Source: Caballeronia sp. NK8
GTDB lineage: Bacteria; Pseudomonadota; Gammaproteobacteria; Burkholderiales; Burkholderiaceae
Length of the DNA stretch: 64,000 bases
Direction: 5' to 3'
Assembly (NCBI RefSeq): GCF_018408855.1
Contig: NZ_AP024325.1
Span: 744,001 to 808,000, forward strand
Shown piece by piece: positions 1-64,000 of this stretch. The notes beneath the pieces were generated by a model, which was not told where the DNA came from, searched no databases, and saw only the letters and a program-made list of their open reading frames with translations. How positions within the stretch are numbered: position 1 is the first letter of the stretch; each line of letters begins with the position of its first letter. The position numbers and the translations under genes are program-made.

Positions 1-215
1 GCAGGGCCGCGACCGCCCGCATCAGCGAACTCACACTCACGAACCAAAGCGGTCACCTGACGCGAGTCAATGCTAATGTCTCAAAGCGGAGAGATGCCGT
101 CATCCGGCACCAGTGACATCGGGCAATGTTCCGTCGTTGCTCTTGGGTCATACGGGTCGGTTGGCGTATTTCTTTGAAACGTTGTTGATGGAAACGTCGG
201 GAGGTCTTCGAGACG

Positions 216-1589
216 TCAATCCGAAACGGCTTCGAGCACTTCGCCGCGTGTCTCGACGCCGAATCGCAGTACGACGAGTGATGCGATGGCGAAGCACGAT
301 GCGCCGAAAATGAACACCCCGCCTTGCTGTACGACCGGCAAGATCCATCCGATGAGCGTGGGCCCGAGCAATGCGCCGATCCGTCCGCAGAACGACGCGA
401 ACCCGCAGCCCGTGGCTCTCGCACGCGACGGATAGAGCTCGGGGGTGTAGGCGTAAAGCACGGCCCACATGCCGAAGGCGAAGAACTGCATGCCGGCACC
501 CGTCAGGATCAATCCCGCCGAGGACGCACCCCATTGCGCTGCATGACCGAAGACATAGGTCATGACCGCCCCGCCGACCAAGGTCGCGACACACGTCGCT
601 TTTCTGCCCCAGTGTTCGACGGCCCACGCAGCGGTCAGGAAACCCGGAATCCCGCCCAACGAGATGTACACCGTGAACAACACGGACTTCGTTACCGCGG
701 AACCGGATGCCTGAAGCAAGGCTCCGAGCCACGTGTTCAGTCCGTAAAAGCCCAACAGCGCAAAGAACCAGAGCACACCGACCATCATGGTCCTCTGACG
801 ATAGGCGTCGGACCACAGCACCTTCAGCCCGCGCGCTTCATGATGGCGCGCGTTCACGGAAAGCGTGACCGGCGGAAGCGCGTCGATCTTCAGTCTGCTC
901 ATTACCGTGTGCTCGATACTCGAAACGATTTGCTCGGCTTCTTCATGACGTCGCTGAGATTCGAGCCAACGCGGAGATTCGGGCACGACGCGGCGGATGA
1001 CGAACAGAAACAAGGCCGGAATCGATTCGATGAGAAACAGCATTCTCCAGTTATGCGACTGGAGCACGACATAGGACAGCAAGCCCGCGCATACAAATGC
1101 GATCGGCCAGTTTCCGTCCATAAGCGCGAGGTACTTACCGCGACTCCTCGCCGGAATAAACTCGGACAGGAGCGTCTGCGCAAGCGGCAACTCCATGCCC
1201 ATGCCGATACCCAGCAGCACGCGGTAAATCCCCAGTTCGGTCGCGCTACTCGCGGTGTAGCACAACAAACTTCCTATTCCCCACACGATCATGCTGATCT
1301 GAAACACCGGCTTGCGTCCGAAACGATCGGCTAGCATTCCAGAGCAGACGGCACCGCACGCCATCCCTACAAATCCGGCACTGCCCAGCAGTCCGGCTTG
1401 CGCAGGCGACAGCCCGAACTCCGACTTGATCGAACCCAGGACGAACGTCATGGTGGCGAGGTCGACGTTGTCGAAGAAAAACGCAAGCGAAATGATCAGA
1501 AACAACCAGCGGTGGTAACCGCAAACCGGCAGTCTTTCGAGCCGGTCTGCCACGCCAAAGCATGTGACGTCGACATTGCCCATCTTCAT
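216..1589 (-). CDS. MFS transporter (DRxGRK type)
   Basis: Inner-membrane major facilitator of about 457 residues with twelve hydrophobic segments. The family signature ADRFGRKPVF follows the second segment, and the layout resembles the aromatic-acid/sugar-type symporters. I place the start at the ATG whose first base is 1589, because GAGGAG (1598-1603, reverse strand) lies at good spacing, although the frame stays open upstream. It is the last gene of a leftward set that begins with the RidA-like gene, so it probably imports or exports the compound handled by that set. The substrate cannot be read from sequence. A 149-base gap separates it from the FMN-protein gene, so it may have its own promoter. 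Confidence 0.88.
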   Translation of the reverse strand: MKMGNVDVTCFGVADRLERLPVCGYHRWLFLIISLAFFFDNVDLATMTFVLGSIKSEFGLSPAQAGLLGSAGFVGMACGAVCSGMLADRFGRKPVFQISMIVWGIGSLLCYTASSATELGIYRVLLGIGMGMELPLAQTLLSEFIPARSRGKYLALMDGNWPIAFVCAGLLSYVVLQSHNWRMLFLIESIPALFLFVIRRVVPESPRWLESQRRHEEAEQIVSSIEHTVMSRLKIDALPPVTLSVNARHHEARGLKVLWSDAYRQRTMMVGVLWFFALLGFYGLNTWLGALLQASGSAVTKSVLFTVYISLGGIPGFLTAAWAVEHWGRKATCVATLVGGAVMTYVFGHAAQWGASSAGLILTGAGMQFFAFGMWAVLYAYTPELYPSRARATGCGFASFCGRIGALLGPTLIGWILPVVQQGGVFIFGASCFAIASLVVLRFGVETRGEVLEAVSD

Positions 1590-1738
1590 TCGAGTATCTC
1601 CTCGGTGATTTCCTGTACGTGGATTTGCCGAATTGCTTCCCTGCGGCAAGATCACTATCAGTCGTCAAAAGAAGACAGGCGCGTTAGGAAATGTCGTCGA
1701 TGGTCGCGCTTACGCCAAGTTATGCTGCCGCGCAACGG

Positions 1739-2371
1739 CTACACATCGCCCTGATCGCGCTTGGCGAATCGGTTCGGATCGAACGCATCGGGAGCGAGGC
1801 CGGACACCGTCGCGCCTGCGGCGAACGGGTAGCGAAGATACGGAGCCTGGGGCTGGCCAGGCGGAGAATATTGTCCGTCGGCGAGAATGCGCTTCTTTGC
1901 CGTCATCTCAATTACAGCGCAGCGAATCGCGATGATCTGATTGGCCGCGCCCTGTTCGATTGGCGAATAATCCTTTTCGGGGCGAAACTTATCCAGCGCC
2001 TGATTCTGGTGGCGAATGACGCCTTCGGTGTCGTCATCGATGGACGCATGGCAACGGGCAATCACGCTGTAATACTCGAGACTCGTATTCTGTCCTTTCG
2101 GCGCCTTGAGCAGCGCGACCGGCCTGTCCACCTCGATGGTGACGTGCCGGTTCTCACGCAGCTTCTGAGCGAAGCTGCCGAAGCGGGAGCAGTGGATAAG
2201 GAATGTATCCCCCGTGAAGGTGAAGCTCTGCGCGAGCACGTACGGAAAAGGCGTGTCGTTTACGGCGACCCGGCAAATCAGTTCATCTTTCAGGAAAGCG
2301 AGAATCGATGGCCAGTCCGTCCATGCGAGATCGCTTCGACGCATTTGAACGTTAAGGAAGGATGGAGTCAT
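1739..2371 (-). CDS. Pyridoxamine-phosphate-oxidase-like FMN split-barrel protein
   Basis: About 210 residues. Known for the family: a small FMN- or heme-binding split beta-barrel, mostly uncharacterised or reductase-like (NimA group). Seen here: a strand-rich central part with FLIHCSRFGSF near residue 60 and LEYYSVIARC near residue 100, which match the NimA-like layout, followed by a C-terminal extension of about 70 residues. No strong ribosome-binding site precedes either M1 or M10, so the start is uncertain. It lies 98 bases downstream of the PurA-like gene in the same direction. The role is probably a flavin-dependent redox step in the same pathway, which is inference. Confidence 0.72.
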   Translation of the reverse strand: MTPSFLNVQMRRSDLAWTDWPSILAFLKDELICRVAVNDTPFPYVLAQSFTFTGDTFLIHCSRFGSFAQKLRENRHVTIEVDRPVALLKAPKGQNTSLEYYSVIARCHASIDDDTEGVIRHQNQALDKFRPEKDYSPIEQGAANQIIAIRCAVIEMTAKKRILADGQYSPPGQPQAPYLRYPFAAGATVSGLAPDAFDPNRFAKRDQGDV

Positions 2372-2469
2372 TGTGTTTATGGTTCATTGAAAGCCGATGA
2401 TGTCGCCTCGCGCCGGACCTGTGCCTATGCCTGCGATCCGGCATCCGGTTCTTCGCTCGATATGAGCCA

Positions 2470-3309
2470 TCAGACCGCGCAGCGATGGGGGCAAACTGTT
2501 ATCCAACGGTCCTGCGAAGGCGGGAACCAGCGAAGCGACGCTTCATCGAATACGGGAATGGCGCCCGACGCCTTGTCGGGGAACAGAGCGAGACTGTCGC
2601 ACTTGTTGAGATAAATCTCGTCTACGGCGTGACGAATCGCCGCGTCGGCAAGCTGCGAAACGTCGAGTGCGCCGATGCGGAATAGATCGTCCATCGTCAC
2701 GAAAGGCCGGATGCGCGTCCACGCCGCCCGAAGTCGATCTAAGCACGCGGCGATATCGGCCTCATGCGCTTCGGAGCGAGCTTCCGACAGGCGGTCATAC
2801 GCTGCCATCTGTCCGAACGCGAGGTCGAGGTTCTCGTGCAAATCGCGAAGCTGCACGACGGTACGGCAGCCGGAGCGCATTCTGATCGCAAGATCTGCAT
2901 AACACGGACCGATGCCGTTACCTGTCGTTCCGATGTCCGATCCGTGAAGCACGTCCATACGGATATGGACGGGTTGCACGACGACGCAACGGCCGCTGAT
3001 GCGCAGCCGTCCGTCGAGCGTCAGACCGGCGCGTTCCAGCGCGTCGATCTCGCCGGCCAGCTTCTCGAGATTCACCGCGCAGCCCGAGCCGATGTAGAGC
3101 AGCTTGTCAGGGTGAAATGCGCCCGACGGCACTTGCGCTAGCTTCGCGCTGCCCACCGGCGTACGGATCGTATGCCCCGCGTTCGCGCCGCCGTTGAACC
3201 GGGCAATGATGTCGTAGCCGTGAGCCAGATGGTCGACGATCTTCGCCTTGCCTTCATCGCCATACTGAAGGCCGACGAGAACGTCCGCGTAACCAGGCGT
3301 GATGCTCAT
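2470..3309 (-). CDS. Shortened adenylosuccinate-synthetase-like GTP enzyme
   Basis: 279 residues, against about 430 for housekeeping PurA. The N-terminal half is clearly PurA-like: QYGDEGKAK near residue 14 (GTP loop, with the last Gly of GDEGKG changed), GGANAGHT near 37 (catalytic His) and GTTGNGIGP near 125. The guanine-specificity element is LNKCD (NKxD-like) near 238. The central segment carrying the QGT...GTYP motif and the Arg-rich TTGRRRR region, which bind IMP and aspartate in PurA, is missing in frame. GTP chemistry therefore looks retained while the IMP site looks lost. The start is ATG 3309, one base after the RidA stop, so the two are translationally coupled. It could be a decaying paralog, but the frame is intact and sits in an operon, so I favour a recruited enzyme. 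Confidence 0.78.
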   Translation of the reverse strand: MSITPGYADVLVGLQYGDEGKAKIVDHLAHGYDIIARFNGGANAGHTIRTPVGSAKLAQVPSGAFHPDKLLYIGSGCAVNLEKLAGEIDALERAGLTLDGRLRISGRCVVVQPVHIRMDVLHGSDIGTTGNGIGPCYADLAIRMRSGCRTVVQLRDLHENLDLAFGQMAAYDRLSEARSEAHEADIAACLDRLRAAWTRIRPFVTMDDLFRIGALDVSQLADAAIRHAVDEIYLNKCDSLALFPDKASGAIPVFDEASLRWFPPSQDRWITVCPHRCAV

Positions 3310-3310
3310 C

Positions 3311-3775
3311 TCAGTCTTCAAGGACGAAGGTCGCTTCGACTTCGACCGGCGCATTGAACGGCAGGCTCGCGACGCCGACTGCGATGCGCGCATGTTCGCC
3401 GCGCTCGCCGAAGAGCTGATTGATCAGTTCCGACGCCGCGTTGATGATCGCCGGGGCATCGGCGAAGCGCGCCGACGTGACAACGTAACCGCCGACTTTC
3501 AGGACCTTCGAGATGCGCTCGAGGTGGCCGTCGGTCGCCTGATGCGCCCATCCAAGCATGTTGAGCACGCAGAGTCGCGCGGCGCTGCGCGCATCCTCGA
3601 CGGACACCGCTTCCGGCACGGAGCCGGTCCATTGCGCCTTGCCGTCGCGAACCGGCAACTGCCCGGAGATCACAAGCAAGTTTCCATGTCGATTGAACGG
3701 CTTGAATGCTGCCCGGACCGGTGTATGAACGGGCAAGCTGAGACCTGCTTCCTTGATTCGATCGTAGATTGACAT
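3311..3775 (-). CDS. RidA/YjgF family protein
   Basis: 154 residues, the longer RidA-like subfamily. RidA proteins hydrolyse reactive enamine/imine intermediates or act as ring-opening and deaminating helpers in catabolic operons (RutC is an example). The conserved active-site Arg is visible in HARIAVGVASLP (about R130), and the late Glu in VEVEATF (about E147). It is the first gene of the leftward set and is followed at once by the PurA-like gene. The ATG at 3775 has an AAGGAG-type site just upstream. The AraC-family gene ends 111 bases upstream in the same direction. The substrate is unknown. Confidence 0.85.
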   Translation of the reverse strand: MSIYDRIKEAGLSLPVHTPVRAAFKPFNRHGNLLVISGQLPVRDGKAQWTGSVPEAVSVEDARSAARLCVLNMLGWAHQATDGHLERISKVLKVGGYVVTSARFADAPAIINAASELINQLFGERGEHARIAVGVASLPFNAPVEVEATFVLED

Positions 3776-3886
3776 CTTCTCTCCTTGACGCCGCGAGGAC
3801 GAGGCGGCTAGACATCATTCTGGAGAGAACGCATCGGTCATGCTCTCGCGGATAGGTCGCGTTCTATCGCGCAAATGCCAAATTCA

Positions 3887-4669
3887 TCAGTCCGCCACAG
3901 TCCTGAAAAACTCGCTGGGGCTTCGTCCAAGTGATTTGCGGAACATCGCGCTGAAGGCGCTCGGGCTGTCATATCCGAGCACCGAGGCGATCTCGGTGAC
4001 CGAGCGATTCTCGGCCAGCATCTGGACCGCTGCCAGCAGGCGCGCCTGTTGACGCCAGCGCGTGAATGTCATGCCCGTCTGATCCGGAAAGAGCCGGATG
4101 ATGGTCCGCTCGCTTGCCCCGACCACTTTGCTCCAGGACTCGACCGACGTTTCTTCTGCCGGGTTTGCGATGATCCAGCGGCATATGCGCGCGATGCGCT
4201 CGTCGGCCGGCATCGGCAAGTGCAAGGGTTCGACCTGTAACGGCTTGACCTCGCGATAGAGCAACTCAACGACGAGCCCGTCTCGTCCTTGCTCTTCGTA
4301 GTCGACGGGCATCGCGACGATGGACGCGATCAGTTCCCGCAGAAGCGGAGAAATGGATACGACACAACAGTTCGACGCGTCGAGCGGCGTGCGTTCCGGC
4401 GCAAAGTAGAGCGTGCGCATTTCGATCTTCCCGACGGCCTGCATGCAGTGCCGAACGCCCGGCGGAACCCATACGGCCCGTTGCGGCGGCACGACCCACG
4501 AGCCGCCGTCGGCAGTGACGAGGATCGATCCCGCGTAGGCGTAAATGAGCTGACCTCGGACGTGCGCATGGTAGTCGATGAAGAACCGGTCCGGCAGATC
4601 GCGAGCCATTCCTCCCACAGGCCGCGCGATCGCCTGATAATCCTCACGGTCCTCGCTCTTTCCGAACAT
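3887..4669 (-). CDS. AraC family transcriptional regulator
   Basis: About 260 residues. The N-terminal half is a cupin-like sensor (histidine and proline cluster DYHAHVRGQ and WVPPGVRH at about 30-80). The C-terminal half is the double helix-turn-helix of AraC proteins, including ERTIIRLFPDQTGMTFTRWRQQ and the second helix EIASVLGYDSPSAFSAMFRK. The start at 4669 is chosen because GAGGAA lies 7 bases upstream; the frame remains open further upstream. It is divergent from the hydrolase gene at 4791 across about 121 bases and upstream of the RidA set, so it probably controls both. The cupin suggests a small-molecule ligand. Confidence 0.9.
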   Translation of the reverse strand: MFGKSEDREDYQAIARPVGGMARDLPDRFFIDYHAHVRGQLIYAYAGSILVTADGGSWVVPPQRAVWVPPGVRHCMQAVGKIEMRTLYFAPERTPLDASNCCVVSISPLLRELIASIVAMPVDYEEQGRDGLVVELLYREVKPLQVEPLHLPMPADERIARICRWIIANPAEETSVESWSKVVGASERTIIRLFPDQTGMTFTRWRQQARLLAAVQMLAENRSVTEIASVLGYDSPSAFSAMFRKSLGRSPSEFFRTVAD

Positions 4670-4790
4670 GGCGTTTCCTCGTTGATCGTTGTCACTTGCA
4701 CACGCGCCGGCCAAACCGGGTCGCGATACGGTTATAGGCGATCCACAAGGATCGCTCATTCAATCACCCATCTGTTTCCCGAGGTACAGC

Positions 4791-5645
4791 ATGCCGGTTT
4801 ACCGCTCATTCGATCAAGAGGCGCTCGACAATCAATACAACGTCCGCGCAGGCATCCCAGACCATCTCGAAGTGTTCGCAAGGTGGAAGACGCAAAGCAA
4901 GCGCTTCCGTGCGGACCATACGGTCCGCGAAGACATTCGCTATGGCAGCGACGAGCAGCAGGCGTACGACTTCTTTCCTGCCAGGACGAACGGGCGCCCC
5001 GTGCTGGTCTTCATTCATGGCGGATATTGGCAGTCGCTCGACAAGTCGGATTTCAGCACCGTCGCCCGGCCGTATCTGGATGCGGACATCAACGTTGCCG
5101 TGCTCAACTACCGGCTGGCGCCTTCCGTGCGCATGGCGGACATCGTGTCCGACAACATCGAGGCCATCGCGCATTTGTATCGCAACGCGGAGGAGCTGAG
5201 CTTCGATCGCAATGCGATCTTCGTATCCGGGAGTTCGGCGGGCGGCCATCTGACTGCCATTCTCGCTGGGACGGACTGGGACAGCCGCGGCCTGCCGCAT
5301 GATGTGCTAAAGGGCGCCTGCGCGATCAGCGGTTTGTACGATCTCGAACCGATTCGTCTTTGTTACCTCAATAAGGTCGTCGGACTGGACGAAGCGGAGG
5401 CACGCGCGTATAGCCCGAAGCTTCACCTTCCCAAGCGGCCGTTGCCCTTCATCCTGACGGTCGGCGGCGACGAATCCGACGAGTTCCACCGGCTGCAGGC
5501 CGAGTATCAGACGCTGTTGAACAACCACGGGCTGGATGTGCGGATCGTCCGACAAGCCGACGGACATCATTTTGATGCGGTCGATCGTCTCGGAGAACCG
5601 AACGCGGCGCTGTCGAAGGCTGTTATCGAAATGATCGAATCGTGA
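4791..5645 (+). CDS. Alpha/beta hydrolase, kynurenine-formamidase-like
   Basis: 284 residues, cytoplasmic, no signal peptide. It has the oxyanion motif HGGYW (76-80), the nucleophile elbow GSSAGG (Ser149), an acid in GGDESD (about 227-230) and the catalytic His in DGHHFD (259/260). This is the arrangement of bacterial formamidase/feruloyl-esterase-like hydrolases that cleave N-formyl or small ester/amide bonds. The ATG at 4791 follows GAGGTACAGC. It is divergent from the AraC regulator and probably part of the same regulon as the RidA, PurA-like and FMN proteins. No other tryptophan-pathway gene is nearby, so kynurenine need not be the substrate. Confidence 0.86.
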   Translation: MPVYRSFDQEALDNQYNVRAGIPDHLEVFARWKTQSKRFRADHTVREDIRYGSDEQQAYDFFPARTNGRPVLVFIHGGYWQSLDKSDFSTVARPYLDADINVAVLNYRLAPSVRMADIVSDNIEAIAHLYRNAEELSFDRNAIFVSGSSAGGHLTAILAGTDWDSRGLPHDVLKGACAISGLYDLEPIRLCYLNKVVGLDEAEARAYSPKLHLPKRPLPFILTVGGDESDEFHRLQAEYQTLLNNHGLDVRIVRQADGHHFDAVDRLGEPNAALSKAVIEMIES

Positions 5646-5670
5646 GCGTCGCAAAGCATTCCACCGGCAC

Positions 5671-5960
5671 GCGGCCGAACGATATGGCGCGTGGGCCGTC
5701 GGCCTGCACTGGCCGATTGGGATCTTTATCGTGGGTGGCTTTCTATCTGGATTGGATCATGATTCGACGGCACCAGCGTAACGCCCACGAAACTCCGGTA
5801 CGTCGCGTGGCATGAGTGGATCGGCGTGGCCTGTGTTCGTGGTCGCGGTGGTGCGCCTAGTTTCGCGCGCGATGCATGCGACGCCTCCCGCGCCGGACAT
5901 GCCTCGCTCGCAGGCGGGCGCCGCGCATCTGACTCGCTTCCTGCGGTTGCTCCGTGCGAG
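5671..5960 (+). pseudogene. Cytochrome b561 gene remnant
   Basis: No open frame survives, but three pieces in successive frames line up with a cytochrome b561 N-terminal half. These are RYGAWAVGLHWPIGIFIVGG (helix 1 with its heme-ligand-type His), TPTKLRYVAWHEWIGVA (the conserved linker and the next helix, near 5784-5834), and VFVVAVVRLV with a HATPPAPDMP tail (near 5830-5910). An in-frame stop near 5779 and at least two frame changes separate them. No start codon or C-terminal half is seen. It sits just downstream of the hydrolase gene in a stretch of gene debris. Confidence 0.6.
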
Positions 5961-5966
5961 CAGCCG

Positions 5967-6118
5967 CCGACAGCTCGGTCACGTCCTTCTCACCGATTTG
6001 GGCGCGTCCTTCGGCGACGCGCTCAAGCCCCGTGATCATTCACAAGGTGGTCTCCTTGCCGCAGCCGCTCGGGACGAGCAAGGGTGACGAGCAACTCCAG
6101 CTCGATCGAGGAGCTCAC
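5967..6118 (-). pseudogene. ABC transporter ATPase remnant (MalK/UgpC type)
   Basis: Reverse-strand pieces match the start of a sugar-type ABC ATPase: SSSIELELLVTL, then after a frame change a Walker A-like VPSGCGKETTL. A TGA then stands where the family has an Arg or Leu, and MITGLERVAEGRAQIG with KDVTEL follows. The family sequence would read [11 protein letters not shown] followed by RMIAGLE. A frameshift, an inserted residue in the P-loop and a stop codon make this non-functional. Signature and Walker B regions are not found. It is unrelated in position to the intact ABC operon near 40-46 kb. Confidence 0.6.
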
Positions 6119-6130
6119 GTCCGGCCTCTT

Positions 6131-6507
6131 GGCGTTGAGTCGATAGGCCGCGGCGATCACCCTTGCCGGAATGGCGAAGCTCAGCAAGGTACTCTGAGGG
6201 ATCGGTACCACCAAATGCAGCATTAGGACAGACAGCGCTTCGATGGCGGCTCCAAGAAGTCCCTGACGAGCCGGGCACGACAAGGCGTATGCACCTCCGA
6301 CCCGCTCTTATATGGTGGATATTGCCTAAATGACCGCAGGTCTTGGCGCAAACGCTCGCGTTATCGTCTTTTCAAAACCCACGGCCATCTCAGGCCTCGG
6401 TGTTGCTCTCTGTAATGCAGGCAGGTTGCGCCAGCGACGGGATGGCTTCGGAGGTAAAAGCGTTCGGGTTCGCCGTCGGCGCCCGTTAATCTTTTGGATC
6501 TCACTCC
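6131..6507. other. Non-coding stretch, no gene seen
   Basis: No frame here has a plausible protein or ribosome-binding site. It separates the gene debris from the transglutaminase gene and should hold that gene's promoter. I see no clear operator, terminator or repeat. Confidence 0.5.
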
Positions 6508-7317
6508 ATGAAGCTCCGTGTCGGTTTCCAGTTGACCTATTCCTGCACTCAGGCTACGCCTGCGGTGCTTCTGCTCAATACGCATCCATCCATGTCGGAC
6601 AAGGTCGTCGTCGCCGATCGCATCTCGTTCGACCCGCCGGTGGCCTTCACTCACTACTATGACGGCTTCGGGAATCTGTGCACCCGCATCGTGACCCCCT
6701 CTAAGGGGGCTTTGACGGTCGCCACGGAAGGCGTGCTGGAGGTGCCCGATACGCCAGAGACCTACCCCGTGGAAGACGGTCAGCTTCCGGTCGAGGAGCT
6801 TCCAGACGACTGTCTTCAATTCTTGCTCGGCAGTCGCTACTGCGAAACTGACCTGCTCTCGAGCGTCGCATGGGAACTATTCGGGGGCCTCCCGCAAGGA
6901 CGCGCCCAAGTGCTCGCCATTTGCGATTACGTACACTCCCATATCAAGTTCGACTACAAGACCGCAAGGGCCACCCGCACAGCCTCTGAAGCCCACCGGG
7001 AAAGAATCGGCGTTTGCCGCGATTACGCGCAACTTGCGGTCGCACTGTGCCGTTCCATGAATATCCCGGCGCGATATTGCACTGGCTATATCAGCGATGT
7101 GAATCTGCCACCGCCTTACGCCGACCAGGACTTCTGCGCGTGGTTTGAAGCGTATCTCGGCGGAACATGGCAGACCTTCGATCCGCGGAACAACGCTCCA
7201 CGCACCGGCCGGGTACTTATGGCGCGCGGCCGCGATGCCACGGATGTGCCTATCAGCATGACATTCGGAGATGCCGCACTGGTCGAATTCAAGGTGATCT
7301 GCGAGCCGTGCGTATGA
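6508..7317 (+). CDS. Transglutaminase-like family protein
   Basis: 269 residues, no signal peptide. A bacterial N-terminal beta domain is followed by a transglutaminase/papain-like core. The nucleophile motif is GVCRDYAQLA (Cys170) and the Asp element is FDPRNN (Asp225). At the place where most members carry the catalytic His (DFHAWFE) this protein reads DFCAWFEAYL, so residue 210 is Cys. The change may be a subfamily trait rather than a defect, because the rest is well conserved. The metallopeptidase gene starts 41 bases downstream in the same direction. Such pairs occur near predicted peptide-modification enzymes in other bacteria. The ribosome-binding site is weak. Confidence 0.85.
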   Translation: MKLRVGFQLTYSCTQATPAVLLLNTHPSMSDKVVVADRISFDPPVAFTHYYDGFGNLCTRIVTPSKGALTVATEGVLEVPDTPETYPVEDGQLPVEELPDDCLQFLLGSRYCETDLLSSVAWELFGGLPQGRAQVLAICDYVHSHIKFDYKTARATRTASEAHRERIGVCRDYAQLAVALCRSMNIPARYCTGYISDVNLPPPYADQDFCAWFEAYLGGTWQTFDPRNNAPRTGRVLMARGRDATDVPISMTFGDAALVEFKVICEPCV

Positions 7318-7357
7318 CTTTCACACCGATTCTCAGAACGCCCTCAAAAAGCTTTTT

Positions 7358-8446
7358 ATGAAAGCGTTTCACTGTACCGATTGCGGGCATCTCATCTTCT
7401 TCGAGAACGTTCAATGCGAACGCTGCGGGTCGATGCTCGGCTTCATCCCGGAAACTGGCGAAATGAGCGCGTTCGTCAAACTGAAGGGCTTCGTCTGGGA
7501 AACAAAACCCGCCAGCGGCGACGGACGATATAAGCCGTGTTACAACTACTCGGTCGAGAAGGTTTGCAACTGGATGGTCCCAGAGAACTCGACGGATGCG
7601 TTTTGTCATTCCTGTCGCCTGACCGCAGTTATCCCGAATCTGAAGGCACCTCGCAGGCGATACTACTGGTCGAGGCTCGAAGCAGCCAAGCGTCGATTGT
7701 TGTACACGCTCGCCGTGCTGGGACTACGCGTCGACACGCGCAAGGAGCATCCTGATACAGGGCTCGAGTTCGAGTTTCTCGAGAGCCGGCGCGGCAAGAA
7801 AATACTGACCGGCCATCACAGCGGTTTGATCACGATGAACATCGCCGAGGCGGACGAGGTGCGCCGGGAGCGCTTGCGCATCGCGATGCGCGAACCCTAC
7901 CGCACGTTGCTCGGCCATTTCAGACACGAGATCGGTCACTACTATTTCGACCGCCTTATCGTCGGCGCAAGGCGGACTGGCGCCTTCCGCTCATTGTTCG
8001 GAGACGATCGGACAGACTATTCCGACGCGCTTGCGCGACATTATCGCGACGGCCCGACAGCCGCCTGGGCGACGAACCACGTCAGCGCCTACGCGACGAT
8101 GCATCCCTGGGAAGACTGGGCCGAAACCTGGGCGCACTACCTTCACATCGTTGATACGACAGGCACCGCGCGCGCGTGTGGAATCAATATCGCGCAGTTG
8201 AGTCGGAACGGGCCGACATTCGCCGCACAAGTTCTGCCTCATTCACCGAGCTTTGACTTGCTGATGAAGCAGTGGACGATGTTGACCTATGCAATGAATA
8301 GCCTAAATCGAAGCATGGGAATGCCCGACCCGTATCCGTTTACTCTCGCGCCCGGCGCGGTGAAAAAGTTGAGGTTCATCCATCGCCTGATTGAGGCGCA
8401 GGGTATCGAGCATGAGCATGATCGCGTCGAAGCGATTTCGCCCTAG
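7358..8446 (+). CDS. Zinc-ribbon putative zinc-binding metallopeptidase
   Basis: 362 residues. It begins with a zinc ribbon (Cys6, Cys9, Cys20, Cys23), followed by a further Cys set (70, 83, 86), a linker, and the gluzincin-like HEIGH motif in RHEIGHYYF (His190-Glu191...His194). The segment ending in HPWEDWAETWAHY probably gives the third metal ligand. The layout fits the putative zinc-binding metallopeptidase family (Peptidase_Mx type). It is presumably cytoplasmic and co-transcribed with the upstream transglutaminase-like gene. The substrate is unknown; a joint role in processing or cross-linking a peptide is inference. Confidence 0.84.
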   Translation: MKAFHCTDCGHLIFFENVQCERCGSMLGFIPETGEMSAFVKLKGFVWETKPASGDGRYKPCYNYSVEKVCNWMVPENSTDAFCHSCRLTAVIPNLKAPRRRYYWSRLEAAKRRLLYTLAVLGLRVDTRKEHPDTGLEFEFLESRRGKKILTGHHSGLITMNIAEADEVRRERLRIAMREPYRTLLGHFRHEIGHYYFDRLIVGARRTGAFRSLFGDDRTDYSDALARHYRDGPTAAWATNHVSAYATMHPWEDWAETWAHYLHIVDTTGTARACGINIAQLSRNGPTFAAQVLPHSPSFDLLMKQWTMLTYAMNSLNRSMGMPDPYPFTLAPGAVKKLRFIHRLIEAQGIEHEHDRVEAISP

Positions 8447-8561
8447 GCAAGCCTAAAGGTAAGAAGATCTGGCATCGCAGAAACCCGATACCAAACCAGG
8501 CACGCCGCAGGGAACGCAAGGCGAGAGCGACCACAACAAGTTGCCGGGTTGAATCAGGTCA

Positions 8562-9773
8562 TCAAGCTCCGGTTGCGTAACGCCGACAATGTTCGAGGTA
8601 CCCCGCTTCATGGTTGCTCACCAATTGGACGATGCTGTTCCAAAGCCATAGCGGCGCGTCGATGGTCTTTGATCGATTGCGACCGAGGTCCGCTCGCCAC
8701 TCTCGCTTCGTTGCGTCGTCCATCTGCCGCGCATGCGCCTTACCGACGACCGCCGCGAGATAGTGCGCGACGTGCATCGCGTCATCCTTGCCGAGTTGCT
8801 CGATCTCGAGCTTCATATCCTGCGGCAACAACTCGCGGATAACCACGCCGCGATCGAATAGGCGTGCTGCGCGCATTCGCTCACCGAGATACGGCGAGAG
8901 GTTCCGGGCACCTTCGAGGACGCGCAACGCGTTGTCGCGCGGCATCGCCACATCGTCATAACGGGGCGCCGCGGCCTTCACGCCTTCCTTGATGTCCATC
9001 AGACACAGGTCGTCGCCTTCCACGACGCCACCGTCGACATCGAGCAGGACCGCATAGCGCAGACGGCCGAGCGAACTGCAACCCTTCACCCAATACGCCG
9101 CATCCAGCACGACGACCTCGCCCGAGTCTTTGCGACCCTTCAGGCTGGTCGGCAGACTCGCAATGTCTTCGTCGGCGAGAAGCGCTTCGATCGCCTTTCG
9201 CTCGTCTCTGGCAAGAGGCCAGAATCGCTTTCCCAAGGGAATCGCCGGATGCAGATCGTCGATGCGCTCACGCGCGAGATGCTGCCACGACCGGCGCACG
9301 GCCTCCTTCATCGTTACGTGAACGGGTTCAGGACGTTTGATGTCGATGACTTCATCTGCGAACGCGGATTCGTATCCGACAGCCAACGCCTCGATCATTC
9401 GCACGACGTTCAGGCCGGACAATGACGACCCGCGCGCAGCCGTCGCGAGCGACAATCCCAGGCGGACGACGTCATGCACGGGATTGCCGATCACCGTCTG
9501 ATCGAGGTCGCGAATCTGGATCTCGACTTTGCCTTTTGCATTGGCTATGGGCCCGAGATTGCCGGTGTGGCAGTCGCCGCAAATCCAGATCGCCGGGCCG
9601 TGAGGCAGCGATTCTCCGTTCGCCTCGATCACCCACTCATAAAATCGTTCGGTATTGCCTCTGACGTACGCGTGCGGCGAGCGCGCCATCTTGCAGCGGC
9701 GCAGCTCTGTCAGAAGGGCCTGCCGATCATCGGGCGTGGGCAGCCCCTTATTCGCTTTGCTGTTCTTGCTCAT
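8562..9773 (-). CDS. DUF2252 family protein
   Basis: About 403 residues. The arrangement is that of DUF2252 proteins, a kinase-like-fold family of unknown function: RSPHAYVRGN near residue 34, IWICGDCHTGNLGPI near 65, IQIRDLDQTVIGNPVHD near 90, and a late VVGKAHARQMD. The HxGN and DLD elements look like the catalytic and metal-binding loops of a degenerate kinase fold, which is inference. I use the ATG at 9773, with AAGGCAAACGG upstream; the frame is open further upstream. It converges on the metallopeptidase gene. No operon partner is evident. Confidence 0.82.
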   Translation of the reverse strand: MSKNSKANKGLPTPDDRQALLTELRRCKMARSPHAYVRGNTERFYEWVIEANGESLPHGPAIWICGDCHTGNLGPIANAKGKVEIQIRDLDQTVIGNPVHDVVRLGLSLATAARGSSLSGLNVVRMIEALAVGYESAFADEVIDIKRPEPVHVTMKEAVRRSWQHLARERIDDLHPAIPLGKRFWPLARDERKAIEALLADEDIASLPTSLKGRKDSGEVVVLDAAYWVKGCSSLGRLRYAVLLDVDGGVVEGDDLCLMDIKEGVKAAAPRYDDVAMPRDNALRVLEGARNLSPYLGERMRAARLFDRGVVIRELLPQDMKLEIEQLGKDDAMHVAHYLAAVVGKAHARQMDDATKREWRADLGRNRSKTIDAPLWLWNSIVQLVSNHEAGYLEHCRRYATGA

Positions 9774-9869
9774 ATCCGTTTGCCTTGGGTGGTCAGCAAC
9801 CGGAGCAGGAGCCGTGCCGTTGTCTTCCAAACGGCTTACGCGGCCCAGAGTCATAGCGAGTCGGGCCTG

Positions 9870-10098
9870 TCATACGTAGCGCGGCGTCTCCACATGCGTC
9901 GGAAGGATGTGGCTCACGACCGCGAGTTGTGGCGCGGACGGCGCACCGCGCGTAAGCGGGCATCGAGCGCGCTGAACGCTTGCGGGCTGGTGCATTCGTT
10001 CATCAGATGCAGATCGGTGTAAAGAAGCACGTTGTGTTCGTCGATACCCGCTACGGTGTGCGAATGACGAGCTTCCGGTAAAGGGTCTGGTCTGACAT
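9870..10098 (-). pseudogene. leuC: leuC N-terminal remnant (3-isopropylmalate dehydratase large subunit)
   Basis: Reverse-strand pieces match the first about 80 residues of LeuC: MSDQTLYRKLV, then in another frame SHTVAGIDEHNVLLYTDLH and LMNECTSPQAF, then in a third frame QLAVVSHILPTH. At least two frame changes and the absence of everything downstream make it a fragment. It begins only a few bases after the stop codon of the dehalogenase-type gene, as if a rearrangement joined the two. A functional leuC must be elsewhere. Confidence 0.65.
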
Positions 10099-10101
10099 GG
10101 C

Positions 10102-10980
10102 TTACTCGCTGAGAAAAGGCATCACGCGTTCGAGCAGCCGCTCCGGCGCTTCTTCGGGAATGTAGTGGCCGCAAGGCAACGCCTCGCCCTGCACGTTTGG
10201 CGCGTACGCCCGCCATTCGGCAATCGGATCGAAGCACTGTTCGATCACGCCCTGCGCGCCCCACAACGCCATGAACGGACAGCCGATGCGCTGCTCTGAA
10301 GCGAGCGTCGCGCGGTCGTGTTCGAGGTCGATGGTCACGCTCGCGCGATAGTCCTCGCAGATGCCGTGCGCCGTATCGGGATCGGAGAGACAACGCAGAT
10401 ATTCCGCGTAGGCCGCCGGCGTGAACGGCGCGAGGCCGGCACTGCGCGCGCCGATCGTCTGCTTGAGATAGAGATCGGGGTTCGCGCGGATCAGCGTCTC
10501 CGGAAACGGCGCCGGGCGCACCAGCATGAACCAGTGCCAGTAGGCGCGCGCGAAGGCGAACGAGGTCTGCTCGTACATCGCGAGCGTCGGTGCGACATCG
10601 AGCGTCACGAGGCGCGTCACCGCATCCGGATGATCGAGCGCCATGCGCGCCGCGACACGCCCGCCCCGATCGTGGCCGATCACCGCGAAGCTCTCATGGC
10701 CGAGGCCGCGCATCAGTTCGATCTGATCGAGCGCCATGCGGCGCTTCGCGTAGTTCGCGTGATCGGCGGCGCCCGCCGGCTTGCCGCTGTCGCCGTAGCC
10801 GCGCAAGTCCGCGGCGATCACCGTGAAATGTTCTGCCAGCGCTGGCGCGACCTTGTGCCATATCGCGTGCGTCTGCGGATGCCCGTGCAATAGCAAAAGC
10901 GCGGGCCCGCGCCCGCCCTGAATCGCGTGAATGCTTATGCCGTCGACAATCGTCGACACGTTCCTGAAGCCTTCGAACAT
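10102..10980 (-). CDS. Haloacetate-dehalogenase-type alpha/beta hydrolase
   Basis: 292 residues. It has the alpha/beta-hydrolase oxyanion motif LLHGHPQ near 30 and the elbow GHDRGGRVAARMA, with Asp104 as nucleophile and Arg105/Arg108 in the halo-carboxylate position. HW at 149-150 and the final GHYIPEEAP (catalytic His) follow. In fluoroacetate dehalogenases the equivalent D-R-x-x-R and H-W residues bind carboxylate and halide, so a short halo-acid or related carboxylic substrate is likely. AGGAGA precedes the ATG at 10980. It is divergent from a LysR gene across about 111 bases, a typical regulator-target arrangement. Confidence 0.86.
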   Translation of the reverse strand: MFEGFRNVSTIVDGISIHAIQGGRGPALLLLHGHPQTHAIWHKVAPALAEHFTVIAADLRGYGDSGKPAGAADHANYAKRRMALDQIELMRGLGHESFAVIGHDRGGRVAARMALDHPDAVTRLVTLDVAPTLAMYEQTSFAFARAYWHWFMLVRPAPFPETLIRANPDLYLKQTIGARSAGLAPFTPAAYAEYLRCLSDPDTAHGICEDYRASVTIDLEHDRATLASEQRIGCPFMALWGAQGVIEQCFDPIAEWRAYAPNVQGEALPCGHYIPEEAPERLLERVMPFLSE

Positions 10981-11091
10981 GGTTGTCTCCTGATCGTGAT
11001 TCGAGTCTAATTGATGAATCCTGCGATTGGGTTTCCTGAAAAGCATTCCGGAAGTAACTTCAGGGAACGAATCAGCGAGAGCATATGGAGC

Positions 11092-12015
11092 ATGGAGATG
11101 GACGGCTTTTCTGACCTCAACCTGTTCGCGCTCGTGGCGCGACACCGGAATCTGGCCGCGGCCGCGCGCGAGCTCGGCGTGACGCCGCCCGCGGTCAGCA
11201 AGCGGCTCGCGCAACTTGAACGGCGCCTCGGCGTGCGCCTGATGAACCGCACGACGCGGCGTCTGAGTCTCACGCCGGAGGGCGAGCTATATCTGTCGAA
11301 CGGCTCGCGCATTCTCGACGAGTTGTCGGAACTGGAGCATCTCGTCACGCAAAGCCGTGGCGAGCCGACCGGCCTGCTACGCGTGAACGCGTCGTTCGGG
11401 TTCGGGCGTGCACGCATCGCGCCAGCGGTGTCGGAATTCGTCGCGCGCTATCCCGCGATGAAAATCCTGCTGCATCTGACGGACCGGCCGGTGAGTCTTC
11501 AGGACGAGGGATTCGATATCGGCATCCGCTTCGGCGAGGTGCCGGATGCGCGCATCAACGCGCGGCTATTGCTGGAGAACAGGCGCCTCGTGTGCGCGTC
11601 GCCCGACTACGTGGCGCGGCACGGCAAGCCTTCGGTGCCGCACGATCTGACGCGGCATGCGTGCATCGTTTTGCGCGAGAACGAGTCGGCCTACGGCACA
11701 TGGCATTTCGCGCGCGGCAAGCGCATGGAAACGGTCAAGGTCGATGGAGCGTTGTCCAGCAACGACGGCAGCATCGTGCTTCACTGGGCACTCGAAGGTC
11801 GCGGGATCGTCGTGCGATCGCAGTGGGAGATCGAGGGACATCTCGCGCGCGGCGAACTCGTGCCGTTGCTCGCGGACTGGGCATTGCCGGATGCCAATAT
11901 CCACGCGATCTATCTGGAGCGCAATCAGCTTTCGGTCAAGCTCAGGACCTTTGTCGACTTTCTCGGCGAGTTTCTGCGCAGACCGAAGGGCACGGAATGG
12001 ACAGGCAGTCGATGA
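11092..12015 (+). CDS. LysR family transcriptional regulator
   Basis: About 307 residues. The N-terminal helix-turn-helix is LAAAARELGVTPPAVSKRLA (about 20-40), followed by the effector domain beginning GLLRVNASFGFGRARIAP, typical of the CrgA/DsdC-like LysR subgroup. I place the start at 11092; the in-frame ATG at 11098 has a better-spaced GGAG (11086-11089) and is equally possible. It lies divergent from the dehalogenase-type hydrolase and probably controls it. No further gene follows in the same direction. Confidence 0.88.
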   Translation: MEMDGFSDLNLFALVARHRNLAAAARELGVTPPAVSKRLAQLERRLGVRLMNRTTRRLSLTPEGELYLSNGSRILDELSELEHLVTQSRGEPTGLLRVNASFGFGRARIAPAVSEFVARYPAMKILLHLTDRPVSLQDEGFDIGIRFGEVPDARINARLLLENRRLVCASPDYVARHGKPSVPHDLTRHACIVLRENESAYGTWHFARGKRMETVKVDGALSSNDGSIVLHWALEGRGIVVRSQWEIEGHLARGELVPLLADWALPDANIHAIYLERNQLSVKLRTFVDFLGEFLRRPKGTEWTGSR

Positions 12016-12544
12016 CGGGAACGCCCTCCTGCGCAAAGCCATTATCGGTCAAGGCAACGGCAGGCGGACCCAGACCGTCTCGTTGAAGTCGGCCGTGCGG
12101 CGGTTTGGTCGAAATTACAGCGCAGTAGCTTCGAACTGCATTTCGCCCATCCCGCCCATCACATGCGCAGCATCTAGGCTAGGCTCGATCCAAAACGTCC
12201 ATAAGCGCAGGGTTATACCGGTCGCCGTGCACTCGTCCAGGCTCAAAGATGCTCGAGACGGTCTTGGCCAGCTCGGCAATCTCTACCCGTTCCCCGACCG
12301 CAACCCGCAAGGTCGATAGGTATCGGGCAGATCAGCGGTGGTGCGAATGTCTTGATGAACGAGCGTCTCAAGCAGAGCCCCGGGTCGGGTGTTCGGACAG
12401 GTAGACGTCCGGGTGCACGCAGACCGCCTGTTCCCAATCGTCTCTTTGCGATGTTTTGTGGATTGCACTCGGAAATGCAAGCCCGGTCCATCGCTAGCGA
12501 ACGAAATCTTGCCGCCAAGCACATCTCCTGCCACTCCCGCCATA
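12016..12544. other. Non-coding stretch with unidentified reverse-strand coding debris
   Basis: No intact gene. Read on the reverse strand, about 12190-12480 has protein-like runs in changing frames (for example ERVEIAELAKTVSSIFEPG and GDRYNPALMDVLDRA). That suggests a decayed gene, but I cannot name the family. No terminator with a T-tract is visible after the cellulose operon or the LysR gene. Confidence 0.35.
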
Positions 12545-15190
12545 TCAACGCGATTCGTCGAAGGCAAGGTGCAAATCGTGTGCGCCATGCGGCAGATCAC
12601 GACTGAACACCGCGTTGCGCGGCGACAGGAAATAGCGCACATACGCGATTGCCGCGACTTGGCGGTCGCGCCCGGGCGTCACATTGAGATCGGCGAGCGC
12701 ACCGATCTGCCAGTGCGCGGCCACCCGCAGCGCAGCCGCGAACTGCACGTGCGCATAGGGACCGCGATCGGTACTGCCGCTGCAATCGATGGCCGGAACG
12801 GTATGCGCAAATGGGCTCACCGGGCAGGACCCCGCCGACTGCCTTGCGTAATTCCAGCCGGTTTCAACGTTTCCCGACACCTGCCAGGAACGCCCTTCCT
12901 GCGACAGAAATTGCAGCGCCGCCCCCGCGCTGGTCGACATCTGCGGACTGTAATAGCCGCCTTGTGTGGGCACGAAGAAGTTTTCGTTGCGCCGGTATCC
13001 GAGATAGTGCAGCGCAGGCCCGATGCTCAGATAGTCGAAGCCCGGCACGCGCAGATCGTAGCTCGCGGCGAAGTCGACGCCGAGTCCTTCGTTGCCGTCG
13101 ACCTCGTGGCCCGTCAGCCAGTCGAAGTGCCCTCCTGCGCTCACATTCCAGCGCGAGCCGATCTGCCACCGCGCGCTGCCGCCAGTCGTCGCGCGCGTGA
13201 CACGTCCCCATTCGAAGGTTCTGCTGGCGTGCGCGCCTGTCGCCGGATCGACGCCGCTGTATAGGACGCTCTCGCCGCGCCACGACAGCAGCGAATCGCG
13301 CACCGGCGACGCTGCCGCGTAGGCGGACCATGCGCCCCACGACGTCGTTTGCGCGACGCCCGCCTCGCCCTGCATCGAAGCGCCGAACGGCCCGCCCTGC
13401 GTAACACCGGCAATCGCGTGGACATCGAGTGTGCGGCCGTCGTCCAGGCGCACGGTTTGCGTGAGCTTGCCCTGCAACTCCTCGGCGTTGACGGTGTTGA
13501 TGCCATTGTTCAAGAACAGTTGGCGATAGCGCATTTCGTACACGCGCGACGCGTCGAACCATTCGGCGTCGAGCGTCGGCGAAAACACCGTCAGGCGGTT
13601 TTCTCCCTTCACGCCCGCGTGATTGACCCAGCCAGAACCGCCGGTGATCGACGGCGCGTCGATTCCGGTCAGATCGGCGGGCAGGTAGTGCGCGATGCGC
13701 TGTGCGTCGGCAGTGCCCGAGACCGCGTTGCGCCACGTGCGCTGTGCTTCGACGAACTGCTTCTCGTAGTAGAGATTCTGCGCATCGACTGCTGCAATGT
13801 ACGCGGGTAGCGGACCGGCGGGCGATGAAGGACGATGACGTCCCTGGGCCTTCACGCTCAACGCGATGCCCTCGGCGCTGTCGTCGTCGTGATGCTGTTG
13901 ATAGTGCGCGTCGAACACGCGTTCTGCCTGCTCGTAATCGCCGAGCGCGAAGAGGTTCCAGCCGCGCAGCGGTTCGACTCGCTCATCGGACACACCCGCG
14001 TCGCGCGCGCCGTCGAGCGCCGCCAGACTGTCGCGATAGCTGCCCTGCCGATAGGCTTCACTTGCGCGCGACATCGCGATTTCACCGCGCAACGCACGCG
14101 TGCGCGAGTCATCGGCAATCGATGGGCGCGCAAGCAGGCCCTCGGCCGCATCGAGATCGCCTTGCGCGACGCGCACCTGGGCGAGACCTAGCGTCGCATC
14201 GTCCGACGTCCCTTCGCCGTACACGATCGCGAGCTCGAACCATTGCGCGGCGGCTGAGTAGTCATGCAGCGCGAATTCGAGCCACGCCGCGCGTATCGCC
14301 GAAGCGCCATCACGTGAATCGCGAATCGATGGCGCGAGTTCTGCGAGCGTGCGCCTCGTGCTCGTTTCATCGGTCGCCCAGTTCGTCGACGCATCGAGCA
14401 CACGTGCATTGCGCAAGCGCGCAAAATCACGTGCGGCCGCTTCGCCGCGCCTGCCCTGCCTCCATTCGACATCGATCAGCACATCGGCCTGCGCAGGCGG
14501 CAACTGCTTCGCCGCGCGCTGCAAGGTCACCACGCGATTCACGTCGGGCTCACATGCGGCGACGATCGGACGATAGAGGGCATAGACCGCATCGGAGTCG
14601 CCCGCTGCGTCGAGCAGATCCGCCGCACTCCATGTGCGATCGATATGCGCGCAGCCGAACGCGTCCGGGTCTGCTGCGATCTGCGCGCGAAGCAGCCCGA
14701 CATCGCCGGCGAGCGCACGCCGGATCTGCATGTCGCGCTCTTGACGAGTGCGCTCCGCGACGAGGCTCGCCGGAGGCGTCCAGGTCGGAAAGCGCCGCTC
14801 GACACGCGCGAGCATCGCGTCGAAATCGACGAGGCGCTTTGCGTGCAACAGATTCCAAAGAGGACGTTCGTCCGGCGTTGCGGGCGCTTTGGCAGCGGGC
14901 GCGCACCCGCCGGAAGCGGCTGTCCCGACCGTATCGTCGGATGGCGCGCGCGGCATCTCGGGCGTCAGCACGTTCGTCTGCACGCGCTGCTGGACGCCTC
15001 GAATCGCGTTCGTCGCGCCCGTACCTTGTTGCACGACGCCCTGCGCCGCGCCGCGTTCGGCCGACACCACGTTGCCCTGTGTGACAGCCGCGTCGACATG
15101 CGACGGCAACGCGGCCGCGCACAGCAATGCCGTCGCGAGCCGTCCGCCGCCGCCGCGCGCTTCGCGCCGGTCAGCTCGACGAGTCGCCAT
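12545..15190 (-). CDS. BcsC-like TPR and outer-membrane porin protein
   Basis: 881 residues. A signal-peptide-like segment (ALLCAAALPSHVDA) is followed by a TPR-like helical region (about 100-480) with repeats such as ALGDYEQAERVFDAHYQQ. A C-terminal beta-barrel of the BcsC type (about 520-881) is rich in aromatic strands. BcsC exports the glucan across the periplasm and outer membrane. This one is short: BcsC proteins are usually about 1150-1300 residues, so it has fewer TPRs. It starts inside the end of bcsB (20-base overlap), showing translational coupling. No bcsZ cellulase gene is present. It may belong to a different exopolysaccharide, but the bcsAB partners argue for cellulose. Confidence 0.8.
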   Translation of the reverse strand: MATRRADRREARGGGGRLATALLCAAALPSHVDAAVTQGNVVSAERGAAQGVVQQGTGATNAIRGVQQRVQTNVLTPEMPRAPSDDTVGTAASGGCAPAAKAPATPDERPLWNLLHAKRLVDFDAMLARVERRFPTWTPPASLVAERTRQERDMQIRRALAGDVGLLRAQIAADPDAFGCAHIDRTWSAADLLDAAGDSDAVYALYRPIVAACEPDVNRVVTLQRAAKQLPPAQADVLIDVEWRQGRRGEAAARDFARLRNARVLDASTNWATDETSTRRTLAELAPSIRDSRDGASAIRAAWLEFALHDYSAAAQWFELAIVYGEGTSDDATLGLAQVRVAQGDLDAAEGLLARPSIADDSRTRALRGEIAMSRASEAYRQGSYRDSLAALDGARDAGVSDERVEPLRGWNLFALGDYEQAERVFDAHYQQHHDDDSAEGIALSVKAQGRHRPSSPAGPLPAYIAAVDAQNLYYEKQFVEAQRTWRNAVSGTADAQRIAHYLPADLTGIDAPSITGGSGWVNHAGVKGENRLTVFSPTLDAEWFDASRVYEMRYRQLFLNNGINTVNAEELQGKLTQTVRLDDGRTLDVHAIAGVTQGGPFGASMQGEAGVAQTTSWGAWSAYAAASPVRDSLLSWRGESVLYSGVDPATGAHASRTFEWGRVTRATTGGSARWQIGSRWNVSAGGHFDWLTGHEVDGNEGLGVDFAASYDLRVPGFDYLSIGPALHYLGYRRNENFFVPTQGGYYSPQMSTSAGAALQFLSQEGRSWQVSGNVETGWNYARQSAGSCPVSPFAHTVPAIDCSGSTDRGPYAHVQFAAALRVAAHWQIGALADLNVTPGRDRQVAAIAYVRYFLSPRNAVFSRDLPHGAHDLHLAFDESR

Positions 15191-17477
15191 GGTGCTTGCG
15201 GTGATAGCGGCGCAGCAGTACGGCCGTGAGCGCCGCGAGCACGGTCAGACATGCAGCCAGCACGCCATAGGCGATCCACGGATGCGCGGACACCTCATAG
15301 CCGATGTGATCGAACGCGCCGATTTCCCCGACTTCATAGCGTTGGCCGACACGTGTCGTCCAAAGCGCTTCACTGTCGAGGCTGACCACGCTCACGTCGC
15401 CGTCGAGCGATTCCCAGTTCTGCGGCGCGACCAGTTGCTGCATGCCGCGCAGCAACTCGGAGGGCGTCTCTGCGGTCATCAGCGTGGCCGTCGCGCTGGC
15501 GGCGTTGCGGTACTGCATGACGAGCAACTGACGCGACAGCTTCATGTCGCCCTCGATCACCGTGTCGGGCGAACCGTTCGCCGCGTATGCCGGCTTGCCG
15601 AAGACGCTCTTCACGCTCTCCCACAGGTTCGCTGGAGTCTCGGATTCGCCCTCCGCGCGCACGCCGGCCGCGAGCCGCATCGACTTGCCTGGCGCCCACG
15701 GTGCGCCTTCGAGCGCCGCGCGCGGCAAGTCCGTGCCCGCTGCGACGATGATCGTCTGCCGTCCGACGCCCGGCACACCCGCGGTGATCTGTGTGCTCGT
15801 CAGCGGCCTGCCCTGCTTCTGCGCGAGCTTGCCGAGAAGCGACCACGCGGCGTTGAGCGTGTCGTTGTCCCGGGCGTTGAGCTGGATCGCGAGATCGGCG
15901 CCATCAGCGCGTCGCGTGTACGGAAAGCCGCTTTCGGCAAAGCGGCGCAGGTCCGGCAGATTCGTGAAGTGCAGCACTGGCGGCAACTCGATGGTCGAAT
16001 CGTCGAACACGGACAACTGCAGATTGCCCGACTGGCGCAGTTCGCATCGATCGGTGACGAGCGGCACCAGCACCGGACGCAGCGAAAGCACGTTCGCGCC
16101 CGGCAGAAAGCGCCGCAAAGGCACCGACACGCGATAGCGATTGACCACCGCGCCCTGCTGCTGATCCAGCGCGACGGCCTGCACGAAGCGATCGTTCAGA
16201 TACAGATTCAGCACCGAGTCCGCACGCATCTTCGCGCCTTCCGCGAAGTTCAGCGTCAGGACGGCCTGCGCGTTTTCAGGCGCGTAGACGTCGGCGGGCA
16301 GCGTCAGCTTCACGTCCGCGCTCGCGCCTACGCCGAGCGTCGTGCTGCGAAAGCCGAGATCGCGCAGCCGATACGGCTTCGTGCCCGACAGCACGTCGCG
16401 GCCGGTCGCGTCGCCGATGCGTGCTTCGGCGAGCGCGTCTGCGTTCATCTCGTTGCGGCGCGGCAGCGGCACTTCCGCATGCGAGAACACGCGCGCGGCG
16501 AGATTGACTTCGTCATCGGTGCGGCCCGCGACGACCAGCACGAAATGACGCGGATCGCCGGGTTTCGGATAGACGCCGAGAAACGCGCCGCCGATGCGCT
16601 CGAGCGTGCGCGCGTCGAGGTATGACGCGAGCGTGTCGCGCTTGCCGATCAGGAGCACATCGGCGTCCGCGAGCGATGTGAGATCGAGGCCGGGCAGCAT
16701 GCCGCCGCCCTCGCCCGTTTGCGCGTCCTGCACGCGCAGATCGGCGCTCTTGTATCGCAGCCGCAACGCGACGCCTTGTGCGAGCAGGCCACCGCTCGCG
16801 AGTTGCGTATCGGTTACCGGATGCGCGGCGTGGACGATCGCAATGGCGCGCGGCGCGTTCTGCTTCGGATCGATGAGTTCGTCGAGTCTGGCGAGCAGCG
16901 GCGGCGTACCTGTCAGTGGGCTCAATTCGGTCTGGATCGCAAGCGTCGATGTGCTCGTGTCGACTTCAGTCCACAATTCCGGTGAATTCGGCTCTTCACA
17001 GTTCTCGGTCGAATGCTGCGCGACCTGAAAGCTCAGGGTGTTGTAGCCGGCGCGCAGCAGTTCGGCGGGCACGCGGATGTCGGCGGTCAGTTCCGGCTGA
17101 CGCGGCGACAACTGGAATTGCGCAATCGCGCGGTCATTGACGCGCACGACGAGCTGCGAGCGCTCTCCCAAAAGCGATACCGAGTTCGACGCGACCAGAT
17201 GCAGCGTCGCGCCGCGCACCGCTTCGCGCGCGGATACCGGCACGCTGATCGAACGCGACGCGGACGCGCCTGCAATGCGCATCGGCCCGGACAGATTCGC
17301 GTAAGTCGCGAGCGATACAGCGGTTGCCGCCGTCGCACCGGGATTCACCGCAGAAGCCGCCGCCGGTGCGGACGCGCTTTTCGGGGCATACGTCGCAGCC
17401 TCTGACATCGTGCTGAAAATCGCGCAGGCCGTCCAGCCGGCAATCATGGTTTTTCTTATGACAGACATGGAGAGCAT
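15171..17477 (-). CDS. bcsB: Cellulose synthase periplasmic subunit BcsB
   Basis: 768 residues. An N-terminal signal region is followed by a large periplasmic part with two carbohydrate-binding-like/flavodoxin-like repeats (for example LNLYLNDRFVQAVALD). It ends with a single C-terminal membrane anchor (GVLAACLTVLAALTAVLL) and a basic His-Lys tail. BcsB guides the nascent glucan and docks on BcsA. The ATG is five bases after the bcsA stop; a second ATG nine bases later is also possible. It lies between bcsA and the bcsC-like gene in a tight operon. Confidence 0.9.
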   Translation of the reverse strand: MLSMSVIRKTMIAGWTACAIFSTMSEAATYAPKSASAPAAASAVNPGATAATAVSLATYANLSGPMRIAGASASRSISVPVSAREAVRGATLHLVASNSVSLLGERSQLVVRVNDRAIAQFQLSPRQPELTADIRVPAELLRAGYNTLSFQVAQHSTENCEEPNSPELWTEVDTSTSTLAIQTELSPLTGTPPLLARLDELIDPKQNAPRAIAIVHAAHPVTDTQLASGGLLAQGVALRLRYKSADLRVQDAQTGEGGGMLPGLDLTSLADADVLLIGKRDTLASYLDARTLERIGGAFLGVYPKPGDPRHFVLVVAGRTDDEVNLAARVFSHAEVPLPRRNEMNADALAEARIGDATGRDVLSGTKPYRLRDLGFRSTTLGVGASADVKLTLPADVYAPENAQAVLTLNFAEGAKMRADSVLNLYLNDRFVQAVALDQQQGAVVNRYRVSVPLRRFLPGANVLSLRPVLVPLVTDRCELRQSGNLQLSVFDDSTIELPPVLHFTNLPDLRRFAESGFPYTRRADGADLAIQLNARDNDTLNAAWSLLGKLAQKQGRPLTSTQITAGVPGVGRQTIIVAAGTDLPRAALEGAPWAPGKSMRLAAGVRAEGESETPANLWESVKSVFGKPAYAANGSPDTVIEGDMKLSRQLLVMQYRNAASATATLMTAETPSELLRGMQQLVAPQNWESLDGDVSVVSLDSEALWTTRVGQRYEVGEIGAFDHIGYEVSAHPWIAYGVLAACLTVLAALTAVLLRRYHRKHHGDSSS

Positions 17478-17481
17478 CCAA

Positions 17482-19851
17482 TCAAGACTTTGCAGATGTC
17501 ACGACGCGGCGCAGCGCGTGTCGTCGACTCGCCAGCCGATTCAGGACATATCGCAGCAGCGCGGTGAAAAAGGTCCGGTAGTGCGCGAGCGCGTGCACGG
17601 TGCCGAGCCGCACGACGAGGCCTAATCCGCGCCGGATACCGATGCGCTTGTTGCGCTGATCGCGGAAGCTGCGCCAACGGCCGCTGTCGCCATAGACGAG
17701 CGACACGCGATCGCTCAGTCCCTCGACACTGCGATCGGAGAATTCGACGCCGACCGCGCACGTGCCGTCGCCGGGTTCGAACACCCCGCGCACGACCACC
17801 GGCAATTGGCAGTGGCAGCCACGCGCCGCGTTGTACGCATCGAGCGTGGCGGTCCAGCCACGAGGAATCGACGACTGCGCACCGAGCGGCACGATCAGCT
17901 TCGCGCCGCCCGCCGACAGATCGACGATACGGCAGTCGAACGCAGGCGAAAATGCGCGGGCCGGCGTATCCGCTTCCGCATCAGCGACGTTCGATAGCAG
18001 CAGCGTGCCGGCAATGTCCGCAGGCACGCGCGGCGCGACGCGGCGCTGCCGGCGTTCGTACAGCACACCGATGCACGCATTGAGAAGCACCAGGTTCAGC
18101 ACGCTCCACGCCACCGACGACGCGATCACGCCGCGCTGCATGTCGCCATCGATCAAGCGCCACACGCCGACGATCGCCGAGATCAGCACGCCGAGATACA
18201 CCGCGTAGAACGGCCCGGCGAGCTCCGAAATCTGGTCCGCGTCGCTTTGCTCGCCTTTGGGCGTCACATTGAATGTCGGCGCGCGCGGATTGAGCAGCAC
18301 CGCGACGACGCCTCGCAACGAGAACATCGAGAGCAGCATTTCGTAGACTTCTGAAATTAGCGTCCAGCGGTACTTGCCGAACAGGTAATCCGTCGTGAGG
18401 ATCACGCCAACCATTTGCGGCAGGCCATACGCGAAGAACTCTGGCAAGGTCGCGTTATAGAACTGCAGACCGAACAGCAGATACAGTGCGGGCGCGAGCA
18501 GGAACACGACGCGCGCGTAGCAGAAGAACCAGAAGAACGCGTTCGAGAAATAGCAGAGGCGCTGCGCGAGTTTCAGCCCCTTCATACGCAGCGGATTGCG
18601 GAACATCAGAAGCTGGATCATCCCCTGCGCCCAGCGCACGCGCTGCACGACGAAACTCGCGAACGTCTCGGGTTGCAAACCGGCGATCAATGGCTCGTTC
18701 AGATAAGCGCTGCGATAGCCTCGTGCGTGAAGCATCAGCGCGGTTTCGGCGTCTTCGGTGATCGATGTGCCGGTAATACCGCCGATTTCCATCAGACACT
18801 TGCGGCGCAGCACCGCCGCCGAGCCACAGAAGAACGACGCGTTCCAGAAATCGAGGCCGCGCTGGATCACCGAATAGAACATCTCGTTCTCGGGCGGCAT
18901 CTTGCCGAACATGCCGAGGTTCTTTTCGAGCGGGTCCGGATTGCTGAAGAAGTGCGGCGTCTGCAACAGGAATAGCTCGCTGTCGCGTTGAAAATAACCG
19001 ATCGTCTTTTCGAGGAAGTCAGCCGTCGGCACGTGATCCGCGTCGAAGATCACGATCAGCTCGCCACTGGTTTTCTCGAGCGCCGCGTTGATGTTGCCTG
19101 CTTTAGCGTGCTCGTTGCGCTCTCGGCTCAGATAGTGTGCACCGTGCCGCGCGGCCAGCAGCGACAGTGTCAGTGCGCGTTCCTGCGCGGCGGCGGCTTT
19201 CACGGGATCGGCCTGCGTGCGCTTCTGTTCGGTACCGCCGTCGTCGAGCAGATAGACATTCACGCGATCGCGGTCGTAGCGCATGTCAAGCGCGGCGCGC
19301 AGCGTGATTTCCAGCATCTCCGCCGGCTCGTTGTACGACGGAACGTAGACATCGACGGTCGGCAGCGGGCCGGCCGTGCGGATCAAGGGCACGCCCTCGC
19401 GCTTGAGCGGCCGGCTGTTGACGAACAGGCCACCGAGCGTCAGCACGATGCCGTACAACTCGGCGCCGTACATCATCATCATCAGGATGAAGTCGGCAAA
19501 ACCGTTGTAGCCGAGCGTCGAAGTGGTGCGCCAGCAAACGTATCGGATCGACAGGAATGCCGAGCATAGGAGGAAGAACAGTCGCGTGCGCTCGATCAGA
19601 CCGGAACGGCGTAACACGATCATCACGGCGAGCGTCATGAACGCGAGGCAAAACTGCGCCTGAAGATCGATGCGCACCATTGCCAGAACGGCGACGACCG
19701 CGAACGCCATGCACCAGGCGCAGCCTGCCGCCCACGTTCGCCAGTCTGTGGGCTGGCGTGGCGGCTCGTGTTCGACGCCGACGCCGGGCGGCTCCTGAGC
19801 CGGCGACCGCAGCAAGCGCGGCGCAAAAGCCAACCTGTTTGTCACGCTCAT
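17482..19851 (-). CDS. bcsA: Cellulose synthase catalytic subunit BcsA with PilZ domain
   Basis: About 789 residues. Several membrane helices flank a family-2 glycosyltransferase domain with DDGG (203-206), DADH (270-273), TED (365-367) and QRVRW (403-407), which together bind UDP-glucose and the acceptor. Near the C-terminus is a PilZ domain with RxxxR (RVAPR, 604-608) and DLSAGG (644-649), the complete c-di-GMP binding signature. Synthesis should therefore be switched on by c-di-GMP. I start at ATG 19851 (MSVTNRL); the open frame upstream lacks a better site. It is first gene of the bcsA-bcsB-bcsC-like set. No bcsQ, bcsE, bcsZ or bcsD is adjacent. Confidence 0.95.
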   Translation of the reverse strand: MSVTNRLAFAPRLLRSPAQEPPGVGVEHEPPRQPTDWRTWAAGCAWCMAFAVVAVLAMVRIDLQAQFCLAFMTLAVMIVLRRSGLIERTRLFFLLCSAFLSIRYVCWRTTSTLGYNGFADFILMMMMYGAELYGIVLTLGGLFVNSRPLKREGVPLIRTAGPLPTVDVYVPSYNEPAEMLEITLRAALDMRYDRDRVNVYLLDDGGTEQKRTQADPVKAAAAQERALTLSLLAARHGAHYLSRERNEHAKAGNINAALEKTSGELIVIFDADHVPTADFLEKTIGYFQRDSELFLLQTPHFFSNPDPLEKNLGMFGKMPPENEMFYSVIQRGLDFWNASFFCGSAAVLRRKCLMEIGGITGTSITEDAETALMLHARGYRSAYLNEPLIAGLQPETFASFVVQRVRWAQGMIQLLMFRNPLRMKGLKLAQRLCYFSNAFFWFFCYARVVFLLAPALYLLFGLQFYNATLPEFFAYGLPQMVGVILTTDYLFGKYRWTLISEVYEMLLSMFSLRGVVAVLLNPRAPTFNVTPKGEQSDADQISELAGPFYAVYLGVLISAIVGVWRLIDGDMQRGVIASSVAWSVLNLVLLNACIGVLYERRQRRVAPRVPADIAGTLLLSNVADAEADTPARAFSPAFDCRIVDLSAGGAKLIVPLGAQSSIPRGWTATLDAYNAARGCHCQLPVVVRGVFEPGDGTCAVGVEFSDRSVEGLSDRVSLVYGDSGRWRSFRDQRNKRIGIRRGLGLVVRLGTVHALAHYRTFFTALLRYVLNRLASRRHALRRVVTSAKS

Positions 19852-20089
19852 CGTTCTCGCCCGCGTCGTTGGATTCAGATCGCGAGACCATGAGACCCGC
19901 GTTACCCGGTCGGCATCAGCATGTTCCAAATGCCTCGCGATTGGGTTTGCGGGGAACAGAGCGCCTGCTATTCATAACGGCAGTCCACGACAAATCCTGA
20001 GAGGGATGCACTTGTTGTCCATCAGACTTACGTTCCGATGACAGGAATGCGGACAAGACGAACGGTCGTTTCGTCTGGCTAAGCATTCG

Positions 20090-20584
20090 ATGCGCTTGTC
20101 TCTCAGCCAAAGCGATATGTTCTTTGACGAGTGCTTGCCACCGGGGCGCCGCATTGAAGCGCTGTGGCGAACTCAGGAACTACTGAATATCATCGAGCGC
20201 CCATTGACTCGACGTCCGTCGAGGACACTGGCATCCCGGCGAAGGCTCACCCTGATTGAACAAGTGGGTACTTTTGGCGTGCTTTCAGAAAAAACGATAG
20301 TTCTCGATTTCTTCACTTCAGCAACCCAAAAGTGTTGCCGATATCCACTAATGGACACTTGCTACAACGCTGTTGGCGCGTTCGAGCTTCGTATGATCGA
20401 CGCTGACATTGCCCACATCAGACTCGCGATTGCTACGGTCTCTCACGAGCCGAACTCCATTTTTCCTCCCGCTTACTGGCGTCATCGGCTGGAGAATATG
20501 CTGCGAGATCGCCATCTTCTTCACCATCAGTTCTCAGCCGTAACTGATATGCTGGCGAGGCTTGAAAACAACGGCAACAATTGA
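20090..20584 (+). CDS. Hypothetical protein, small soluble
   Basis: 164 residues; family not recognised. The middle and end look like a real helical protein (TLASRRRLTLIEQVGTFGVL, DADIAHIRLAIATVSHEPN, HHQFSAVTDMLARLENN), with no signal or membrane segment. Base composition is less GC-rich than neighbours, which could mean transfer. There is no convincing ribosome-binding site before 20090, and the true start may be an internal codon, because the first 35 residues look less protein-like. It is divergent from bcsA across about 240 bases. Confidence 0.5.
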   Translation: MRLSLSQSDMFFDECLPPGRRIEALWRTQELLNIIERPLTRRPSRTLASRRRLTLIEQVGTFGVLSEKTIVLDFFTSATQKCCRYPLMDTCYNAVGAFELRMIDADIAHIRLAIATVSHEPNSIFPPAYWRHRLENMLRDRHLLHHQFSAVTDMLARLENNGNN

Positions 20585-20764
20585 CATTACCTCGGGCACG
20601 CCGCATCCCACATTTTTTCGACTTTGTCGAGAAGTCTGTTCCCGCTTTAAATTTCTATGGCTTGAGCGTGCAAGCGAAGCGGCCAAAGTGCGAGACCTAG
20701 ATGCTCGCAGCCTCGGCTTTGGGACGCACCGAGCGTTCAGGATACGTCTCGATGCGTCACTCTC

Positions 20765-22051
20765 TCACTCGCCCCGATTCGCCAGCGCAACCTCCTCGGT
20801 CACTGCAAGGAATCTCGCCACGTCGCTCGGTGCGTGACAATGCAATGGAGAGATGCGCACGGCACCATCGAGATTGAACGATTTCAGCATGCGGCCAGAG
20901 TAGAGGCTCGTGGCGACGCGCTCATACACGATCACCCCACGCTCTTCGTAGGCACGTACTGCGGCCGTCGGGTCCAAATCGTCGAACCCTATACCCGCGA
21001 TCAGGTCGCGGCGCGTCAGTTCTTCGTGATCCCAGAACACGCGCACGCCCTCGATGGCTCGCAGGCCGCGCTGCCCCTCGACGCCATCGAGCATCAGTGA
21101 GAGCAGCGCGCGCTCGTGCTCCTCGATACGCTGCATGCCCTGCACGAACAGTTCGCGCCGGTCTTCTGCGTCGCTGAATTGTGCGCCGATCCACGCGACG
21201 TAATCCACTATCGCGCTCACTACGGCGAACTGCGCGGGCGCGGGACTGCCCAGTTCCCAGACGCCCTTCTCCTTCGCATCGAGCCGATGATGCGGCAACT
21301 CCGCAAGTCTTTCCGAAAGCCACGCGACGCCCGCTCCTCTGCAACCAAAAAACTTGTAAGGCGCGAAGTTGATGCCGTCGACAGGCGTCTTCTGCAAGTC
21401 AATGACCGCGTGCGGCGCGTGCTGGACCGCATCGATGATGATGAAGAGATCGGGCTTGCGCGCACGTGCTCGCTCGACAATGGTTGCAATATCGAGCTTC
21501 GCGCCCGAAATATTCGAGGCATACATCACGCTCAGCAGCGCCGTGTCATCGTCGATCAGCGAGACGATCGCGTCGATATCGACGCCGCCCGTTTCTGCGT
21601 TGCTCGGCGCAACGCGCAACACCTTGCCAGTGCGTTCGCAGTACAGCTTCATTGCATCGAAGGACGACGGATGTTCGAGAATCGTCGTCACGGCGTTCGT
21701 GCCCGGCACGTTTTCCATCACCGCGCGCACCATCTCGAACATCGCCGCCGATGCCGTCAGCGAGAGATACACACTGCCATCCCGTGCATTGAGGATGCGG
21801 CGAATATCTTCCTCGCCGCGCGTCTGAATGTCCTGCAAATAAAGCGCGCGTTCGTGGATGCGCTCGGGACAATCGGGCAACGCATCGATGCGGGCGAAGG
21901 CTTCCAATGCAGTCTTCAGCCTGAACGATCCCCCCGCGTTGTCGAAGAAGAGGCGCGCACGCCCGTCGACATCGTGATCGACGTAATGAAAACGGCTCTT
22001 GATCTGCTCCATGAGCGACGGCGAAAACAACTGTCCCTGGCTACTGCTCAT
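20765..22051 (-). CDS. Class V aminotransferase-fold PLP enzyme
   Basis: About 428 residues. It is a cysteine-desulfurase/kynureninase-like fold: Schiff-base Lys in INFAPYKFFGCRG (Lys233), PLP-ring Asp in FIIIDAVQHAPH (Asp207) and a stacking His in LEHPSS (His127). The N-terminus FFDNAGGS matches members that act on amino-acid side chains or alpha-amino groups. Several in-frame ATGs exist; I choose 22051 (MSSSQG) because GAGGAG precedes it, about 10 bases upstream. It is transcribed 48 bases behind the symporter gene, so it probably metabolises the imported amino acid or dicarboxylate. The reaction (lyase, transaminase or epimerase) is not determined. Confidence 0.84.
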   Translation of the reverse strand: MSSSQGQLFSPSLMEQIKSRFHYVDHDVDGRARLFFDNAGGSFRLKTALEAFARIDALPDCPERIHERALYLQDIQTRGEEDIRRILNARDGSVYLSLTASAAMFEMVRAVMENVPGTNAVTTILEHPSSFDAMKLYCERTGKVLRVAPSNAETGGVDIDAIVSLIDDDTALLSVMYASNISGAKLDIATIVERARARKPDLFIIIDAVQHAPHAVIDLQKTPVDGINFAPYKFFGCRGAGVAWLSERLAELPHHRLDAKEKGVWELGSPAPAQFAVVSAIVDYVAWIGAQFSDAEDRRELFVQGMQRIEEHERALLSLMLDGVEGQRGLRAIEGVRVFWDHEELTRRDLIAGIGFDDLDPTAAVRAYEERGVIVYERVATSLYSGRMLKSFNLDGAVRISPLHCHAPSDVARFLAVTEEVALANRGE

Positions 22052-22099
22052 CTCACTTGCTCCTCGTTCCATGATTTTCATATCCGCGTTCACCGATGC

Positions 22100-23425
22100 T
22101 CACGCGTCCAGCGATGCGACATAAGCCTTGCCCTTCTCCGCGTCGTACTGGCCTTCCCATTTGGCGATGACGAGCGGTGCAAGCGCATTGCCGACCACGT
22201 TCAGCGCAGTGCGTCCCATGTCCATGATGCGATCGACGCCCGCGATGAACGCAAGCCCTTCGAGCGGCAGACCCGCGCTCGCGAGCGTCGTCAGCAGGAT
22301 GACGAACATGAAGCCGGGCACGCCCGCCGCACCCTTCGACGTGACGACCATCGTCAGTACGAGCACGATCTGCTCTTGCAAGCCGAGATGCACGCCATAG
22401 AGTTGCGCGACGAACAGCGTGCCGATGCCGAGGTAGATCGAAGCACCGTCGAGATTGAACGTGTAGCCGGTTGGCACCACGAAGGTCGTGATGCTCTTCG
22501 GCACGCCGAAGTCCTCCATCTTCTTCATCAGTTGCGGCAGCACCGTGGCCGAACTGCAAGTCGAGAACGCGATGATGAGCTCATCCTTGATGACCCGGAA
22601 CAGCGTGAAGATGTTGAAACCGAAGAGCCGCGCCGTCACGCCGAGCACGAACACCGCAAACAGGATGATCGCGAGATACGTTACCGCGACGAGCTTGATT
22701 AGCGGAAGCAGCGAACCGAAACCGAAGCTCGCGACGGTCACGGCGATCAATGCACACACGCCGAAGGGTGCATAGCGCATGACCATGCCGGTAACCTTGA
22801 ACATCGCGTCGCTGATGCCCTTGAATGTCGCGAGCACGGGCTTTCGATATTCAGCGGGAACGGACTGCAGACCGAGTCCGAAGAGCACGGAGAAGAAGAT
22901 CACCGGCAACAGGTCGCCACGTCCCATCGCCATGATGACGTTGTCCGGAATGATGCCGAGCAACAGCGCCATGAAGCCATGATGTCCCTGCGTCTGCTGC
23001 GAGGTTTGCTGATAGCGCGAAATATCCGTGTGACCGAGTTGCGACAGATCAGTGCCGAGCCCCGGATGCAGGACGTTGCCGAGCACGAGGCCCAGCACGA
23101 TGGCGATCGTTGTGACCACTTCGAAGTAGATCAGTGTCTTCAGGCCGATGCGCCCGAGCGAACGACCGTCGCCCACGCCCGCGATGCCCATGACCATGCT
23201 GGTGAAGACGATCGGCACCACGACCATTTTGATCAGGCGGATGAAGATGTCGCCTGCAGGCTGAAGAAATGAGTTGATTGCGGTTTCGCGAAACTCCGGA
23301 AAACGGTTGAGCACCAGGCCCACGGCAATACCGACGACGAGGCCGATCAGGATTTGCCAGGCGAGCCCGACCCGCGGCTTGCGGTCCGCGCGTTCGGCTT
23401 GAGGTGTTTCCAAAACGGATTCCAT
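22100..23425 (-). CDS. Dicarboxylate/amino acid:cation symporter (DAACS, GltP/DctA-like)
   Basis: About 441 residues with eight to ten membrane segments and re-entrant loops. The family signature is present: SSATVLPQLMKKM (serine-rich hairpin), then VPTGYTFNLDGASIYLG. Members import glutamate, aspartate or C4-dicarboxylates with protons or sodium. The start at 23425 is set by GGAGG upstream. It is first gene of a two-gene operon with the PLP enzyme and divergent from a LysR gene. The choice between acidic amino acid and dicarboxylate is open; the PLP partner favours an amino acid. Confidence 0.9.
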   Translation of the reverse strand: MESVLETPQAERADRKPRVGLAWQILIGLVVGIAVGLVLNRFPEFRETAINSFLQPAGDIFIRLIKMVVVPIVFTSMVMGIAGVGDGRSLGRIGLKTLIYFEVVTTIAIVLGLVLGNVLHPGLGTDLSQLGHTDISRYQQTSQQTQGHHGFMALLLGIIPDNVIMAMGRGDLLPVIFFSVLFGLGLQSVPAEYRKPVLATFKGISDAMFKVTGMVMRYAPFGVCALIAVTVASFGFGSLLPLIKLVAVTYLAIILFAVFVLGVTARLFGFNIFTLFRVIKDELIIAFSTCSSATVLPQLMKKMEDFGVPKSITTFVVPTGYTFNLDGASIYLGIGTLFVAQLYGVHLGLQEQIVLVLTMVVTSKGAAGVPGFMFVILLTTLASAGLPLEGLAFIAGVDRIMDMGRTALNVVGNALAPLVIAKWEGQYDAEKGKAYVASLDA

Positions 23426-23540
23426 GCGTCCTCCGGACACTTACCAGTTGATATGAATGAGCCCTTCCTTGCGAGCGAGCCCTGTCGAGCCTCGGCGCGG
23501 ACTCGTTAGAGGAAAAAGTAACCAGTCAAAAAGAACTAAA

Positions 23541-23574
23541 AAAGCGATTTTTTTCTATGAGAAACTATCGCTTT
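23541..23574. promoter_or_regulatory. Inverted repeat, candidate LysR operator
   Basis: A perfect 8-base inverted repeat (AAAGCGAT at 23541-23548, ATCGCTTT at 23567-23574) with an 18-base AT-rich centre lies between the divergent symporter and LysR genes, 19 bases before the LysR start. It lacks a T-run expected of a terminator. Position and symmetry suggest a regulator site for autoregulation and control of the symporter operon. Confidence 0.5.
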
Positions 23575-23593
23575 AGGTGATTAATTTACGTTC

Positions 23594-24502
23594 ATGCTGA
23601 CCTTTAAGCAGATGGAAGCGTTGTACTGGATCGTCCAGCTTGGTTCCTTCGAGGCTGCCGCGACACGCTTGAATACGACCCAGTCGGCGGTATCCAAACG
23701 CGTGCAGGAACTGGAGCGTGCGTTCGACGTCGCCGTGTTCGACCGCGCGAATCGCAGTGCGCGTCTCACGGAGAAAGGCGCGGAGTTTTTCGAGCACGCG
23801 AAAGAATTGCTCGAGCGACGCGATCAGATCGTCGAGCGAATGAGTTCAAAGGAATCGCTGGTGCGGCAGATTCGCATCGGCGTTACCGAACTTACGGCGC
23901 TGACGTGGCTGCCGCGTCTCATCGCGGCGATTCAGTCCGAGTATCCGAAGGTCAAGGTCGAAGCAGAAGTCGATCTCTACGCGACTCTGCGAGAACGGCT
24001 GGCGGCGGCGACGGTGGACGTCATCATCGTGCCGCAGACGCACGAGGTCGAAGCATTCACGACAACGATCGTCGGCCAGGTCGAGAATGCATGGATGTGC
24101 GCGGCGAGCCTCGCGCCGGGCAAGCGCGCCATTCCGCTGGCGGAGATCGCAAAGTTTCCGCTCATTTTGCAGGGCGGGCTGTCGGGAACAGGTTACGTGT
24201 ACAGCCGGTTTCTGCAGGAACAGGGCGTCGCATTGCAGAAAGTGCTGGCGAGCAACAGCCTGATCGCGCAGGTGGGGCTGGCGCTTTCAGGGCTAGGCGT
24301 CAGTTATTTGCCCAAGGCGTGCCTCGCACGCATGGTCGAGCGGCGCGCGCTCGTCGTGGTACCGACGCGGCCCGCGCTGCCGCTGATCAGGTATGTCGCA
24401 ATGCATCGGGCAGAACGATCGCATTCATTGAGTGCTGCGGTGGCAAGGCTGGCTGCGCAATCGTGCGACTTCTCGTCTAACCTGCTCGACGCGGGCCAGT
24501 GA
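23594..24502 (+). CDS. LysR family transcriptional regulator
   Basis: 302 residues. The winged helix-turn-helix is GSFEAAATRLNTTQSAVSKR (17-36), and the effector domain starts near IRIGVTELTALTWLPRLI. It is divergent from the symporter/PLP operon, which it probably regulates; the ligand may be the imported amino acid. The start at 23594 fits the conserved N-terminus MLTFKQMEALYWIV. Confidence 0.9.
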   Translation: MLTFKQMEALYWIVQLGSFEAAATRLNTTQSAVSKRVQELERAFDVAVFDRANRSARLTEKGAEFFEHAKELLERRDQIVERMSSKESLVRQIRIGVTELTALTWLPRLIAAIQSEYPKVKVEAEVDLYATLRERLAAATVDVIIVPQTHEVEAFTTTIVGQVENAWMCAASLAPGKRAIPLAEIAKFPLILQGGLSGTGYVYSRFLQEQGVALQKVLASNSLIAQVGLALSGLGVSYLPKACLARMVERRALVVVPTRPALPLIRYVAMHRAERSHSLSAAVARLAAQSCDFSSNLLDAGQ

Positions 24503-24808
24503 TCGTTGCGCTCCGCAGTTTGCCCTACGCCTGCAATCAATAGGCCTCATGTGAGCGCTGTGTGGCGCACACTTAAATCGCATGAAGGACGCTTTGGCCG
24601 AAACGAACGCGTCGCACTCGGGACAAAGAGGGTTGTTACAAAATTAGAATCTCAACAAACGTTTGCCGACTCGCGTCCACCTTCCGTTCATCTACAGCCC
24701 CTCCTGCAGGCTGCCGTAAGAGAGGCAGCACAGTTTCCGAGCGACCTATGCGTCGCACTATAACGCTGTGCGATCGACTGCAATCCTCGAGACAAGGACG
24801 AGAGTGAG
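24503..24808. other. Non-coding stretch upstream of the chemoreceptor
   Basis: About 306 bases without a supportable gene. It should contain the chemoreceptor promoter. I see no flagellar sigma-28 site with correct spacing, no repeat and no terminator. Confidence 0.4.
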
Positions 24809-26383
24809 ATGAACTTCCAGGGAATGCGAGTAAAAACCAGACTCGCGATCGGCTTCGGCGTACTCACGGGCGCATTGCTGGTTGTCGCGGCGCTCTCAAT
24901 CGAGGCGCTCCACGAATCGAATCAGCGCTTCACGTCGTTTGTCGAAGGCATCAACGCGCGGGCGGAACTCGCCGCGAGCGTGCGCACAGCAGTGGATCGT
25001 CGCGCCATTGCTGCACGCAACCTCGTGCTAGTCACGAAGCCGGCTGACCTCGAGATAGAAAAAGCTGCCGTCGTACAGGCGCACGAGGACGTGCAGCGCG
25101 ATCTGCGCAAGTTCAACGAACTGGTTTCGAGCGCGACGGATGTGCCTCCGGAAGTGCGCGCGCGCGTCGCCGAAATCAATCGCGTCGAGTCGCAATATGG
25201 ACCCGTCGCGCTCGACATTGTCGATCTCGCACTCAAGGGCAAGCACGCCGAGGCGATCGCACACATGAACGACGAATGCCGGCCTTTGCTCGCCGCGCTC
25301 GTCAAGGCAACGCAGGACTACTCTGATATGACGCACGCGCGCGAAGCACAGCTCGTCGCGGAATCGGCGGCACATTACGCGTTCTCGCGCATGCTGCTGC
25401 TCGGCGTGTGTGCGTTCGCCGTGTTCGCGGCGATGTTCGCCGGAATTGCCATCACGCGAAGCATTCTGCGCGCGCTCGGCGCGGAGCCCGACACGCTGAG
25501 CGAGGTCGCGAAGCGCGTTGCGGAAGGTGACCTCAGACCCGTCGCGGACGCGGGCAATGCGCCCGCCAATAGTGTGCTCGCCTCGATGAGCACCATGCAG
25601 AAGAACCTCGTGGAGCTTATCGGCAACGTACGTGCTTCGGCCGACAGCATTGCGACCGGCTCGAGCCAGATCGCGACGGGCAACGTCGACCTGTCGACTC
25701 GCACCGAGGAGCAGGCCGCGTCGCTCGAAGAAACTGCGTCGAGCGTGGAGCAACTCACGTCTACGGTGCGGCAGAACGCCGAGCACGCGCAGCATGCCAA
25801 CACGTTGTCCGCCGACGCGTCGGCGATCGCCCAACAAGGCAACGCCGCGGTGAGCCGCATGATCGAGACGATGTCCGACATCAGCGCGCGCTCCGGGCAG
25901 ATCGCGGAGATCACCGGCATGATCGAAGGCATCGCGTTCCAGACCAACATTCTCGCATTGAACGCGGCCGTGGAAGCCGCACGCGCAGGCGAGGAAGGAC
26001 GCGGCTTCGCGGTGGTCGCAGCGGAAGTGCGCAGCCTCGCGCAACGCTCGTCAAGCGCTGCAAAGGAGATCAAAGAGCTGATCAACGCTTCGGTGGGCCG
26101 CATCACCGAAGGTTCCAAATTCGCCGGCGACGCCGGAGCGACCATGACTGACGTGCTGCACGCTGTATCGAAGGTGCGCGACATCATGAACGAGATCGCG
26201 GCGGCGTCGAACGAGCAGAGTCGCGGCATCGAGCAACTGAGCCAGGCGATCGCGCAGATGGATCAAGTCACGCAGCAAAATGCGGCGCTCGTCGAGGAAG
26301 CGGCGGCGGCATCACAATCGCTCGACGATCAGGGGCGCCGCTTGACCGACGCCGTGTCGTTTTTCCGTCTCACGACACACTGA
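24809..26383 (+). CDS. Methyl-accepting chemotaxis protein
   Basis: 524 residues. Membrane segment 1 (about 12-31), a periplasmic four-helix-bundle sensor (about 35-190), membrane segment 2 (about 192-215), HAMP, then the cytoplasmic signalling rod. The hairpin tip is recognisable: [20 protein letters not shown], then [20 protein letters not shown]. Methylation-region glutamates are seen in [17 protein letters not shown]. The C-terminus ([10 protein letters not shown]) has no NWETF-type CheR/CheB tether. AAGGACGAG precedes the ATG. No che genes are adjacent. The ligand is unknown. Confidence 0.94.
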
Positions 26384-26444
26384 TTCACCGAAGAGCCGCG
26401 AGAACGGCGCCCGCTGGATATCAAAGCTCTGCGGTGGAAATTGG

Positions 26445-26528
26445 ATGAAATCGTACGGGATCGTGAGTCTCATCCGGTCGGCGCAACTGAACGGGTACGA
26501 GCCCTGCGCATGTCCACAGGGCAAGTGA
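26445..26528 (+). pseudogene. IS66-type transposase C-terminal remnant (tentative)
   Basis: A short open stretch reads MKSYGIVSLIRSAQLNGYEP and then a stop. The SLIxSAxLNGxxP core resembles the C-terminal part of IS66 TnpC transposases. Nothing else of the element, no terminal repeats and no TnpA/TnpB genes are seen. The rest of 26384-26679 holds no gene. Confidence 0.42.
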
Positions 26529-26679
26529 CATCGGCGGCCTTTTTGGCTCACAACTGGGTTGGAAGTGTCCATCCAATAGCAGCAAAGCACACATTATTCC
26601 GATAGGCATCGGTTGCGGAATCCCCTAGCGGCGCTCCCATACACGCGACGTGGACGAACTTACGAACGTGTAGGAACGC

Positions 26680-27516
26680 TTAGGGAAAGCACATGTTGAA
26701 GTGCGCAGGCCCGCCGTTCAGCACTAGGGCGCCAATTTCGTACGAGCCGGTCGTTGCGCCTTCGTAGAGCATCGTTCCGTTGGCTCCGGTGGCGATAGCG
26801 CTATTGCAGTTCTGGAAGAAGGAGGCTTGGCACGGGTAGGGACCAAAGATCTGGTGGCCCACCTTGGCGGCGGTTCCTGAAGTTCCGCTCACGATCGGGC
26901 AGGAGCACACGATCTGGTCTTGTCCGAGTCGGCCGAGGCCTGGAAACGATTGACCTCGTGTGCTCGAGAAGCAGACGCCGCCGTCGCACGAGGCAAAGGC
27001 GCCGGAGTTTGACGTTGGGGGGCAGAAGTAGAGCGCTTGGTCTCCAGATTGCCCGACGCTCGAGGGGGGCACGCTGAAGGTACTCACCACATAACCGTTG
27101 CTGGAGCCCTTACCATTGAAGGTGCAAACGTCCCCGCCGGGGTATGACAATTTGCGGCTGATGCTATTGCCAAACAGCAAATTGCATCGGCAATAGGCGA
27201 CGTTGTTGTAGACGAAGCACTGGACACCGGTGCATAGCGCGTACTCCTGGTTGCGGCAGATCGAAAGTCCCGTCTGCGCCGAGGCGGCGGCGATTTCGGC
27301 ATCGGCCCCGCCAGGGGGCGAGGCGGTGGGCGCAGTGGAAGTGGTGCTGCTCGCGGCCCAACTTTTTTTCCACCCGATCGAGGTCAGGAGCGCCCCCAAT
27401 AGGCCACCGCTTACCAGTTGCAGAGTTTTGCGCCGGCTCGGTCTGCGCGCGACGGCTTTGGTCCATTCATCGAATTGATTTTCCACTGCGTGTGGGTCGG
27501 CCGGGCGGGTTTTCAT
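26680..27516 (-). CDS. Cysteine-rich exported protein with Tat-like leader
   Basis: 278 residues; family not recognised. The N-terminus is long and basic with RRPSRRKTLQLVSGGLLG followed by a hydrophobic stretch, which looks like a twin-arginine-type leader (about 24-55). The mature part has about 14 Cys, Gly/Ser/Asn-rich segments and few charges, suggesting a disulfide-bonded extracytoplasmic protein (for example ALCTGVQCFV, YCRCNLL, CSCPIVSG). AGGAAG precedes the ATG. It is 62 bases downstream of a membrane protein with two thioredoxin-like domains, a likely dedicated oxidant, reductant or maturation factor. The pairing recalls MauD with the Cys-rich methylamine dehydrogenase light chain, but I see no sequence proof of that. 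Confidence 0.72.
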   Translation of the reverse strand: MKTRPADPHAVENQFDEWTKAVARRPSRRKTLQLVSGGLLGALLTSIGWKKSWAASSTTSTAPTASPPGGADAEIAAASAQTGLSICRNQEYALCTGVQCFVYNNVAYCRCNLLFGNSISRKLSYPGGDVCTFNGKGSSNGYVVSTFSVPPSSVGQSGDQALYFCPPTSNSGAFASCDGGVCFSSTRGQSFPGLGRLGQDQIVCSCPIVSGTSGTAAKVGHQIFGPYPCQASFFQNCNSAIATGANGTMLYEGATTGSYEIGALVLNGGPAHFNMCFP

Positions 27517-27578
27517 GGCGGCTTCCTGAAATCTGTGGGCATGGAGTTCGGGGTTACTCGCGTAATGACAAAGGACCT

Positions 27579-28682
27579 TCAGGGTGGCGTTGCAGAGCCG
27601 CGCGGGCTGGCCGCTAAGGCCAGAATGGCGTCAGAGCCCTCCGCCACGTCCGATTTCAGTATCCCACGCTCATCGATGAGGTAACCCACTGGCGTAGCGA
27701 ACGTGGCATAGAGAAGCGAGACCTCCCAGTTTCTCTGCAGCACCACCAGGAACGTCAACCCCAGCTTGGCCACCTTCTGCCGATTGATGTCTGCGTCCTG
27801 CCGGCTGACCATGAGCACCTGCAGGTCTTTCCGCTCACGATTCACGCGTTCCAGGTGCGGGGCCAGTAGCTCGCACGGGCCACAACCTGGATCGGTAAAG
27901 ACAAGCAACACTCGCTTGCCCCGGAAATTCTCAAGGGCCAGTTCATTTCCATCCAGGCTTGGCAAACGGAAATTCGGTGCAGGTGTTCCGGCTTTAAGCC
28001 CGCTGCGGTTGAGTCGGCTTTGATCCAAGGGTTTGTTTCCCCGAGCGGACGGCTTGGACTGCCCTTCGTGGCCCGGTTCCGGCGCAGCTTGAGCCGTCGG
28101 TGACGTCGCTAATGCCAATAAGGCCGCCGCGCCCATGGCCAACTCACTGGTGAGGATTCCCGTTTCGTCGAGGAGGTAGCCAACCGGCGTGCCGTGGGCC
28201 TGGTACTGTGCGGCGACTTCCAGATCCCTCTGCAGCAGCACCGTGCAGTCGATGCCGTGCTTTTGGAAAAGCTGACGATTTGCTTCGGGTTCCCCCGTGC
28301 TTATCACCAGCGGCACCAGCTTGCCATCTTGGCCCTCAGATGCGAAAGCCGCCAGCTCCGGCACCATGCTCGTGCAGAAACTACAGACGGGGTTGAAGAA
28401 GATCAGCAGGACAGGATGGCCTCGAAACTCTGAGAGCCGGTGACGAGCCCCCGAAAGGTCAGGCAATTCGAAGTCAGGGGCCATAGAGCCTAAAGGGAGG
28501 CCCCTTAGGGCAGTCGATGCTTGACCGGGCGGCTCAGCTAGTCCGCCCGCAAATCCTTTCTCGAGCGCCTCTAAGCTCAGCAAGATTCGCCCGTGTTGAC
28601 GCACCAGTTGATAGCCGAACCAGCAGCCAAAGACAATCAGTAACCAGGGCAAGGCTAAAGCGAAGACCAAGAGTGTCGTCAT
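27579..28682 (-). CDS. Membrane-anchored double redoxin (TlpA/MauD-like)
   Basis: About 367 residues. One N-terminal membrane segment (TTLLVFALALPWLLIVFGCW) is followed by two thioredoxin-like AhpC/TSA-type domains in tandem. The first has NPVCSFCTSM (CxxC) and the second DPGCGPCELL (CxxC). Each domain ends with the conserved TPVGYLLDE or TPVGYLIDE loop, so the two probably arose by duplication. The single anchor and MauD-like organisation place both domains in the periplasm. The start at 28682 is uncertain because no good ribosome-binding site is seen; the frame opens at 28736. It is transcribed just before the Cys-rich exported protein gene. Confidence 0.82.
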   Translation of the reverse strand: MTTLLVFALALPWLLIVFGCWFGYQLVRQHGRILLSLEALEKGFAGGLAEPPGQASTALRGLPLGSMAPDFELPDLSGARHRLSEFRGHPVLLIFFNPVCSFCTSMVPELAAFASEGQDGKLVPLVISTGEPEANRQLFQKHGIDCTVLLQRDLEVAAQYQAHGTPVGYLLDETGILTSELAMGAAALLALATSPTAQAAPEPGHEGQSKPSARGNKPLDQSRLNRSGLKAGTPAPNFRLPSLDGNELALENFRGKRVLLVFTDPGCGPCELLAPHLERVNRERKDLQVLMVSRQDADINRQKVAKLGLTFLVVLQRNWEVSLLYATFATPVGYLIDERGILKSDVAEGSDAILALAASPRGSATPP

Positions 28683-28736
28683 GGAAAACTCATGCGCGGC
28701 TTCGACCGGTAGCTTCGGCCAGAGTAACAGGTGCAA

Positions 28737-29758
28737 ATGGATGGTAATAGTCCCAGGAAGCGAGGTCTGTCAAGCCTTTGCGCTCGCCGTTCAGGCCTGG
28801 CTCGAAACCATCTAACTTTTCGAGCGTTTAAAGCCAGCCGCGGTCCGTTCGATCGTTACATTCGACGAAAGGATGCGGTGCGCAAATTGCCTATGGGCTC
28901 GCCGGATTTGAACGGCCAGAGTGTCGTTCAGTTTTTGCCGGACGGGTTGAGCGTGCGCGGCCATGGATGAACCGACGTCCGACATTTCGGGCTGTTCATT
29001 GAGCTCGATTGCGTGAGGAACCACGCCCTATCCCTTGAGGTAATGGAGCATCGAAGGGTGACGGGGGATTGCGGTCGAATCGGTTCAAAGCGCCGCAGCG
29101 GTCAAGATCACCGATGCAAGTTCCCACTCACCAGGAGCGCCACCGTCGACACCGATATACGGCCGACGGTCAAAGGCGCCTCATCGTCGTTCGAGCTCGG
29201 CACGACTGATTAGCGCGGTTAAGTGTCAGGTGGGTTTCGACTTGAACCGGCCATTCGAGTGGCCCGCCCTACAACTCAGGCGAGCGGCAGAAACTGGCCT
29301 AGAGGAGCAACGTCGCAAACGCGACAGCCGCCGCAGCGGCAAACAGCCTGTCCCATGGCCGCGACCCCAGTGTGTCACGACCGTTCGTACCGATTGGTAC
29401 AACCGCCGCGGCGTGGAGCTTGCGCCGTGACGCTGAGCCAGAACGAAAAAGACCGCCTGCTCTTAGCAGGTAGCGGCCATGCGGCCGATTCATAGCAGGG
29501 TATCCATTCGCGCCAACCGTGCGAGCGGATCAGGGAAGATCTTGAGCGGCGAAAATGATCAAGACGCTGACAGCGATGCAGAGCACGCGCTTTGCGGGGA
29601 ATCTGTCCTGCTGCCATCGTGACATGATCGAGACACACGCGAGGCCGAAAGTTTGCGACACAGAGAGTGACACGAGCAATATACTCGGCCGTCACCTTGC
29701 GAAGCCTTCGTGATGCACATAACATTTCCACCCAAGATCGGGACTGGGAGTTCCACAG
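28737..29758. other. About 1 kb without a supportable gene
   Basis: Several short open frames exist but none has a ribosome-binding site or protein-like composition in a consistent frame. Base composition becomes less GC-rich towards 29600-29758. I found no RNA gene, repeat or terminator. It separates the redoxin set from the membrane protein gene and looks like accessory or decayed DNA. Confidence 0.4.
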
Positions 29759-30241
29759 ATGCCTTCGTTCCACATACTTAACTGGCCCGTGTTTTGGTGG
29801 GGCTACGATGGAACTCTGGCCGTTTCCACATTGGCGCTTTTGTTTCTCCTGCAGTTTCCTATCCATAGGACGAGAAAGTCTGCTGATCTGAAGAAAGCGA
29901 TCGGTATTTGCAATCAACTGATCGTCCTGAGCGAAGAAGTCTTCGAAGCCCTGTTGCGCGACACGAATGTCTGTCGCTTCCAAGACTTCATACGACTTGA
30001 TGAATGGGACAATCTTTGTAGTGCTCTCGCCGAATTGTCCATTTGGCAAAGGCAACAAGGCCGATTCGCTGATCAAAGGGTTGAGTTATGCAGCGCTGCG
30101 ACTCGCGGTCGAGATCTGGCTAAGGTTCTAGTTCAGGTTCGTGGACTCTCTGCCCCATGGGCGGCCGAAGTTGCGCAAGAGTTCAAGACGTGCGCAATGA
30201 AGATTGAGGCCGCACGCCAGAGCCTCATCAAACACGTCTAG
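29759..30241 (+). CDS. Hypothetical membrane-anchored protein
   Basis: 160 residues; family not recognised. The N-terminus has one membrane segment (GYDGTLAVSTLALLFLLQF) followed by a basic stop-transfer (HRTRKSADLKK) and a soluble helical domain. GGGAG lies 8 bases before the ATG, supporting the start. Base composition is clearly less GC-rich than typical genes here, and no partner gene is adjacent, so it may be horizontally acquired. No motif suggests a function. Confidence 0.62.
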   Translation: MPSFHILNWPVFWWGYDGTLAVSTLALLFLLQFPIHRTRKSADLKKAIGICNQLIVLSEEVFEALLRDTNVCRFQDFIRLDEWDNLCSALAELSIWQRQQGRFADQRVELCSAATRGRDLAKVLVQVRGLSAPWAAEVAQEFKTCAMKIEAARQSLIKHV

Positions 30242-30440
30242 CGGAGCCTTGCCGCTTCCAGCGTTATTCAACGTTGTAGGGAGATAGGGAGCCCGCTCAG
30301 GCTTTGGCTCCGTCACCTTGGCTAGGAGTGCGCGCGCGGCTCAGGTGGCTGCCTGTGGGTTGAGGAGTCAAACGTTGGCTGCCTAGCTTTCTCTGGAACA
30401 GTTGGATCGCGCTTACGCAAGCGACATGTCATGATGCGGC

Positions 30441-31210
30441 CGCGTCAAGGACGCGCTGGCAAACAATCGCTTCTGCCTCTACGCTCAGGAGATTCGCGCA
30501 GTTCAGCGCCCGGACGGTATCGACGAATCCGCGCAGCATCCGCGTCACGTCGAAGTGCTCCTGCGCATGGTCGGCGAAGGCGGCAGGATCGTATCACCCC
30601 CCTATTTCTTGCCCGCCGCCGAGCGTTCAATACGCGATCAATCTGTCGAGCGCCTCGATCGGCGACGAGCGCTTTCTGCAATTTCTGACCGAACAGTTCG
30701 AAGTCAGCAGCATCGCTCCCGAATCCATCTGCTTCGAAGTGACCGAAACCACCGCGATCGCCAATCTCGCGGCCGCCGCGCGTTTTATTCGCGAGCTGAA
30801 GAAGCGCGGCTGCCAAGTTCTCGCTCGATAACTTCCGCGCCGGCATGTCCTCACTCGGCTATCTGAAACATCTACCGGTCGAATACATCAAGATCGACGG
30901 CGGATTCATCAAGGACATGCTCAAAGATGCCGTTAGCAAGGACATGGTGGCAGCGATCAACGACATCGGCCATTCGATGGGGCGTCCGACCATCGCGGAG
31001 TACGTCGAGAACGAAGCGATGCTGCGCGCACTGACCACGATCGGCGTGGATTTCGTTCAGGGATTCCATGTGGGCCGACCGGCCCTTTGGGCGCAGAACG
31101 TTGAATTTCTTGCAATGACGCAGGAGGAGATGTTGGATCCCACTTTTCAGCGGGTTCGCGACCTAAAGGACATCGCCGACTACCCGGCCTGGCTCTCGAT
31201 TTCGCCGTAA
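30441..31210 (+). pseudogene. EAL-domain c-di-GMP phosphodiesterase remnant
   Basis: Three successive frames give one EAL domain: RVKDALANNRFCLYAQEIRA and VEVLLRM (EAL-type motif as EVL), then YAINLSSASIGDERFL and FEVTETTAIANL, then LDNFRAGMSSLGYLK and VEYIKIDGGFIKDML. About 40 residues are missing near 30625 with loss of frame, and one base is extra near 30815. The loop normally reading DDFGxG is DNFRAG, so metal binding would also be impaired. No GGDEF or sensor part is found upstream (30242-30440). Confidence 0.75.
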
Positions 31211-31214
31211 GGCC

Positions 31215-31388
31215 ATGCGCTGGCTCAGTCTGCACGCGCACTACGACGACGCGCATCCGTGGGAGGCGCCCGAGACCGTCGCAAGGTTGCTCGGCAACGC
31301 GCCAGGCGTCGACGAGGTGCACGCGGTGAAGCGCAGCATCGAAATGAGCTACGCGTATTTAAAGGTGAGTCTCGACTGCTGTCTGTAG
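31215..31388 (+). pseudogene. C-terminal end of a heme-oxygenase-like-fold protein (tentative)
   Basis: A 57-codon frame, MRWLSLHAHYDDAHPWEAPE and then SIEMSYAYLKVSLDCCL, looks like the last helices of TenA/iron-containing redox-enzyme-type proteins, where H-x-x-Y-D-x-x-H is a metal-ligand pattern. The rest of such a protein (about 200 residues) is absent upstream, where the EAL remnant lies. I read it as a truncated gene end; a genuine small protein is possible, but no ribosome-binding site is seen. Confidence 0.4.
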
Positions 31389-31506
31389 AGACCGTCGGTT
31401 CACCTGCTTTCTTATGTCGTGCGTTCGTCGCCTCGGGCCGTGTGGCTGAGACGATGTGAATGCGCTCGCCTGCCACCGATTGAAATCTGAAACGAGAAGA
31501 GAAGAA

Positions 31507-32244
31507 ATGAAGCTGAAACACTTTGCATGCGCGGCCCTCGCAACGACGAGCATGGCAGGCGTGACGAGCGCACATGCGCAGTCGGCAGGCGATATCCAGG
31601 TCAGTGCCGGATGGATGCATTTCGCACCGCAGGATTCGAGTGGTCCGTTCAACGTCACCGCACTTGGCCAAACGGTCACGAAACAAGGCGCAAGCGCGTC
31701 CGTGGGTGATGCGGACACCTTCGGACTGACGCTCCAGTATTTCGTCACGGATCACATCGCCGTCGAAGCGGTGACGGGCGTGCCGCCGAAGTTTCATCTC
31801 ACCGGCGAAGGCACGCTCGGGCCATTGGGCGAACTGGGTACGGCCCGTGAATGGAGCCCGACGCTGCTGCTCAAGTACTACTTCCTCGGTGCCCAGAGCA
31901 AGTTCCGCCCCTATGTCGGTGCGGGTGGCTCATACGTGTGGTTCTCAGACGTCAAGCTGAGTCAGCAGATGGCTAACGGCGCGTTCCTTTATTCGCCGCA
32001 GACCGGCACCGCATTGACGGGCCCCACTAGCGTGCATATCAGCAATTCGTTTGCGCCGGTCGTGAACGCCGGACTTTCCTATAACTTCACCAAACACTGG
32101 TCGGCGGCGTTCTCCGTGTCGTACATGTGGCTGTCCGCACGCGCGACGCTCACGACGAACTCCGCCGTCGGGCAGATCAGGAGTGAATCCAAGCTCAAGC
32201 TGAATCCGATTGTGACCTTCCTGTCGGTCGGCTATACGTTCTGA
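31507..32244 (+). CDS. ompW: OmpW family outer-membrane protein
   Basis: 245 residues. A signal peptide (MKLKHFACAALATTSMAGV, cleaved near SAHA-Q) is followed by a small eight-stranded barrel: GDIQVSAGWMHFAP at the start, LQYFVTDHIAVEAVTGVP, PTLLLKYYFLGAQSKFRPYVG and a C-terminal strand ending in FLSVGYTF with terminal Phe, as required for outer-membrane insertion. OmpW proteins let small hydrophobic compounds through. The start is placed at 31507 by the signal peptide; the frame is open upstream. Confidence 0.93.
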   Translation: MKLKHFACAALATTSMAGVTSAHAQSAGDIQVSAGWMHFAPQDSSGPFNVTALGQTVTKQGASASVGDADTFGLTLQYFVTDHIAVEAVTGVPPKFHLTGEGTLGPLGELGTAREWSPTLLLKYYFLGAQSKFRPYVGAGGSYVWFSDVKLSQQMANGAFLYSPQTGTALTGPTSVHISNSFAPVVNAGLSYNFTKHWSAAFSVSYMWLSARATLTTNSAVGQIRSESKLKLNPIVTFLSVGYTF

Positions 32245-32587
32245 ACCGGCAGGCTACCGCATTAAACGAAGCGCGCTCCGCGCCACGCGGAGCTATCTCG
32301 CCCGGCCGGAGCGACCCTGACGCGCTCAAATGCGTGTCCGACCGAAACGACGTTGGGTGATTACCGCGTTCGACGCTGCATCGGTCTTTGTACCGAGAGT
32401 CTCGCGACGCTTCCTGCGGCCTTTCCATCGGATGGAGGCCGTCAAGGCTCCGCGACACACTGGCATGCCGGCGAATGGCCAATTGCCTCTTCGTCGGTTC
32501 GCTCCGCGCGGTCAACGTGCAGCTCCGAGAGTGTAACTGCGGCAAAACGCCCGATACAAACGTCCGTTTCCCGGACGAAGCGGCCGA
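32245..32587. other. Non-coding stretch between ompW and a LysR gene
   Basis: About 343 bases with no supportable gene. Apart from the hairpin just after ompW nothing stands out. Confidence 0.4.
32275..32293 (+). terminator. GC-rich hairpin after ompW, possible terminator
   Basis: A perfect 7-base stem (GCTCCGC, loop GCCAC, GCGGAGC) lies 30 bases after the ompW stop codon. It has no following T-run, so factor-independent termination is doubtful; it may only protect the transcript end. Confidence 0.35.
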
Positions 32588-33499
32588 TCACAATGTGCTG
32601 TGCTTCCACGACCTGAACAGATCCAGTAGCGTCCTCACCTGGCGGCCCAAGGTCACCTTCCGGTGCCACACCGCGCCCACGTCCATTGTCGGCACCGCCA
32701 CGCTCAGGTCCCTGCGGCTGATGCGATTACCTTCCAGCGACCACGGCCGATAGACGAGATCAGAAAGTATGGTCACGCCCTCGCCCAACGCGACGAGACT
32801 GCGCACCGCCTCGATCGACGTACTCTGCATGCGCACGCGCGGTGCGACGCCGTACTTCCCCCAGTAACGCGCGACCGTCTGCACGTGCTCGTCCATGTCG
32901 AGTAGAAGATAGTTTTCCTGCGCAACGTCCTCGAGCGTCACGCGCGGCGTTTCGAGTAACGGATGATCGGGCGGCGTCCACAACCGGCGCGGGGAGCGGA
33001 TCATGGTTTCGCACTTCAGGTCGTCGTGCAGCGCGGTGTTGGAGACGAGCAGCAGCGCCATGTCCAGTTCGCCGTCGAGCAACTTGCGTTCGATGGTTTC
33101 GCGCTCACGCTCGATGACCTCCACCTGCAGATTGCGGAAACGGCGCGTGACGGTCGACATCAACGACGGCAATAGATAGGCGGATATCGTTTCCGTCATG
33201 CCGATACGTACCCGCCCCGAGATCTGCTCCGGCACTTCCTGCGCCGCGAGCACCGCCTCCTGCACCGACTGTCGCGCCTGCTGCACGTGCCGCATGAAGC
33301 GCACACCCGCATCGGTGAGCCGCACGCCTTTGGCATGCCGGGACAGAAGCGGCACGCCCACTGCGTCCTCGAGGTTTTGCAGCGCGATGGTCATCGACGA
33401 CTGCGAAACATTGCACAGATTCGACGAACGCAAAATCTGCCCGGTATCGGCGACGGATAAAAAGTACTCGATCTGACGCAGGGTGATCTGGCGCGGCAT
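32588..33499 (-). CDS. LysR family transcriptional regulator
   Basis: 303 residues. The helix-turn-helix is at about 18-40 (QILRSSNLCNVSQSSMTIAL). The effector domain starts with ISGRVRIGMTETISAYLLP, similar to the Nac/Cbl-like branch. It is divergent from the molybdopterin oxidoreductase across about 114 AT-rich bases, so it is the likely regulator of that gene, the AtoE-type transporter and the cyclodeaminase-like gene. Confidence 0.9.
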   Translation of the reverse strand: MPRQITLRQIEYFLSVADTGQILRSSNLCNVSQSSMTIALQNLEDAVGVPLLSRHAKGVRLTDAGVRFMRHVQQARQSVQEAVLAAQEVPEQISGRVRIGMTETISAYLLPSLMSTVTRRFRNLQVEVIERERETIERKLLDGELDMALLLVSNTALHDDLKCETMIRSPRRLWTPPDHPLLETPRVTLEDVAQENYLLLDMDEHVQTVARYWGKYGVAPRVRMQSTSIEAVRSLVALGEGVTILSDLVYRPWSLEGNRISRRDLSVAVPTMDVGAVWHRKVTLGRQVRTLLDLFRSWKHSTL

Positions 33500-33613
33500 A
33501 TGAAAACGCCCAAAATGTAAGGTATTGAAAAACTCTATATTGCCGGATCAAAAATATGAATTTGGCATCGTTTCCGGTTTCGTAGCATAGCCGTATGAAA
33601 CCCGGAGACGGAG

Positions 33614-36600
33614 ATGGAAGTACAGGAAAAAAAGGGCTACTGCACACTTTGCCGTTCGCGTTGCGGGACTATCAACACCGTGCGCGGCGACCAGTTGACG
33701 GAAGTGCGCCCCGACCGCGAACATCCCACGGGCCACGCAATGTGCCTGAAAGGCAAGTCCGCGCCGGAACTCGTGCACAGCCCGCACCGCGTGCTTCATC
33801 CCATGCGCCGCACCGCGCCGAAGGGCGCCGACGATCCGGGCTGGGTGCGCATCGGCTGGGACGAGGCGCTCGACGAAATCGCCGCGAAGCTCGATACCCT
33901 GCGCCGTGAGCACGGCGCCGAATCGGTCGCATTTGGCGTGACGACGCCGAGCGGCACGCCGATGAGCGACAGCATCGACTGGGTCGAACGCTTCATCTGG
34001 TCCTACGGCAGCCCCAACATCTGCTACGCGACGGAAATCTGCAACTGGCACAAGGACGTGGCCCATGCGTTCACGTTCGGCTGCGGTATTCCGGTTGCCG
34101 ACTACCGCCACGCCGAAGTCATTCTCCTGTGGGGCACGAACCCCGCCAACACGTGGCTCGCGCAGGCCGATGCCATTGCAGCCGGCCGCCGCAACGGCGC
34201 GAAACTGATCGTCGCCGATCCACGTCCGACGGCCCTCGCGCGCGAAGCCGACGTCTGGCTGCGCGTGCGTCCCGGCACCGACGCAGCGCTCGCGATGGGC
34301 ATTGCGCGACGCATCATCGAAACGCGCAACTATGACGATACGTTCGTGCGCACCTGGACCAATGCGCCTCTGCTGGTGCGGCGCGACAACGGGCGCTTTC
34401 TGCGCGAGCGCGATATTGATCCGCAGGCACCGGCTAATCGCTACGTCGTATGGAACGCGACGCGCGGCCGTGCGGAAGCGCTCGGCCAAGAGGCGCACAC
34501 GACGCCCGACGACCTGGCGCTCGAAGGCCTGTACACCGTCGGGGCAGTGGAATGCGAACCGGCGTTCGCGTGCTACCGGCGCGCGCTCGATGACTTCACA
34601 CCCGAGCGCGTCGAAGCCATTACCGGCGTCGAGCCCGATGCGCTCGAACGCGCGGCCGCCCTGCTTGCGCCGGGTGCGCGCATCGCGTATCACGCGTGGT
34701 CGGGCGTCGGCCAGCATACCAATGCGACGCAGACCGAACGCGCCATCGCCACGCTCTACGCGCTCACGGGCGCCTTCGACACGCGCGGCTCTAATCGCGA
34801 GTACGTCAAGCAACCGGCCAATGCCGTGAGCACGTACGCTCTCTGTGCGCCGCAGCAACGTGCCAAGGCGCTCGGCCTCGACGAACGTCCGCTCGGGCCG
34901 CCCGCGCAAGGCTGGATCACCGCGCGCGATATGTATCGCGCGATGCTCGAAGGCGAACCGTACAAGGTGCGTGCGTTATTCGCATTTGGCACCAATCCGC
35001 TGGTCTCCCAGCCCGATGCCGAATCCGCGCACGCCGCACTGAGCCAGCTTGAATTTCATGTGCATTGCGATTTATACGAAACGCCGTCGTCGCGTTATGC
35101 GGACATCTTTCTGCCGGTCAATACGCCGTGGGAACGCGAGGGCTTGCGCATCGGCTTCGAGATCGACGAGCGCGCGGTGGAACTCGTGCAGTTGCGTCAG
35201 CGCATGGTGAGCCCACGTGGCGAAAGCCGCGCCGATTATGACATCGTGTTCGCGCTCGCGACGCGTCTGGACATGCACGACGCGTTCTTCGGCGGCAGCA
35301 TCGAGGCGGGATGGAATCATATGCTCGCGCCGCTCGGCCTCGATGTGGCGACATTGCGGGCGCATCCCGAAGGCATTTCGCGCCCGCTCGAACAACGCGA
35401 GCGGCAATACGCGCTACCGGTGCACGACGGTCCGCGCGGCTTTCGCACGGAGACGCTGCGCGTCGAGCTGTATTCGGAAAAGCTCTTGCGGCATGGCTAT
35501 CCGCCGGTGCCGGTGTTTGTACCGCCTGCGGGGATCGAACAGGAAGCGCGCGATCCGGCCTATCCCTACGTGCTCACTTCGACGAAGAACGGCTACTACT
35601 GTCACAGCCAGCATCGCGGCGTTACGCGACTGCGCAAGCGCGCGCCGTGTCCGCTGGTCGAAATGAGTGCGGCGCTCGCGGCGAAGAAAGGCTTCGAGAA
35701 CGGCGACTGGGTGATCCTGCGCACCGCGCGCGGCTCGCGCGTTTCGTCGCGCGAATAGAAGAGGCGCTCGCCGACGACGTGCTCATCGCCGAATACGGCT
35801 GGTGGCAGGCATGCGACGAACTCGGCATGCAAGGTTTCGACGCGCGCGGCAAGCTCAACAGCAACTTCAGCAATCTGGTGTCGGGGACGCAATGCGATCC
35901 GCTCTCCGGCTCCATGCCGATGCGCGCGCTCGCCTGCGATCTGCAGCCCGATCCGTCGTTCGAACGCGAGCGGCGCGCGTGGAAAGGCTGGCGCGATTTC
36001 GTCGTGACGAATCTCGTCGACGAAGCCGAGGGTGTACGCACGGTCACCTTCGCCGCGAAAGACAGTGGCCCGCTGCCCGACTACCTGCCAGGACAACATG
36101 TGACGGTCCATGTCTCGACCCTCGGCGAACGCGGCGCCACGCGCGCGTATTCGCTGGTCGGCCATGCGAAGGAACCCGGCCGCCGCACCTACACGATCTC
36201 CGTGCGCCATCAGCCGGAAGGTGCGATGTCGAGTCATATTCATCGCGAACTCGCCGTGGGCGACGAAGTGGCCTTGCGCGCGCCGGGCGGCACCTTCGTG
36301 CTGCCGATGCGCTCACGCCAGCCCGTGGTGATGTTCGCGGGCGGCATTGGAATCACGCCGTTCATTTCGTACCTGGAATCGCTCGCGCGCGAGACCGCGA
36401 CGCAGCAGCGTCCCGAAGCGTGGCTTTTCTATGCGAACCGTCACGGCGCAGCGCATGCGTACAAGCAGCGCATCCAGGCGTTGCATAAAGAATGGCCTGC
36501 ATTGCGCGTGTTTGACTGCTACGCGCATCCGCGCGCGAAACTCGATGTGTTCGGCGTCGACTACGACCGCGCCGGTTATCTCGACGCGTCAGTGATCGGC

Positions 36601-37011
36601 GACGATCTGATCCGGCGCCGCGCGCGCTTCTACCTGTGCGGCCCCGAGCCGATGATGACGTCGATCATCGACGGACTCGTCGCGCGAGGCGTACCTGGGT
36701 TCGACATCTTCAAGGAAGCGTTCCGCTCGCCTTCGCAGCCGCGCGCCGATGCATCACAGGCTTTCTCGGTGACCTTCTCGCGCTCCGGAAAAACGGCGCG
36801 CTGGACGCCGGTGCAAGGCAGCCTGCTCGCATTCGCCGAGAGCATCGGCGTGTCGCTGCCGAGTGGTTGCCGCGTCGGCCAGTGCGAAAGCTGCGCGGTG
36901 CGCCTCGCAAAAGGCACCACCGATCATCTCTCGGGCAATGCACCCGAAGAACCCGACATGTGCTTCGCGTGCCAGGCGATTCCGCTGTCGGATCTCGTCG
37001 TCGAAGCCTAA
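33614..37011 (+). pseudogene. Molybdopterin oxidoreductase-FAD-2Fe2S reductase fusion, interrupted by a frameshift
   Basis: The first part (33614-35758, 714 codons) has a 4Fe-4S site (Cys10, Cys13, Cys17, Cys44) and a molybdopterin oxidoreductase domain. Its dinucleotide-binding C-domain begins near PYVLTSTKNGYYCHSQHRG but stops at 35756-35758. From about 35738 the sequence continues in another frame to 37011: the end of that C-domain (EYGWWQACDELGM), then an FAD-binding FNR domain (RAYSLVG), an NAD domain (FAGGIGITPF) and a plant-type 2Fe-2S domain (GCRVGQCESCAV, CFACQA). Restoring one base in the GGCTCGCGCG run near 35730-35738 would give one protein of about 1130 residues. GGAGACGGAG precedes the ATG. 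It should move electrons from NAD(P)H to a molybdenum site; the substrate is unknown. A sequencing error is possible. Confidence 0.82.
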
Positions 37012-37068
37012 CGACTCACGACTCCCCTACCCACACACTCGCAAGCGCGCTTGACAGGAGACATCAGC

Positions 37069-38517
37069 ATGGAACAGGTCACACAGGCAAAGCCGCTACC
37101 GCCGGCATCGGACGATGGCAACACAATGGAGCGCATGGCTGCGCGCGTAACGCGCTGGGCCGAACGGTGGTTTCCCGATGCGTACATTTTCGCGGCGATC
37201 GCAGTCATCGTCGTGGCGCTGGGTGCGCTGGCGATCGGCGCGCCGGTGCAGCGCGTGAGCATCGCATTCGGCGACGGCTTCTGGAGCCTCATTCCCTTCA
37301 CGATGCAAATGGCCATCGTGGCGATCTCGGGCTACGTCGTCGCCGTCTCGCCGCCCGCGTCGAAGGCGATTGCGTGGCTCGCGCGCCTGCCGAAGAGCGC
37401 ACGCAGCGCGGTGATGTTCGTCGCATTCGTGAGCATCGGCCTGTCGCTGTTCAACTGGGCGATCAGCCTCGTTTTCAGCGGCCTGCTGGTGCGCGCGCTG
37501 GCCCGCCGCGCTGATCTGCGGATGGACTATCGCGCTGCGGGAGCCGCGGCCTATCTCGGCATGGGCGCGACGTGGGCGCTGGGCCTGAGTTCGTCGGCTG
37601 CGCAGTTGCAGGCCAACGCCGACAGCCTGCCGAAAGCGCTGCTCGCGATCACCGGTGTGATTCCGTTTTCGGAAACCATCTTCCTGCCGCAATCGATGCT
37701 GATCGTCGCCGCGCTCACCGTCGTGTCGGTCGCCATCGCGGGCCTGTCCGCACCGGTCGGCGATCGTGCACGCACGGCGCAGGACCTGGGCGTGCCGCTC
37801 GACGACGTCGACATGAACCTGGCGAAACCCGCACGCCCCGGCGAGTGGCTCGAATACAGCCCGCTCGTGACGATCCTGCTCGTGCTGCTCGGCAGCGTGT
37901 GGATCGGCCATGAGTTCACGACGAAGAACCCGCTGCTCGCGATCTCGAACCTCAACACGTACAACTTCGTCTTCATCCTGCTCGGCATGCTGCTGAACTG
38001 GCGCCCGCGCCGCTTCCTGAATGCGGTTGCGAAATCCGTACCGTCGACGGCGGGCGTGCTGATCCAGTTTCCGCTCTACGGTGGCATCGCTTTCATCCTC
38101 ACCAAAGCGGCGGCGCCCGGCGGCCTGCCCTTGTCGGACCATCTCGCGCACTTCTTCGTCGCGATCTCATCGCAGGGCTCGTTTCCCGCAGTGATGGGCG
38201 TGTACTCCGCGATCCTCGGCTTCTTCGTGCCGTCGGGCGGCGGCAAATGGATCATCGAAGCGCCTTACGTGATCGAAGCGGCCAAGTCCCTGCAGGTGCA
38301 TCTCGGCTGGGCCGTGCAGATCTACAACGCGGCCGAAGCGCTGCCCAACCTGATCAATCCCTTCTGGATGCTGCCGCTGCTCGGCGTGCTTGGACTGCGC
38401 GCGAAAGATGTGGTCGGCTTCACGTTCACGCAGCTCATCGTGCATATCCCGCTCGTGGTGTTCATGCTGTGGACGCTCGCGCCGACGCTGACCTACCACG
38501 CACCCGTCATGCCCTAA
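37069..38517 (+). CDS. atoE: AtoE-type short-chain fatty acid transporter
   Basis: About 482 residues with around 12 membrane segments and AtoE family blocks such as FGDGFWSLIPFTMQM, SLFNWAISLVFSGLL and VPSGGGKWIIEAPYVIEAA. The family takes up short-chain carboxylates such as acetoacetate or butyrate. The start at 37069 (MEQVTQ) is supported by AGGAGA upstream. It lies 57 bases after the oxidoreductase gene in the same direction, so the imported acid is probably the substrate, or a precursor, of the oxidoreductase. Confidence 0.9.
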   Translation: MEQVTQAKPLPPASDDGNTMERMAARVTRWAERWFPDAYIFAAIAVIVVALGALAIGAPVQRVSIAFGDGFWSLIPFTMQMAIVAISGYVVAVSPPASKAIAWLARLPKSARSAVMFVAFVSIGLSLFNWAISLVFSGLLVRALARRADLRMDYRAAGAAAYLGMGATWALGLSSSAAQLQANADSLPKALLAITGVIPFSETIFLPQSMLIVAALTVVSVAIAGLSAPVGDRARTAQDLGVPLDDVDMNLAKPARPGEWLEYSPLVTILLVLLGSVWIGHEFTTKNPLLAISNLNTYNFVFILLGMLLNWRPRRFLNAVAKSVPSTAGVLIQFPLYGGIAFILTKAAAPGGLPLSDHLAHFFVAISSQGSFPAVMGVYSAILGFFVPSGGGKWIIEAPYVIEAAKSLQVHLGWAVQIYNAAEALPNLINPFWMLPLLGVLGLRAKDVVGFTFTQLIVHIPLVVFMLWTLAPTLTYHAPVMP

Positions 38518-38541
38518 AAACACCACAAGGAAAGTCTTCCA

Positions 38542-39480
38542 ATGAAGATTCTGGATTCGACCGTTACGCGTGACGCGCTGCCCTTCCCCGAACTGATCAA
38601 AGCCTTACACGAGGCGTTCATCGAGGGGGCTCACGTGCCGCTTCGTCACAACCACAAGATCGAGACGGAAAGCGACCAGGGCACCGTGCTCATCATGCCC
38701 GCGTGGCAGGAGGGGCGTTATCTCGGCATCAAAACCGTCAACGTGTTTCCCGGCAACGTGGCGCTCAGCCTGCCGGGCCTGCATTCGACCTATGTGCTCT
38801 ACGACGCCCGCACCGGCGCGCCGCTCGCGCAGCTCGACGGCAACGAGATCACATCGCGCCGCACGGCGGCGGCGTCTGCTCTTGCGGCAAGCTATCTCGC
38901 GCGCAAGGACGCCACGCGCATGACGCTGCTCGGCGCGGGCCGCGTGGGCAGTCTCGTGCCGCAGGCGTATCGCGCCGTGCTGCCGATTCGCGAAGTCGAC
39001 GTATGGGACGCGGTTCCCGCGGCATCGGAACGTCTCGTCGCGCGTCTGAACGAACTCGGCTTCCATGCGCGCGTCGCCGGCAATCTGCCGGAAAGCGTGG
39101 CGCGCGCCGATGTCGTGACCTGCGCGACGCTCGCCACCGAACCGGTCGTGCGCGGCGAATGGCTCGCGCCGGGCTCTCATCTCGACCTGATCGGCAGCTT
39201 CACGCCCGCGATGCGCGAAGCCGACGACGCGTGCTTCATGAACGCCACGACGTTCGTCGATACGTCGGAAGCGTTCCAGAAGTCCGGCGACCTGCTGGGT
39301 CCACTGCAGCGCAGAATCATCACCGATCCGCAGCGTTGGCCGACGCTGGAAACGCTGTGCCGCCAGCAAGCGTCCGGCCGCGCCAACGACACGGAACGCA
39401 CGGTCTTCAAGGCAGTAGGAACGGCGCTCGAAGACCTGGCGGCAGCGGTGCTCGTCTATGAGCGGTGCGGGCGCGCGTAG
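38542..39480 (+). CDS. Ornithine cyclodeaminase/mu-crystallin family protein
   Basis: 312 residues. The Rossmann fold motif LLGAGRVGS (about 132-140) and the N-terminal substrate part with HNHKIETE, KTVNVFPGN and ITSRRTAAASALAASYL are typical. Family members are NAD(P)H-dependent imine reductases (pyrroline- or piperideine-carboxylate), alanine dehydrogenases or ornithine cyclodeaminases. AAGGAAAG precedes the ATG. It is third gene of the molybdoenzyme operon. With the transporter it suggests catabolism of a cyclic or N-containing short acid, which is inference. Its end is 24 bases from the convergent ABC permease gene. Confidence 0.9.
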   Translation: MKILDSTVTRDALPFPELIKALHEAFIEGAHVPLRHNHKIETESDQGTVLIMPAWQEGRYLGIKTVNVFPGNVALSLPGLHSTYVLYDARTGAPLAQLDGNEITSRRTAAASALAASYLARKDATRMTLLGAGRVGSLVPQAYRAVLPIREVDVWDAVPAASERLVARLNELGFHARVAGNLPESVARADVVTCATLATEPVVRGEWLAPGSHLDLIGSFTPAMREADDACFMNATTFVDTSEAFQKSGDLLGPLQRRIITDPQRWPTLETLCRQQASGRANDTERTVFKAVGTALEDLAAAVLVYERCGRA

Positions 39481-39504
39481 CGAACCCTGACGGGCACTCA
39501 TACC

Positions 39505-40356
39505 CTAGCCCTTGGTCGCACCAAACGTCAGACCCGCGACGAAATGCTTTTGCATCGCGAAGAACATCGCAACCGATGGCAGCGCGGCGAGAATGGAACC
39601 CGCGGAAACGAGATTCCACGCCGTCGTCCACTGCCCCTTCAACGCGGCGACACCGACTGTGATCGGCGCCGCATCGTCGCCTTGCGTCAGACAAAGCGCC
39701 CAGAAATAGTCGTTCCAGACGAAGGTGAAGACCAGAATCGTCAAGGCGGCCAGCGCCGGACGAATCAGCGGCAGCACGATTCGCACGAACACCGTCCATT
39801 CGCCCGCGCCCTCGATGCGCGCCGCCTCGATCAGTTCGAACGGCAGCTGCTTGATGAAATTGCGTAGGAACAGTGTGCAAAAACCGGTCTGAAACGACAG
39901 GTGAAACAGAATCAGGGCGCCGACGGTGTTGAACAAGCCCAGACTCAGTGACAGGTCTCGCACCGGAATCATCAGGATCTGAATCGGCACGAAATTGCCC
40001 GCCACGAAGGTCGCAAACAAACCCGTGTTGCCCGGAAAGCGATAGATCGCCAGCGCGAAGCCCGCCATCGCGGCGAGCGCGATCGCCCCCAGCACGGCCG
40101 GCACCGTAATCAGCACGCTGTTCATGAAGTAATGCAACATCGGCGACGCGGTCAGCGCCTCGCGATAGTTGGCCACGAGCGCGATATGCTGCGGCCAGCC
40201 CCAGTAATTGCCGAGGCTCAACTCTTCGCTCGAACGCACGGACGTGACCAGCACCGCGATCATCGGCAAGAGCCAGATCAGCAGCGCGACGGGCAGCGAC
40301 AGTTTGTACAGGCGCCGGCTGACGGGCTTCCACTTCTGTACGGGAATCGGATACAT
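39505..40356 (-). CDS. ABC sugar transporter permease (MalG type)
   Basis: 283 residues with six membrane segments. The ATPase-coupling EAA loop reads EAARIEGAGEWTVF and then VRIVLPLIRP. The N-terminal segment and periplasmic loop match the CUT1 family of oligosaccharide importers. It is last gene of the leftward operon (ATPase, GH42, binding protein, two permeases) and begins 9 bases after the stop of the other permease. A ribosome-binding site is provided by the end of that gene. Confidence 0.92.
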   Translation of the reverse strand: MYPIPVQKWKPVSRRLYKLSLPVALLIWLLPMIAVLVTSVRSSEELSLGNYWGWPQHIALVANYREALTASPMLHYFMNSVLITVPAVLGAIALAAMAGFALAIYRFPGNTGLFATFVAGNFVPIQILMIPVRDLSLSLGLFNTVGALILFHLSFQTGFCTLFLRNFIKQLPFELIEAARIEGAGEWTVFVRIVLPLIRPALAALTILVFTFVWNDYFWALCLTQGDDAAPITVGVAALKGQWTTAWNLVSAGSILAALPSVAMFFAMQKHFVAGLTFGATKG

Positions 40357-40365
40357 GCGAGCCCC

Positions 40366-41340
40366 TTAGAGTTCGTTGCGCAGCATGCGGCGCAGGTGAT
40401 AGACGATGTACATCAGCATGATCGCGAACAGCACCACGGCGATTGCGGCCGAATAGCCGATGCGGTAATACTTGATCGCCTGGTCGTACATGTAATAAGC
40501 GAGCACCGTCGAGCTCTCGAACGGACCGCCGCCGGTCATGACGGAAATCAGGTCGAAGCTGCGCAGCGCACCGATCACGGTCACGACGATCGCCATGAAG
40601 GTCACCGGGCGCAATTGCGGCAGCACCACATGCCAGAGCATCGTCCAGCCCTTCGCGCCTTCCATGCGAGCGGCTTCGAGTTGCTCGCTGTTGAGCGCGG
40701 TGAGACCCGTGAGATACAGAATCATGCAGTACGCGGTTTGCGGCCACAGCGCCGCGAACACGATGCCGAAGGTCGCGTAATGTGCATCGCCGAGCACGGG
40801 CACTCCATGACCAAGTATCACGGCGAGCAGGCCGAAGGTCGGATCGTAGAACCACGAGAAGATCAGCCCGACGACTACGCCCGACAGCACGAACGGCGCA
40901 AAAAACAGCGACTTCACGATGCGAATGCCCGCGACAGCCTGATTCAGATACAACGCAACCGCCAACCCCATCGGCGGCGCGAGCAGAAACAGCACGAGCC
41001 AGATGAGGTTGTTCTTCAGCGCGGTATAGAAGGTCGGCGCATGGAACAGTTCGATGTAGTTTTCGAACCCGACGAAGGTCTTCTCCGTCATGCCGTCCCA
41101 AGCATGGAAGCTGAGCCAGATGGACGACAGAATCGGCCAGATGACATAGATGCCGACCATGACGCAAGCCGGCGCAAGAAACAAAAACGCTGCCTTGCGC
41201 TGTCTTCGCGCCGTCGGTGACGGTCCGCGTCGTTTAGTGGACGCGCGCGGCGAATGAGGCATATGCGGAGGCATATGCGGCGGCACATGCGGCTTGTGCG
41301 GCGAATCGCCTAAGTCCTGACGTGTGACGGAATGCGGCAC
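40366..41340 (-). CDS. ABC sugar transporter permease (MalF type), GTG start
   Basis: About 324 residues. After a Pro/His/Met-rich N-terminus (three PPHM-like repeats, DNA repeat at 41257-41292) come six membrane segments starting AAFLFLAPACVMVGIYVIW, and the EAA loop EAARMEGAKGWTMLWHVVLP. I choose GTG at 41340 over an ATG at 41382, because AGGAGA (41347-41352) sits at ideal distance from the GTG and the upstream ATG would lie in the intercistronic hairpin. It forms a heterodimer with the MalG-type permease. Confidence 0.88.
   Translation of the reverse strand: MPHSVTRQDLGDSPHKPHVPPHMPPHMPHSPRASTKRRGPSPTARRQRKAAFLFLAPACVMVGIYVIWPILSSIWLSFHAWDGMTEKTFVGFENYIELFHAPTFYTALKNNLIWLVLFLLAPPMGLAVALYLNQAVAGIRIVKSLFFAPFVLSGVVVGLIFSWFYDPTFGLLAVILGHGVPVLGDAHYATFGIVFAALWPQTAYCMILYLTGLTALNSEQLEAARMEGAKGWTMLWHVVLPQLRPVTFMAIVVTVIGALRSFDLISVMTGGGPFESSTVLAYYMYDQAIKYYRIGYSAAIAVVLFAIMLMYIVYHLRRMLRNEL
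41257..41292 (-). repeat. Three 12-base tandem repeats encoding PPHM-type units
   Basis: Two identical copies of a 12-base unit (AGGCATATGCGG on the plus strand) and one with two changes (CGGCACATGCGG) lie in the first codons of the MalF-type permease gene. They add Pro-His-Met/Val units to its cytoplasmic N-terminus. A unit length divisible by three means copy number can vary without loss of frame. Confidence 0.75.
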
Positions 41341-41346
41341 GACGTG

Positions 41347-41352
41347 TCTCCT
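41347..41352 (-). promoter_or_regulatory. Ribosome-binding site that sets the permease GTG start
   Basis: AGGAGA on the reverse strand, six bases before GTG 41340 (bases 41341-41346 between). It is the only strong site upstream of the permease and decides for the GTG over the ATG at 41382. Confidence 0.7.
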
Positions 41353-41365
41353 GAGCGTTGCGATG

Positions 41366-41391
41366 GCGCGCGACACATGCATGTCGCGCGC
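41366..41391 (-). other. Intercistronic hairpin between binding-protein and permease genes
   Basis: A perfect 10-base GC-rich stem (GCGCGCGACA and TGTCGCGCGC) with a six-base loop lies directly after the binding-protein gene and before the first permease gene. Such stems after the binding-protein gene commonly stabilise the upstream message or lower read-through, giving more binding protein than permease. No T-run follows on the transcribed strand. Confidence 0.6.
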
Positions 41392-41406
41392 TCATTTCCC
41401 ACGTCT

Positions 41407-42672
41407 CTACTTCTTGTAGATGCGTTTGCGCGTCTGTTCGAGCTGCGCGAGGATGCTGTCGAGCTGCGAGGGGTCGGACACGAACTGCTGCATGCCCTTC
41501 ATCCCTTCGTCGGCCATTTCCTTGGTCATGTCGCGATCGTAGAACTGCGCGATACCGCCTTTGGTATTGGACAGAATCTGGAAACCGATTTTCGAAATGG
41601 GATCTTCCGGTTCCGGCGACTTGCTGTTCGCGGACAACGAGCCCAAACCCTGCGCGAGCTTCGCCCCCATCTCGGGCGATTCGACGAAAGCGAGAAACGC
41701 ATGCGCGTCGGCCTTGTTCTTGGCGCGTGCCGGAATGTGCAGCGATTCGACCGGGCCGTCTTCTGCCGTCGGCACCTTGGAGTCGATGATCGGGAACTGG
41801 AAATAGCCCATGTTCGGCTTCACGTTCGCCGGAAAGCCGCCGGTGATGAAAGTGCCCATCAGCATCATTGCGGCCTTGCCCTGGAACAGGAACGGCTGCG
41901 CGGCATCGAGGTCATAGGAGAGCGAGTTGTCGATGAAATCGTGATCGTCGAGCAACTGTTTCCACGCCGTATAAACCTTCTTCACGCGCGGATCGGTGTA
42001 GGGCACGTTGCCTGCCATTAATTGCTGATGGAACGCATTGCCGTTCAAGCGCAGGTCGAGATAATCGAACCAGCCGGCCAGCGTCCAGGCATCGCGCCCG
42101 CCGACGGCGAACGGTGTGATACCCGCGGCCTTCAGCTTCTTGCACGCGTCCATCAACTGGTCCCAGGTTTTCGGCTCCTCCGTGATGCCGACTTTCTGGA
42201 ACAGATCCTTCCGATAGAAAAGGCCCCACGAGTAGTACACGGTCGGGGCGGCGAACTGCTTTCCGTTGTATGTCGACGATTCCTTGGTCGATGCATACAT
42301 GCTGTCCCAGCTGTTCTTCTTCCAGTCACCGCTCAGGTCTTCGAACAGGCCGCGCTTCGCGTAATACGCCATGCGCTCGCCGTTGTGCCAGTTCACCACA
42401 TCGGGGGCAACGGTCGACAGCCAGCCCGGCAATTGCACCTTGTAGGCTTCTTCATCGACGAACGAGACTTTCACATCGACATCTGGATGCGCTTTTTTGA
42501 ACGCATCGACGACTTCCTGCCACACCGCGCGCTGGCTCGCGCCCTTGAACGCGATATTGATGGTCATGGTCGCAGCCTGAGCGGCGGTCGTCGCGAACGA
42601 CGTCACGCCTAGCGTCAGGGCGAGCGTTGTGGCGGCGATGCTCATGCGTGTTTTTAGGCTTCTTGCTGACAT
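41407..42672 (-). CDS. ABC sugar transporter substrate-binding protein
   Basis: 421 residues. The signal peptide is SIAATTLALTLGVTSFATTA, cleaved near AQA-A. The mature protein begins with ATMTINIAFKGA and shows the extracellular solute-binding family-1 fold (VKVSFVDEEAYKVQLPGWL, DVVNWHNGERMAYYA, FPIIDSKVP). It delivers an oligosaccharide to the two permeases. The start at 42672 is supported by AGGAGA. With GH42 upstream, the ligand is probably a galactose-containing oligosaccharide. Confidence 0.93.
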   Translation of the reverse strand: MSARSLKTRMSIAATTLALTLGVTSFATTAAQAATMTINIAFKGASQRAVWQEVVDAFKKAHPDVDVKVSFVDEEAYKVQLPGWLSTVAPDVVNWHNGERMAYYAKRGLFEDLSGDWKKNSWDSMYASTKESSTYNGKQFAAPTVYYSWGLFYRKDLFQKVGITEEPKTWDQLMDACKKLKAAGITPFAVGGRDAWTLAGWFDYLDLRLNGNAFHQQLMAGNVPYTDPRVKKVYTAWKQLLDDHDFIDNSLSYDLDAAQPFLFQGKAAMMLMGTFITGGFPANVKPNMGYFQFPIIDSKVPTAEDGPVESLHIPARAKNKADAHAFLAFVESPEMGAKLAQGLGSLSANSKSPEPEDPISKIGFQILSNTKGGIAQFYDRDMTKEMADEGMKGMQQFVSDPSQLDSILAQLEQTRKRIYKK

Positions 42673-42721
42673 TCTCGTCTCCTGATCGTTTTCGTATGTG
42701 GAACGTTTCTGCTGTGCTTCC

Positions 42722-44698
42722 TCAAGCCATGCGATAAGCGGCCACGCCTTGCGGCGCGACTTCTCGTGTGCCGATGACGAAACGATCATCGGTGACACCA
42801 TCGATCGTGTGCGTCGCGTTCGAATAATTGAAGACGTAGGCGATACCGCCGCGACGGCTCACGCGAACATCGTTGCCCAGCGGCGTCGGCGACAAGCCTG
42901 CCTCGCTGGCGATACGAGCAAACAGCGTCCGTGTGAGACTTTCATCGAAGATGCTGGTGAAGTAATGCATCTTGCCGCTTTGAACGTAAGCGGGATGACC
43001 GTCCGCGAAACGCGCGTGAATCGTGGCGTGTTGCGCATCCGCGAGTTCGATCAGATCGCGCCAGTGCCGTGCATGGCCATTGCCTACCGCATCGCCGTTG
43101 ACTTGCACCGGCTCCGTCACATTGGGCCGCATCGATTCGACGCGCCACACGCGAACGGGCAACACGGTCGCCAGCGGTCCCGGCGGCAAGTTATGCGGAA
43201 TCTGCAGTTTGTCGGTCTTCGATCCGGTCCGGGGCGCCAGCACGACATGCGCGCCCGATGCCGCGAGCCGCGCCGCGAAATCGCCGGGCACGATCGGCAG
43301 CGGCGGCACGACGACCATCGCATAGCCATCGAGCGGCGCATGCGCGGACACGATATCCACATCGAAGCCGAGCGAACGCAACGCCGAGTAATACTCGAAC
43401 GCAAAGCGCGGATAGAAAAAGTCTGCGCCCTGCGGATGAATCTCGAACAGCCACTTGGCTTCGTAATCCCACACCAGCGCGACCTTGCCGCGTACATCGG
43501 CATTCGCATCGGCATGCGCGGCTTCGACCTGCGCGATTTCATGCGCAACCGTCGCTGCTTCGCTACCGCCCATGTCGAGCCGATTGTCCGGCGTATTGAG
43601 GCCCGCGTGCATCTGCTCCTGCGCGAAGGGCGCCTGCCGCCATCTGAAGTAGGAAACGCAGCCCGCGCCGTGCGCAAAGGCTTCCCACGACCACAGCCGC
43701 ACCATGCCCGGGAGCGGCGACGGATTCCAGTGCGCCCAGTTCACCGGACCCGGCTGCTGCTCCATCACCCAGAACGGCAGCTTCGACATGCCGCGATAGA
43801 CATCGTGATTGAAGGACGCGAAGTCCGGATGCCCAGTGCGCAGATACTTCTGCTTCACTTCGGGCGCGAACCATTGTTCTTCGAGCGCGCCCAGCGGATA
43901 ACTGTCCCATGTCGCGATATCGAGATCGCGCGCGACAGGATAGTGATCGAACTCGGTAAAAAGCTGCATGAAGTTATGCGCGATCGGCCGTCCCGGCGAA
44001 TGGGCGCGAATGGTCTCGACCTGCATGCGGTTGTAACGCGCGACTTCATCGGAGGCGAAGCGCCGGTAGTCCAGCCGATGCGAGGGATGCGCTTCCGTCA
44101 CCGTTGCAATGGGTGCGTCGATCTCGTCGAAGCTGCGATATTCCATGCTCCAGAACACGGTGCCCCACGCGCGGTTCAGCGCGTCGATCGTCTTGTAGCG
44201 CGCTTTCAGCCATTGGCGAAAACGCTGTACGGCAGCGCCCGAATAACTAACGACCGTGTTATGGCAGCCGTACTCGTTGTCCGTCTGCCAATACGCGACG
44301 GCGGGATGGTTGCCGTACCGCTGCGCGACCGCCTCGCAGATCACACGGGATGCCTCGAAATACGACGGCGACGAGAAATCGTAGTGACGACGCGAACCGA
44401 ATGCGCGCGGACGCCCATCGGCGCCGACCGGCAGAATGTCCGGATGGCGGTCGATCAGCCACTTCGGCGGCGTCGCGGTCGGCGTGCACATCACGACTTC
44501 GAGTCCAGCCTGTCCGAGCACGTCGACGGCGCGATCGAGCCAGTCCCAGTCGTATTCGCCTGGCGTTGGCTCGATCCGGCTCCACGCGAATTCCGCGATC
44601 CGCACCTGTGCGATACCGAGCGCCTTCATACGGCGCGCGTCGTCCTCCCACATCGATTCCGGCCAGTGTTCCGGGTAATAGCAAACTCCGAGGCGCAT
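42722..44698 (-). CDS. GH42 beta-galactosidase
   Basis: 658 residues, no signal peptide, so cytoplasmic. GH42 TIM barrel: [14 protein letters not shown] at the start, acid/base in YWQTDNEYG (Glu142) and nucleophile in [13 protein letters not shown] (Glu313). A trimerisation domain and a C-terminal beta domain follow. It hydrolyses terminal beta-galactosides from imported oligosaccharides. GGGAAG lies before ATG 44698, 10 bases after the ATPase stop. The Cys cluster that binds zinc in some GH42 enzymes is not evident. Confidence 0.94.
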
Positions 44699-44708
44699 GT
44701 GTCTTCCC

Positions 44709-45860
44709 TTATGCAGTGTGTGCGAAGGCGCTGATTGGCGTGACGGTGAAGCCATCGGCAGTAAAGAGATGGCAGGTATGCGGGCGCACGACGAAGCTGG
44801 CGCGCTGTCCTCGTTCGATCGTCGCGTTGCCGGGCACTTTGGCGATGAGCACATCGCCACCGGGTTCGTCGAGATGCACGTAGCTGTGTTCGCCGAGATG
44901 TTCGGTCAGCGAGACCGTGCGCGCGAGTGTCGCCTCGCCTTTCGAACGATCGCCCGCACCGAGTTCGAGATGCTCGGGACGCACGCCGAGCGTGACGGGC
45001 TGATGCTCCTGCAGAGCGCTGCCATCGACGGCAATGGTCACCGCTTCGCCGGTGTGATCGAGCGTTACGCTCACGCCATGAGAATCGATCGCGCTCACTT
45101 TCGCCGCCAGAAAATTCATGCGCGGCGAGCCGATGAAACCCGCAACGAAGCGGCTCGCGGGACGGTGATACAACTCGAGCGGCGCACCCACCTGCGCGAT
45201 GCTGCCGAGACGTTCGGTATCCGCGCCGGCGTGCAGCAGAACGATCTTGTCTGCGAGCGTCATCGCCTCGGTCTGATCGTGCGTCACGTAGACGACGCTG
45301 GCGCTTGCGAACTGCTTGTGCAGCCTTGCAATCTCGATACGCGTCTGGCCGCGCAGCGTGGCGTCGAGATTGGAGAGAGGTTCATCGAACAGGAATACGC
45401 CCGGCTCGCGCACGATCGCGCGGCCGATCGCCACGCGCTGACGCTGACCGCCCGACAGTTCGCGCGGTTTGCGTTCGAGCAGCGCATCCAGTTGCAGAAT
45501 GCGCGCGGCTTCACGTACGCGCTGATCGATTTCCCCTTTCGACTTCTTGGCGAGCTTGAGCCCGAAGGCCATGTTCTCGTAGACCGTCATATGAGGAAAC
45601 AGCGCGTAGCTTTGAAAGACCATCGCCACGCCGCGCTCGGCGGCCGGCACGTCGTTGACCACGCGTGAATCGATCAGCAAGTCGCCATCGGTGAGATCTT
45701 CGAGACCGGCGATCATGCGTAGCAAGGTGGACTTGCCGCATCCCGAAGGACCGAGAAATACGCAGAATTCGCTCTTGCCGATCTCGAGATCGACGTTGCG
45801 AATCACCGGCGCGTTGCTGCCGTAGGCCTTCTGCACGCCTTTCAAGGAAATACTCGCCAT
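44709..45860 (-). CDS. ABC transporter ATPase (UgpC/MalK type)
   Basis: 383 residues. Walker [10 protein letters not shown] (about 38-46), signature [16 protein letters not shown], Walker [14 protein letters not shown]-loop [11 protein letters not shown], and a C-terminal TOBE regulatory part from about 235. It energises the CUT1 importer encoded downstream. It is first gene of the operon; a perfect palindrome lies 38 bases upstream, and a LacI gene is divergent. Confidence 0.95.
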
Positions 45861-45898
45861 CGCCTGAACTCCGTGATCTAATTAGCCGAACGCGGAGA

Positions 45899-45910
45899 TT
45901 AAGCGCTTAA
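45899..45910. promoter_or_regulatory. Palindrome TTAAGCGCTTAA, candidate LacI-family operator
   Basis: A perfect 12-base palindrome with a central GC, the form expected for LacI-family sites. It lies 38 bases before the ATPase gene and about 150 before the divergent LacI gene. A repressor there would block the sugar operon and could affect its own gene. Confidence 0.6.
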
Positions 45911-46058
45911 CCAACCGGGAAATCAGTACCGCCGCAAGCAGGATTCGCATGAATGTCTCCGTGAATCGTTTTGATGTTTTGACGCATGGTGCCGCGCCTT
46001 TGAAGGCGAAGCAAATAATGAGAGCACCTCCCACATAGTGATTTCCCAGCGAAGCGCG

Positions 46059-47096
46059 ATGCCCACACTCAACGAAGTCGCCCGGCGTGCCGGCGTCACG
46101 TCCGCCACGGTCTCGAACGTATTGCGCAATCGCGGCCGGGTCGGCGAAGAGACCCGCCGGCGCGTGCTCGAAGCGGTTGCCGCGCTCGATTACCGCCCTC
46201 ACCTCACGGCACGGGCGCTGGCCGAGGGACGCGCGCCGACCCTCGCGCTCATGGTGTCCAGCATTGCGAATCCTTTCTATCCGGAGTTCGCACTAGCGGT
46301 CGAACGCGCCGCACGTGAGAGCGGGCATTTCGTCATCATCTGCAACACCAATGAAGATCCGCTGGCGGGCCGTGCGATCCTTCAGCAGATTGCGGGGACG
46401 CTGTCGGAAGGCGTATTGGTGATGAACGCAAATCTCGACTTCGACGATCTGCATACGACGCAGGCCAATGGCACGCCTGTGGTGTTGTGCATGTGGGAAC
46501 GTCCCGACGATCCGCCGGGACTGCCATGCGTCGCAGTCGATTTCAGGCTGGCGGGCAAGCTCGCCGGACAGCATCTGATCGAACTCGGGCACACGCGCAT
46601 CGGCGCGATCGTCGGCAGTAAGTCGATGGGCATTCACGCCTCTCGTTACGACGGCTTTGTCGACGCCATGCGCGGAGCGGGACTGGACATCGTGACCGCG
46701 AACACGATCCACGCACCGGACACCGTGCAAGGCGGGTATGCGGCCACGTTCGAATTGCTCGCGCGCGACGCCGGCATCACGGCCATCTTCGCGACCAATG
46801 ATCTTCCTGCGCTCGGCGCCATCGACGCGGCAGCCGATATGGGTCGCTCCGTACCGCACGATCTTTCGATCGTGGGCATCACGGACATCCTTCTGGCGCA
46901 GCAATGGCGGCCCCCCCTTACCACGGTCGCGGTGCCCACAGTCGAGGCTGCGGGCTTGGCCGTTGCATTGCTACGCGAGATGATCGAGGAGCCTCAGCGC
47001 GCAGCCGATCGTAGTAATCGGCGATGGCGTCTGCTCACAGCGTCGGAGCCGCACTTGGTCGTGCGCGGCTCCACAGCATGTTGCCCGCGACGTTAG
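46059..47096 (+). CDS. LacI family transcriptional regulator
   Basis: About 345 residues. The helix-turn-helix is TLNEVARRAGVTSATVSNVL (3-22) with hinge helix YRPHLTARALAEGR, and the periplasmic-binding-protein-like sensor starts at APTLALMVSSIANPFYPEF. It is divergent from the ABC/GH42 operon and surely its regulator. I start at ATG 46059, which fits the conserved N-terminus; the frame opens at 46038. The inducer is probably a galactoside or its product. Confidence 0.93.
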   Translation: MPTLNEVARRAGVTSATVSNVLRNRGRVGEETRRRVLEAVAALDYRPHLTARALAEGRAPTLALMVSSIANPFYPEFALAVERAARESGHFVIICNTNEDPLAGRAILQQIAGTLSEGVLVMNANLDFDDLHTTQANGTPVVLCMWERPDDPPGLPCVAVDFRLAGKLAGQHLIELGHTRIGAIVGSKSMGIHASRYDGFVDAMRGAGLDIVTANTIHAPDTVQGGYAATFELLARDAGITAIFATNDLPALGAIDAAADMGRSVPHDLSIVGITDILLAQQWRPPLTTVAVPTVEAAGLAVALLREMIEEPQRAADRSNRRWRLLTASEPHLVVRGSTACCPRR

Positions 47097-47518
47097 CTCG
47101 ACTCGCGGTTCACCGCACGCAGTAACACTGTGCCTGCGCGCTGCAACGCCAGGCAAGCTTCTCAGCTATTCGCCATTCACTAAGTTCAAGACCCGACGCG
47201 GGTCAGTCAGCGGCATGAGTTGCTGGCGTCGCGTTCGAGCAACTGGCAGGCCGCCGGCGTCTGGGAGCAGTTGCATGAGGTGCTGCTTGCGCGATAGGTC
47301 ATGACCTCGGAAACCGGCGGGGCAGCCGAGATGTAAAAGCGGTTCACCACGCATGACGTCGATGCAGAGCCGGGTGCATCCCACACGGCCCAAAAATCTC
47401 AGTGCAGCGCACCGGCGCAAATCGTTCACGCTGCGGAGCAAAGCAGAAATCGATCTTTGGCGCGCTGGGCCGCGTTGCTAACATCGCCGCTCCATTCCAA
47501 CGGCCCACCATAACGACA
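47097..47518. other. Intergenic stretch with transposase debris, upstream of the sulfatase gene
   Basis: About 420 bases without an intact gene. The middle carries a transposase-like scrap (next entry). The rest should contain the sulfatase promoter, but I see no clear element. Confidence 0.45.
47209..47303 (+). pseudogene. IS5-type transposase N-terminal remnant
   Basis: Two frames join into a piece typical of IS5-group transposases: SGMSCWRRVRA, then NWQAAGVWEQLHEVLLAR and a stop. One frame change and the loss of both ends show it is a relic. No terminal inverted repeats are recognised. Confidence 0.55.
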
Positions 47519-49462
47519 ATGATCACGTCCCGTTCGATTGCGTTCCGTCGCGCTGCGCTCGCGCTTGCCATAGGCAGTCTGTTCACGATTGCCTCATGCG
47601 GTTCTTCCGACGACGGCGCGCCCGCCACTACGCCCGTCGCCTCCGCGGCCAAGCGTCCGAACATCCTCTACATCATGGCCGACGATCTCGGCTACTCGGA
47701 CATTCATGCCTTCGGCGGCGAGATCAATACGCCCAATCTCGATGCGCTGGTCCAATCCGGCCGCATCCTGACGAATCATCACACCGGCACCGTCTGCGCC
47801 ATCACGCGAGCGATGCTGATCTCGGGCACGGATCATCACCTCGTCGGCGAAGGGACGATGGGCGTGCCCACCGACGAGCGCAAAGGCCTGCCCGGTTACG
47901 AAGGCTATCTGAATGACCGCGCGCTGTCGGTGGCGCAACTGCTCAAGGACGGCGGATATCACACGTACATGGCGGGCAAATGGCATATCGGCTCGGGCAT
48001 CGTCGGCAGCACGACGGGCGGCGGACAGACGCCGGATCAGTGGGGCTTCGAGCACAGCTATGCGCTGCTCGGCGGCGCGGCGACGAATCACTTTGCGCAT
48101 GAGCTCGCGGGCTCGAAGAACTACACCGAGGACGGTCAATACGTGCAACCGGGACAGCCCGGTCAGCCGGGCGGTACGGGCGGCAGTCCGGCCGTGTTCT
48201 ACTCGACCGACTTCTACACGCAAAAGCTCATCTCCTACATCGATTCGAACAAGGGCGACGGCAAACCGTTCTTTGCGTACGCCGCGTACACGTCGCCGCA
48301 CTGGCCGCTGCAGGTGCCGGAGCCGTATCTGCACAACTACGCGGGCAAATATGACGCCGGCTACGTTGCGATCCGCAATGCGCGCATCGCGCGACAAAAG
48401 GCGCTCGGCATCATTCCGGCCGACTTCACGCCGTACCAGGGCGCACCGGAAACGCTGACCCAATCGCCGGCGACAGCGAATAACGGCGCCGCGAACGCCA
48501 GGTACATCAGCGCCGTGCATGGCGCAGCGCAAGGTTACAGCGACTACGGTCCGGGAACCGTCGACAAGTCCTGGAACAGCCTGTCCACCGCGGAGAAGAA
48601 AGCACAGGCGCGCTATATGGAAATCTACGCGGGCATGGTCGAGAACCTCGATCACAACATCGGGCTGTTGATCCAGCATCTGAAGGACATCGGTGAATAC
48701 GACAACACGTTCATCATGTTCCAGTCGGACAACGGCGCGGAAGGCTGGCCGATCGATTCCGGCGCCGATCCGACCGCAACCGACACCGCGAACGCGACGG
48801 ACACGATCTACACCACGCTCGGCACCGATAACGGCAAGCAAAACGCACAGCGCCTGCAATATGGTCTGCGTTGGGCGGAAGTGAGCGCCACGCCGTTCCG
48901 TCTCACCAAGGGGTACTCCGGCGAAGGCGGTGTGTCGACGCCGCTCATCGTGCATCTGCCCGGTCAGGCTGCGCAACTGCCCACGCTGCGCGCATTCACA
49001 CACGTCACCGACAACACGGCGACCTTCCTCGCGGTCGCGAAAATCGATCCGCCAACGCAAGCCGCGCCGCCGCTTGTCAACACGCTGACGGGCGTCGATT
49101 CGAACAAGGGCAAGGTCGTCTACAACAACCGATATGTATATCCGGTGACGGGTCAATCGCTGTTGCCGTTGCTCAATGGCGATGCGTCGGGTGAAGTCCA
49201 CACCGCCGCGTTCGGCGACGAGGCCTACGGCCGCGGCTATCTGCGCAGCTCCGACGGCCGCTGGAAGGCGTTGTGGACCGAACCGCCGAGCGGTCCCGTC
49301 GACGGACACTGGCAGCTCTTCGACCTGCAGGCCGATCGCGGCGAGAACAACGACGTCGCCACGCAGAATCCGTCGGTCATCGACAGTCTCGTGCAGCAGT
49401 GGAACACCTACATGAGCACGGTCGGAGGCGTCGAGCCGCTGCGTCCGCGCGGCTACTACTGA
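47519..49462 (+). CDS. Lipoprotein sulfatase with atypical formylglycine motif
   Basis: About 647 residues. The leader ends in a lipobox (FTIASC, Cys27), so it is exported and lipid-anchored. Alkaline-phosphatase-fold sulfatase: metal-binding DD in YIMADDLGYSD (55-56), the active Cys in TVCAITRAMLISG (Cys93), GTDHHLVGEG, MAGKWHIG and FQSDNGAEGW. The family maturation motif is C-x-P/A-x-R (CSPTR in close relatives); here it is CAITR, with Ile at the third position. It therefore depends on an FGE accepting a non-standard site, and the next gene encodes an FGE-like protein. The start at 47519 is fixed by the lipoprotein leader. Substrate (aryl or alkyl sulfate) unknown. Confidence 0.9.
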   Translation: MITSRSIAFRRAALALAIGSLFTIASCGSSDDGAPATTPVASAAKRPNILYIMADDLGYSDIHAFGGEINTPNLDALVQSGRILTNHHTGTVCAITRAMLISGTDHHLVGEGTMGVPTDERKGLPGYEGYLNDRALSVAQLLKDGGYHTYMAGKWHIGSGIVGSTTGGGQTPDQWGFEHSYALLGGAATNHFAHELAGSKNYTEDGQYVQPGQPGQPGGTGGSPAVFYSTDFYTQKLISYIDSNKGDGKPFFAYAAYTSPHWPLQVPEPYLHNYAGKYDAGYVAIRNARIARQKALGIIPADFTPYQGAPETLTQSPATANNGAANARYISAVHGAAQGYSDYGPGTVDKSWNSLSTAEKKAQARYMEIYAGMVENLDHNIGLLIQHLKDIGEYDNTFIMFQSDNGAEGWPIDSGADPTATDTANATDTIYTTLGTDNGKQNAQRLQYGLRWAEVSATPFRLTKGYSGEGGVSTPLIVHLPGQAAQLPTLRAFTHVTDNTATFLAVAKIDPPTQAAPPLVNTLTGVDSNKGKVVYNNRYVYPVTGQSLLPLLNGDASGEVHTAAFGDEAYGRGYLRSSDGRWKALWTEPPSGPVDGHWQLFDLQADRGENNDVATQNPSVIDSLVQQWNTYMSTVGGVEPLRPRGYY

Positions 49463-49469
49463 GCGCGGC

Positions 49470-50513
49470 ATGAAACGGCACTGGCAGACTATCGGCGGCG
49501 CGGCGCTCGTCATCGGCTTACTGTTCGCGGGAGGCTTTGGCGCGGCGCTCGCCGTGAACGCCGATCGCGGTTTCGATCCGCGCAATCTGACGCGCGCGCT
49601 CGCCCCGCTCGGCTCCGAGCAGCAATGCGAGCGCTACACCGGCCTGCCCGCGCACTGGCGTGACGATTCGCACGCGGGCATGGTGCATCTGAGCGGCGGC
49701 GAGTTCGTGTTCGGCAGCAAGCTCGGTTATGAGGATGAAAGTCCCGCCGGCGACGGGAGAACAAGAGTCGGAGGCTTCTGGATCGACCAGACCGATGTCA
49801 CGAATGCGCAGTTTGCCGCCTTCGTCGATGCGACCGGCTATGTGACCGAAGCCGAACGCCAGGGCGGCGCGGTCGTCTTTCATGTGCCCACGCGCGAAGA
49901 AATGAACGCACGTGATCTCGCTTGGTGGTCGTGGGTGAAGGGTGCGTCATGGAATCATCCGCAAGGTCCGTCGAGCACATGGAAGGGTCGCGAGAACCAG
50001 CCCGTCACGATGGTCACGCTCGCCGACGCCCTCGCCTACGCCCACTGGCTCGGACGTGACCTGCCGACGGAAGCCGAGTGGGAATACGCGGGCAAGGCCG
50101 GTCACGAAGGCGCCGAACTCGACGCCGCCCCGCGCGATCCGCACGGCAAGCCATCGGCGAATTACTGGCAAGGCGTGTTTCCCGTGCTCGATTCAGCCGA
50201 GGACGGTCACGCGGGGCTCTCGCCGGTCGGGTGTTACGCAGCCAATGACTTCAGGCTCTACGACATGATCGGCAATGCCTGGGAATGGACCCGCGATCCG
50301 TACACCGGAGCGCGCCAGCCGCATGCGAACGGCGACACTGCAGCGGTCGCGCCCGCCACCCGCCGGCACGATACGGCGATGGTCATCAAGGGCGGCTCGT
50401 TCCTGTGCTCACGCGATTACTGCGTGCGCTACCGGGCGTCGTCGCGCGAGCAGCAGGAAGCGGATCTGCCGGCATCGCATATCGGCTTTCGCACCGTGTC
50501 GAGGGATGGGTGA
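49470..50513 (+). CDS. Membrane-anchored formylglycine-generating enzyme (SUMF1 family)
   Basis: 347 residues. One N-terminal membrane segment (AALVIGLLFAGGFGAALAV) places the catalytic domain in the periplasm. FGE-sulfatase fold: VHLSGGEFVFGS, FWIDQTDVTNAQFAAFV, LPTEAEWEYAGKAG, MIGNAWEWTRDPY, and the copper-binding Cys pair in GGSFLCSRDYCVRYR (Cys313, Cys318). FGE converts the sulfatase Cys to formylglycine. It begins 7 bases after the sulfatase stop, and its own stop overlaps the next start (TGATG). A periplasmic FGE would act after export, unlike cytosolic bacterial FGEs. Confidence 0.9.
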   Translation: MKRHWQTIGGAALVIGLLFAGGFGAALAVNADRGFDPRNLTRALAPLGSEQQCERYTGLPAHWRDDSHAGMVHLSGGEFVFGSKLGYEDESPAGDGRTRVGGFWIDQTDVTNAQFAAFVDATGYVTEAERQGGAVVFHVPTREEMNARDLAWWSWVKGASWNHPQGPSSTWKGRENQPVTMVTLADALAYAHWLGRDLPTEAEWEYAGKAGHEGAELDAAPRDPHGKPSANYWQGVFPVLDSAEDGHAGLSPVGCYAANDFRLYDMIGNAWEWTRDPYTGARQPHANGDTAAVAPATRRHDTAMVIKGGSFLCSRDYCVRYRASSREQQEADLPASHIGFRTVSRDG

Positions 50514-51298
50514 TGCGTCTGGGCGCAACTCTCGTAGGCGCGCTCGTCGCCGTGTGCTGCACGTTCGTCGATGCGGCGCCGCGCGCTGTCCGTATCGGCG
50601 TGACGGCGGGCGAAGAAGCGCAGATCATGGCGCAGGTGCGCGATGTCGCGGCGAAACAAGGACAGCCACTCGATATCGTCGTCTTCGATAACCCATTGCA
50701 CATCGACGCCGCGCTGGCGGGCGGCTCGATCGACGCGGCCAGCTTCGAGGACGAAGCAAGCCTCGACGCGCGGCGCAGGCGCGACGGCTACGCGATTCGA
50801 AGCGTCGCCGCAACCGTGACCTTGCCGATGGCCCTCTACTCGCGCAAGCTCGCATCGCTCGCCCAACTCACGCGCGGCGCGACCATCGCCATACCCGACG
50901 ACGCGCCCGGCATCGCGCGTGCGCTGATCTTGCTGCAGAACTATACGTTCATCACGCTGCAGGACAGTGCGGGACTCTCGCCCACCGTCGCGGATATCAC
51001 GAGCAACCGCTACGGCCTCGTCATCCGTCGTGTGCCGCGCGCCCGGCTGTACGCGATGCTCGACACAGCAAGCTTCGTCGCAATGAACGCCGACGACGCC
51101 GCGCACGCCGGCCTGATGCCGGGACGCGACAGTATCGGCATCGAGGATGCCCGCTCGCCCTGGCAACACGTGCTCACAGTGCGTTCAAGCGAAGCGAACG
51201 CGCCATGGGTCGCGCAACTCGTGCGCGCCTGTCACTCCGACGACGTCGCCCGCTTCATCCTCGCGCGCTTTCAGGATTCGGTGCGCAGACCATGGTGA
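50513..51298 (+). CDS. NlpA/MetQ-like periplasmic binding protein
   Basis: 261 residues. The signal-peptide-like start LGATLVGALVAVCCTFVDA has no clear lipobox. The body follows the NlpA lipoprotein pattern: RIGVTAGEEAQIMAQVRDVA, GQPLDIVVFDNPLHIDAALA, GSIDAASFEDEASLDARR, IAIPDDAPGIARALILLQN. NlpA/MetQ proteins bind methionine or related small molecules for MetNI importers, but no ATPase or permease is present here. GAGGG precedes the ATG, which overlaps the FGE stop by one base. It might present a sulfur compound or act as a sensor; this is inference. Confidence 0.8.
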   Translation: MRLGATLVGALVAVCCTFVDAAPRAVRIGVTAGEEAQIMAQVRDVAAKQGQPLDIVVFDNPLHIDAALAGGSIDAASFEDEASLDARRRRDGYAIRSVAATVTLPMALYSRKLASLAQLTRGATIAIPDDAPGIARALILLQNYTFITLQDSAGLSPTVADITSNRYGLVIRRVPRARLYAMLDTASFVAMNADDAAHAGLMPGRDSIGIEDARSPWQHVLTVRSSEANAPWVAQLVRACHSDDVARFILARFQDSVRRPW

Positions 51299-52257
51299 GC
51301 CAGTTTCCACACGCGTTTTCGTTCGAATGCACGACGTGCGGCAAGTGCTGTAACAGCCCGCCCGCGCTGTCGTTACGCGAACTGTTCCGCTATCGCGATG
51401 TGTTCATCGGCGCCATTGCGATCAGCCGGGCGCCGCGCATGCGTGCGGGCCAGCGTGTGCGCATCGGCCCATATGAAACCCTTCTGAGCGATGAGGACGC
51501 GAGCGCCTGTGACGCGCTCGCCCGGCTACACACCTTTCCCATCGGGGCGCATGGCGATTTCATCAGCGTGACGACACAGGCCATCGACTACGCTTCGCCC
51601 GGCCGCTGCCCCGCTCTCGCGGACGACGGACTTTGCCGCCTGCATGCCGATGGCAAACCGGATCAGTGCATCGCCGTGCCGCTCGACCCGCTCGTGCCCG
51701 ACCGTCTGCAACATGTCGTTCTGGCGCAGCGCTCGTTCGGCGAGGGCTGGCTCGGTGCGCAGTGCATCGAGCCGGGCGAGCGGCGCGATCCGGCGCTGGT
51801 CGCGAACGGCGGCATCGTCGCCAATGACGCGAAAGCGGCGATGGACCGCCGGCGTCGCGCGCTTGCAACGGAGCGCGAGTGGTGCGGCCGGACGATCGTC
51901 GATGCACTCCTATGCGACTTCGCTGCCGATCCCCGCCGCGCGCTGGCCCAGGTTCCCGAGAACGGATACCGGACCATTTCGCTCGTGCCCGCGTTGCTCG
52001 TCATCGGCGGAATGTCGCCGGCACTTGCGCAGCATTGCATCGGCTATATCGACGCTCAGACGGGGCTGATCCGCCGCAGCATCACGCGCGCGATCGAGCG
52101 GCGCCGCCTCGACGACCGGCCGATGACGCAGACACTGCGCGCTTTTCTCGATGCCCTGGCCCGCGCGCGCGAACATCTCGCGAGCGTCCCCGCTCAATCG
52201 AACGCATCGTCGCTCGCAGAGCAAGCAGAGACCTACTTTCTGGGCCACGGCTGCTGA
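51292..52257 (+). CDS. YkgJ-type cysteine-cluster protein
   Basis: 321 residues. The N-terminus has the family cluster CTTCGKCCNSPP (CxxCxxCC, about residues 12-19), and later Cys in GRCPALADDGLCRLHADGKP and QCIAV complete a probable metal (Zn or Fe-S) site. No signal peptide or membrane segment. The ATG overlaps the end of the NlpA-like gene (ATGGTGA), so all four genes from 47519 are coupled. The biochemical role of the family is largely unknown. A role in copper or iron supply, or in modifying the sulfatase system, is only a guess. Confidence 0.83.
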   Translation: MVSQFPHAFSFECTTCGKCCNSPPALSLRELFRYRDVFIGAIAISRAPRMRAGQRVRIGPYETLLSDEDASACDALARLHTFPIGAHGDFISVTTQAIDYASPGRCPALADDGLCRLHADGKPDQCIAVPLDPLVPDRLQHVVLAQRSFGEGWLGAQCIEPGERRDPALVANGGIVANDAKAAMDRRRRALATEREWCGRTIVDALLCDFAADPRRALAQVPENGYRTISLVPALLVIGGMSPALAQHCIGYIDAQTGLIRRSITRAIERRRLDDRPMTQTLRAFLDALARAREHLASVPAQSNASSLAEQAETYFLGHGC

Positions 52258-52307
52258 TCTGGGCGCGCGGTATGATGCTTGAGATGATTGACCGGTAAGA
52301 AGCTTCG

Positions 52308-52772
52308 CTAGCACGCTCCGTGCATCGCCCTGAGATCCGGAAAGTGTCCTGCTCTTAGAATCCTATCGAGTCGTTCCGTGGCTACTTCAACGCGGTGGAG
52401 CGGCGCGGAGGAAAGCTGCCTGTCATATGCACACAGAACCGCCCCGATTGCGCCGCACCGATCTTCTGCAATCCGCCACTCATCAGCTGCTTCCGACTCT
52501 TGAATGCATATCTTGAGGACCGCTTCAGCCTCCACATAGGTTGCGATCGGCGGCTCGAGCCGTTCCTTGTCGCATACGAAGTAAGCTAAATATAGGGTTT
52601 TGATAAGTTCGCTCGCGAGATCAGCATTGCCACGTCCCGCCCGCATCGTGACCAGCGCCAGGTGATTTCTCAGCGATACCGCGCATGCCGCAGTCGGCTT
52701 CATCGGCAGCAGCTGAGTTCGGGTGAGGGGCGCTCGACGCACCCCTTTGGATTTTTTCCGTTTGTCTGGCAT
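52308..52772 (-). CDS. Hypothetical protein
   Basis: About 154 residues; family not named with certainty. A basic start (MPDKRKKSKGVRRAPLTRTQ) is followed by a helical body (SLRNHLALVTMRAGRGNADL, ELIKTLYLAYFV, AEAVLKICIQESEA). Similar small proteins in Burkholderiales are sometimes labelled Fis-like regulators, but no helix-turn-helix is convincing here. I start at ATG 52772; a longer frame reaches 53021 but its first part is not protein-like. It converges on the Cys-cluster gene and is divergent from a LysR gene. Confidence 0.55.
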   Translation of the reverse strand: MPDKRKKSKGVRRAPLTRTQLLPMKPTAACAVSLRNHLALVTMRAGRGNADLASELIKTLYLAYFVCDKERLEPPIATYVEAEAVLKICIQESEAADEWRIAEDRCGAIGAVLCAYDRQLSSAPLHRVEVATERLDRILRAGHFPDLRAMHGAC

Positions 52773-53041
52773 GGACGCAATCGCCAACGATACGAGGCGC
52801 CGCCCCGTCGAATCGGCTTTAAGATGCCCATCACGACTCGTGATAGCCGCTATGGTGTGCCGCCAGGACAGCGGCCGTTCCCGGCAGATTACGCGCGATG
52901 CAAGCTTCGCTCTGTGCGCCGGGCAAAGGAGTCGACAACTTCTCGAAGACTGCCACTGACCGTGGTGTATCGAACGGTGTCCCGAGCAGCGCGTCACCGT
53001 AGGATCTTTAAAGTTGGTCACCGTATTCCGGGAACGTCGAC

Positions 53042-53941
53042 ATGAATTTCAGATCCTTGCAGTGCTTTGTCATTCTTGCCGAAGAACTGAACTTCAGCCG
53101 CGCGGCTGAACGTTTGCATATCGCTCAACCCGCGCTGAGCCAGCAGATCCGGCTGCTGGAAGAGCGGCTCGGCACCCAGCTCGTCGATCGTGCGCGGCGG
53201 CCGCTGCGGCTCACTGAAGCGGGCCAATACCTCTGCACCGAAGCGCGTCAGATTCTCGGCTCGTGGGAACAGGCGAGCATGGGAGCGCAGGAGATCGGCG
53301 TCGGGCGGCGCGGCTGGCTGTCGATCGGCTTCACGCGCTCCGCGATGTACAGCATCCTGCCGCCCGCGCTGAAGGCGTTTCATCACGCGTACCCGGAAGT
53401 CGAACTGAAGCTCTTCGAGATGTTGACCGAAGAGCAGACCGATGCGTTGCGCGACCTGCGCATTCACGTAGGCATCGGAAGGCAGCCTCTCCTGATCGCC
53501 GGCTGCACGTCGTATCCGCTGCTGCGTGAGCATATCGCGGCCGTGCTCTCGCCGGATCATCCGCTGGCGGGAAAGAAGAAGGTGCACATCGCCGAGCTCG
53601 AAGATACGCCGGTCATTCTCTATCCGAAGCATCAGAACGCGCAGTTCAAGCGCACCGTGCAGTCCCTGTATCGCGATGCGGGCGTGACGCCGTTCGTCGC
53701 GCATCAGGCTTACGAAATCCAGACCGCGATCGCGCTCGTCGCGGCGGGACTCGGCGTGACCTTCGTCGGCGAATCGGTGGCGCGGCACGGACGCGCGGAT
53801 GTCGTGTTCCGCCCGCTCACGGGCCCTGGCGCGTCCCAATGGTCGACGCTCGCCGCCACCTTCCGCACCGACGACGACTCGGCTCATCTGCGCGCCTTTC
53901 TCGGCTGCCTTCCTCCGCCGCTCCCGGACGCCGCACTATAA
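53042..53941 (+). CDS. LysR family transcriptional regulator of the ligJK cluster
   Basis: 299 residues. The helix-turn-helix is LNFSRAAERLHIAQPALSQQ (16-35), the effector domain starting WLSIGFTRSAMYSILPPAL. It is of the CatM/BenM-like aromatic-catabolism branch, whose members sense muconate-like or aromatic acids. The MFS, ligJ and ligK genes follow in the same direction from 54131, so it is probably their activator. Its stop codon lies inside a palindrome (53936-53955). Confidence 0.92.
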   Translation: MNFRSLQCFVILAEELNFSRAAERLHIAQPALSQQIRLLEERLGTQLVDRARRPLRLTEAGQYLCTEARQILGSWEQASMGAQEIGVGRRGWLSIGFTRSAMYSILPPALKAFHHAYPEVELKLFEMLTEEQTDALRDLRIHVGIGRQPLLIAGCTSYPLLREHIAAVLSPDHPLAGKKKVHIAELEDTPVILYPKHQNAQFKRTVQSLYRDAGVTPFVAHQAYEIQTAIALVAAGLGVTFVGESVARHGRADVVFRPLTGPGASQWSTLAATFRTDDDSAHLRAFLGCLPPPLPDAAL

Positions 53942-53955
53942 GCAAAGCCTTATAG
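53936..53955. promoter_or_regulatory. Palindrome at the LysR stop codon, candidate operator
   Basis: A perfect 7-base inverted repeat, CTATAAG and CTTATAG, separated by six bases, spans the LysR stop codon about 175 bases before the MFS gene. The inner form ATA-rich N-spaced TAT recalls the ATAC-N7-GTAT boxes of CatM/BenM regulators. A further partial copy (CATAAGG) follows about 3 bases later. Confidence 0.5.
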
Positions 53956-54130
53956 AAGCATAAGGAACGCGTCTTGGACGCGCGCTGCCACGCTTCTTAT
54001 CATCGGTTTTCCTGCTCTGAATCCGGCACGCTGCATGCGAGAACGGATGTGAGCAGACGGACGGCGAAGGCCGTTTGTAAAGCAGGGCCGCAGAGCCCTC
54101 GCGATCCGATGAAAAGTACGTGGAGACGGC

Positions 54131-55453
54131 ATGACGCCATTCAACGAAGCGACAACCATGCGAAAGGTGTACGGGCGGCTCATGCCCCTGCTCTTCGCGA
54201 TGATGTTTTTCAATTACCTCGACCGCATCAACATCGGCTTTGCGGCGCTCGACATGAACAAGGCTCTGGGCTTTTCGCCCGCCGTGTTCGGCTTCGCGGG
54301 CAGCATCTTCTTCGTGGGCTACATGGTGCTCGAAGTGCCGAGCAACCTGCTGCTGCATCGCGTGGGCGCGCGCCGCTGGATCGCGCGGATACTGCTCACG
54401 TGGGGCGCGGTGGCGGCCGCGACGGCCTTCGTGTTCGACGATAAGAGTTTCTACGTGCTGCGCTTTCTGCTCGGCGTGATGGAAGCGGGCTTCCTGCCGG
54501 GCGTCGCGGTTTATCTGACGAAGTGGTTCCCGGAACGCTACCGGGCGCGGGCGGTGGGCGGCTACATCATCGCGGGATCGTTTTCGGCGGTGCTCGGCGG
54601 TCCGATCTCCACGGCGCTGATGACTTACGCCAATGGCATTCTCGGCCTGCAAGGATGGCAGTGGATGTTCATCCTCGAAGGCGTTCCGGCGATGCTGCTC
54701 GGCCTGCTCACACTACGCATCATGACCGAGCGCCCCGCCGACGCCGACTGGCTCGCCGACGACGAAAAGCAATGGCTCGAAACGACGCTCGCGGCCGAAC
54801 GCGAAGCCGTCGGCGGCAGCACGCACTATCCGCTTCTGCGCGTGGCGGGCGACGTCCGCGTGTGGAGTCTCGCGTGCCTGTTCGGCTGCGCGCTGGTCGG
54901 CATCTACGGGCTGTTTTTGTGGCTGCCGCAGATCGTCAAGAGTCTCGGCCATCTGAGCAACATCGAAGTGGGCTTTCTTTCGGCCGCTCCGCCGCTCTTG
55001 GGCGTGCTGGGCACATTCATCATCAGCCGCAGTTCGGACCGCACCGGCGACCGCAAGAAGCATCTGGCATTCGTCTACGGCATGAGCGCCCTGGCGATTG
55101 CAGGCAGTGCCTATGCGCCGAACCCGGTCATCGCCTATGCGCTGCTGTGCGTGACCGGTCTCTTCATCTACGCGGGCAATCCGCTCTTCTGGAGCCTCGC
55201 TTCGTCGTTCAGGACGGGAGCTGCGGGCGCGGCGACCATCGCGCTCATCAATACGATCGCGCAGTTTGGCGGACTGGTCGGGCCGTGGAGCATCGGACTG
55301 GTGCGCAACGCAACCGGCAATTTCAAGCTCGCGCTGCTGACCATCGCCGCGTTTCTCGTCGTCGCGACCGTGATCGCGCTCGTGATGCGCGTGAAACCCG
55401 CCGACCGTGACGACGCTTCGCTGCCCGCGGCGAATCCCGCCACGCGTACCTGA
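54131..55453 (+). CDS. MFS transporter, anion:cation symporter (ACS) type
   Basis: 440 residues with twelve membrane segments. The start NYLDRINIGFAALDMNKALG and VPSNLLLHRVGARRWIAR are diagnostic for the ACS family, which imports organic anions such as phthalate, tartrate or galactonate. GGAGACGGC precedes the ATG. It is followed 30 bases later by ligJ, so it is probably the uptake system for the aromatic or tricarboxylic acid broken down by LigJ/LigK. Confidence 0.92.
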   Translation: MTPFNEATTMRKVYGRLMPLLFAMMFFNYLDRINIGFAALDMNKALGFSPAVFGFAGSIFFVGYMVLEVPSNLLLHRVGARRWIARILLTWGAVAAATAFVFDDKSFYVLRFLLGVMEAGFLPGVAVYLTKWFPERYRARAVGGYIIAGSFSAVLGGPISTALMTYANGILGLQGWQWMFILEGVPAMLLGLLTLRIMTERPADADWLADDEKQWLETTLAAEREAVGGSTHYPLLRVAGDVRVWSLACLFGCALVGIYGLFLWLPQIVKSLGHLSNIEVGFLSAAPPLLGVLGTFIISRSSDRTGDRKKHLAFVYGMSALAIAGSAYAPNPVIAYALLCVTGLFIYAGNPLFWSLASSFRTGAAGAATIALINTIAQFGGLVGPWSIGLVRNATGNFKLALLTIAAFLVVATVIALVMRVKPADRDDASLPAANPATRT

Positions 55454-55483
55454 ACCCCGCATACAACGATACGGAACTCACGC

Positions 55484-56524
55484 ATGATCATCGATTGTCA
55501 CGGTCACTACACGACCTCGCCGCCGCAGCACGAGGCATGGCGCACGCAGCAGATCGCGGCGCTCAGGGACGGCGTCTCGCCGCCGCCGCGCCCCGCCATT
55601 TCCGACGACGAGATTCGTGCCAGCATTGAAGGCGGCCAGTTGCGCATCCAGCGCGAACGCGGCACCGACCTCACGATCTTCTCGCCGCGCGCCGCCGGCA
55701 TGGGCCATCATCTGGCAACGTCCGAAGCCAACGCGGTCTGGTCGGAAGCATGCAACGACCTCGTGCATCGCGTCGTCGAACTCTATCCGCGCAATTTCGC
55801 AGGCGTCTGCCAGTTGCCGCAGGCGCCGGGCGTCGCGCCGGAGAACTGCATCGCCGAATTGCGGCGCTGCGTGGAGGAGCTGGGCTTCATCGGCTGCAAT
55901 CTGAATCCGGATCCGTCGGGCGGCCACTGGTCCGGGCTGCCGCTCACCGACCGCTCGTGGTATCCGCTCTACGAAGCGATGGTCGAGCTCGACGTGCCCG
56001 CGATGATCCACGTGTCGTCGTCGTGTAATCCGAACTTCCATGCGACCGGCGCGCATTACATCAATGGCGACACGTCGGCGTTCATGCAGTTGCTGCAAGG
56101 CGACCTGTTCGCCGACTTCCCCACGCTCAAGTTCATCATTCCGCACGGCGGCGGCGCGGTGCCGTATCACTGGGGACGCTATCGCGGACTCGCGCAGGAC
56201 ATGAAGCGGCCGCTGCTCAGCGAGCATCTGCTGAACAACGTCTTCTTCGATACCTGCGTCTATCACCAGCCGGGCGCGGAGCTGCTCGCCAAGGTGATTC
56301 CGGCGAAGAACATCCTGTTCGCATCGGAGACGATCGGCGCGGTACAGGGCGTCGATCCCGAAACGGGTCATCACTTCGACGACACGCGCCGCTATATCGA
56401 CGCCATCGACTGGCTCGGCGACGCGGGCCGCGAGCTCATTTTCGAGGGCAACGCGCGTGCGGTATACGGGCGCCTGTCCACGCAACTCGAACGACATCGA
56501 TCCACTGAAGGAGCGGCGACATGA
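55484..56524 (+). CDS. ligJ: 4-Oxalomesaconate hydratase (LigJ)
   Basis: 346 residues, amidohydrolase-2 fold with HGH near the N-terminus (His6, His8 in MIIDCHGHYTT). Other LigJ blocks are LTIFSPRAAGMGHHL, GVCQLPQAPGV, GFIGCNLNPDPSGGHW, ATGAHYINGDT and FIIPHGGGAVPYHWGRYRG. LigJ hydrates 4-oxalomesaconate to 4-carboxy-4-hydroxy-2-oxoadipate in protocatechuate 4,5-cleavage and gallate degradation (GalB performs the equivalent step). It overlaps ligK by four bases (ATGA). Confidence 0.93.
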   Translation: MIIDCHGHYTTSPPQHEAWRTQQIAALRDGVSPPPRPAISDDEIRASIEGGQLRIQRERGTDLTIFSPRAAGMGHHLATSEANAVWSEACNDLVHRVVELYPRNFAGVCQLPQAPGVAPENCIAELRRCVEELGFIGCNLNPDPSGGHWSGLPLTDRSWYPLYEAMVELDVPAMIHVSSSCNPNFHATGAHYINGDTSAFMQLLQGDLFADFPTLKFIIPHGGGAVPYHWGRYRGLAQDMKRPLLSEHLLNNVFFDTCVYHQPGAELLAKVIPAKNILFASETIGAVQGVDPETGHHFDDTRRYIDAIDWLGDAGRELIFEGNARAVYGRLSTQLERHRSTEGAAT

Positions 56525-57189
56525 ACGCAATCGGATGGCGCGAAAACGAATCGTCGGCGCAGGCGAGCCCCGCGATGCTCGCCGCATTGCGCGAACTCCC
56601 CGTCTCGCTTTTGAGCGACAACATGGCGCGCGTGAGCGGCACGACCGGCTTGCGTCCGTTTCATCGGTCGAAGCCTATGGCGGGCACCGCGGTCACGGTG
56701 CGCACGCGCGGCGGCGACAACCTCGCGATTCATCGTGCGTTCGACTTCTGCCGTCCGGGCGACGTGCTCGTGATCGACGGCGCAGGGGAACTCACCCAGG
56801 CGCTGATGGGCGACATCATGGCGAGCTACGCGGAAAGCCTCGGCGTGCAGGGGCTCGTGATCGACGGCGCAATCCGCGACGTGGGCGCGCTGAGTCAGCG
56901 GAATTTTCCTGTGTATGCGCGGGGCGTCACGCATCGCGGGCCGTACAAGAACGGACCGGGCGAGATCAACGTGCCGGTGACGGTCGGCGGCATGGTGGTG
57001 CATCCGGGCGACATCATCGTCGGCGACGAGGATGGCGTGCTCGCCATCGCGCCCTCCGATGTCGAAGCAGTGATCGAAGGCGCGCGCAAAACCGCGGCAA
57101 AGGAAGCGGCGGCGCTGCAATCGATCGCGGAAGGACGCTTCGACCGTTCGTGGGTCGCCGTGCAGCGCGAGCGCATGATGAACGGCTGA
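56521..57189 (+). CDS. ligK: 4-Carboxy-4-hydroxy-2-oxoadipate aldolase (LigK/GalC type)
   Basis: 222 residues. RraA-like class II aldolase fold with the G-D-x20-R-D motif: MGDIM (Gly97, Asp98) through VIDGAIRD (Arg119, Asp120), which binds metal and pyruvate enolate. Together with ligJ the assignment to the aldolase that makes pyruvate and oxaloacetate is strong; alone it could be an RraA paralog. It is translationally coupled to ligJ and ends the operon. Confidence 0.9.
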   Translation: MNAIGWRENESSAQASPAMLAALRELPVSLLSDNMARVSGTTGLRPFHRSKPMAGTAVTVRTRGGDNLAIHRAFDFCRPGDVLVIDGAGELTQALMGDIMASYAESLGVQGLVIDGAIRDVGALSQRNFPVYARGVTHRGPYKNGPGEINVPVTVGGMVVHPGDIIVGDEDGVLAIAPSDVEAVIEGARKTAAKEAAALQSIAEGRFDRSWVAVQRERMMNG

Positions 57190-57253
57190 CGCCTTGCCGA
57201 ACCGTGGCGGGCGCGCGCATGATGGCGTGTTCGCCTTTTCGACCCAACCCGCC

Positions 57254-57646
57254 ATGCCCGACTATCTGAACGCAGCAGCGCTCCTGGCCCTTGCACGCCG
57301 CGCGGAAGCCCACGCGCCCGGTCCGTGCGCCTGCACGAAAACGCCGCTCGACGGCTGGCAATCCCAGCCGCTTTCCCTCGATGAAACCCGCTTTCGCGAG
57401 ATCGGCACGCTGATACCGGAAGACGATCCGGAACCGACCTTTGCAGAATATCTGCCCGGGAAGGTCAACTACTGGTCCACGGAAGCGCCCATCGCGCCGC
57501 GTCATTTCCCGTACAACCGCTGCGGCGTGTGGGAATGCTCGTCGTGCGGGCGTCTCTATCTGCGCTACACCGAAGGCGGCGGCTATTTCGTCGATCGAAG
57601 GATCCGCGCGTTGCAATTGACCTTGATTGAGGACGTCTCACTCTGA
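57254..57646 (+). CDS. Hypothetical protein with CxxC
   Basis: 130 residues; family not recognised. A soluble protein with a Cys pair near the N-terminus (GPCACTK) and a CxxC with flanking Cys in RCGVWECSSCGRLYLRYTE, which could bind zinc. The end YFVDRRIRALQLTLIED looks strand-rich. The start at 57254 is a choice; the frame opens at 57194. It follows ligK by 64 bases but has no clear link to it. Confidence 0.6.
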   Translation: MPDYLNAAALLALARRAEAHAPGPCACTKTPLDGWQSQPLSLDETRFREIGTLIPEDDPEPTFAEYLPGKVNYWSTEAPIAPRHFPYNRCGVWECSSCGRLYLRYTEGGGYFVDRRIRALQLTLIEDVSL

Positions 57647-57696
57647 GCGGCGACAGCACCGGGAGCAATCCCGAAACTCATCCGGAGGACCCGACG

Positions 57697-58038
57697 ATGC
57701 CGAAGTACCTTATCTCCTTCCCCAGTTCGGCGATGGACATCTCCGACGAAGATATGGCTGCGGTCGGCGAAGCGGCACACGCGGTCATGAGAGAAGCGAA
57801 GGATGCCGGCGTCTATGTGTTCGGCGGTGGCGTAAACGAGGACGTCGCGCCGCTGATGGTCGCCGCCGACGGCACCGTCACGAACGAGACCTACCCGCAG
57901 ACCAGGGAGTTTGGCGGCGGCTTCTGTGTCCTGGAACTCCCGTCGCGCGAAGCCGCCGTCCAATGGGCCGCGAAGATCGCCAACGCCTGTCGCTGCTCGC
58001 AGGAACTCCGCGAGTTCGGCTACGACCCGGAGAGCTGA
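57697..58038 (+). CDS. YCII-related (DGPF-like) domain protein
   Basis: 113 residues. Small ferredoxin-like alpha/beta protein starting MPKYLISFPSSAMDIS with MREAKDAGVYVFGGGV, and FCVLELPSREAAVQWAAKIA near the end, all typical of YCII-related proteins. These have unknown or accessory functions, sometimes near sigma-factor genes. CGGAGG lies about 10 bases before the ATG. No obvious partner. Confidence 0.8.
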   Translation: MPKYLISFPSSAMDISDEDMAAVGEAAHAVMREAKDAGVYVFGGGVNEDVAPLMVAADGTVTNETYPQTREFGGGFCVLELPSREAAVQWAAKIANACRCSQELREFGYDPES

Positions 58039-58197
58039 CCGGCGAGGTCGCGAATCTGCGAAGGCGGCCGGAACACTTCTTGCGCAGCACGGATCGGCGA
58101 AGCGAAGGTCGATGCCGCGAAGAAGCAATAAGCGATGCAGGGGCGAACCGTTCGGTTTGCCCGTCTAATCCACGGAAAGCGCTCGTAAGCCGAGGCT

Positions 58198-59862
58198 ATG
58201 GTCAACGACCTCTGGTACAAAAACGCGATCATCTACTGCCTGTCGGTTGGCACGTTCATGGACGCGAACGGCGATGGCGTCGGTGACTTTCGAGGCCTGC
58301 TGCGGCGGCTCGACTATCTTCAGGGGCTCGGCATCACCACGATCTGGCTGATGCCCTTCCAACCGTCGCCCGGCCGCGACAATGGCTACGACATCACCGA
58401 CTACTACAACGTTGATCCACGCTACGGCTCGCTCGGCGACTTCACGGAGTTCACGCACGCGTGCCATCAGCGCGGCCTGCGCGTGATGATCGATCTCGTA
58501 GTGAATCACACGTCGGACCAGCATCCGTGGTTCAAGGAAGCGCGGCGCGATCCCCAATCGAAATATCGTGACTGGTATGTCTGGTCGAAGAAGCGGCCGG
58601 CCAACGCCAAGGATGGGGTGGTCTTCCCCGGCGTGCAAAAATCGACATGGACGTACGACAAGGAAGCGGCCATGTGGTACTTCCATCGCTTCTACGAGTT
58701 CCAGCCCGACCTGAACACGGCCAACCCTTTCGTGCAGGCCGAGTTGCTCAAGATCATGGGCTTCTGGATCCAGCTCGGCGTCTCGGGCTTCCGCATGGAC
58801 GCAGTGCCTTTTGTCATCGCCACCAAGGGCGCGCAGGTGAAAAGACCGGTCGAACAATACGACATGCTGCGCACGTTTCGCGAGTTCCTGCAATGGCGCA
58901 AGGGCGACGCGATCATTCTCGCGGAGGCGAACGTACTGCCCGACACCGACATGAAGTACTTCGGCGACGCCGGCGAACGATTGCAGATGATGTTCAACTT
59001 CCAGGTCAATCAGAACACGTTCTATGCGCTCGCGAGCGCGGACGTAGCTCCTCTCAAGAATGCGCTAGAGGCGACGAAGTCGCGCGCCGCTACGGCGCAA
59101 TGGGGCGTATTCCTGAGAAATCATGACGAACTCGACCTCGGCCGGCTTTCGCCCAAGCAGCGAGAAACCGTGTTTGCGGCGTTCGGCTCCGACCCCGCCA
59201 TGCAGCTCTACGATCGCGGCATCCGCCGCCGCTTGGCGCCGATGCTCGATGGCGACCGTCGCCGGCTGGAGCTTGCGTACAGCCTGATGCTGACGCTGCC
59301 GGGAACGCCCGTCGTGCGTTACGGCGATGAAATCGGCATGGGCGACGACCTGCGCCTGCCCGAGCGCGAAAGCGTACGCACGCCGATGCAATGGTCCACC
59401 GAGCCGCATGCTGGCTTCACGAAGCATGATCGCCCCGTTTGTCCGGTGATCTCCGGCGGACCGTACGGCTTCGAACGCGTGAATGTCGCGTACCAGCGCC
59501 GCGACCCGAACTCGCTGCTGAACTGGATCGAGCGAATGATACGCATGCGCAAGGAGGTGCCTGAGATAAGCTGGGGCGATTTCGCGATTCTGAAGGCATC
59601 GCGCGATGACGTGCTCGCATTGCGTTACCACTGACGCAACAACTCGGTGGTCTGCGTGCACAACTTCAGCGCGGCGGCGTGCACGGTGAAGTTCCGGGTC
59701 GGCTCAAACGCCGGCGAAAACGACGTACTCGTGAACCTGCTCTCCGACGACCACAGCCAGGGCAACGTGAAGGGGCAGCACACGGTCGTGCTCGAGCCTT
59801 ACGGCTATCGATGGTTCCGGGTAGGCGGTCTCGACTACCTCCTGAAGCGCAGCGAAGTGTGA
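58198..59862 (+). pseudogene. GH13 trehalose-synthase-like gene with an in-frame stop
   Basis: The frame from 58198 codes a complete GH13 TIM barrel: nucleophile in GFRMDAVPF (Asp201), acid/base in ILAEANV (Glu243) and third acid in FLRNHDELD (Asp310), close to TreS-type enzymes that convert maltose to trehalose. After VLALRYH a TGA (59632-59634) interrupts, and the same frame continues with RNNSVVCVHNFSAAACTV and LEPYGYRWFRVGGLDYLL to 59862, the usual C-terminal beta domain. Homologs have Trp at the stop position, so TGG to TGA explains it. The 478-residue product may lose activity. Sequencing error or tryptophan read-through are alternatives. Confidence 0.85.
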
Positions 59863-59864
59863 CG

Positions 59865-60314
59865 CTAGGGCGATTTCCGCAGTCGCGTCGCGGTTATTTC
59901 TTCACCGACGACGACAGTATTTGCGATTCGGTCATGGAGGGCTTGCTTGCGCGGATTGAATGGTACCCAGAGAAAGCCCGCTCCACACATGGCGAACGTG
60001 AGCACATAGCCCACCGTGCGCAAGACGGCTTGCCTGCGGGTCATGGGCTCGTGACTGTCAGCGTCCACGATCCGCAATCGCACCACGCGCTTTCCCGGTG
60101 ACGTGCCCCACACGACCCATAAAACACCGGTTATGAGCAGTGGAATGCACTGGGCCACGATCAGCCAAAGGACGAAAGTCGCCGCGAGCGCATCAGGCGA
60201 CAGTGGGATTTCTTCGGAAGAAGGTCCTAACGGGATGAACAGAAGGATAACCGTCCACCAGATCGAGTCGATGAACAGCGCGCGGGCGCGCTCGGAATAC
60301 GTGGCGAGGCGCAT
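59865..60314 (-). CDS. RDD family membrane protein
   Basis: About 149 residues, with three to four membrane segments and the RDD-family pattern: ARALFIDSIWWTVILLF with Arg and Asp near the start, then GTSPGKRVVRLRIVDADSHEP and a late ALHDRIANTVVV. Function is poorly known; some members act in ion or antiporter homeostasis. The start at 60314 has GGAGTTCGCGGC upstream. It lies immediately downstream of tatA on the same strand. Confidence 0.86.
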   Translation of the reverse strand: MRLATYSERARALFIDSIWWTVILLFIPLGPSSEEIPLSPDALAATFVLWLIVAQCIPLLITGVLWVVWGTSPGKRVVRLRIVDADSHEPMTRRQAVLRTVGYVLTFAMCGAGFLWVPFNPRKQALHDRIANTVVVGEEITATRLRKSP

Positions 60315-60368
60315 GCCGCGAACTCCAGCGTGAAATCGTCTCACCGGTAGTGCGGCCCTCTTGCGTGT

Positions 60369-60581
60369 TTAACGTGCAGTGACATCCTTGGCTCGAACAT
60401 CGATGGTATCCGGGACCGACGTTACCTTGGAGTCCGACGTCGAGACATCGCCCATGCCTTCCTTGAAACCCTTGACGGCACCGCCCAAGTCGGAACCGAC
60501 ACTACGCAACTTCTTGGTGCCGAAAATAAGCGCAACGATCGCCAAAACGATAAGCCAATGCCCGATGCTGAGACTTCCCAT
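60369..60581 (-). CDS. tatA: TatA/TatE-type twin-arginine translocase subunit
   Basis: About 70 residues: short N-terminal membrane helix ([20 protein letters not shown]), hinge, amphipathic helix ([17 protein letters not shown]) and an acidic-polar tail. This is the TatA layout; FG before the hinge is conserved. ATG 60581 with AGGGTGAG upstream is preferred over a GTG at 60590. No tatB or tatC is present, so it is a solitary paralog of the housekeeping system. Confidence 0.9.
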
Positions 60582-60798
60582 ATCACTCACCCTAACAGAG
60601 AAAAACGCTGAAAAAGAGCGGAATACGCAATATTTACTTCACGCTCCGCTTTATCCTCCCTACATTCTGTCATAAAAATCAATGGCTTATGTGGCCCTCT
60701 TTCGTGCCGGAATGCAGCAGGCGGCAGGCGCGCATGAAATTTTTACCTCAACGAGAGCCTTCATGGATTTGCCAGCGCCTCTGGACAGAAGCGCCAAG

Positions 60799-61527
60799 CT
60801 ATTCCATGAGACCCGCAATGTGTTCCTCGAGGTGCTGCAGCCCGGTTGTCGCAGGCCGCGCCTCCACGACGCCGAACATCTCGCTTCGGTTTGGCGACAG
60901 GTCTACGAGGAAGTTTCTCGGATGCTCGTTTTGTCGGTCCCAAGGGAGCATTGCCTCGGGGGGAACGACCTCGAAAGCGCTACCGATGGCGAGAAACAGG
61001 TCGCACGCGCGCATCTCTGCCCGGATTCGATGGAGATTGAGATAGGCAGGAGCCGCCTCTCCGAAGAATACGACTCCAGGCTTGACGCCTTCGTGGTTTC
61101 CGCAAATCGGGCAGGCAGCCGCAGGGTCGAAATACAACCCGTCTTTCGGAAACGCGAGATCGCACGCGGTGCACAACAACGAGTTCAAATCGCCGTGGAG
61201 GTGGATGACGGAGGTGGCGCCGGCTTTCTCGAGCAGGTCATCGACGTTCTGAGTCAGCAACTGGACGCGCTCGGCTCCCCACTTGTTCTGCCACTTGGCG
61301 AGCAGCTTGTGCGCGGCATTCGGCTCGGCACCATGCTTCTCGCGAATGCGGTCGTTGTAGAACCGGAAGACGGCCTGACGGTTCTTGCGCCATGTGTGGA
61401 TATTGCAGACCTCGTCGACACTGTTGCGAGTCCAGATACCGTCCCCTGTACGGAACGTCGATAGACCACTTTCGGCGGACAATCCCGCGCCGGAAAACAC
61501 GTAGAGTCTGGGCGTCCTGTTGTCCAT
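60799..61527 (-). CDS. Sir2-family NAD-dependent protein deacylase
   Basis: 242 residues. Sirtuin motifs in order: VFSGAGLSAESGLSTFR (NAD loop, about 10-26), LLTQNVDDLLEKAG, catalytic His in VIHLHGDLN, zinc Cys pairs (CTAC, CPIC), VKPGVVFFGEA and a late LFLAIGSAFEVVP. It removes acyl groups from lysines and makes O-acyl-ADP-ribose. CobB-like; the substrate class (acetyl or succinyl) is not certain. It is upstream of tatA on the same strand, with about 210 bases between. Confidence 0.92.
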   Translation of the reverse strand: MDNRTPRLYVFSGAGLSAESGLSTFRTGDGIWTRNSVDEVCNIHTWRKNRQAVFRFYNDRIREKHGAEPNAAHKLLAKWQNKWGAERVQLLTQNVDDLLEKAGATSVIHLHGDLNSLLCTACDLAFPKDGLYFDPAAACPICGNHEGVKPGVVFFGEAAPAYLNLHRIRAEMRACDLFLAIGSAFEVVPPEAMLPWDRQNEHPRNFLVDLSPNRSEMFGVVEARPATTGLQHLEEHIAGLME

Positions 61528-61713
61528 TTCTCGAGGCTTGCGCTTTGCGCGATTCCATCAGTTTGGTTGGGCGTCCGCTATTCAAGCCTCGCTCCGCATC
61601 CAATTGACTGCAGAATTCGCGTCGACTCGAAGGCAGCATTTAAAGGCTCGCGACCTATTGAGCAGAAAGTCTACCAAGATCCGATAGCGACGAGCGGACG
61701 CGCCGCATTTGAT

Positions 61714-62094
61714 TTAGCCGTGCGCAGCCGTATCGAAAAATTCGAGCCATCGGCTCACCCGACCGTCCTCGACTGTGAAGATGTGCACCCATTCTGTCTC
61801 GAACGGTCTGCCCGTCGCCTTGACAACAGCGGCGACGAAGCCGATGACGACAATATGGTCGCCAGCATCAATGAATTCGCGCGGTTCAAATCGGGTTATC
61901 TCTTCCGCATCGAGCAGGTCCTTGAAAAAGCGTTGAACCTCCTCGCGTGTCCGACAGGTGGTTGCGTAAGGCAAGCTCGACGGTCCGACGACTCGCCAGT
62001 CAACTACGTCCGGAATCAACGCCAACACGCCAGCCACATCGCCACCGGCAAAGGCGGAATACGCTTTCTTCACCACGTCTATCGCATTGGGCAT
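61714..62094 (-). CDS. SnoaL-like/NTF2-fold protein
   Basis: 126 residues. It begins MPNAIDVVKKAYSAFAGGDV, then LALIPDVVDWRVVGPSS, FIDAGDHIVVIGFVAAVVKA and WVHIFTVEDGRVSRWLEFFD, the helix-then-sheet order of NTF2-like ketosteroid-isomerase-type proteins. GGAGG precedes the ATG. A catalytic role is not assured; many are ligand-binding. No operon partner. Confidence 0.85.
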   Translation of the reverse strand: MPNAIDVVKKAYSAFAGGDVAGVLALIPDVVDWRVVGPSSLPYATTCRTREEVQRFFKDLLDAEEITRFEPREFIDAGDHIVVIGFVAAVVKATGRPFETEWVHIFTVEDGRVSRWLEFFDTAAHG

Positions 62095-62315
62095 GTCAAC
62101 CTCCGAGCGGCTGTCTCATCATTGAAGTGAGGCAACCCGGACCTGACGTCGGCGCTTTGCCCCTCGGAATCATAGAAGCTGCCAAAGCGCGATTCACGCT
62201 GCACTGCGACGCATGAAACGAACAAGGTGAGGAGGACCAGGACAGAGCGAATCACGTACCGCGCCGTCCCAAAGCGGCCATTCGTACGGACGCGGACTTT
62301 CAGCGCGTGCGACAT
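62079..62315 (-). CDS. Possible small membrane or lipoprotein
   Basis: A frame of about 78 residues (ATG near 62315) has one hydrophobic segment, YVIRSVLVLLTLFVSCVAVQ, which could be a lipoprotein leader (FVSC) with a short polar tail. Its end overlaps the SnoaL-like gene start by 16 bases. There is no strong ribosome-binding site, so it may be spurious. Confidence 0.3.
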   Translation of the reverse strand: MSHALKVRVRTNGRFGTARYVIRSVLVLLTLFVSCVAVQRESRFGSFYDSEGQSADVRSGLPHFNDETAARRLTCPMR

Positions 62316-62447
62316 TCGTAGCCTGCGCTCCCGCGTTGCCTCCTTAAGAAAAAGCGTGCAGACATGGCACGCGCAAGAGCCGGAGCATGAGAGGCAAGTC
62401 TCCGCATGAGAGGGACGCACACGTACGCGATACGAGGAAGAACCCCC

Positions 62448-64000
62448 ATGAAACCGGGAAAAAATGGACTGTGGACTCGGCTGCGTCGCCGACGGCGACT
62501 GCTCATCTCCGTCGTTGCGTTCGTCGCCGTACTGATCGCGATCGGCTCAGGCGTGCTGCGGCATCGCACGGCGGACCAGCATCGCGATCCGCTTCAGGCG
62601 ACGAGCATCGTTTATCAGATGCGGCAGGATCCGTCGCAATGGGCACGCACGGAGAACGACGCTTCGCGCATGCTCACGGATATCCGCGAGAAGCGTGTGG
62701 CCGCGATCGGCGTGACGCTCGACGCCATCCTCGTGTCTACAAAAAGCGGGCTGCGGTACTTCGTCAGCGACCGGTTCGCGGTGTTCTCGCAGTCGTTGCT
62801 GCTCAATGCGATCAAGGGCGAAACTGCGCCGGACTACCAGATCGCGTGGCTTCCGAATGTGTCCATCGGCGCGCAGCCGGGCGTAGGCCCGCTGCTCGCC
62901 TTCTTGCGTGATTCGTTCGTCATGCTGGTGTACGTGCTGATGCTGGCCCTTATGCTCTGGTACGTGCGCCGCGAGATGAAGGGTGACGCCACGCTGATCA
63001 CCGAGCCGCCCAACACGCGTTTCGACGACGTGATCGGCGCGGTCGAGGCAAAGGCCGCGCTCGAGGACATCAAGGCCTATCTGCGCGATCCAAAGTCGTT
63101 CACGAAGCTGGGCATCCGTCCACCCTGCGGCGTGCTGATGACTGGCGGCCCGGGGGTCGGCAAAACGCGGCTTGCGCAGGCGCTGGCGGGTGAGTGCGGC
63201 GCGAGCTTCATCGCGATCACGGGGAGCTTTTTCAGCGCGAAGTACTACGGCGTCGGCATTCAGAAGGTCAAGCATCTGTTCAAGACAGCGCGCAAGCATG
63301 GCCCGGTGGTGATCTTCATCGATGAAGCTGACGGGCTCGCCGCACGCACCAGCGGCGCGTCCGGTTCCGCCGACGCCGAAAGCAACCGCATCATCAATCA
63401 ACTGCTCGCGGAGATGGATGGCTTCGAGCAGAACGAAGGTGTGCTTCTCGTCGCTGCGACCAACTTCCCCGAGAATCTCGACGAAGCGCTCCGCCGTCCG
63501 GGCCGCTTCGATCGCATCGTGCCGGTGCGTCTGCCAGACGTATCGGATCGCGTGAAAATATTCGAGTATTACCTGGGCAAGCTGCCGTCGTGTTCGACGG
63601 ATATCGACTGCAATCAACTGGCGCGGCTGACGGTCGGTTTGTCGCCCGCCTCGCTGTCGATGATAGTCAACCAGGCCGGATTGATCGCGCGCAAGCAAGG
63701 CGCGGGCATGGTGTGCGCGGAGCATCTGCGCGAGGCGGTCAAAGTCGCGCGCATTGGCGACGTGAGTAGTGCGGAGAAGGCGCTCGATGCGGACGAAGTG
63801 CGTCGCGTCGGCGTACATGAAGCGGGGCATGGCATCGTCGCTGCGCTGCTGGGTGCCGGTGTACTGGAGGAATTGACGGTGCTGCCGCGCGGCGGGGCAT
63901 TGGGCATGGCGCTCATTACGAAGCCGCAGGACAAACACCTGTATCGCCGCAGCGAACTGGAAAAGGAACTGATGGTGCTGCTCGGCGGACGCAATGCGGA
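62448..64000 (+). CDS. FtsH-like AAA metalloprotease (truncated by window end)
   Basis: At least 517 residues are visible; the stop is beyond the window. It has two membrane segments flanking a periplasmic part ([17 protein letters not shown] and [17 protein letters not shown]), then AAA: Walker A GGPGVGKT (233-240), pore loop YYGVG (266-270, where FtsH usually has FVG), Walker [11 protein letters not shown], the second homology region [14 protein letters not shown] with RRPGRFDR, and the zinc protease HEAGH (457-461). GAGGAAG precedes ATG 62448. It degrades membrane or soluble proteins using ATP. Divergence in the P-loop and pore loop suggests a paralog rather than the housekeeping FtsH. Confidence 0.9.

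Follow-up and report, generated by a model that had tools for sequence, protein, structure and literature searches.

Four adjacent genes in the window, the 64,000-nucleotide stretch of Caballeronia sp. NK8 DNA that was analysed, probably form a co-translated unit for scavenging sulfate esters, with a sulfatase that, judging from its sequence and that of its neighbours, would be activated outside the cytoplasm. The genes encode a sulfatase (SULF), a formylglycine-generating enzyme (FGE), a MetQ/NlpA-like protein (NLPA) and a cysteine-cluster protein (CYS). The features referred to below are as follows.

47455..47484, + strand: promoter-like block 5' of SULF (CTTTGG at 47455-47460, 18-base spacer, TAACAT at 47479-47484)
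47519..49462, + strand: SULF, predicted lipoprotein, S1-type sulfatase of 647 aa (PF00884; similarity to P. aeruginosa AtsA, 1hdh)
47597..47599, + strand: lipobox Cys27 of SULF, in IAS-C-GSS, with Gly as the +2 residue
47795..47809, + strand: formylglycine motif C93-A-I-T-R97 of SULF, with Ile at the Pro position (from the sequence and its homologues)
49470..50513, + strand: FGE, predicted exported, 347 aa, with a hydrophobic segment at about residues 8-29
49626..49628, + strand: FGE Cys53, in the N-terminal extension (from the alignment)
50232..50234, + strand: FGE Cys255, a Cys typical of the exported clade (from the alignment)
50406..50423, + strand: FGE catalytic pair C313-SRDY-C318 (from the sequence CSRDYC and the alignment)
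50513..51298, + strand: NLPA, predicted exported MetQ/NlpA-fold protein of 261 aa with an altered ligand pocket
50747..50752, + strand: NLPA E79-D80, replacing Q87-H88 of MetQ (from the alignment)
51292..52257, + strand: CYS, CxxCxxCC (PF03692-like) protein of 321 aa
51328..51351, + strand: CYS motif C13-x2-C16-x2-C19-C20, with further conserved C106, C115, C126 and C158

The coordinates and domain matches confirm the four coupled same-strand genes at 47519-52257 proposed in the sequence-only reading, as well as the tight spacing taken there as the mark of a single unit. Seven bases separate the SULF stop from the FGE ATG; the FGE stop and NLPA start share TGATG, a 1-base overlap, and the NLPA end and CYS start share ATGGTGA, an overlap of 7 bases from the ATG start or of 4 from the nearer GTG. 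SULF, FGE and NLPA match PF00884 (E 3.4e-45), PF03781 (E 1.4e-64) and PF03180 (E 1.4e-50), respectively. The window copy of CYS matches PF03692 with E 4.7e-4 and 21.2 bits, below the 23-bit cut-off, and 50 of 60 CYS homologues match it at E<=0.01. The block 5' of SULF we infer to be a promoter. The pattern TTTGG-N14..22-GCTA[AC][CG]AT is found upstream of SULF in 22 of the 33 loci tested, the window counted among them, and is absent there from L040, L074, L076, L103-L109 and L112.

Lack of conservation of the last two genes beside the first two had been set beforehand as a refuting outcome, and a search for the same order showed that they are conserved. Among 200 Burkholderiaceae genomes an FGE orthologue is present in 41, with SULF directly 5' in 38 of these. 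NLPA lies 3' of FGE in 31 of the 41 and is missing in 10, while CYS is present in 28 and missing in 13; neither is thus needed for the basic reaction. The full four-gene order is seen in 27 of the 28 sampled genomes having both an FGE orthologue and a CYS match, counting one (G093) where CYS is a 40-residue remnant; in the 28th (G178) a contig end cuts the locus upstream of FGE. CYS is found in 28/41 genomes with an FGE orthologue versus 1/159 without (Fisher p 4e-23, kinship ignored), the locus of that one (G091) being cut by a contig end. Start overlaps are kept at FGE/NLPA in 29 of 32 loci and at NLPA/CYS in 27 of 27, counts that take the start nearest the upstream stop and so bias gaps toward zero. 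Six pairs show purifying selection on all four genes (dN/dS 0.055-0.131 for SULF and FGE, 0.12-0.30 for NLPA and 0.14-0.40 for CYS), NLPA and CYS evolving the faster. The description of the locus as a new arrangement was too strong as regards the SULF-FGE pair: other Burkholderiales have this pair without NLPA and CYS, and so do plasmid-collection records from Acinetobacter baumannii.

The lipobox of SULF, IASC with its Cys as residue 27, supports the earlier call of a lipoprotein; the pattern is present in 104 of 120 SULF homologues, 100 of them with Gly at +2. Under the Lol rule a +2 Gly sends a lipoprotein to the outer membrane, and SULF would on this ground probably be found there. In being a predicted lipoprotein with the motif CAITR, SULF differs from AtsA, which we take to be cytoplasmic. 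AtsA is nevertheless its best solved relative (PDB 1hdh, E 2e-106); the catalytic positions pair in the alignment, C93 and R97 of SULF falling on the catalytic Cys and Arg of FGly (S1) sulfatases, Cys51 and Arg55 in AtsA (PMC5066984). AtsA is a SulfAtlas S1_4 arylsulfatase (PMC5066984), a label that belongs to AtsA and is not assigned to SULF. The PF00884 match and the alignable similarity to a characterised S1 sulfatase identify SULF as a predicted S1 homologue, filed as having an off-consensus motif because Ile or Val replaces the Pro or Ala at mid-motif. The published consensus is C-x-P/A-x-R, with [PA] at mid-motif in the updated signature, where Pro accounts for 87%, Ala for 369/4058 and every other residue for <1% (PMC5066984). 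The Pro or Ala that this signature requires is not found in SULF: C-A-[I/V]-T-R occurs in 40 of 46 SULF-FGE loci, and the 120 homologues comprise 115 with CAITR, one each with CAISR and CAMTR, and three with no pattern match. From the start of the catalytic domain SULF has exactly one Cys, that of the motif, in 45 of 47 loci (three in L078, none in the truncated L113) and in 109 of 120 database homologues (none in two, two in one, three in one, seven not scored).

With its FGE domain and a Cys pair that is the counterpart of human C336/C341, the second protein would be an aerobic FGE (SUMF1). Like human and bacterial SUMF1/FGE it keeps the domain, the Cys pair, W179, W188, S333, R343, Y344 and R345; unlike them it has an export-like N-terminus in a bacterium, the extra C53 and C255, and a presumed substrate that departs from CXPXR, described as the minimum FGE consensus in the partner (PMC12123546; PMC4505483). 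CXPXR, a property of the presumed substrate rather than of the enzyme, was not found in SULF (CAITR). Both catalytic Cys are present in 40/40 loci of the Ile/Val type and 6/6 proteins of the CSPTR type, and a clear rewrite of the proline pocket, looked for at the FGE positions, was not found. The earlier proposal of a membrane-anchored FGE with a Cys pair stands as to the hydrophobic N-terminus and CSRDYC, which would allow either an anchor in the inner membrane or release from it. Among 110 scorable FGEs, a Cys at position 255 is present in 50 of 71 with an export-like N-terminus versus 1 of 39 without; the 50 share descent, so that these counts are not independent, and the export-like call is a home-made hydropathy rule with some miscalls, the Streptomyces FGEs L157 and L173 looking like false positives. 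Export-like FGEs lacking C255 come from loci of Bacteroidota, Planctomycetota and Verrucomicrobiota and from a second place in this genome. The arylsulfatase and FGE of Acinetobacter baumannii (NZ_CP043459.1) resemble the cassette in forming an overlapping pair with C255 present, and a lipobox was seen by eye on both proteins; unlike the cassette, they have the canonical CSPTR, and the annotation shows neither NLPA nor CYS in the 5 kb around the sulfatase match.

NLPA has the NlpA/MetQ fold, with 32-38% identity to its five best solved matches, and a changed pocket. In MetQ, methionine is contacted by Y, F, H, Y, R, N and N (PMC6739813). Across 40 NLPA sequences Y69, H88 (Asp in 39) and Y91 are kept in none, F86 in 39, R144 in 40, N202 in 7 and N229 in 20, and the cage around the methionine side chain is gone in all 40. 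Three further NlpA-family proteins encoded in this genome retain all seven contact positions, one with an F-to-Y change. NLPA differs from the methionine-binding MetQ/NlpA proteins also in that the window copy has no lipobox, a lipobox-like pattern occurring in 11 of 120 homologues, and in its neighbours, which are FGE and CYS: no MetN or MetI lies beside it, and the absence of ABC genes from the cassette bears out its earlier description as unpaired. To call it a ligand-binding partner, as was also done, overstated evidence that is limited to the loss of those residues with which MetQ touches the side chain of methionine.

The motif Cys of CYS are kept in 50-51 of the 51 homologues covering them. 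No signal sequence was seen in CYS and, among the matches listed, none to a solved structure was significant in sequence or fold. CYS shares with YkgJ and FliB (PF03692) a Cys cluster near the N-terminus and conserved Cys further on, FliB being set beside it by description, and differs from them in its C-terminal half, which is long and helical and has no significant solved relative. FliB has 8 conserved Cys and uses a related motif to bind a [4Fe-4S] cluster (PMC8598068); by analogy, CxxCxxCC in CYS may hold such a cluster in the cytoplasm. Given this precedent and the lack of a signal sequence, the suggestion of a metal-handling partner for the sulfatase was an unsupported guess.

In the reading favoured here SULF would, from its lipobox, be exported and lipidated, ending probably in the outer membrane, and FGE would be exported too. 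From its family and anatomy, FGE would be a periplasmic enzyme that uses Cu(I) and O2 to oxidise Cys93 of SULF to formylglycine, and co-inheritance suggests that it accepts the altered motif of the clade. NLPA may be a MetQ-derived periplasmic protein, no longer holding methionine as MetQ does, that serves the unit as its ligand-binding partner by capturing substrate or product, or that assists FGE or SULF. CYS would stay in the cytoplasm and, by the FliB analogy, probably bind an Fe-S cluster, although a cytoplasmic location sits awkwardly beside a unit that works in the periplasm. NLPA and CYS would have been added within Burkholderiales to an older SULF-FGE pair. Of the earlier proposal, a surface sulfatase matured after export fits the lone motif Cys, C255 in the exported clade and the +2 Gly, but neither the pair nor an exported FGE is unique to this locus. 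FGE papers describe a co- or post-translational step, and human FGE, too, has a site of action other than the cytosol, namely the ER (PMC4505483). A more elaborate version, rather speculative, would make the unit a counterpart of that pathway: in the oxidising periplasm an exported FGE, stabilised by a disulfide for which C53 and C255 are candidate partners, would read C-A-[I/V]-T-R and mature a sulfatase of the outer membrane, helped by a MetQ-derived protein turned into a dedicated maturation, copper or substrate factor and by a cytoplasmic Fe-S protein that couples the unit to the state of sulfur supply or redox.

Contrary to the favoured reading, Cys-type sulfatases are described in a review as typically cytosolic (PMC3920027). 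As a rival, a different FGE or maturase might act on SULF in the cytoplasm, ahead of its export, the cassette FGE having another target or being on its way out. The genome has seven PF03781 matches, a figure that includes the cassette FGE and counts one gene as two halves, and in two genomes (G002 and G089) FGE is retained although neither SULF nor NLPA lies close to it. This rival seems improbable: of the other FGE-domain loci scored (L001, L003 and L004; L005-L007 unscored) only L001 retains both members of the Cys pair, and its protein shares the hydrophobic N-terminus and has a sulfatase of its own close by, while SULF adjoins the cassette FGE in nearly all genomes that have it. That NLPA and CYS lie here by chance, as mere passengers, would agree with their faster evolution and their absence from several SULF-FGE genomes, but the start overlaps, the purifying selection and the near restriction of CYS to genomes with FGE make this very unlikely.

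NLPA might, though this is less likely than not, be an accessory solute-binding protein that docks on an ABC importer, the housekeeping MetNI or a different one, for uptake of a sulfate ester or of the product left after desulfation. The MetQ fold would suit this, as would the retention in every NLPA of R144, which in MetQ contacts amino and carboxyl groups, and one MetQ of this genome (L089) is adjoined by permease-like and ATPase-like genes recognised by eye; the rarity of the lipobox, the lost methionine cage and a cassette without ABC genes speak against it. It is doubtful that CYS is a FliB-like [4Fe-4S] protein methylase modifying an exported partner before export, an analogy drawn from its CX2CX2CC with four further conserved Cys and from the FliB cluster and Cys count (PMC8598068), since CYS lacks a significant match to any solved structure among those listed.

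The SULF-FGE pair also occurs elsewhere, and exported FGEs occur in several phyla; what is added to the sequence-only reading is the C-A-[I/V]-T-R motif, the lone Cys of the catalytic region, C255 of FGE and the lost methionine cage of NLPA. NLPA has the MetQ fold and probably a new function, and CYS is a Cys-cluster protein met in this sample almost only within the four-gene unit. A clade with Ile or Val fixed at the Pro position and an exported FGE of its own offers a direct test of where Gram-negatives mature their sulfatases and of how FGE recognises its target, a recognition on which the aldehyde tag also depends.

The four genes of the cassette encode a sulfatase (SULF; PF00884), a formylglycine-generating enzyme (FGE; PF03781), an NlpA/MetQ-like protein (NLPA; PF03180) and a CxxCxxCC protein (CYS; PF03692-like), with Caballeronia proteins as their closest named homologues, and lie in a 9.2-Mb genome (G000), of which the window covers C4:744001-808000.

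47519-52257, + strand: four-gene cassette with one 7-base gap and two overlaps
47455-47484, upstream of SULF: promoter-like block; pattern present in the upstream regions of 22 of the 33 loci tested

The coupling that the sequence-only reading saw in these junctions is borne out by comparison, since overlapping starts recur in 29/32 loci for FGE/NLPA and in 27/27 for NLPA/CYS, as called by a script that picks the start closest to the stop, which biases gap sizes low. Over six pairs, dN/dS was 0.055-0.131 for SULF and FGE, 0.12-0.30 for NLPA and 0.14-0.40 for CYS, so that the last two genes evolve faster than the first two, yet under constraint. More conserved bases are visible 5′ of the promoter-like block in the printed SULF upstream stretches and could form an activator site.

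In a family sample of 200 genomes FGE was matched in 51 at E ≤ 1e-50, with 41 of these forming an orthologue group at E ≤ 1e-120 (other places 1e-72 or weaker). The neighbourhoods of all 41 were viewed (the window and 40 fetched loci). SULF is immediately upstream of FGE in 38; there is none nearby in genomes G002 and G089, and in G178 a contig end cuts off its position. NLPA follows FGE in 31/41 and CYS is present downstream in 28/41, including a 40-residue remnant in G093; the last two genes are thus conserved beside the first two, as the proposed arrangement supposed. NLPA is absent from seven genomes of genus g24, which we guess to be Ralstonia-like from the chemotaxis and flagellar neighbours of the listed loci, and from G002, G089 and G196, ten in all, while G011, G169 and G131 have NLPA without CYS. 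CYS itself was matched in 29/200 genomes and its best place adjoins NLPA in every one (L008-L036), the 29th being G091, where the contig ends before FGE. A second CYS piece in G091, partial and stop-containing, has no NLPA beside it (L037). Among the matches listed for NLPA in the same 200 genomes, all 26 places at E ≤ 1e-80 were cassette copies, followed by a G091 fragment (1e-57) and then the MetQ background (37-42% identity, E 1e-55 and weaker), from which the NLPA copies of five cassettes of genus g3, only 44-46% identical to the query, were not separable. The two genomes in which the FGE orthologue has neither SULF nor NLPA nearby correspond to loci L075 and L111.

An order-level sample of 399 genomes gave 16 matches, and the 11 outside the family were viewed. 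The order SULF-FGE-NLPA is seen in one of them (L074). In seven (L076-L082) SULF and FGE share a strand, 596 bases apart in L078, and neither NLPA nor CYS accompanies them. L083-L085 hold more distant FGEs, and two of these have a sulfatase of weak similarity on the opposite strand. In a plasmid collection CYS matched four Burkholderia and three Cupriavidus records, and SULF matched these seven and six Acinetobacter records. The gene neighbourhoods suggest to us that the SULF-FGE pair is older and that first NLPA and then CYS joined it, with losses afterwards.

The AlphaFold model of NLPA (pLDDT 83.7) matches MetQ structures with E down to 5.6e-28. The seven methionine contacts named in a passage on Neisseria MetQ (PMC6739813) were transferred to E. 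coli numbering and scored in 40 NLPA sequences, including that of the window. Tyr69, His88 and Tyr91 are retained in 0/40, with Asp at the His88 position in 39; Asn202 is found in 7/40 (Asp in 27) and Asn229 in 20/40, and Phe86 (39/40) and Arg144 (40/40) are kept. The methionine cage is therefore lost, in contrast to three other NlpA-family members of this genome, which retain all seven contact positions, one with Phe changed to Tyr. No lipobox is seen in the window NLPA, and a lipobox-like pattern occurs in 11/120 homologues. The seven C-terminal residues, DSVRRPW, are identical in 119/120 homologues, but are suggestive only, because a short aromatic C-terminal tail is present as well in two of the genome's three MetQ proteins. 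A second, frame-broken cassette-type NLPA copy lies at G000:C5:588431-588987 (L093, L094).

Among 60 CYS sequences, nine of which lack the motif stretch, the four motif cysteines are retained in 50-51 of the 51 sequences reaching them, Cys106, Cys115 and Cys126 in 60/60 and Cys158 in 59/60. No signal sequence was seen in CYS, and its sequence and model (pLDDT 90.3) gave no significant match among solved structures. According to a passage of the FliB paper (PMC8598068), which cites PF03692, a related motif holds a [4Fe-4S] cluster; CYS probably holds an Fe-S cluster.

Both catalytic Cys of FGE are retained, as are the core residues that were aligned. In a mixed FGE-family set (n = 138; loci of the cassette, three further loci from this genome and the 80 best loci listed by a scan), 110 were scorable, with the N-terminus complete and the catalytic Cys pair present, and by a crude hydropathy rule 71 of these have an export-like N-terminus. 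Cys at position 255 is present in 50/71 export-like FGEs versus 1/39 others, the exception (L122) being just under the hydropathy cut-off. These 50 make up the cassette clade, broadly defined so as to include Acinetobacter and the SULF-less L075 and L111, and Cys255 marks this clade. Putatively exported FGEs are not peculiar to it, because 21 export-like FGEs lack Cys255, mostly from other phyla, with Castellaniella (L125), L001 of this genome and two Streptomyces proteins (L157, L173) that look miscalled. All 51 Cys255 FGEs have at least one Cys within 35 residues before the domain, Cys53 in the window, which may pair with Cys255.

A CC-x-P/S motif precedes the domain in 21/39 FGEs without an export-like N-terminus (such as CCVPSR, CCTPSR or CCAPSR; for example in L152, L156, L161 and L162) and in 2/71 export-like ones, both Streptomyces and probably miscalled. 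In 11 of the 21 this region contains C-x-P-x-R, resembling FGE's own target motif; a pseudo-substrate or a copper site is conceivable. Another FGE of this genome whose N-terminus is hydrophobic is encoded at G000:C4:1014035-1017284 (L001, L097), together with a lipoprotein-like gene and a sulfatase that carries the motif CTAGR and a hydrophobic segment at its N-terminal end; this is a candidate for a second exported pair.

In the alignment of SULF to P. aeruginosa AtsA (E 2e-106) the catalytic positions of the two proteins pair up. Across 46 loci plus Acinetobacter (the truncated L113 was left out), the nucleophile motif reads CAITR at 36 loci, CAVTR at four and CSVTR at L078; CSPTR occurs in the Acinetobacter protein and at five loci that are more distant. 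Of the best 120 database homologues, 115 have CAITR, one CAISR and one CAMTR, and three do not match the pattern. The consensus is CXPXR according to excerpts of papers on FGE (PMC12123546; PMC4505483), and a passage of the SulfAtlas survey of 4058 sequences gives Pro at this motif position in 87%, Ala in 369 and others each in <1% (PMC5066984). CAITR characterises the clade and not the species, because the motifs at three of the genome's six other PF00884 places are CTAGR, CTPGR and CAPSR. Counting from where the catalytic domain begins, the motif Cys (Cys93 in the window) is the sole Cys in 45/47 SULF loci, against 4, 4 and 6 over the whole length of those three other sulfatases, a comparison that is small and only roughly like for like. 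A single Cys would suit export into an oxidising space, and we infer that the cassette serves sulfate-ester scavenging, with SULF exported and matured in the periplasm. Cys-type sulfatases are described, in a passage of one review, as typically cytosolic and Ser-type as periplasmic (PMC3920027); if export and periplasmic maturation hold, this clade would be an exception to the cytosolic Cys-type rule as stated there.
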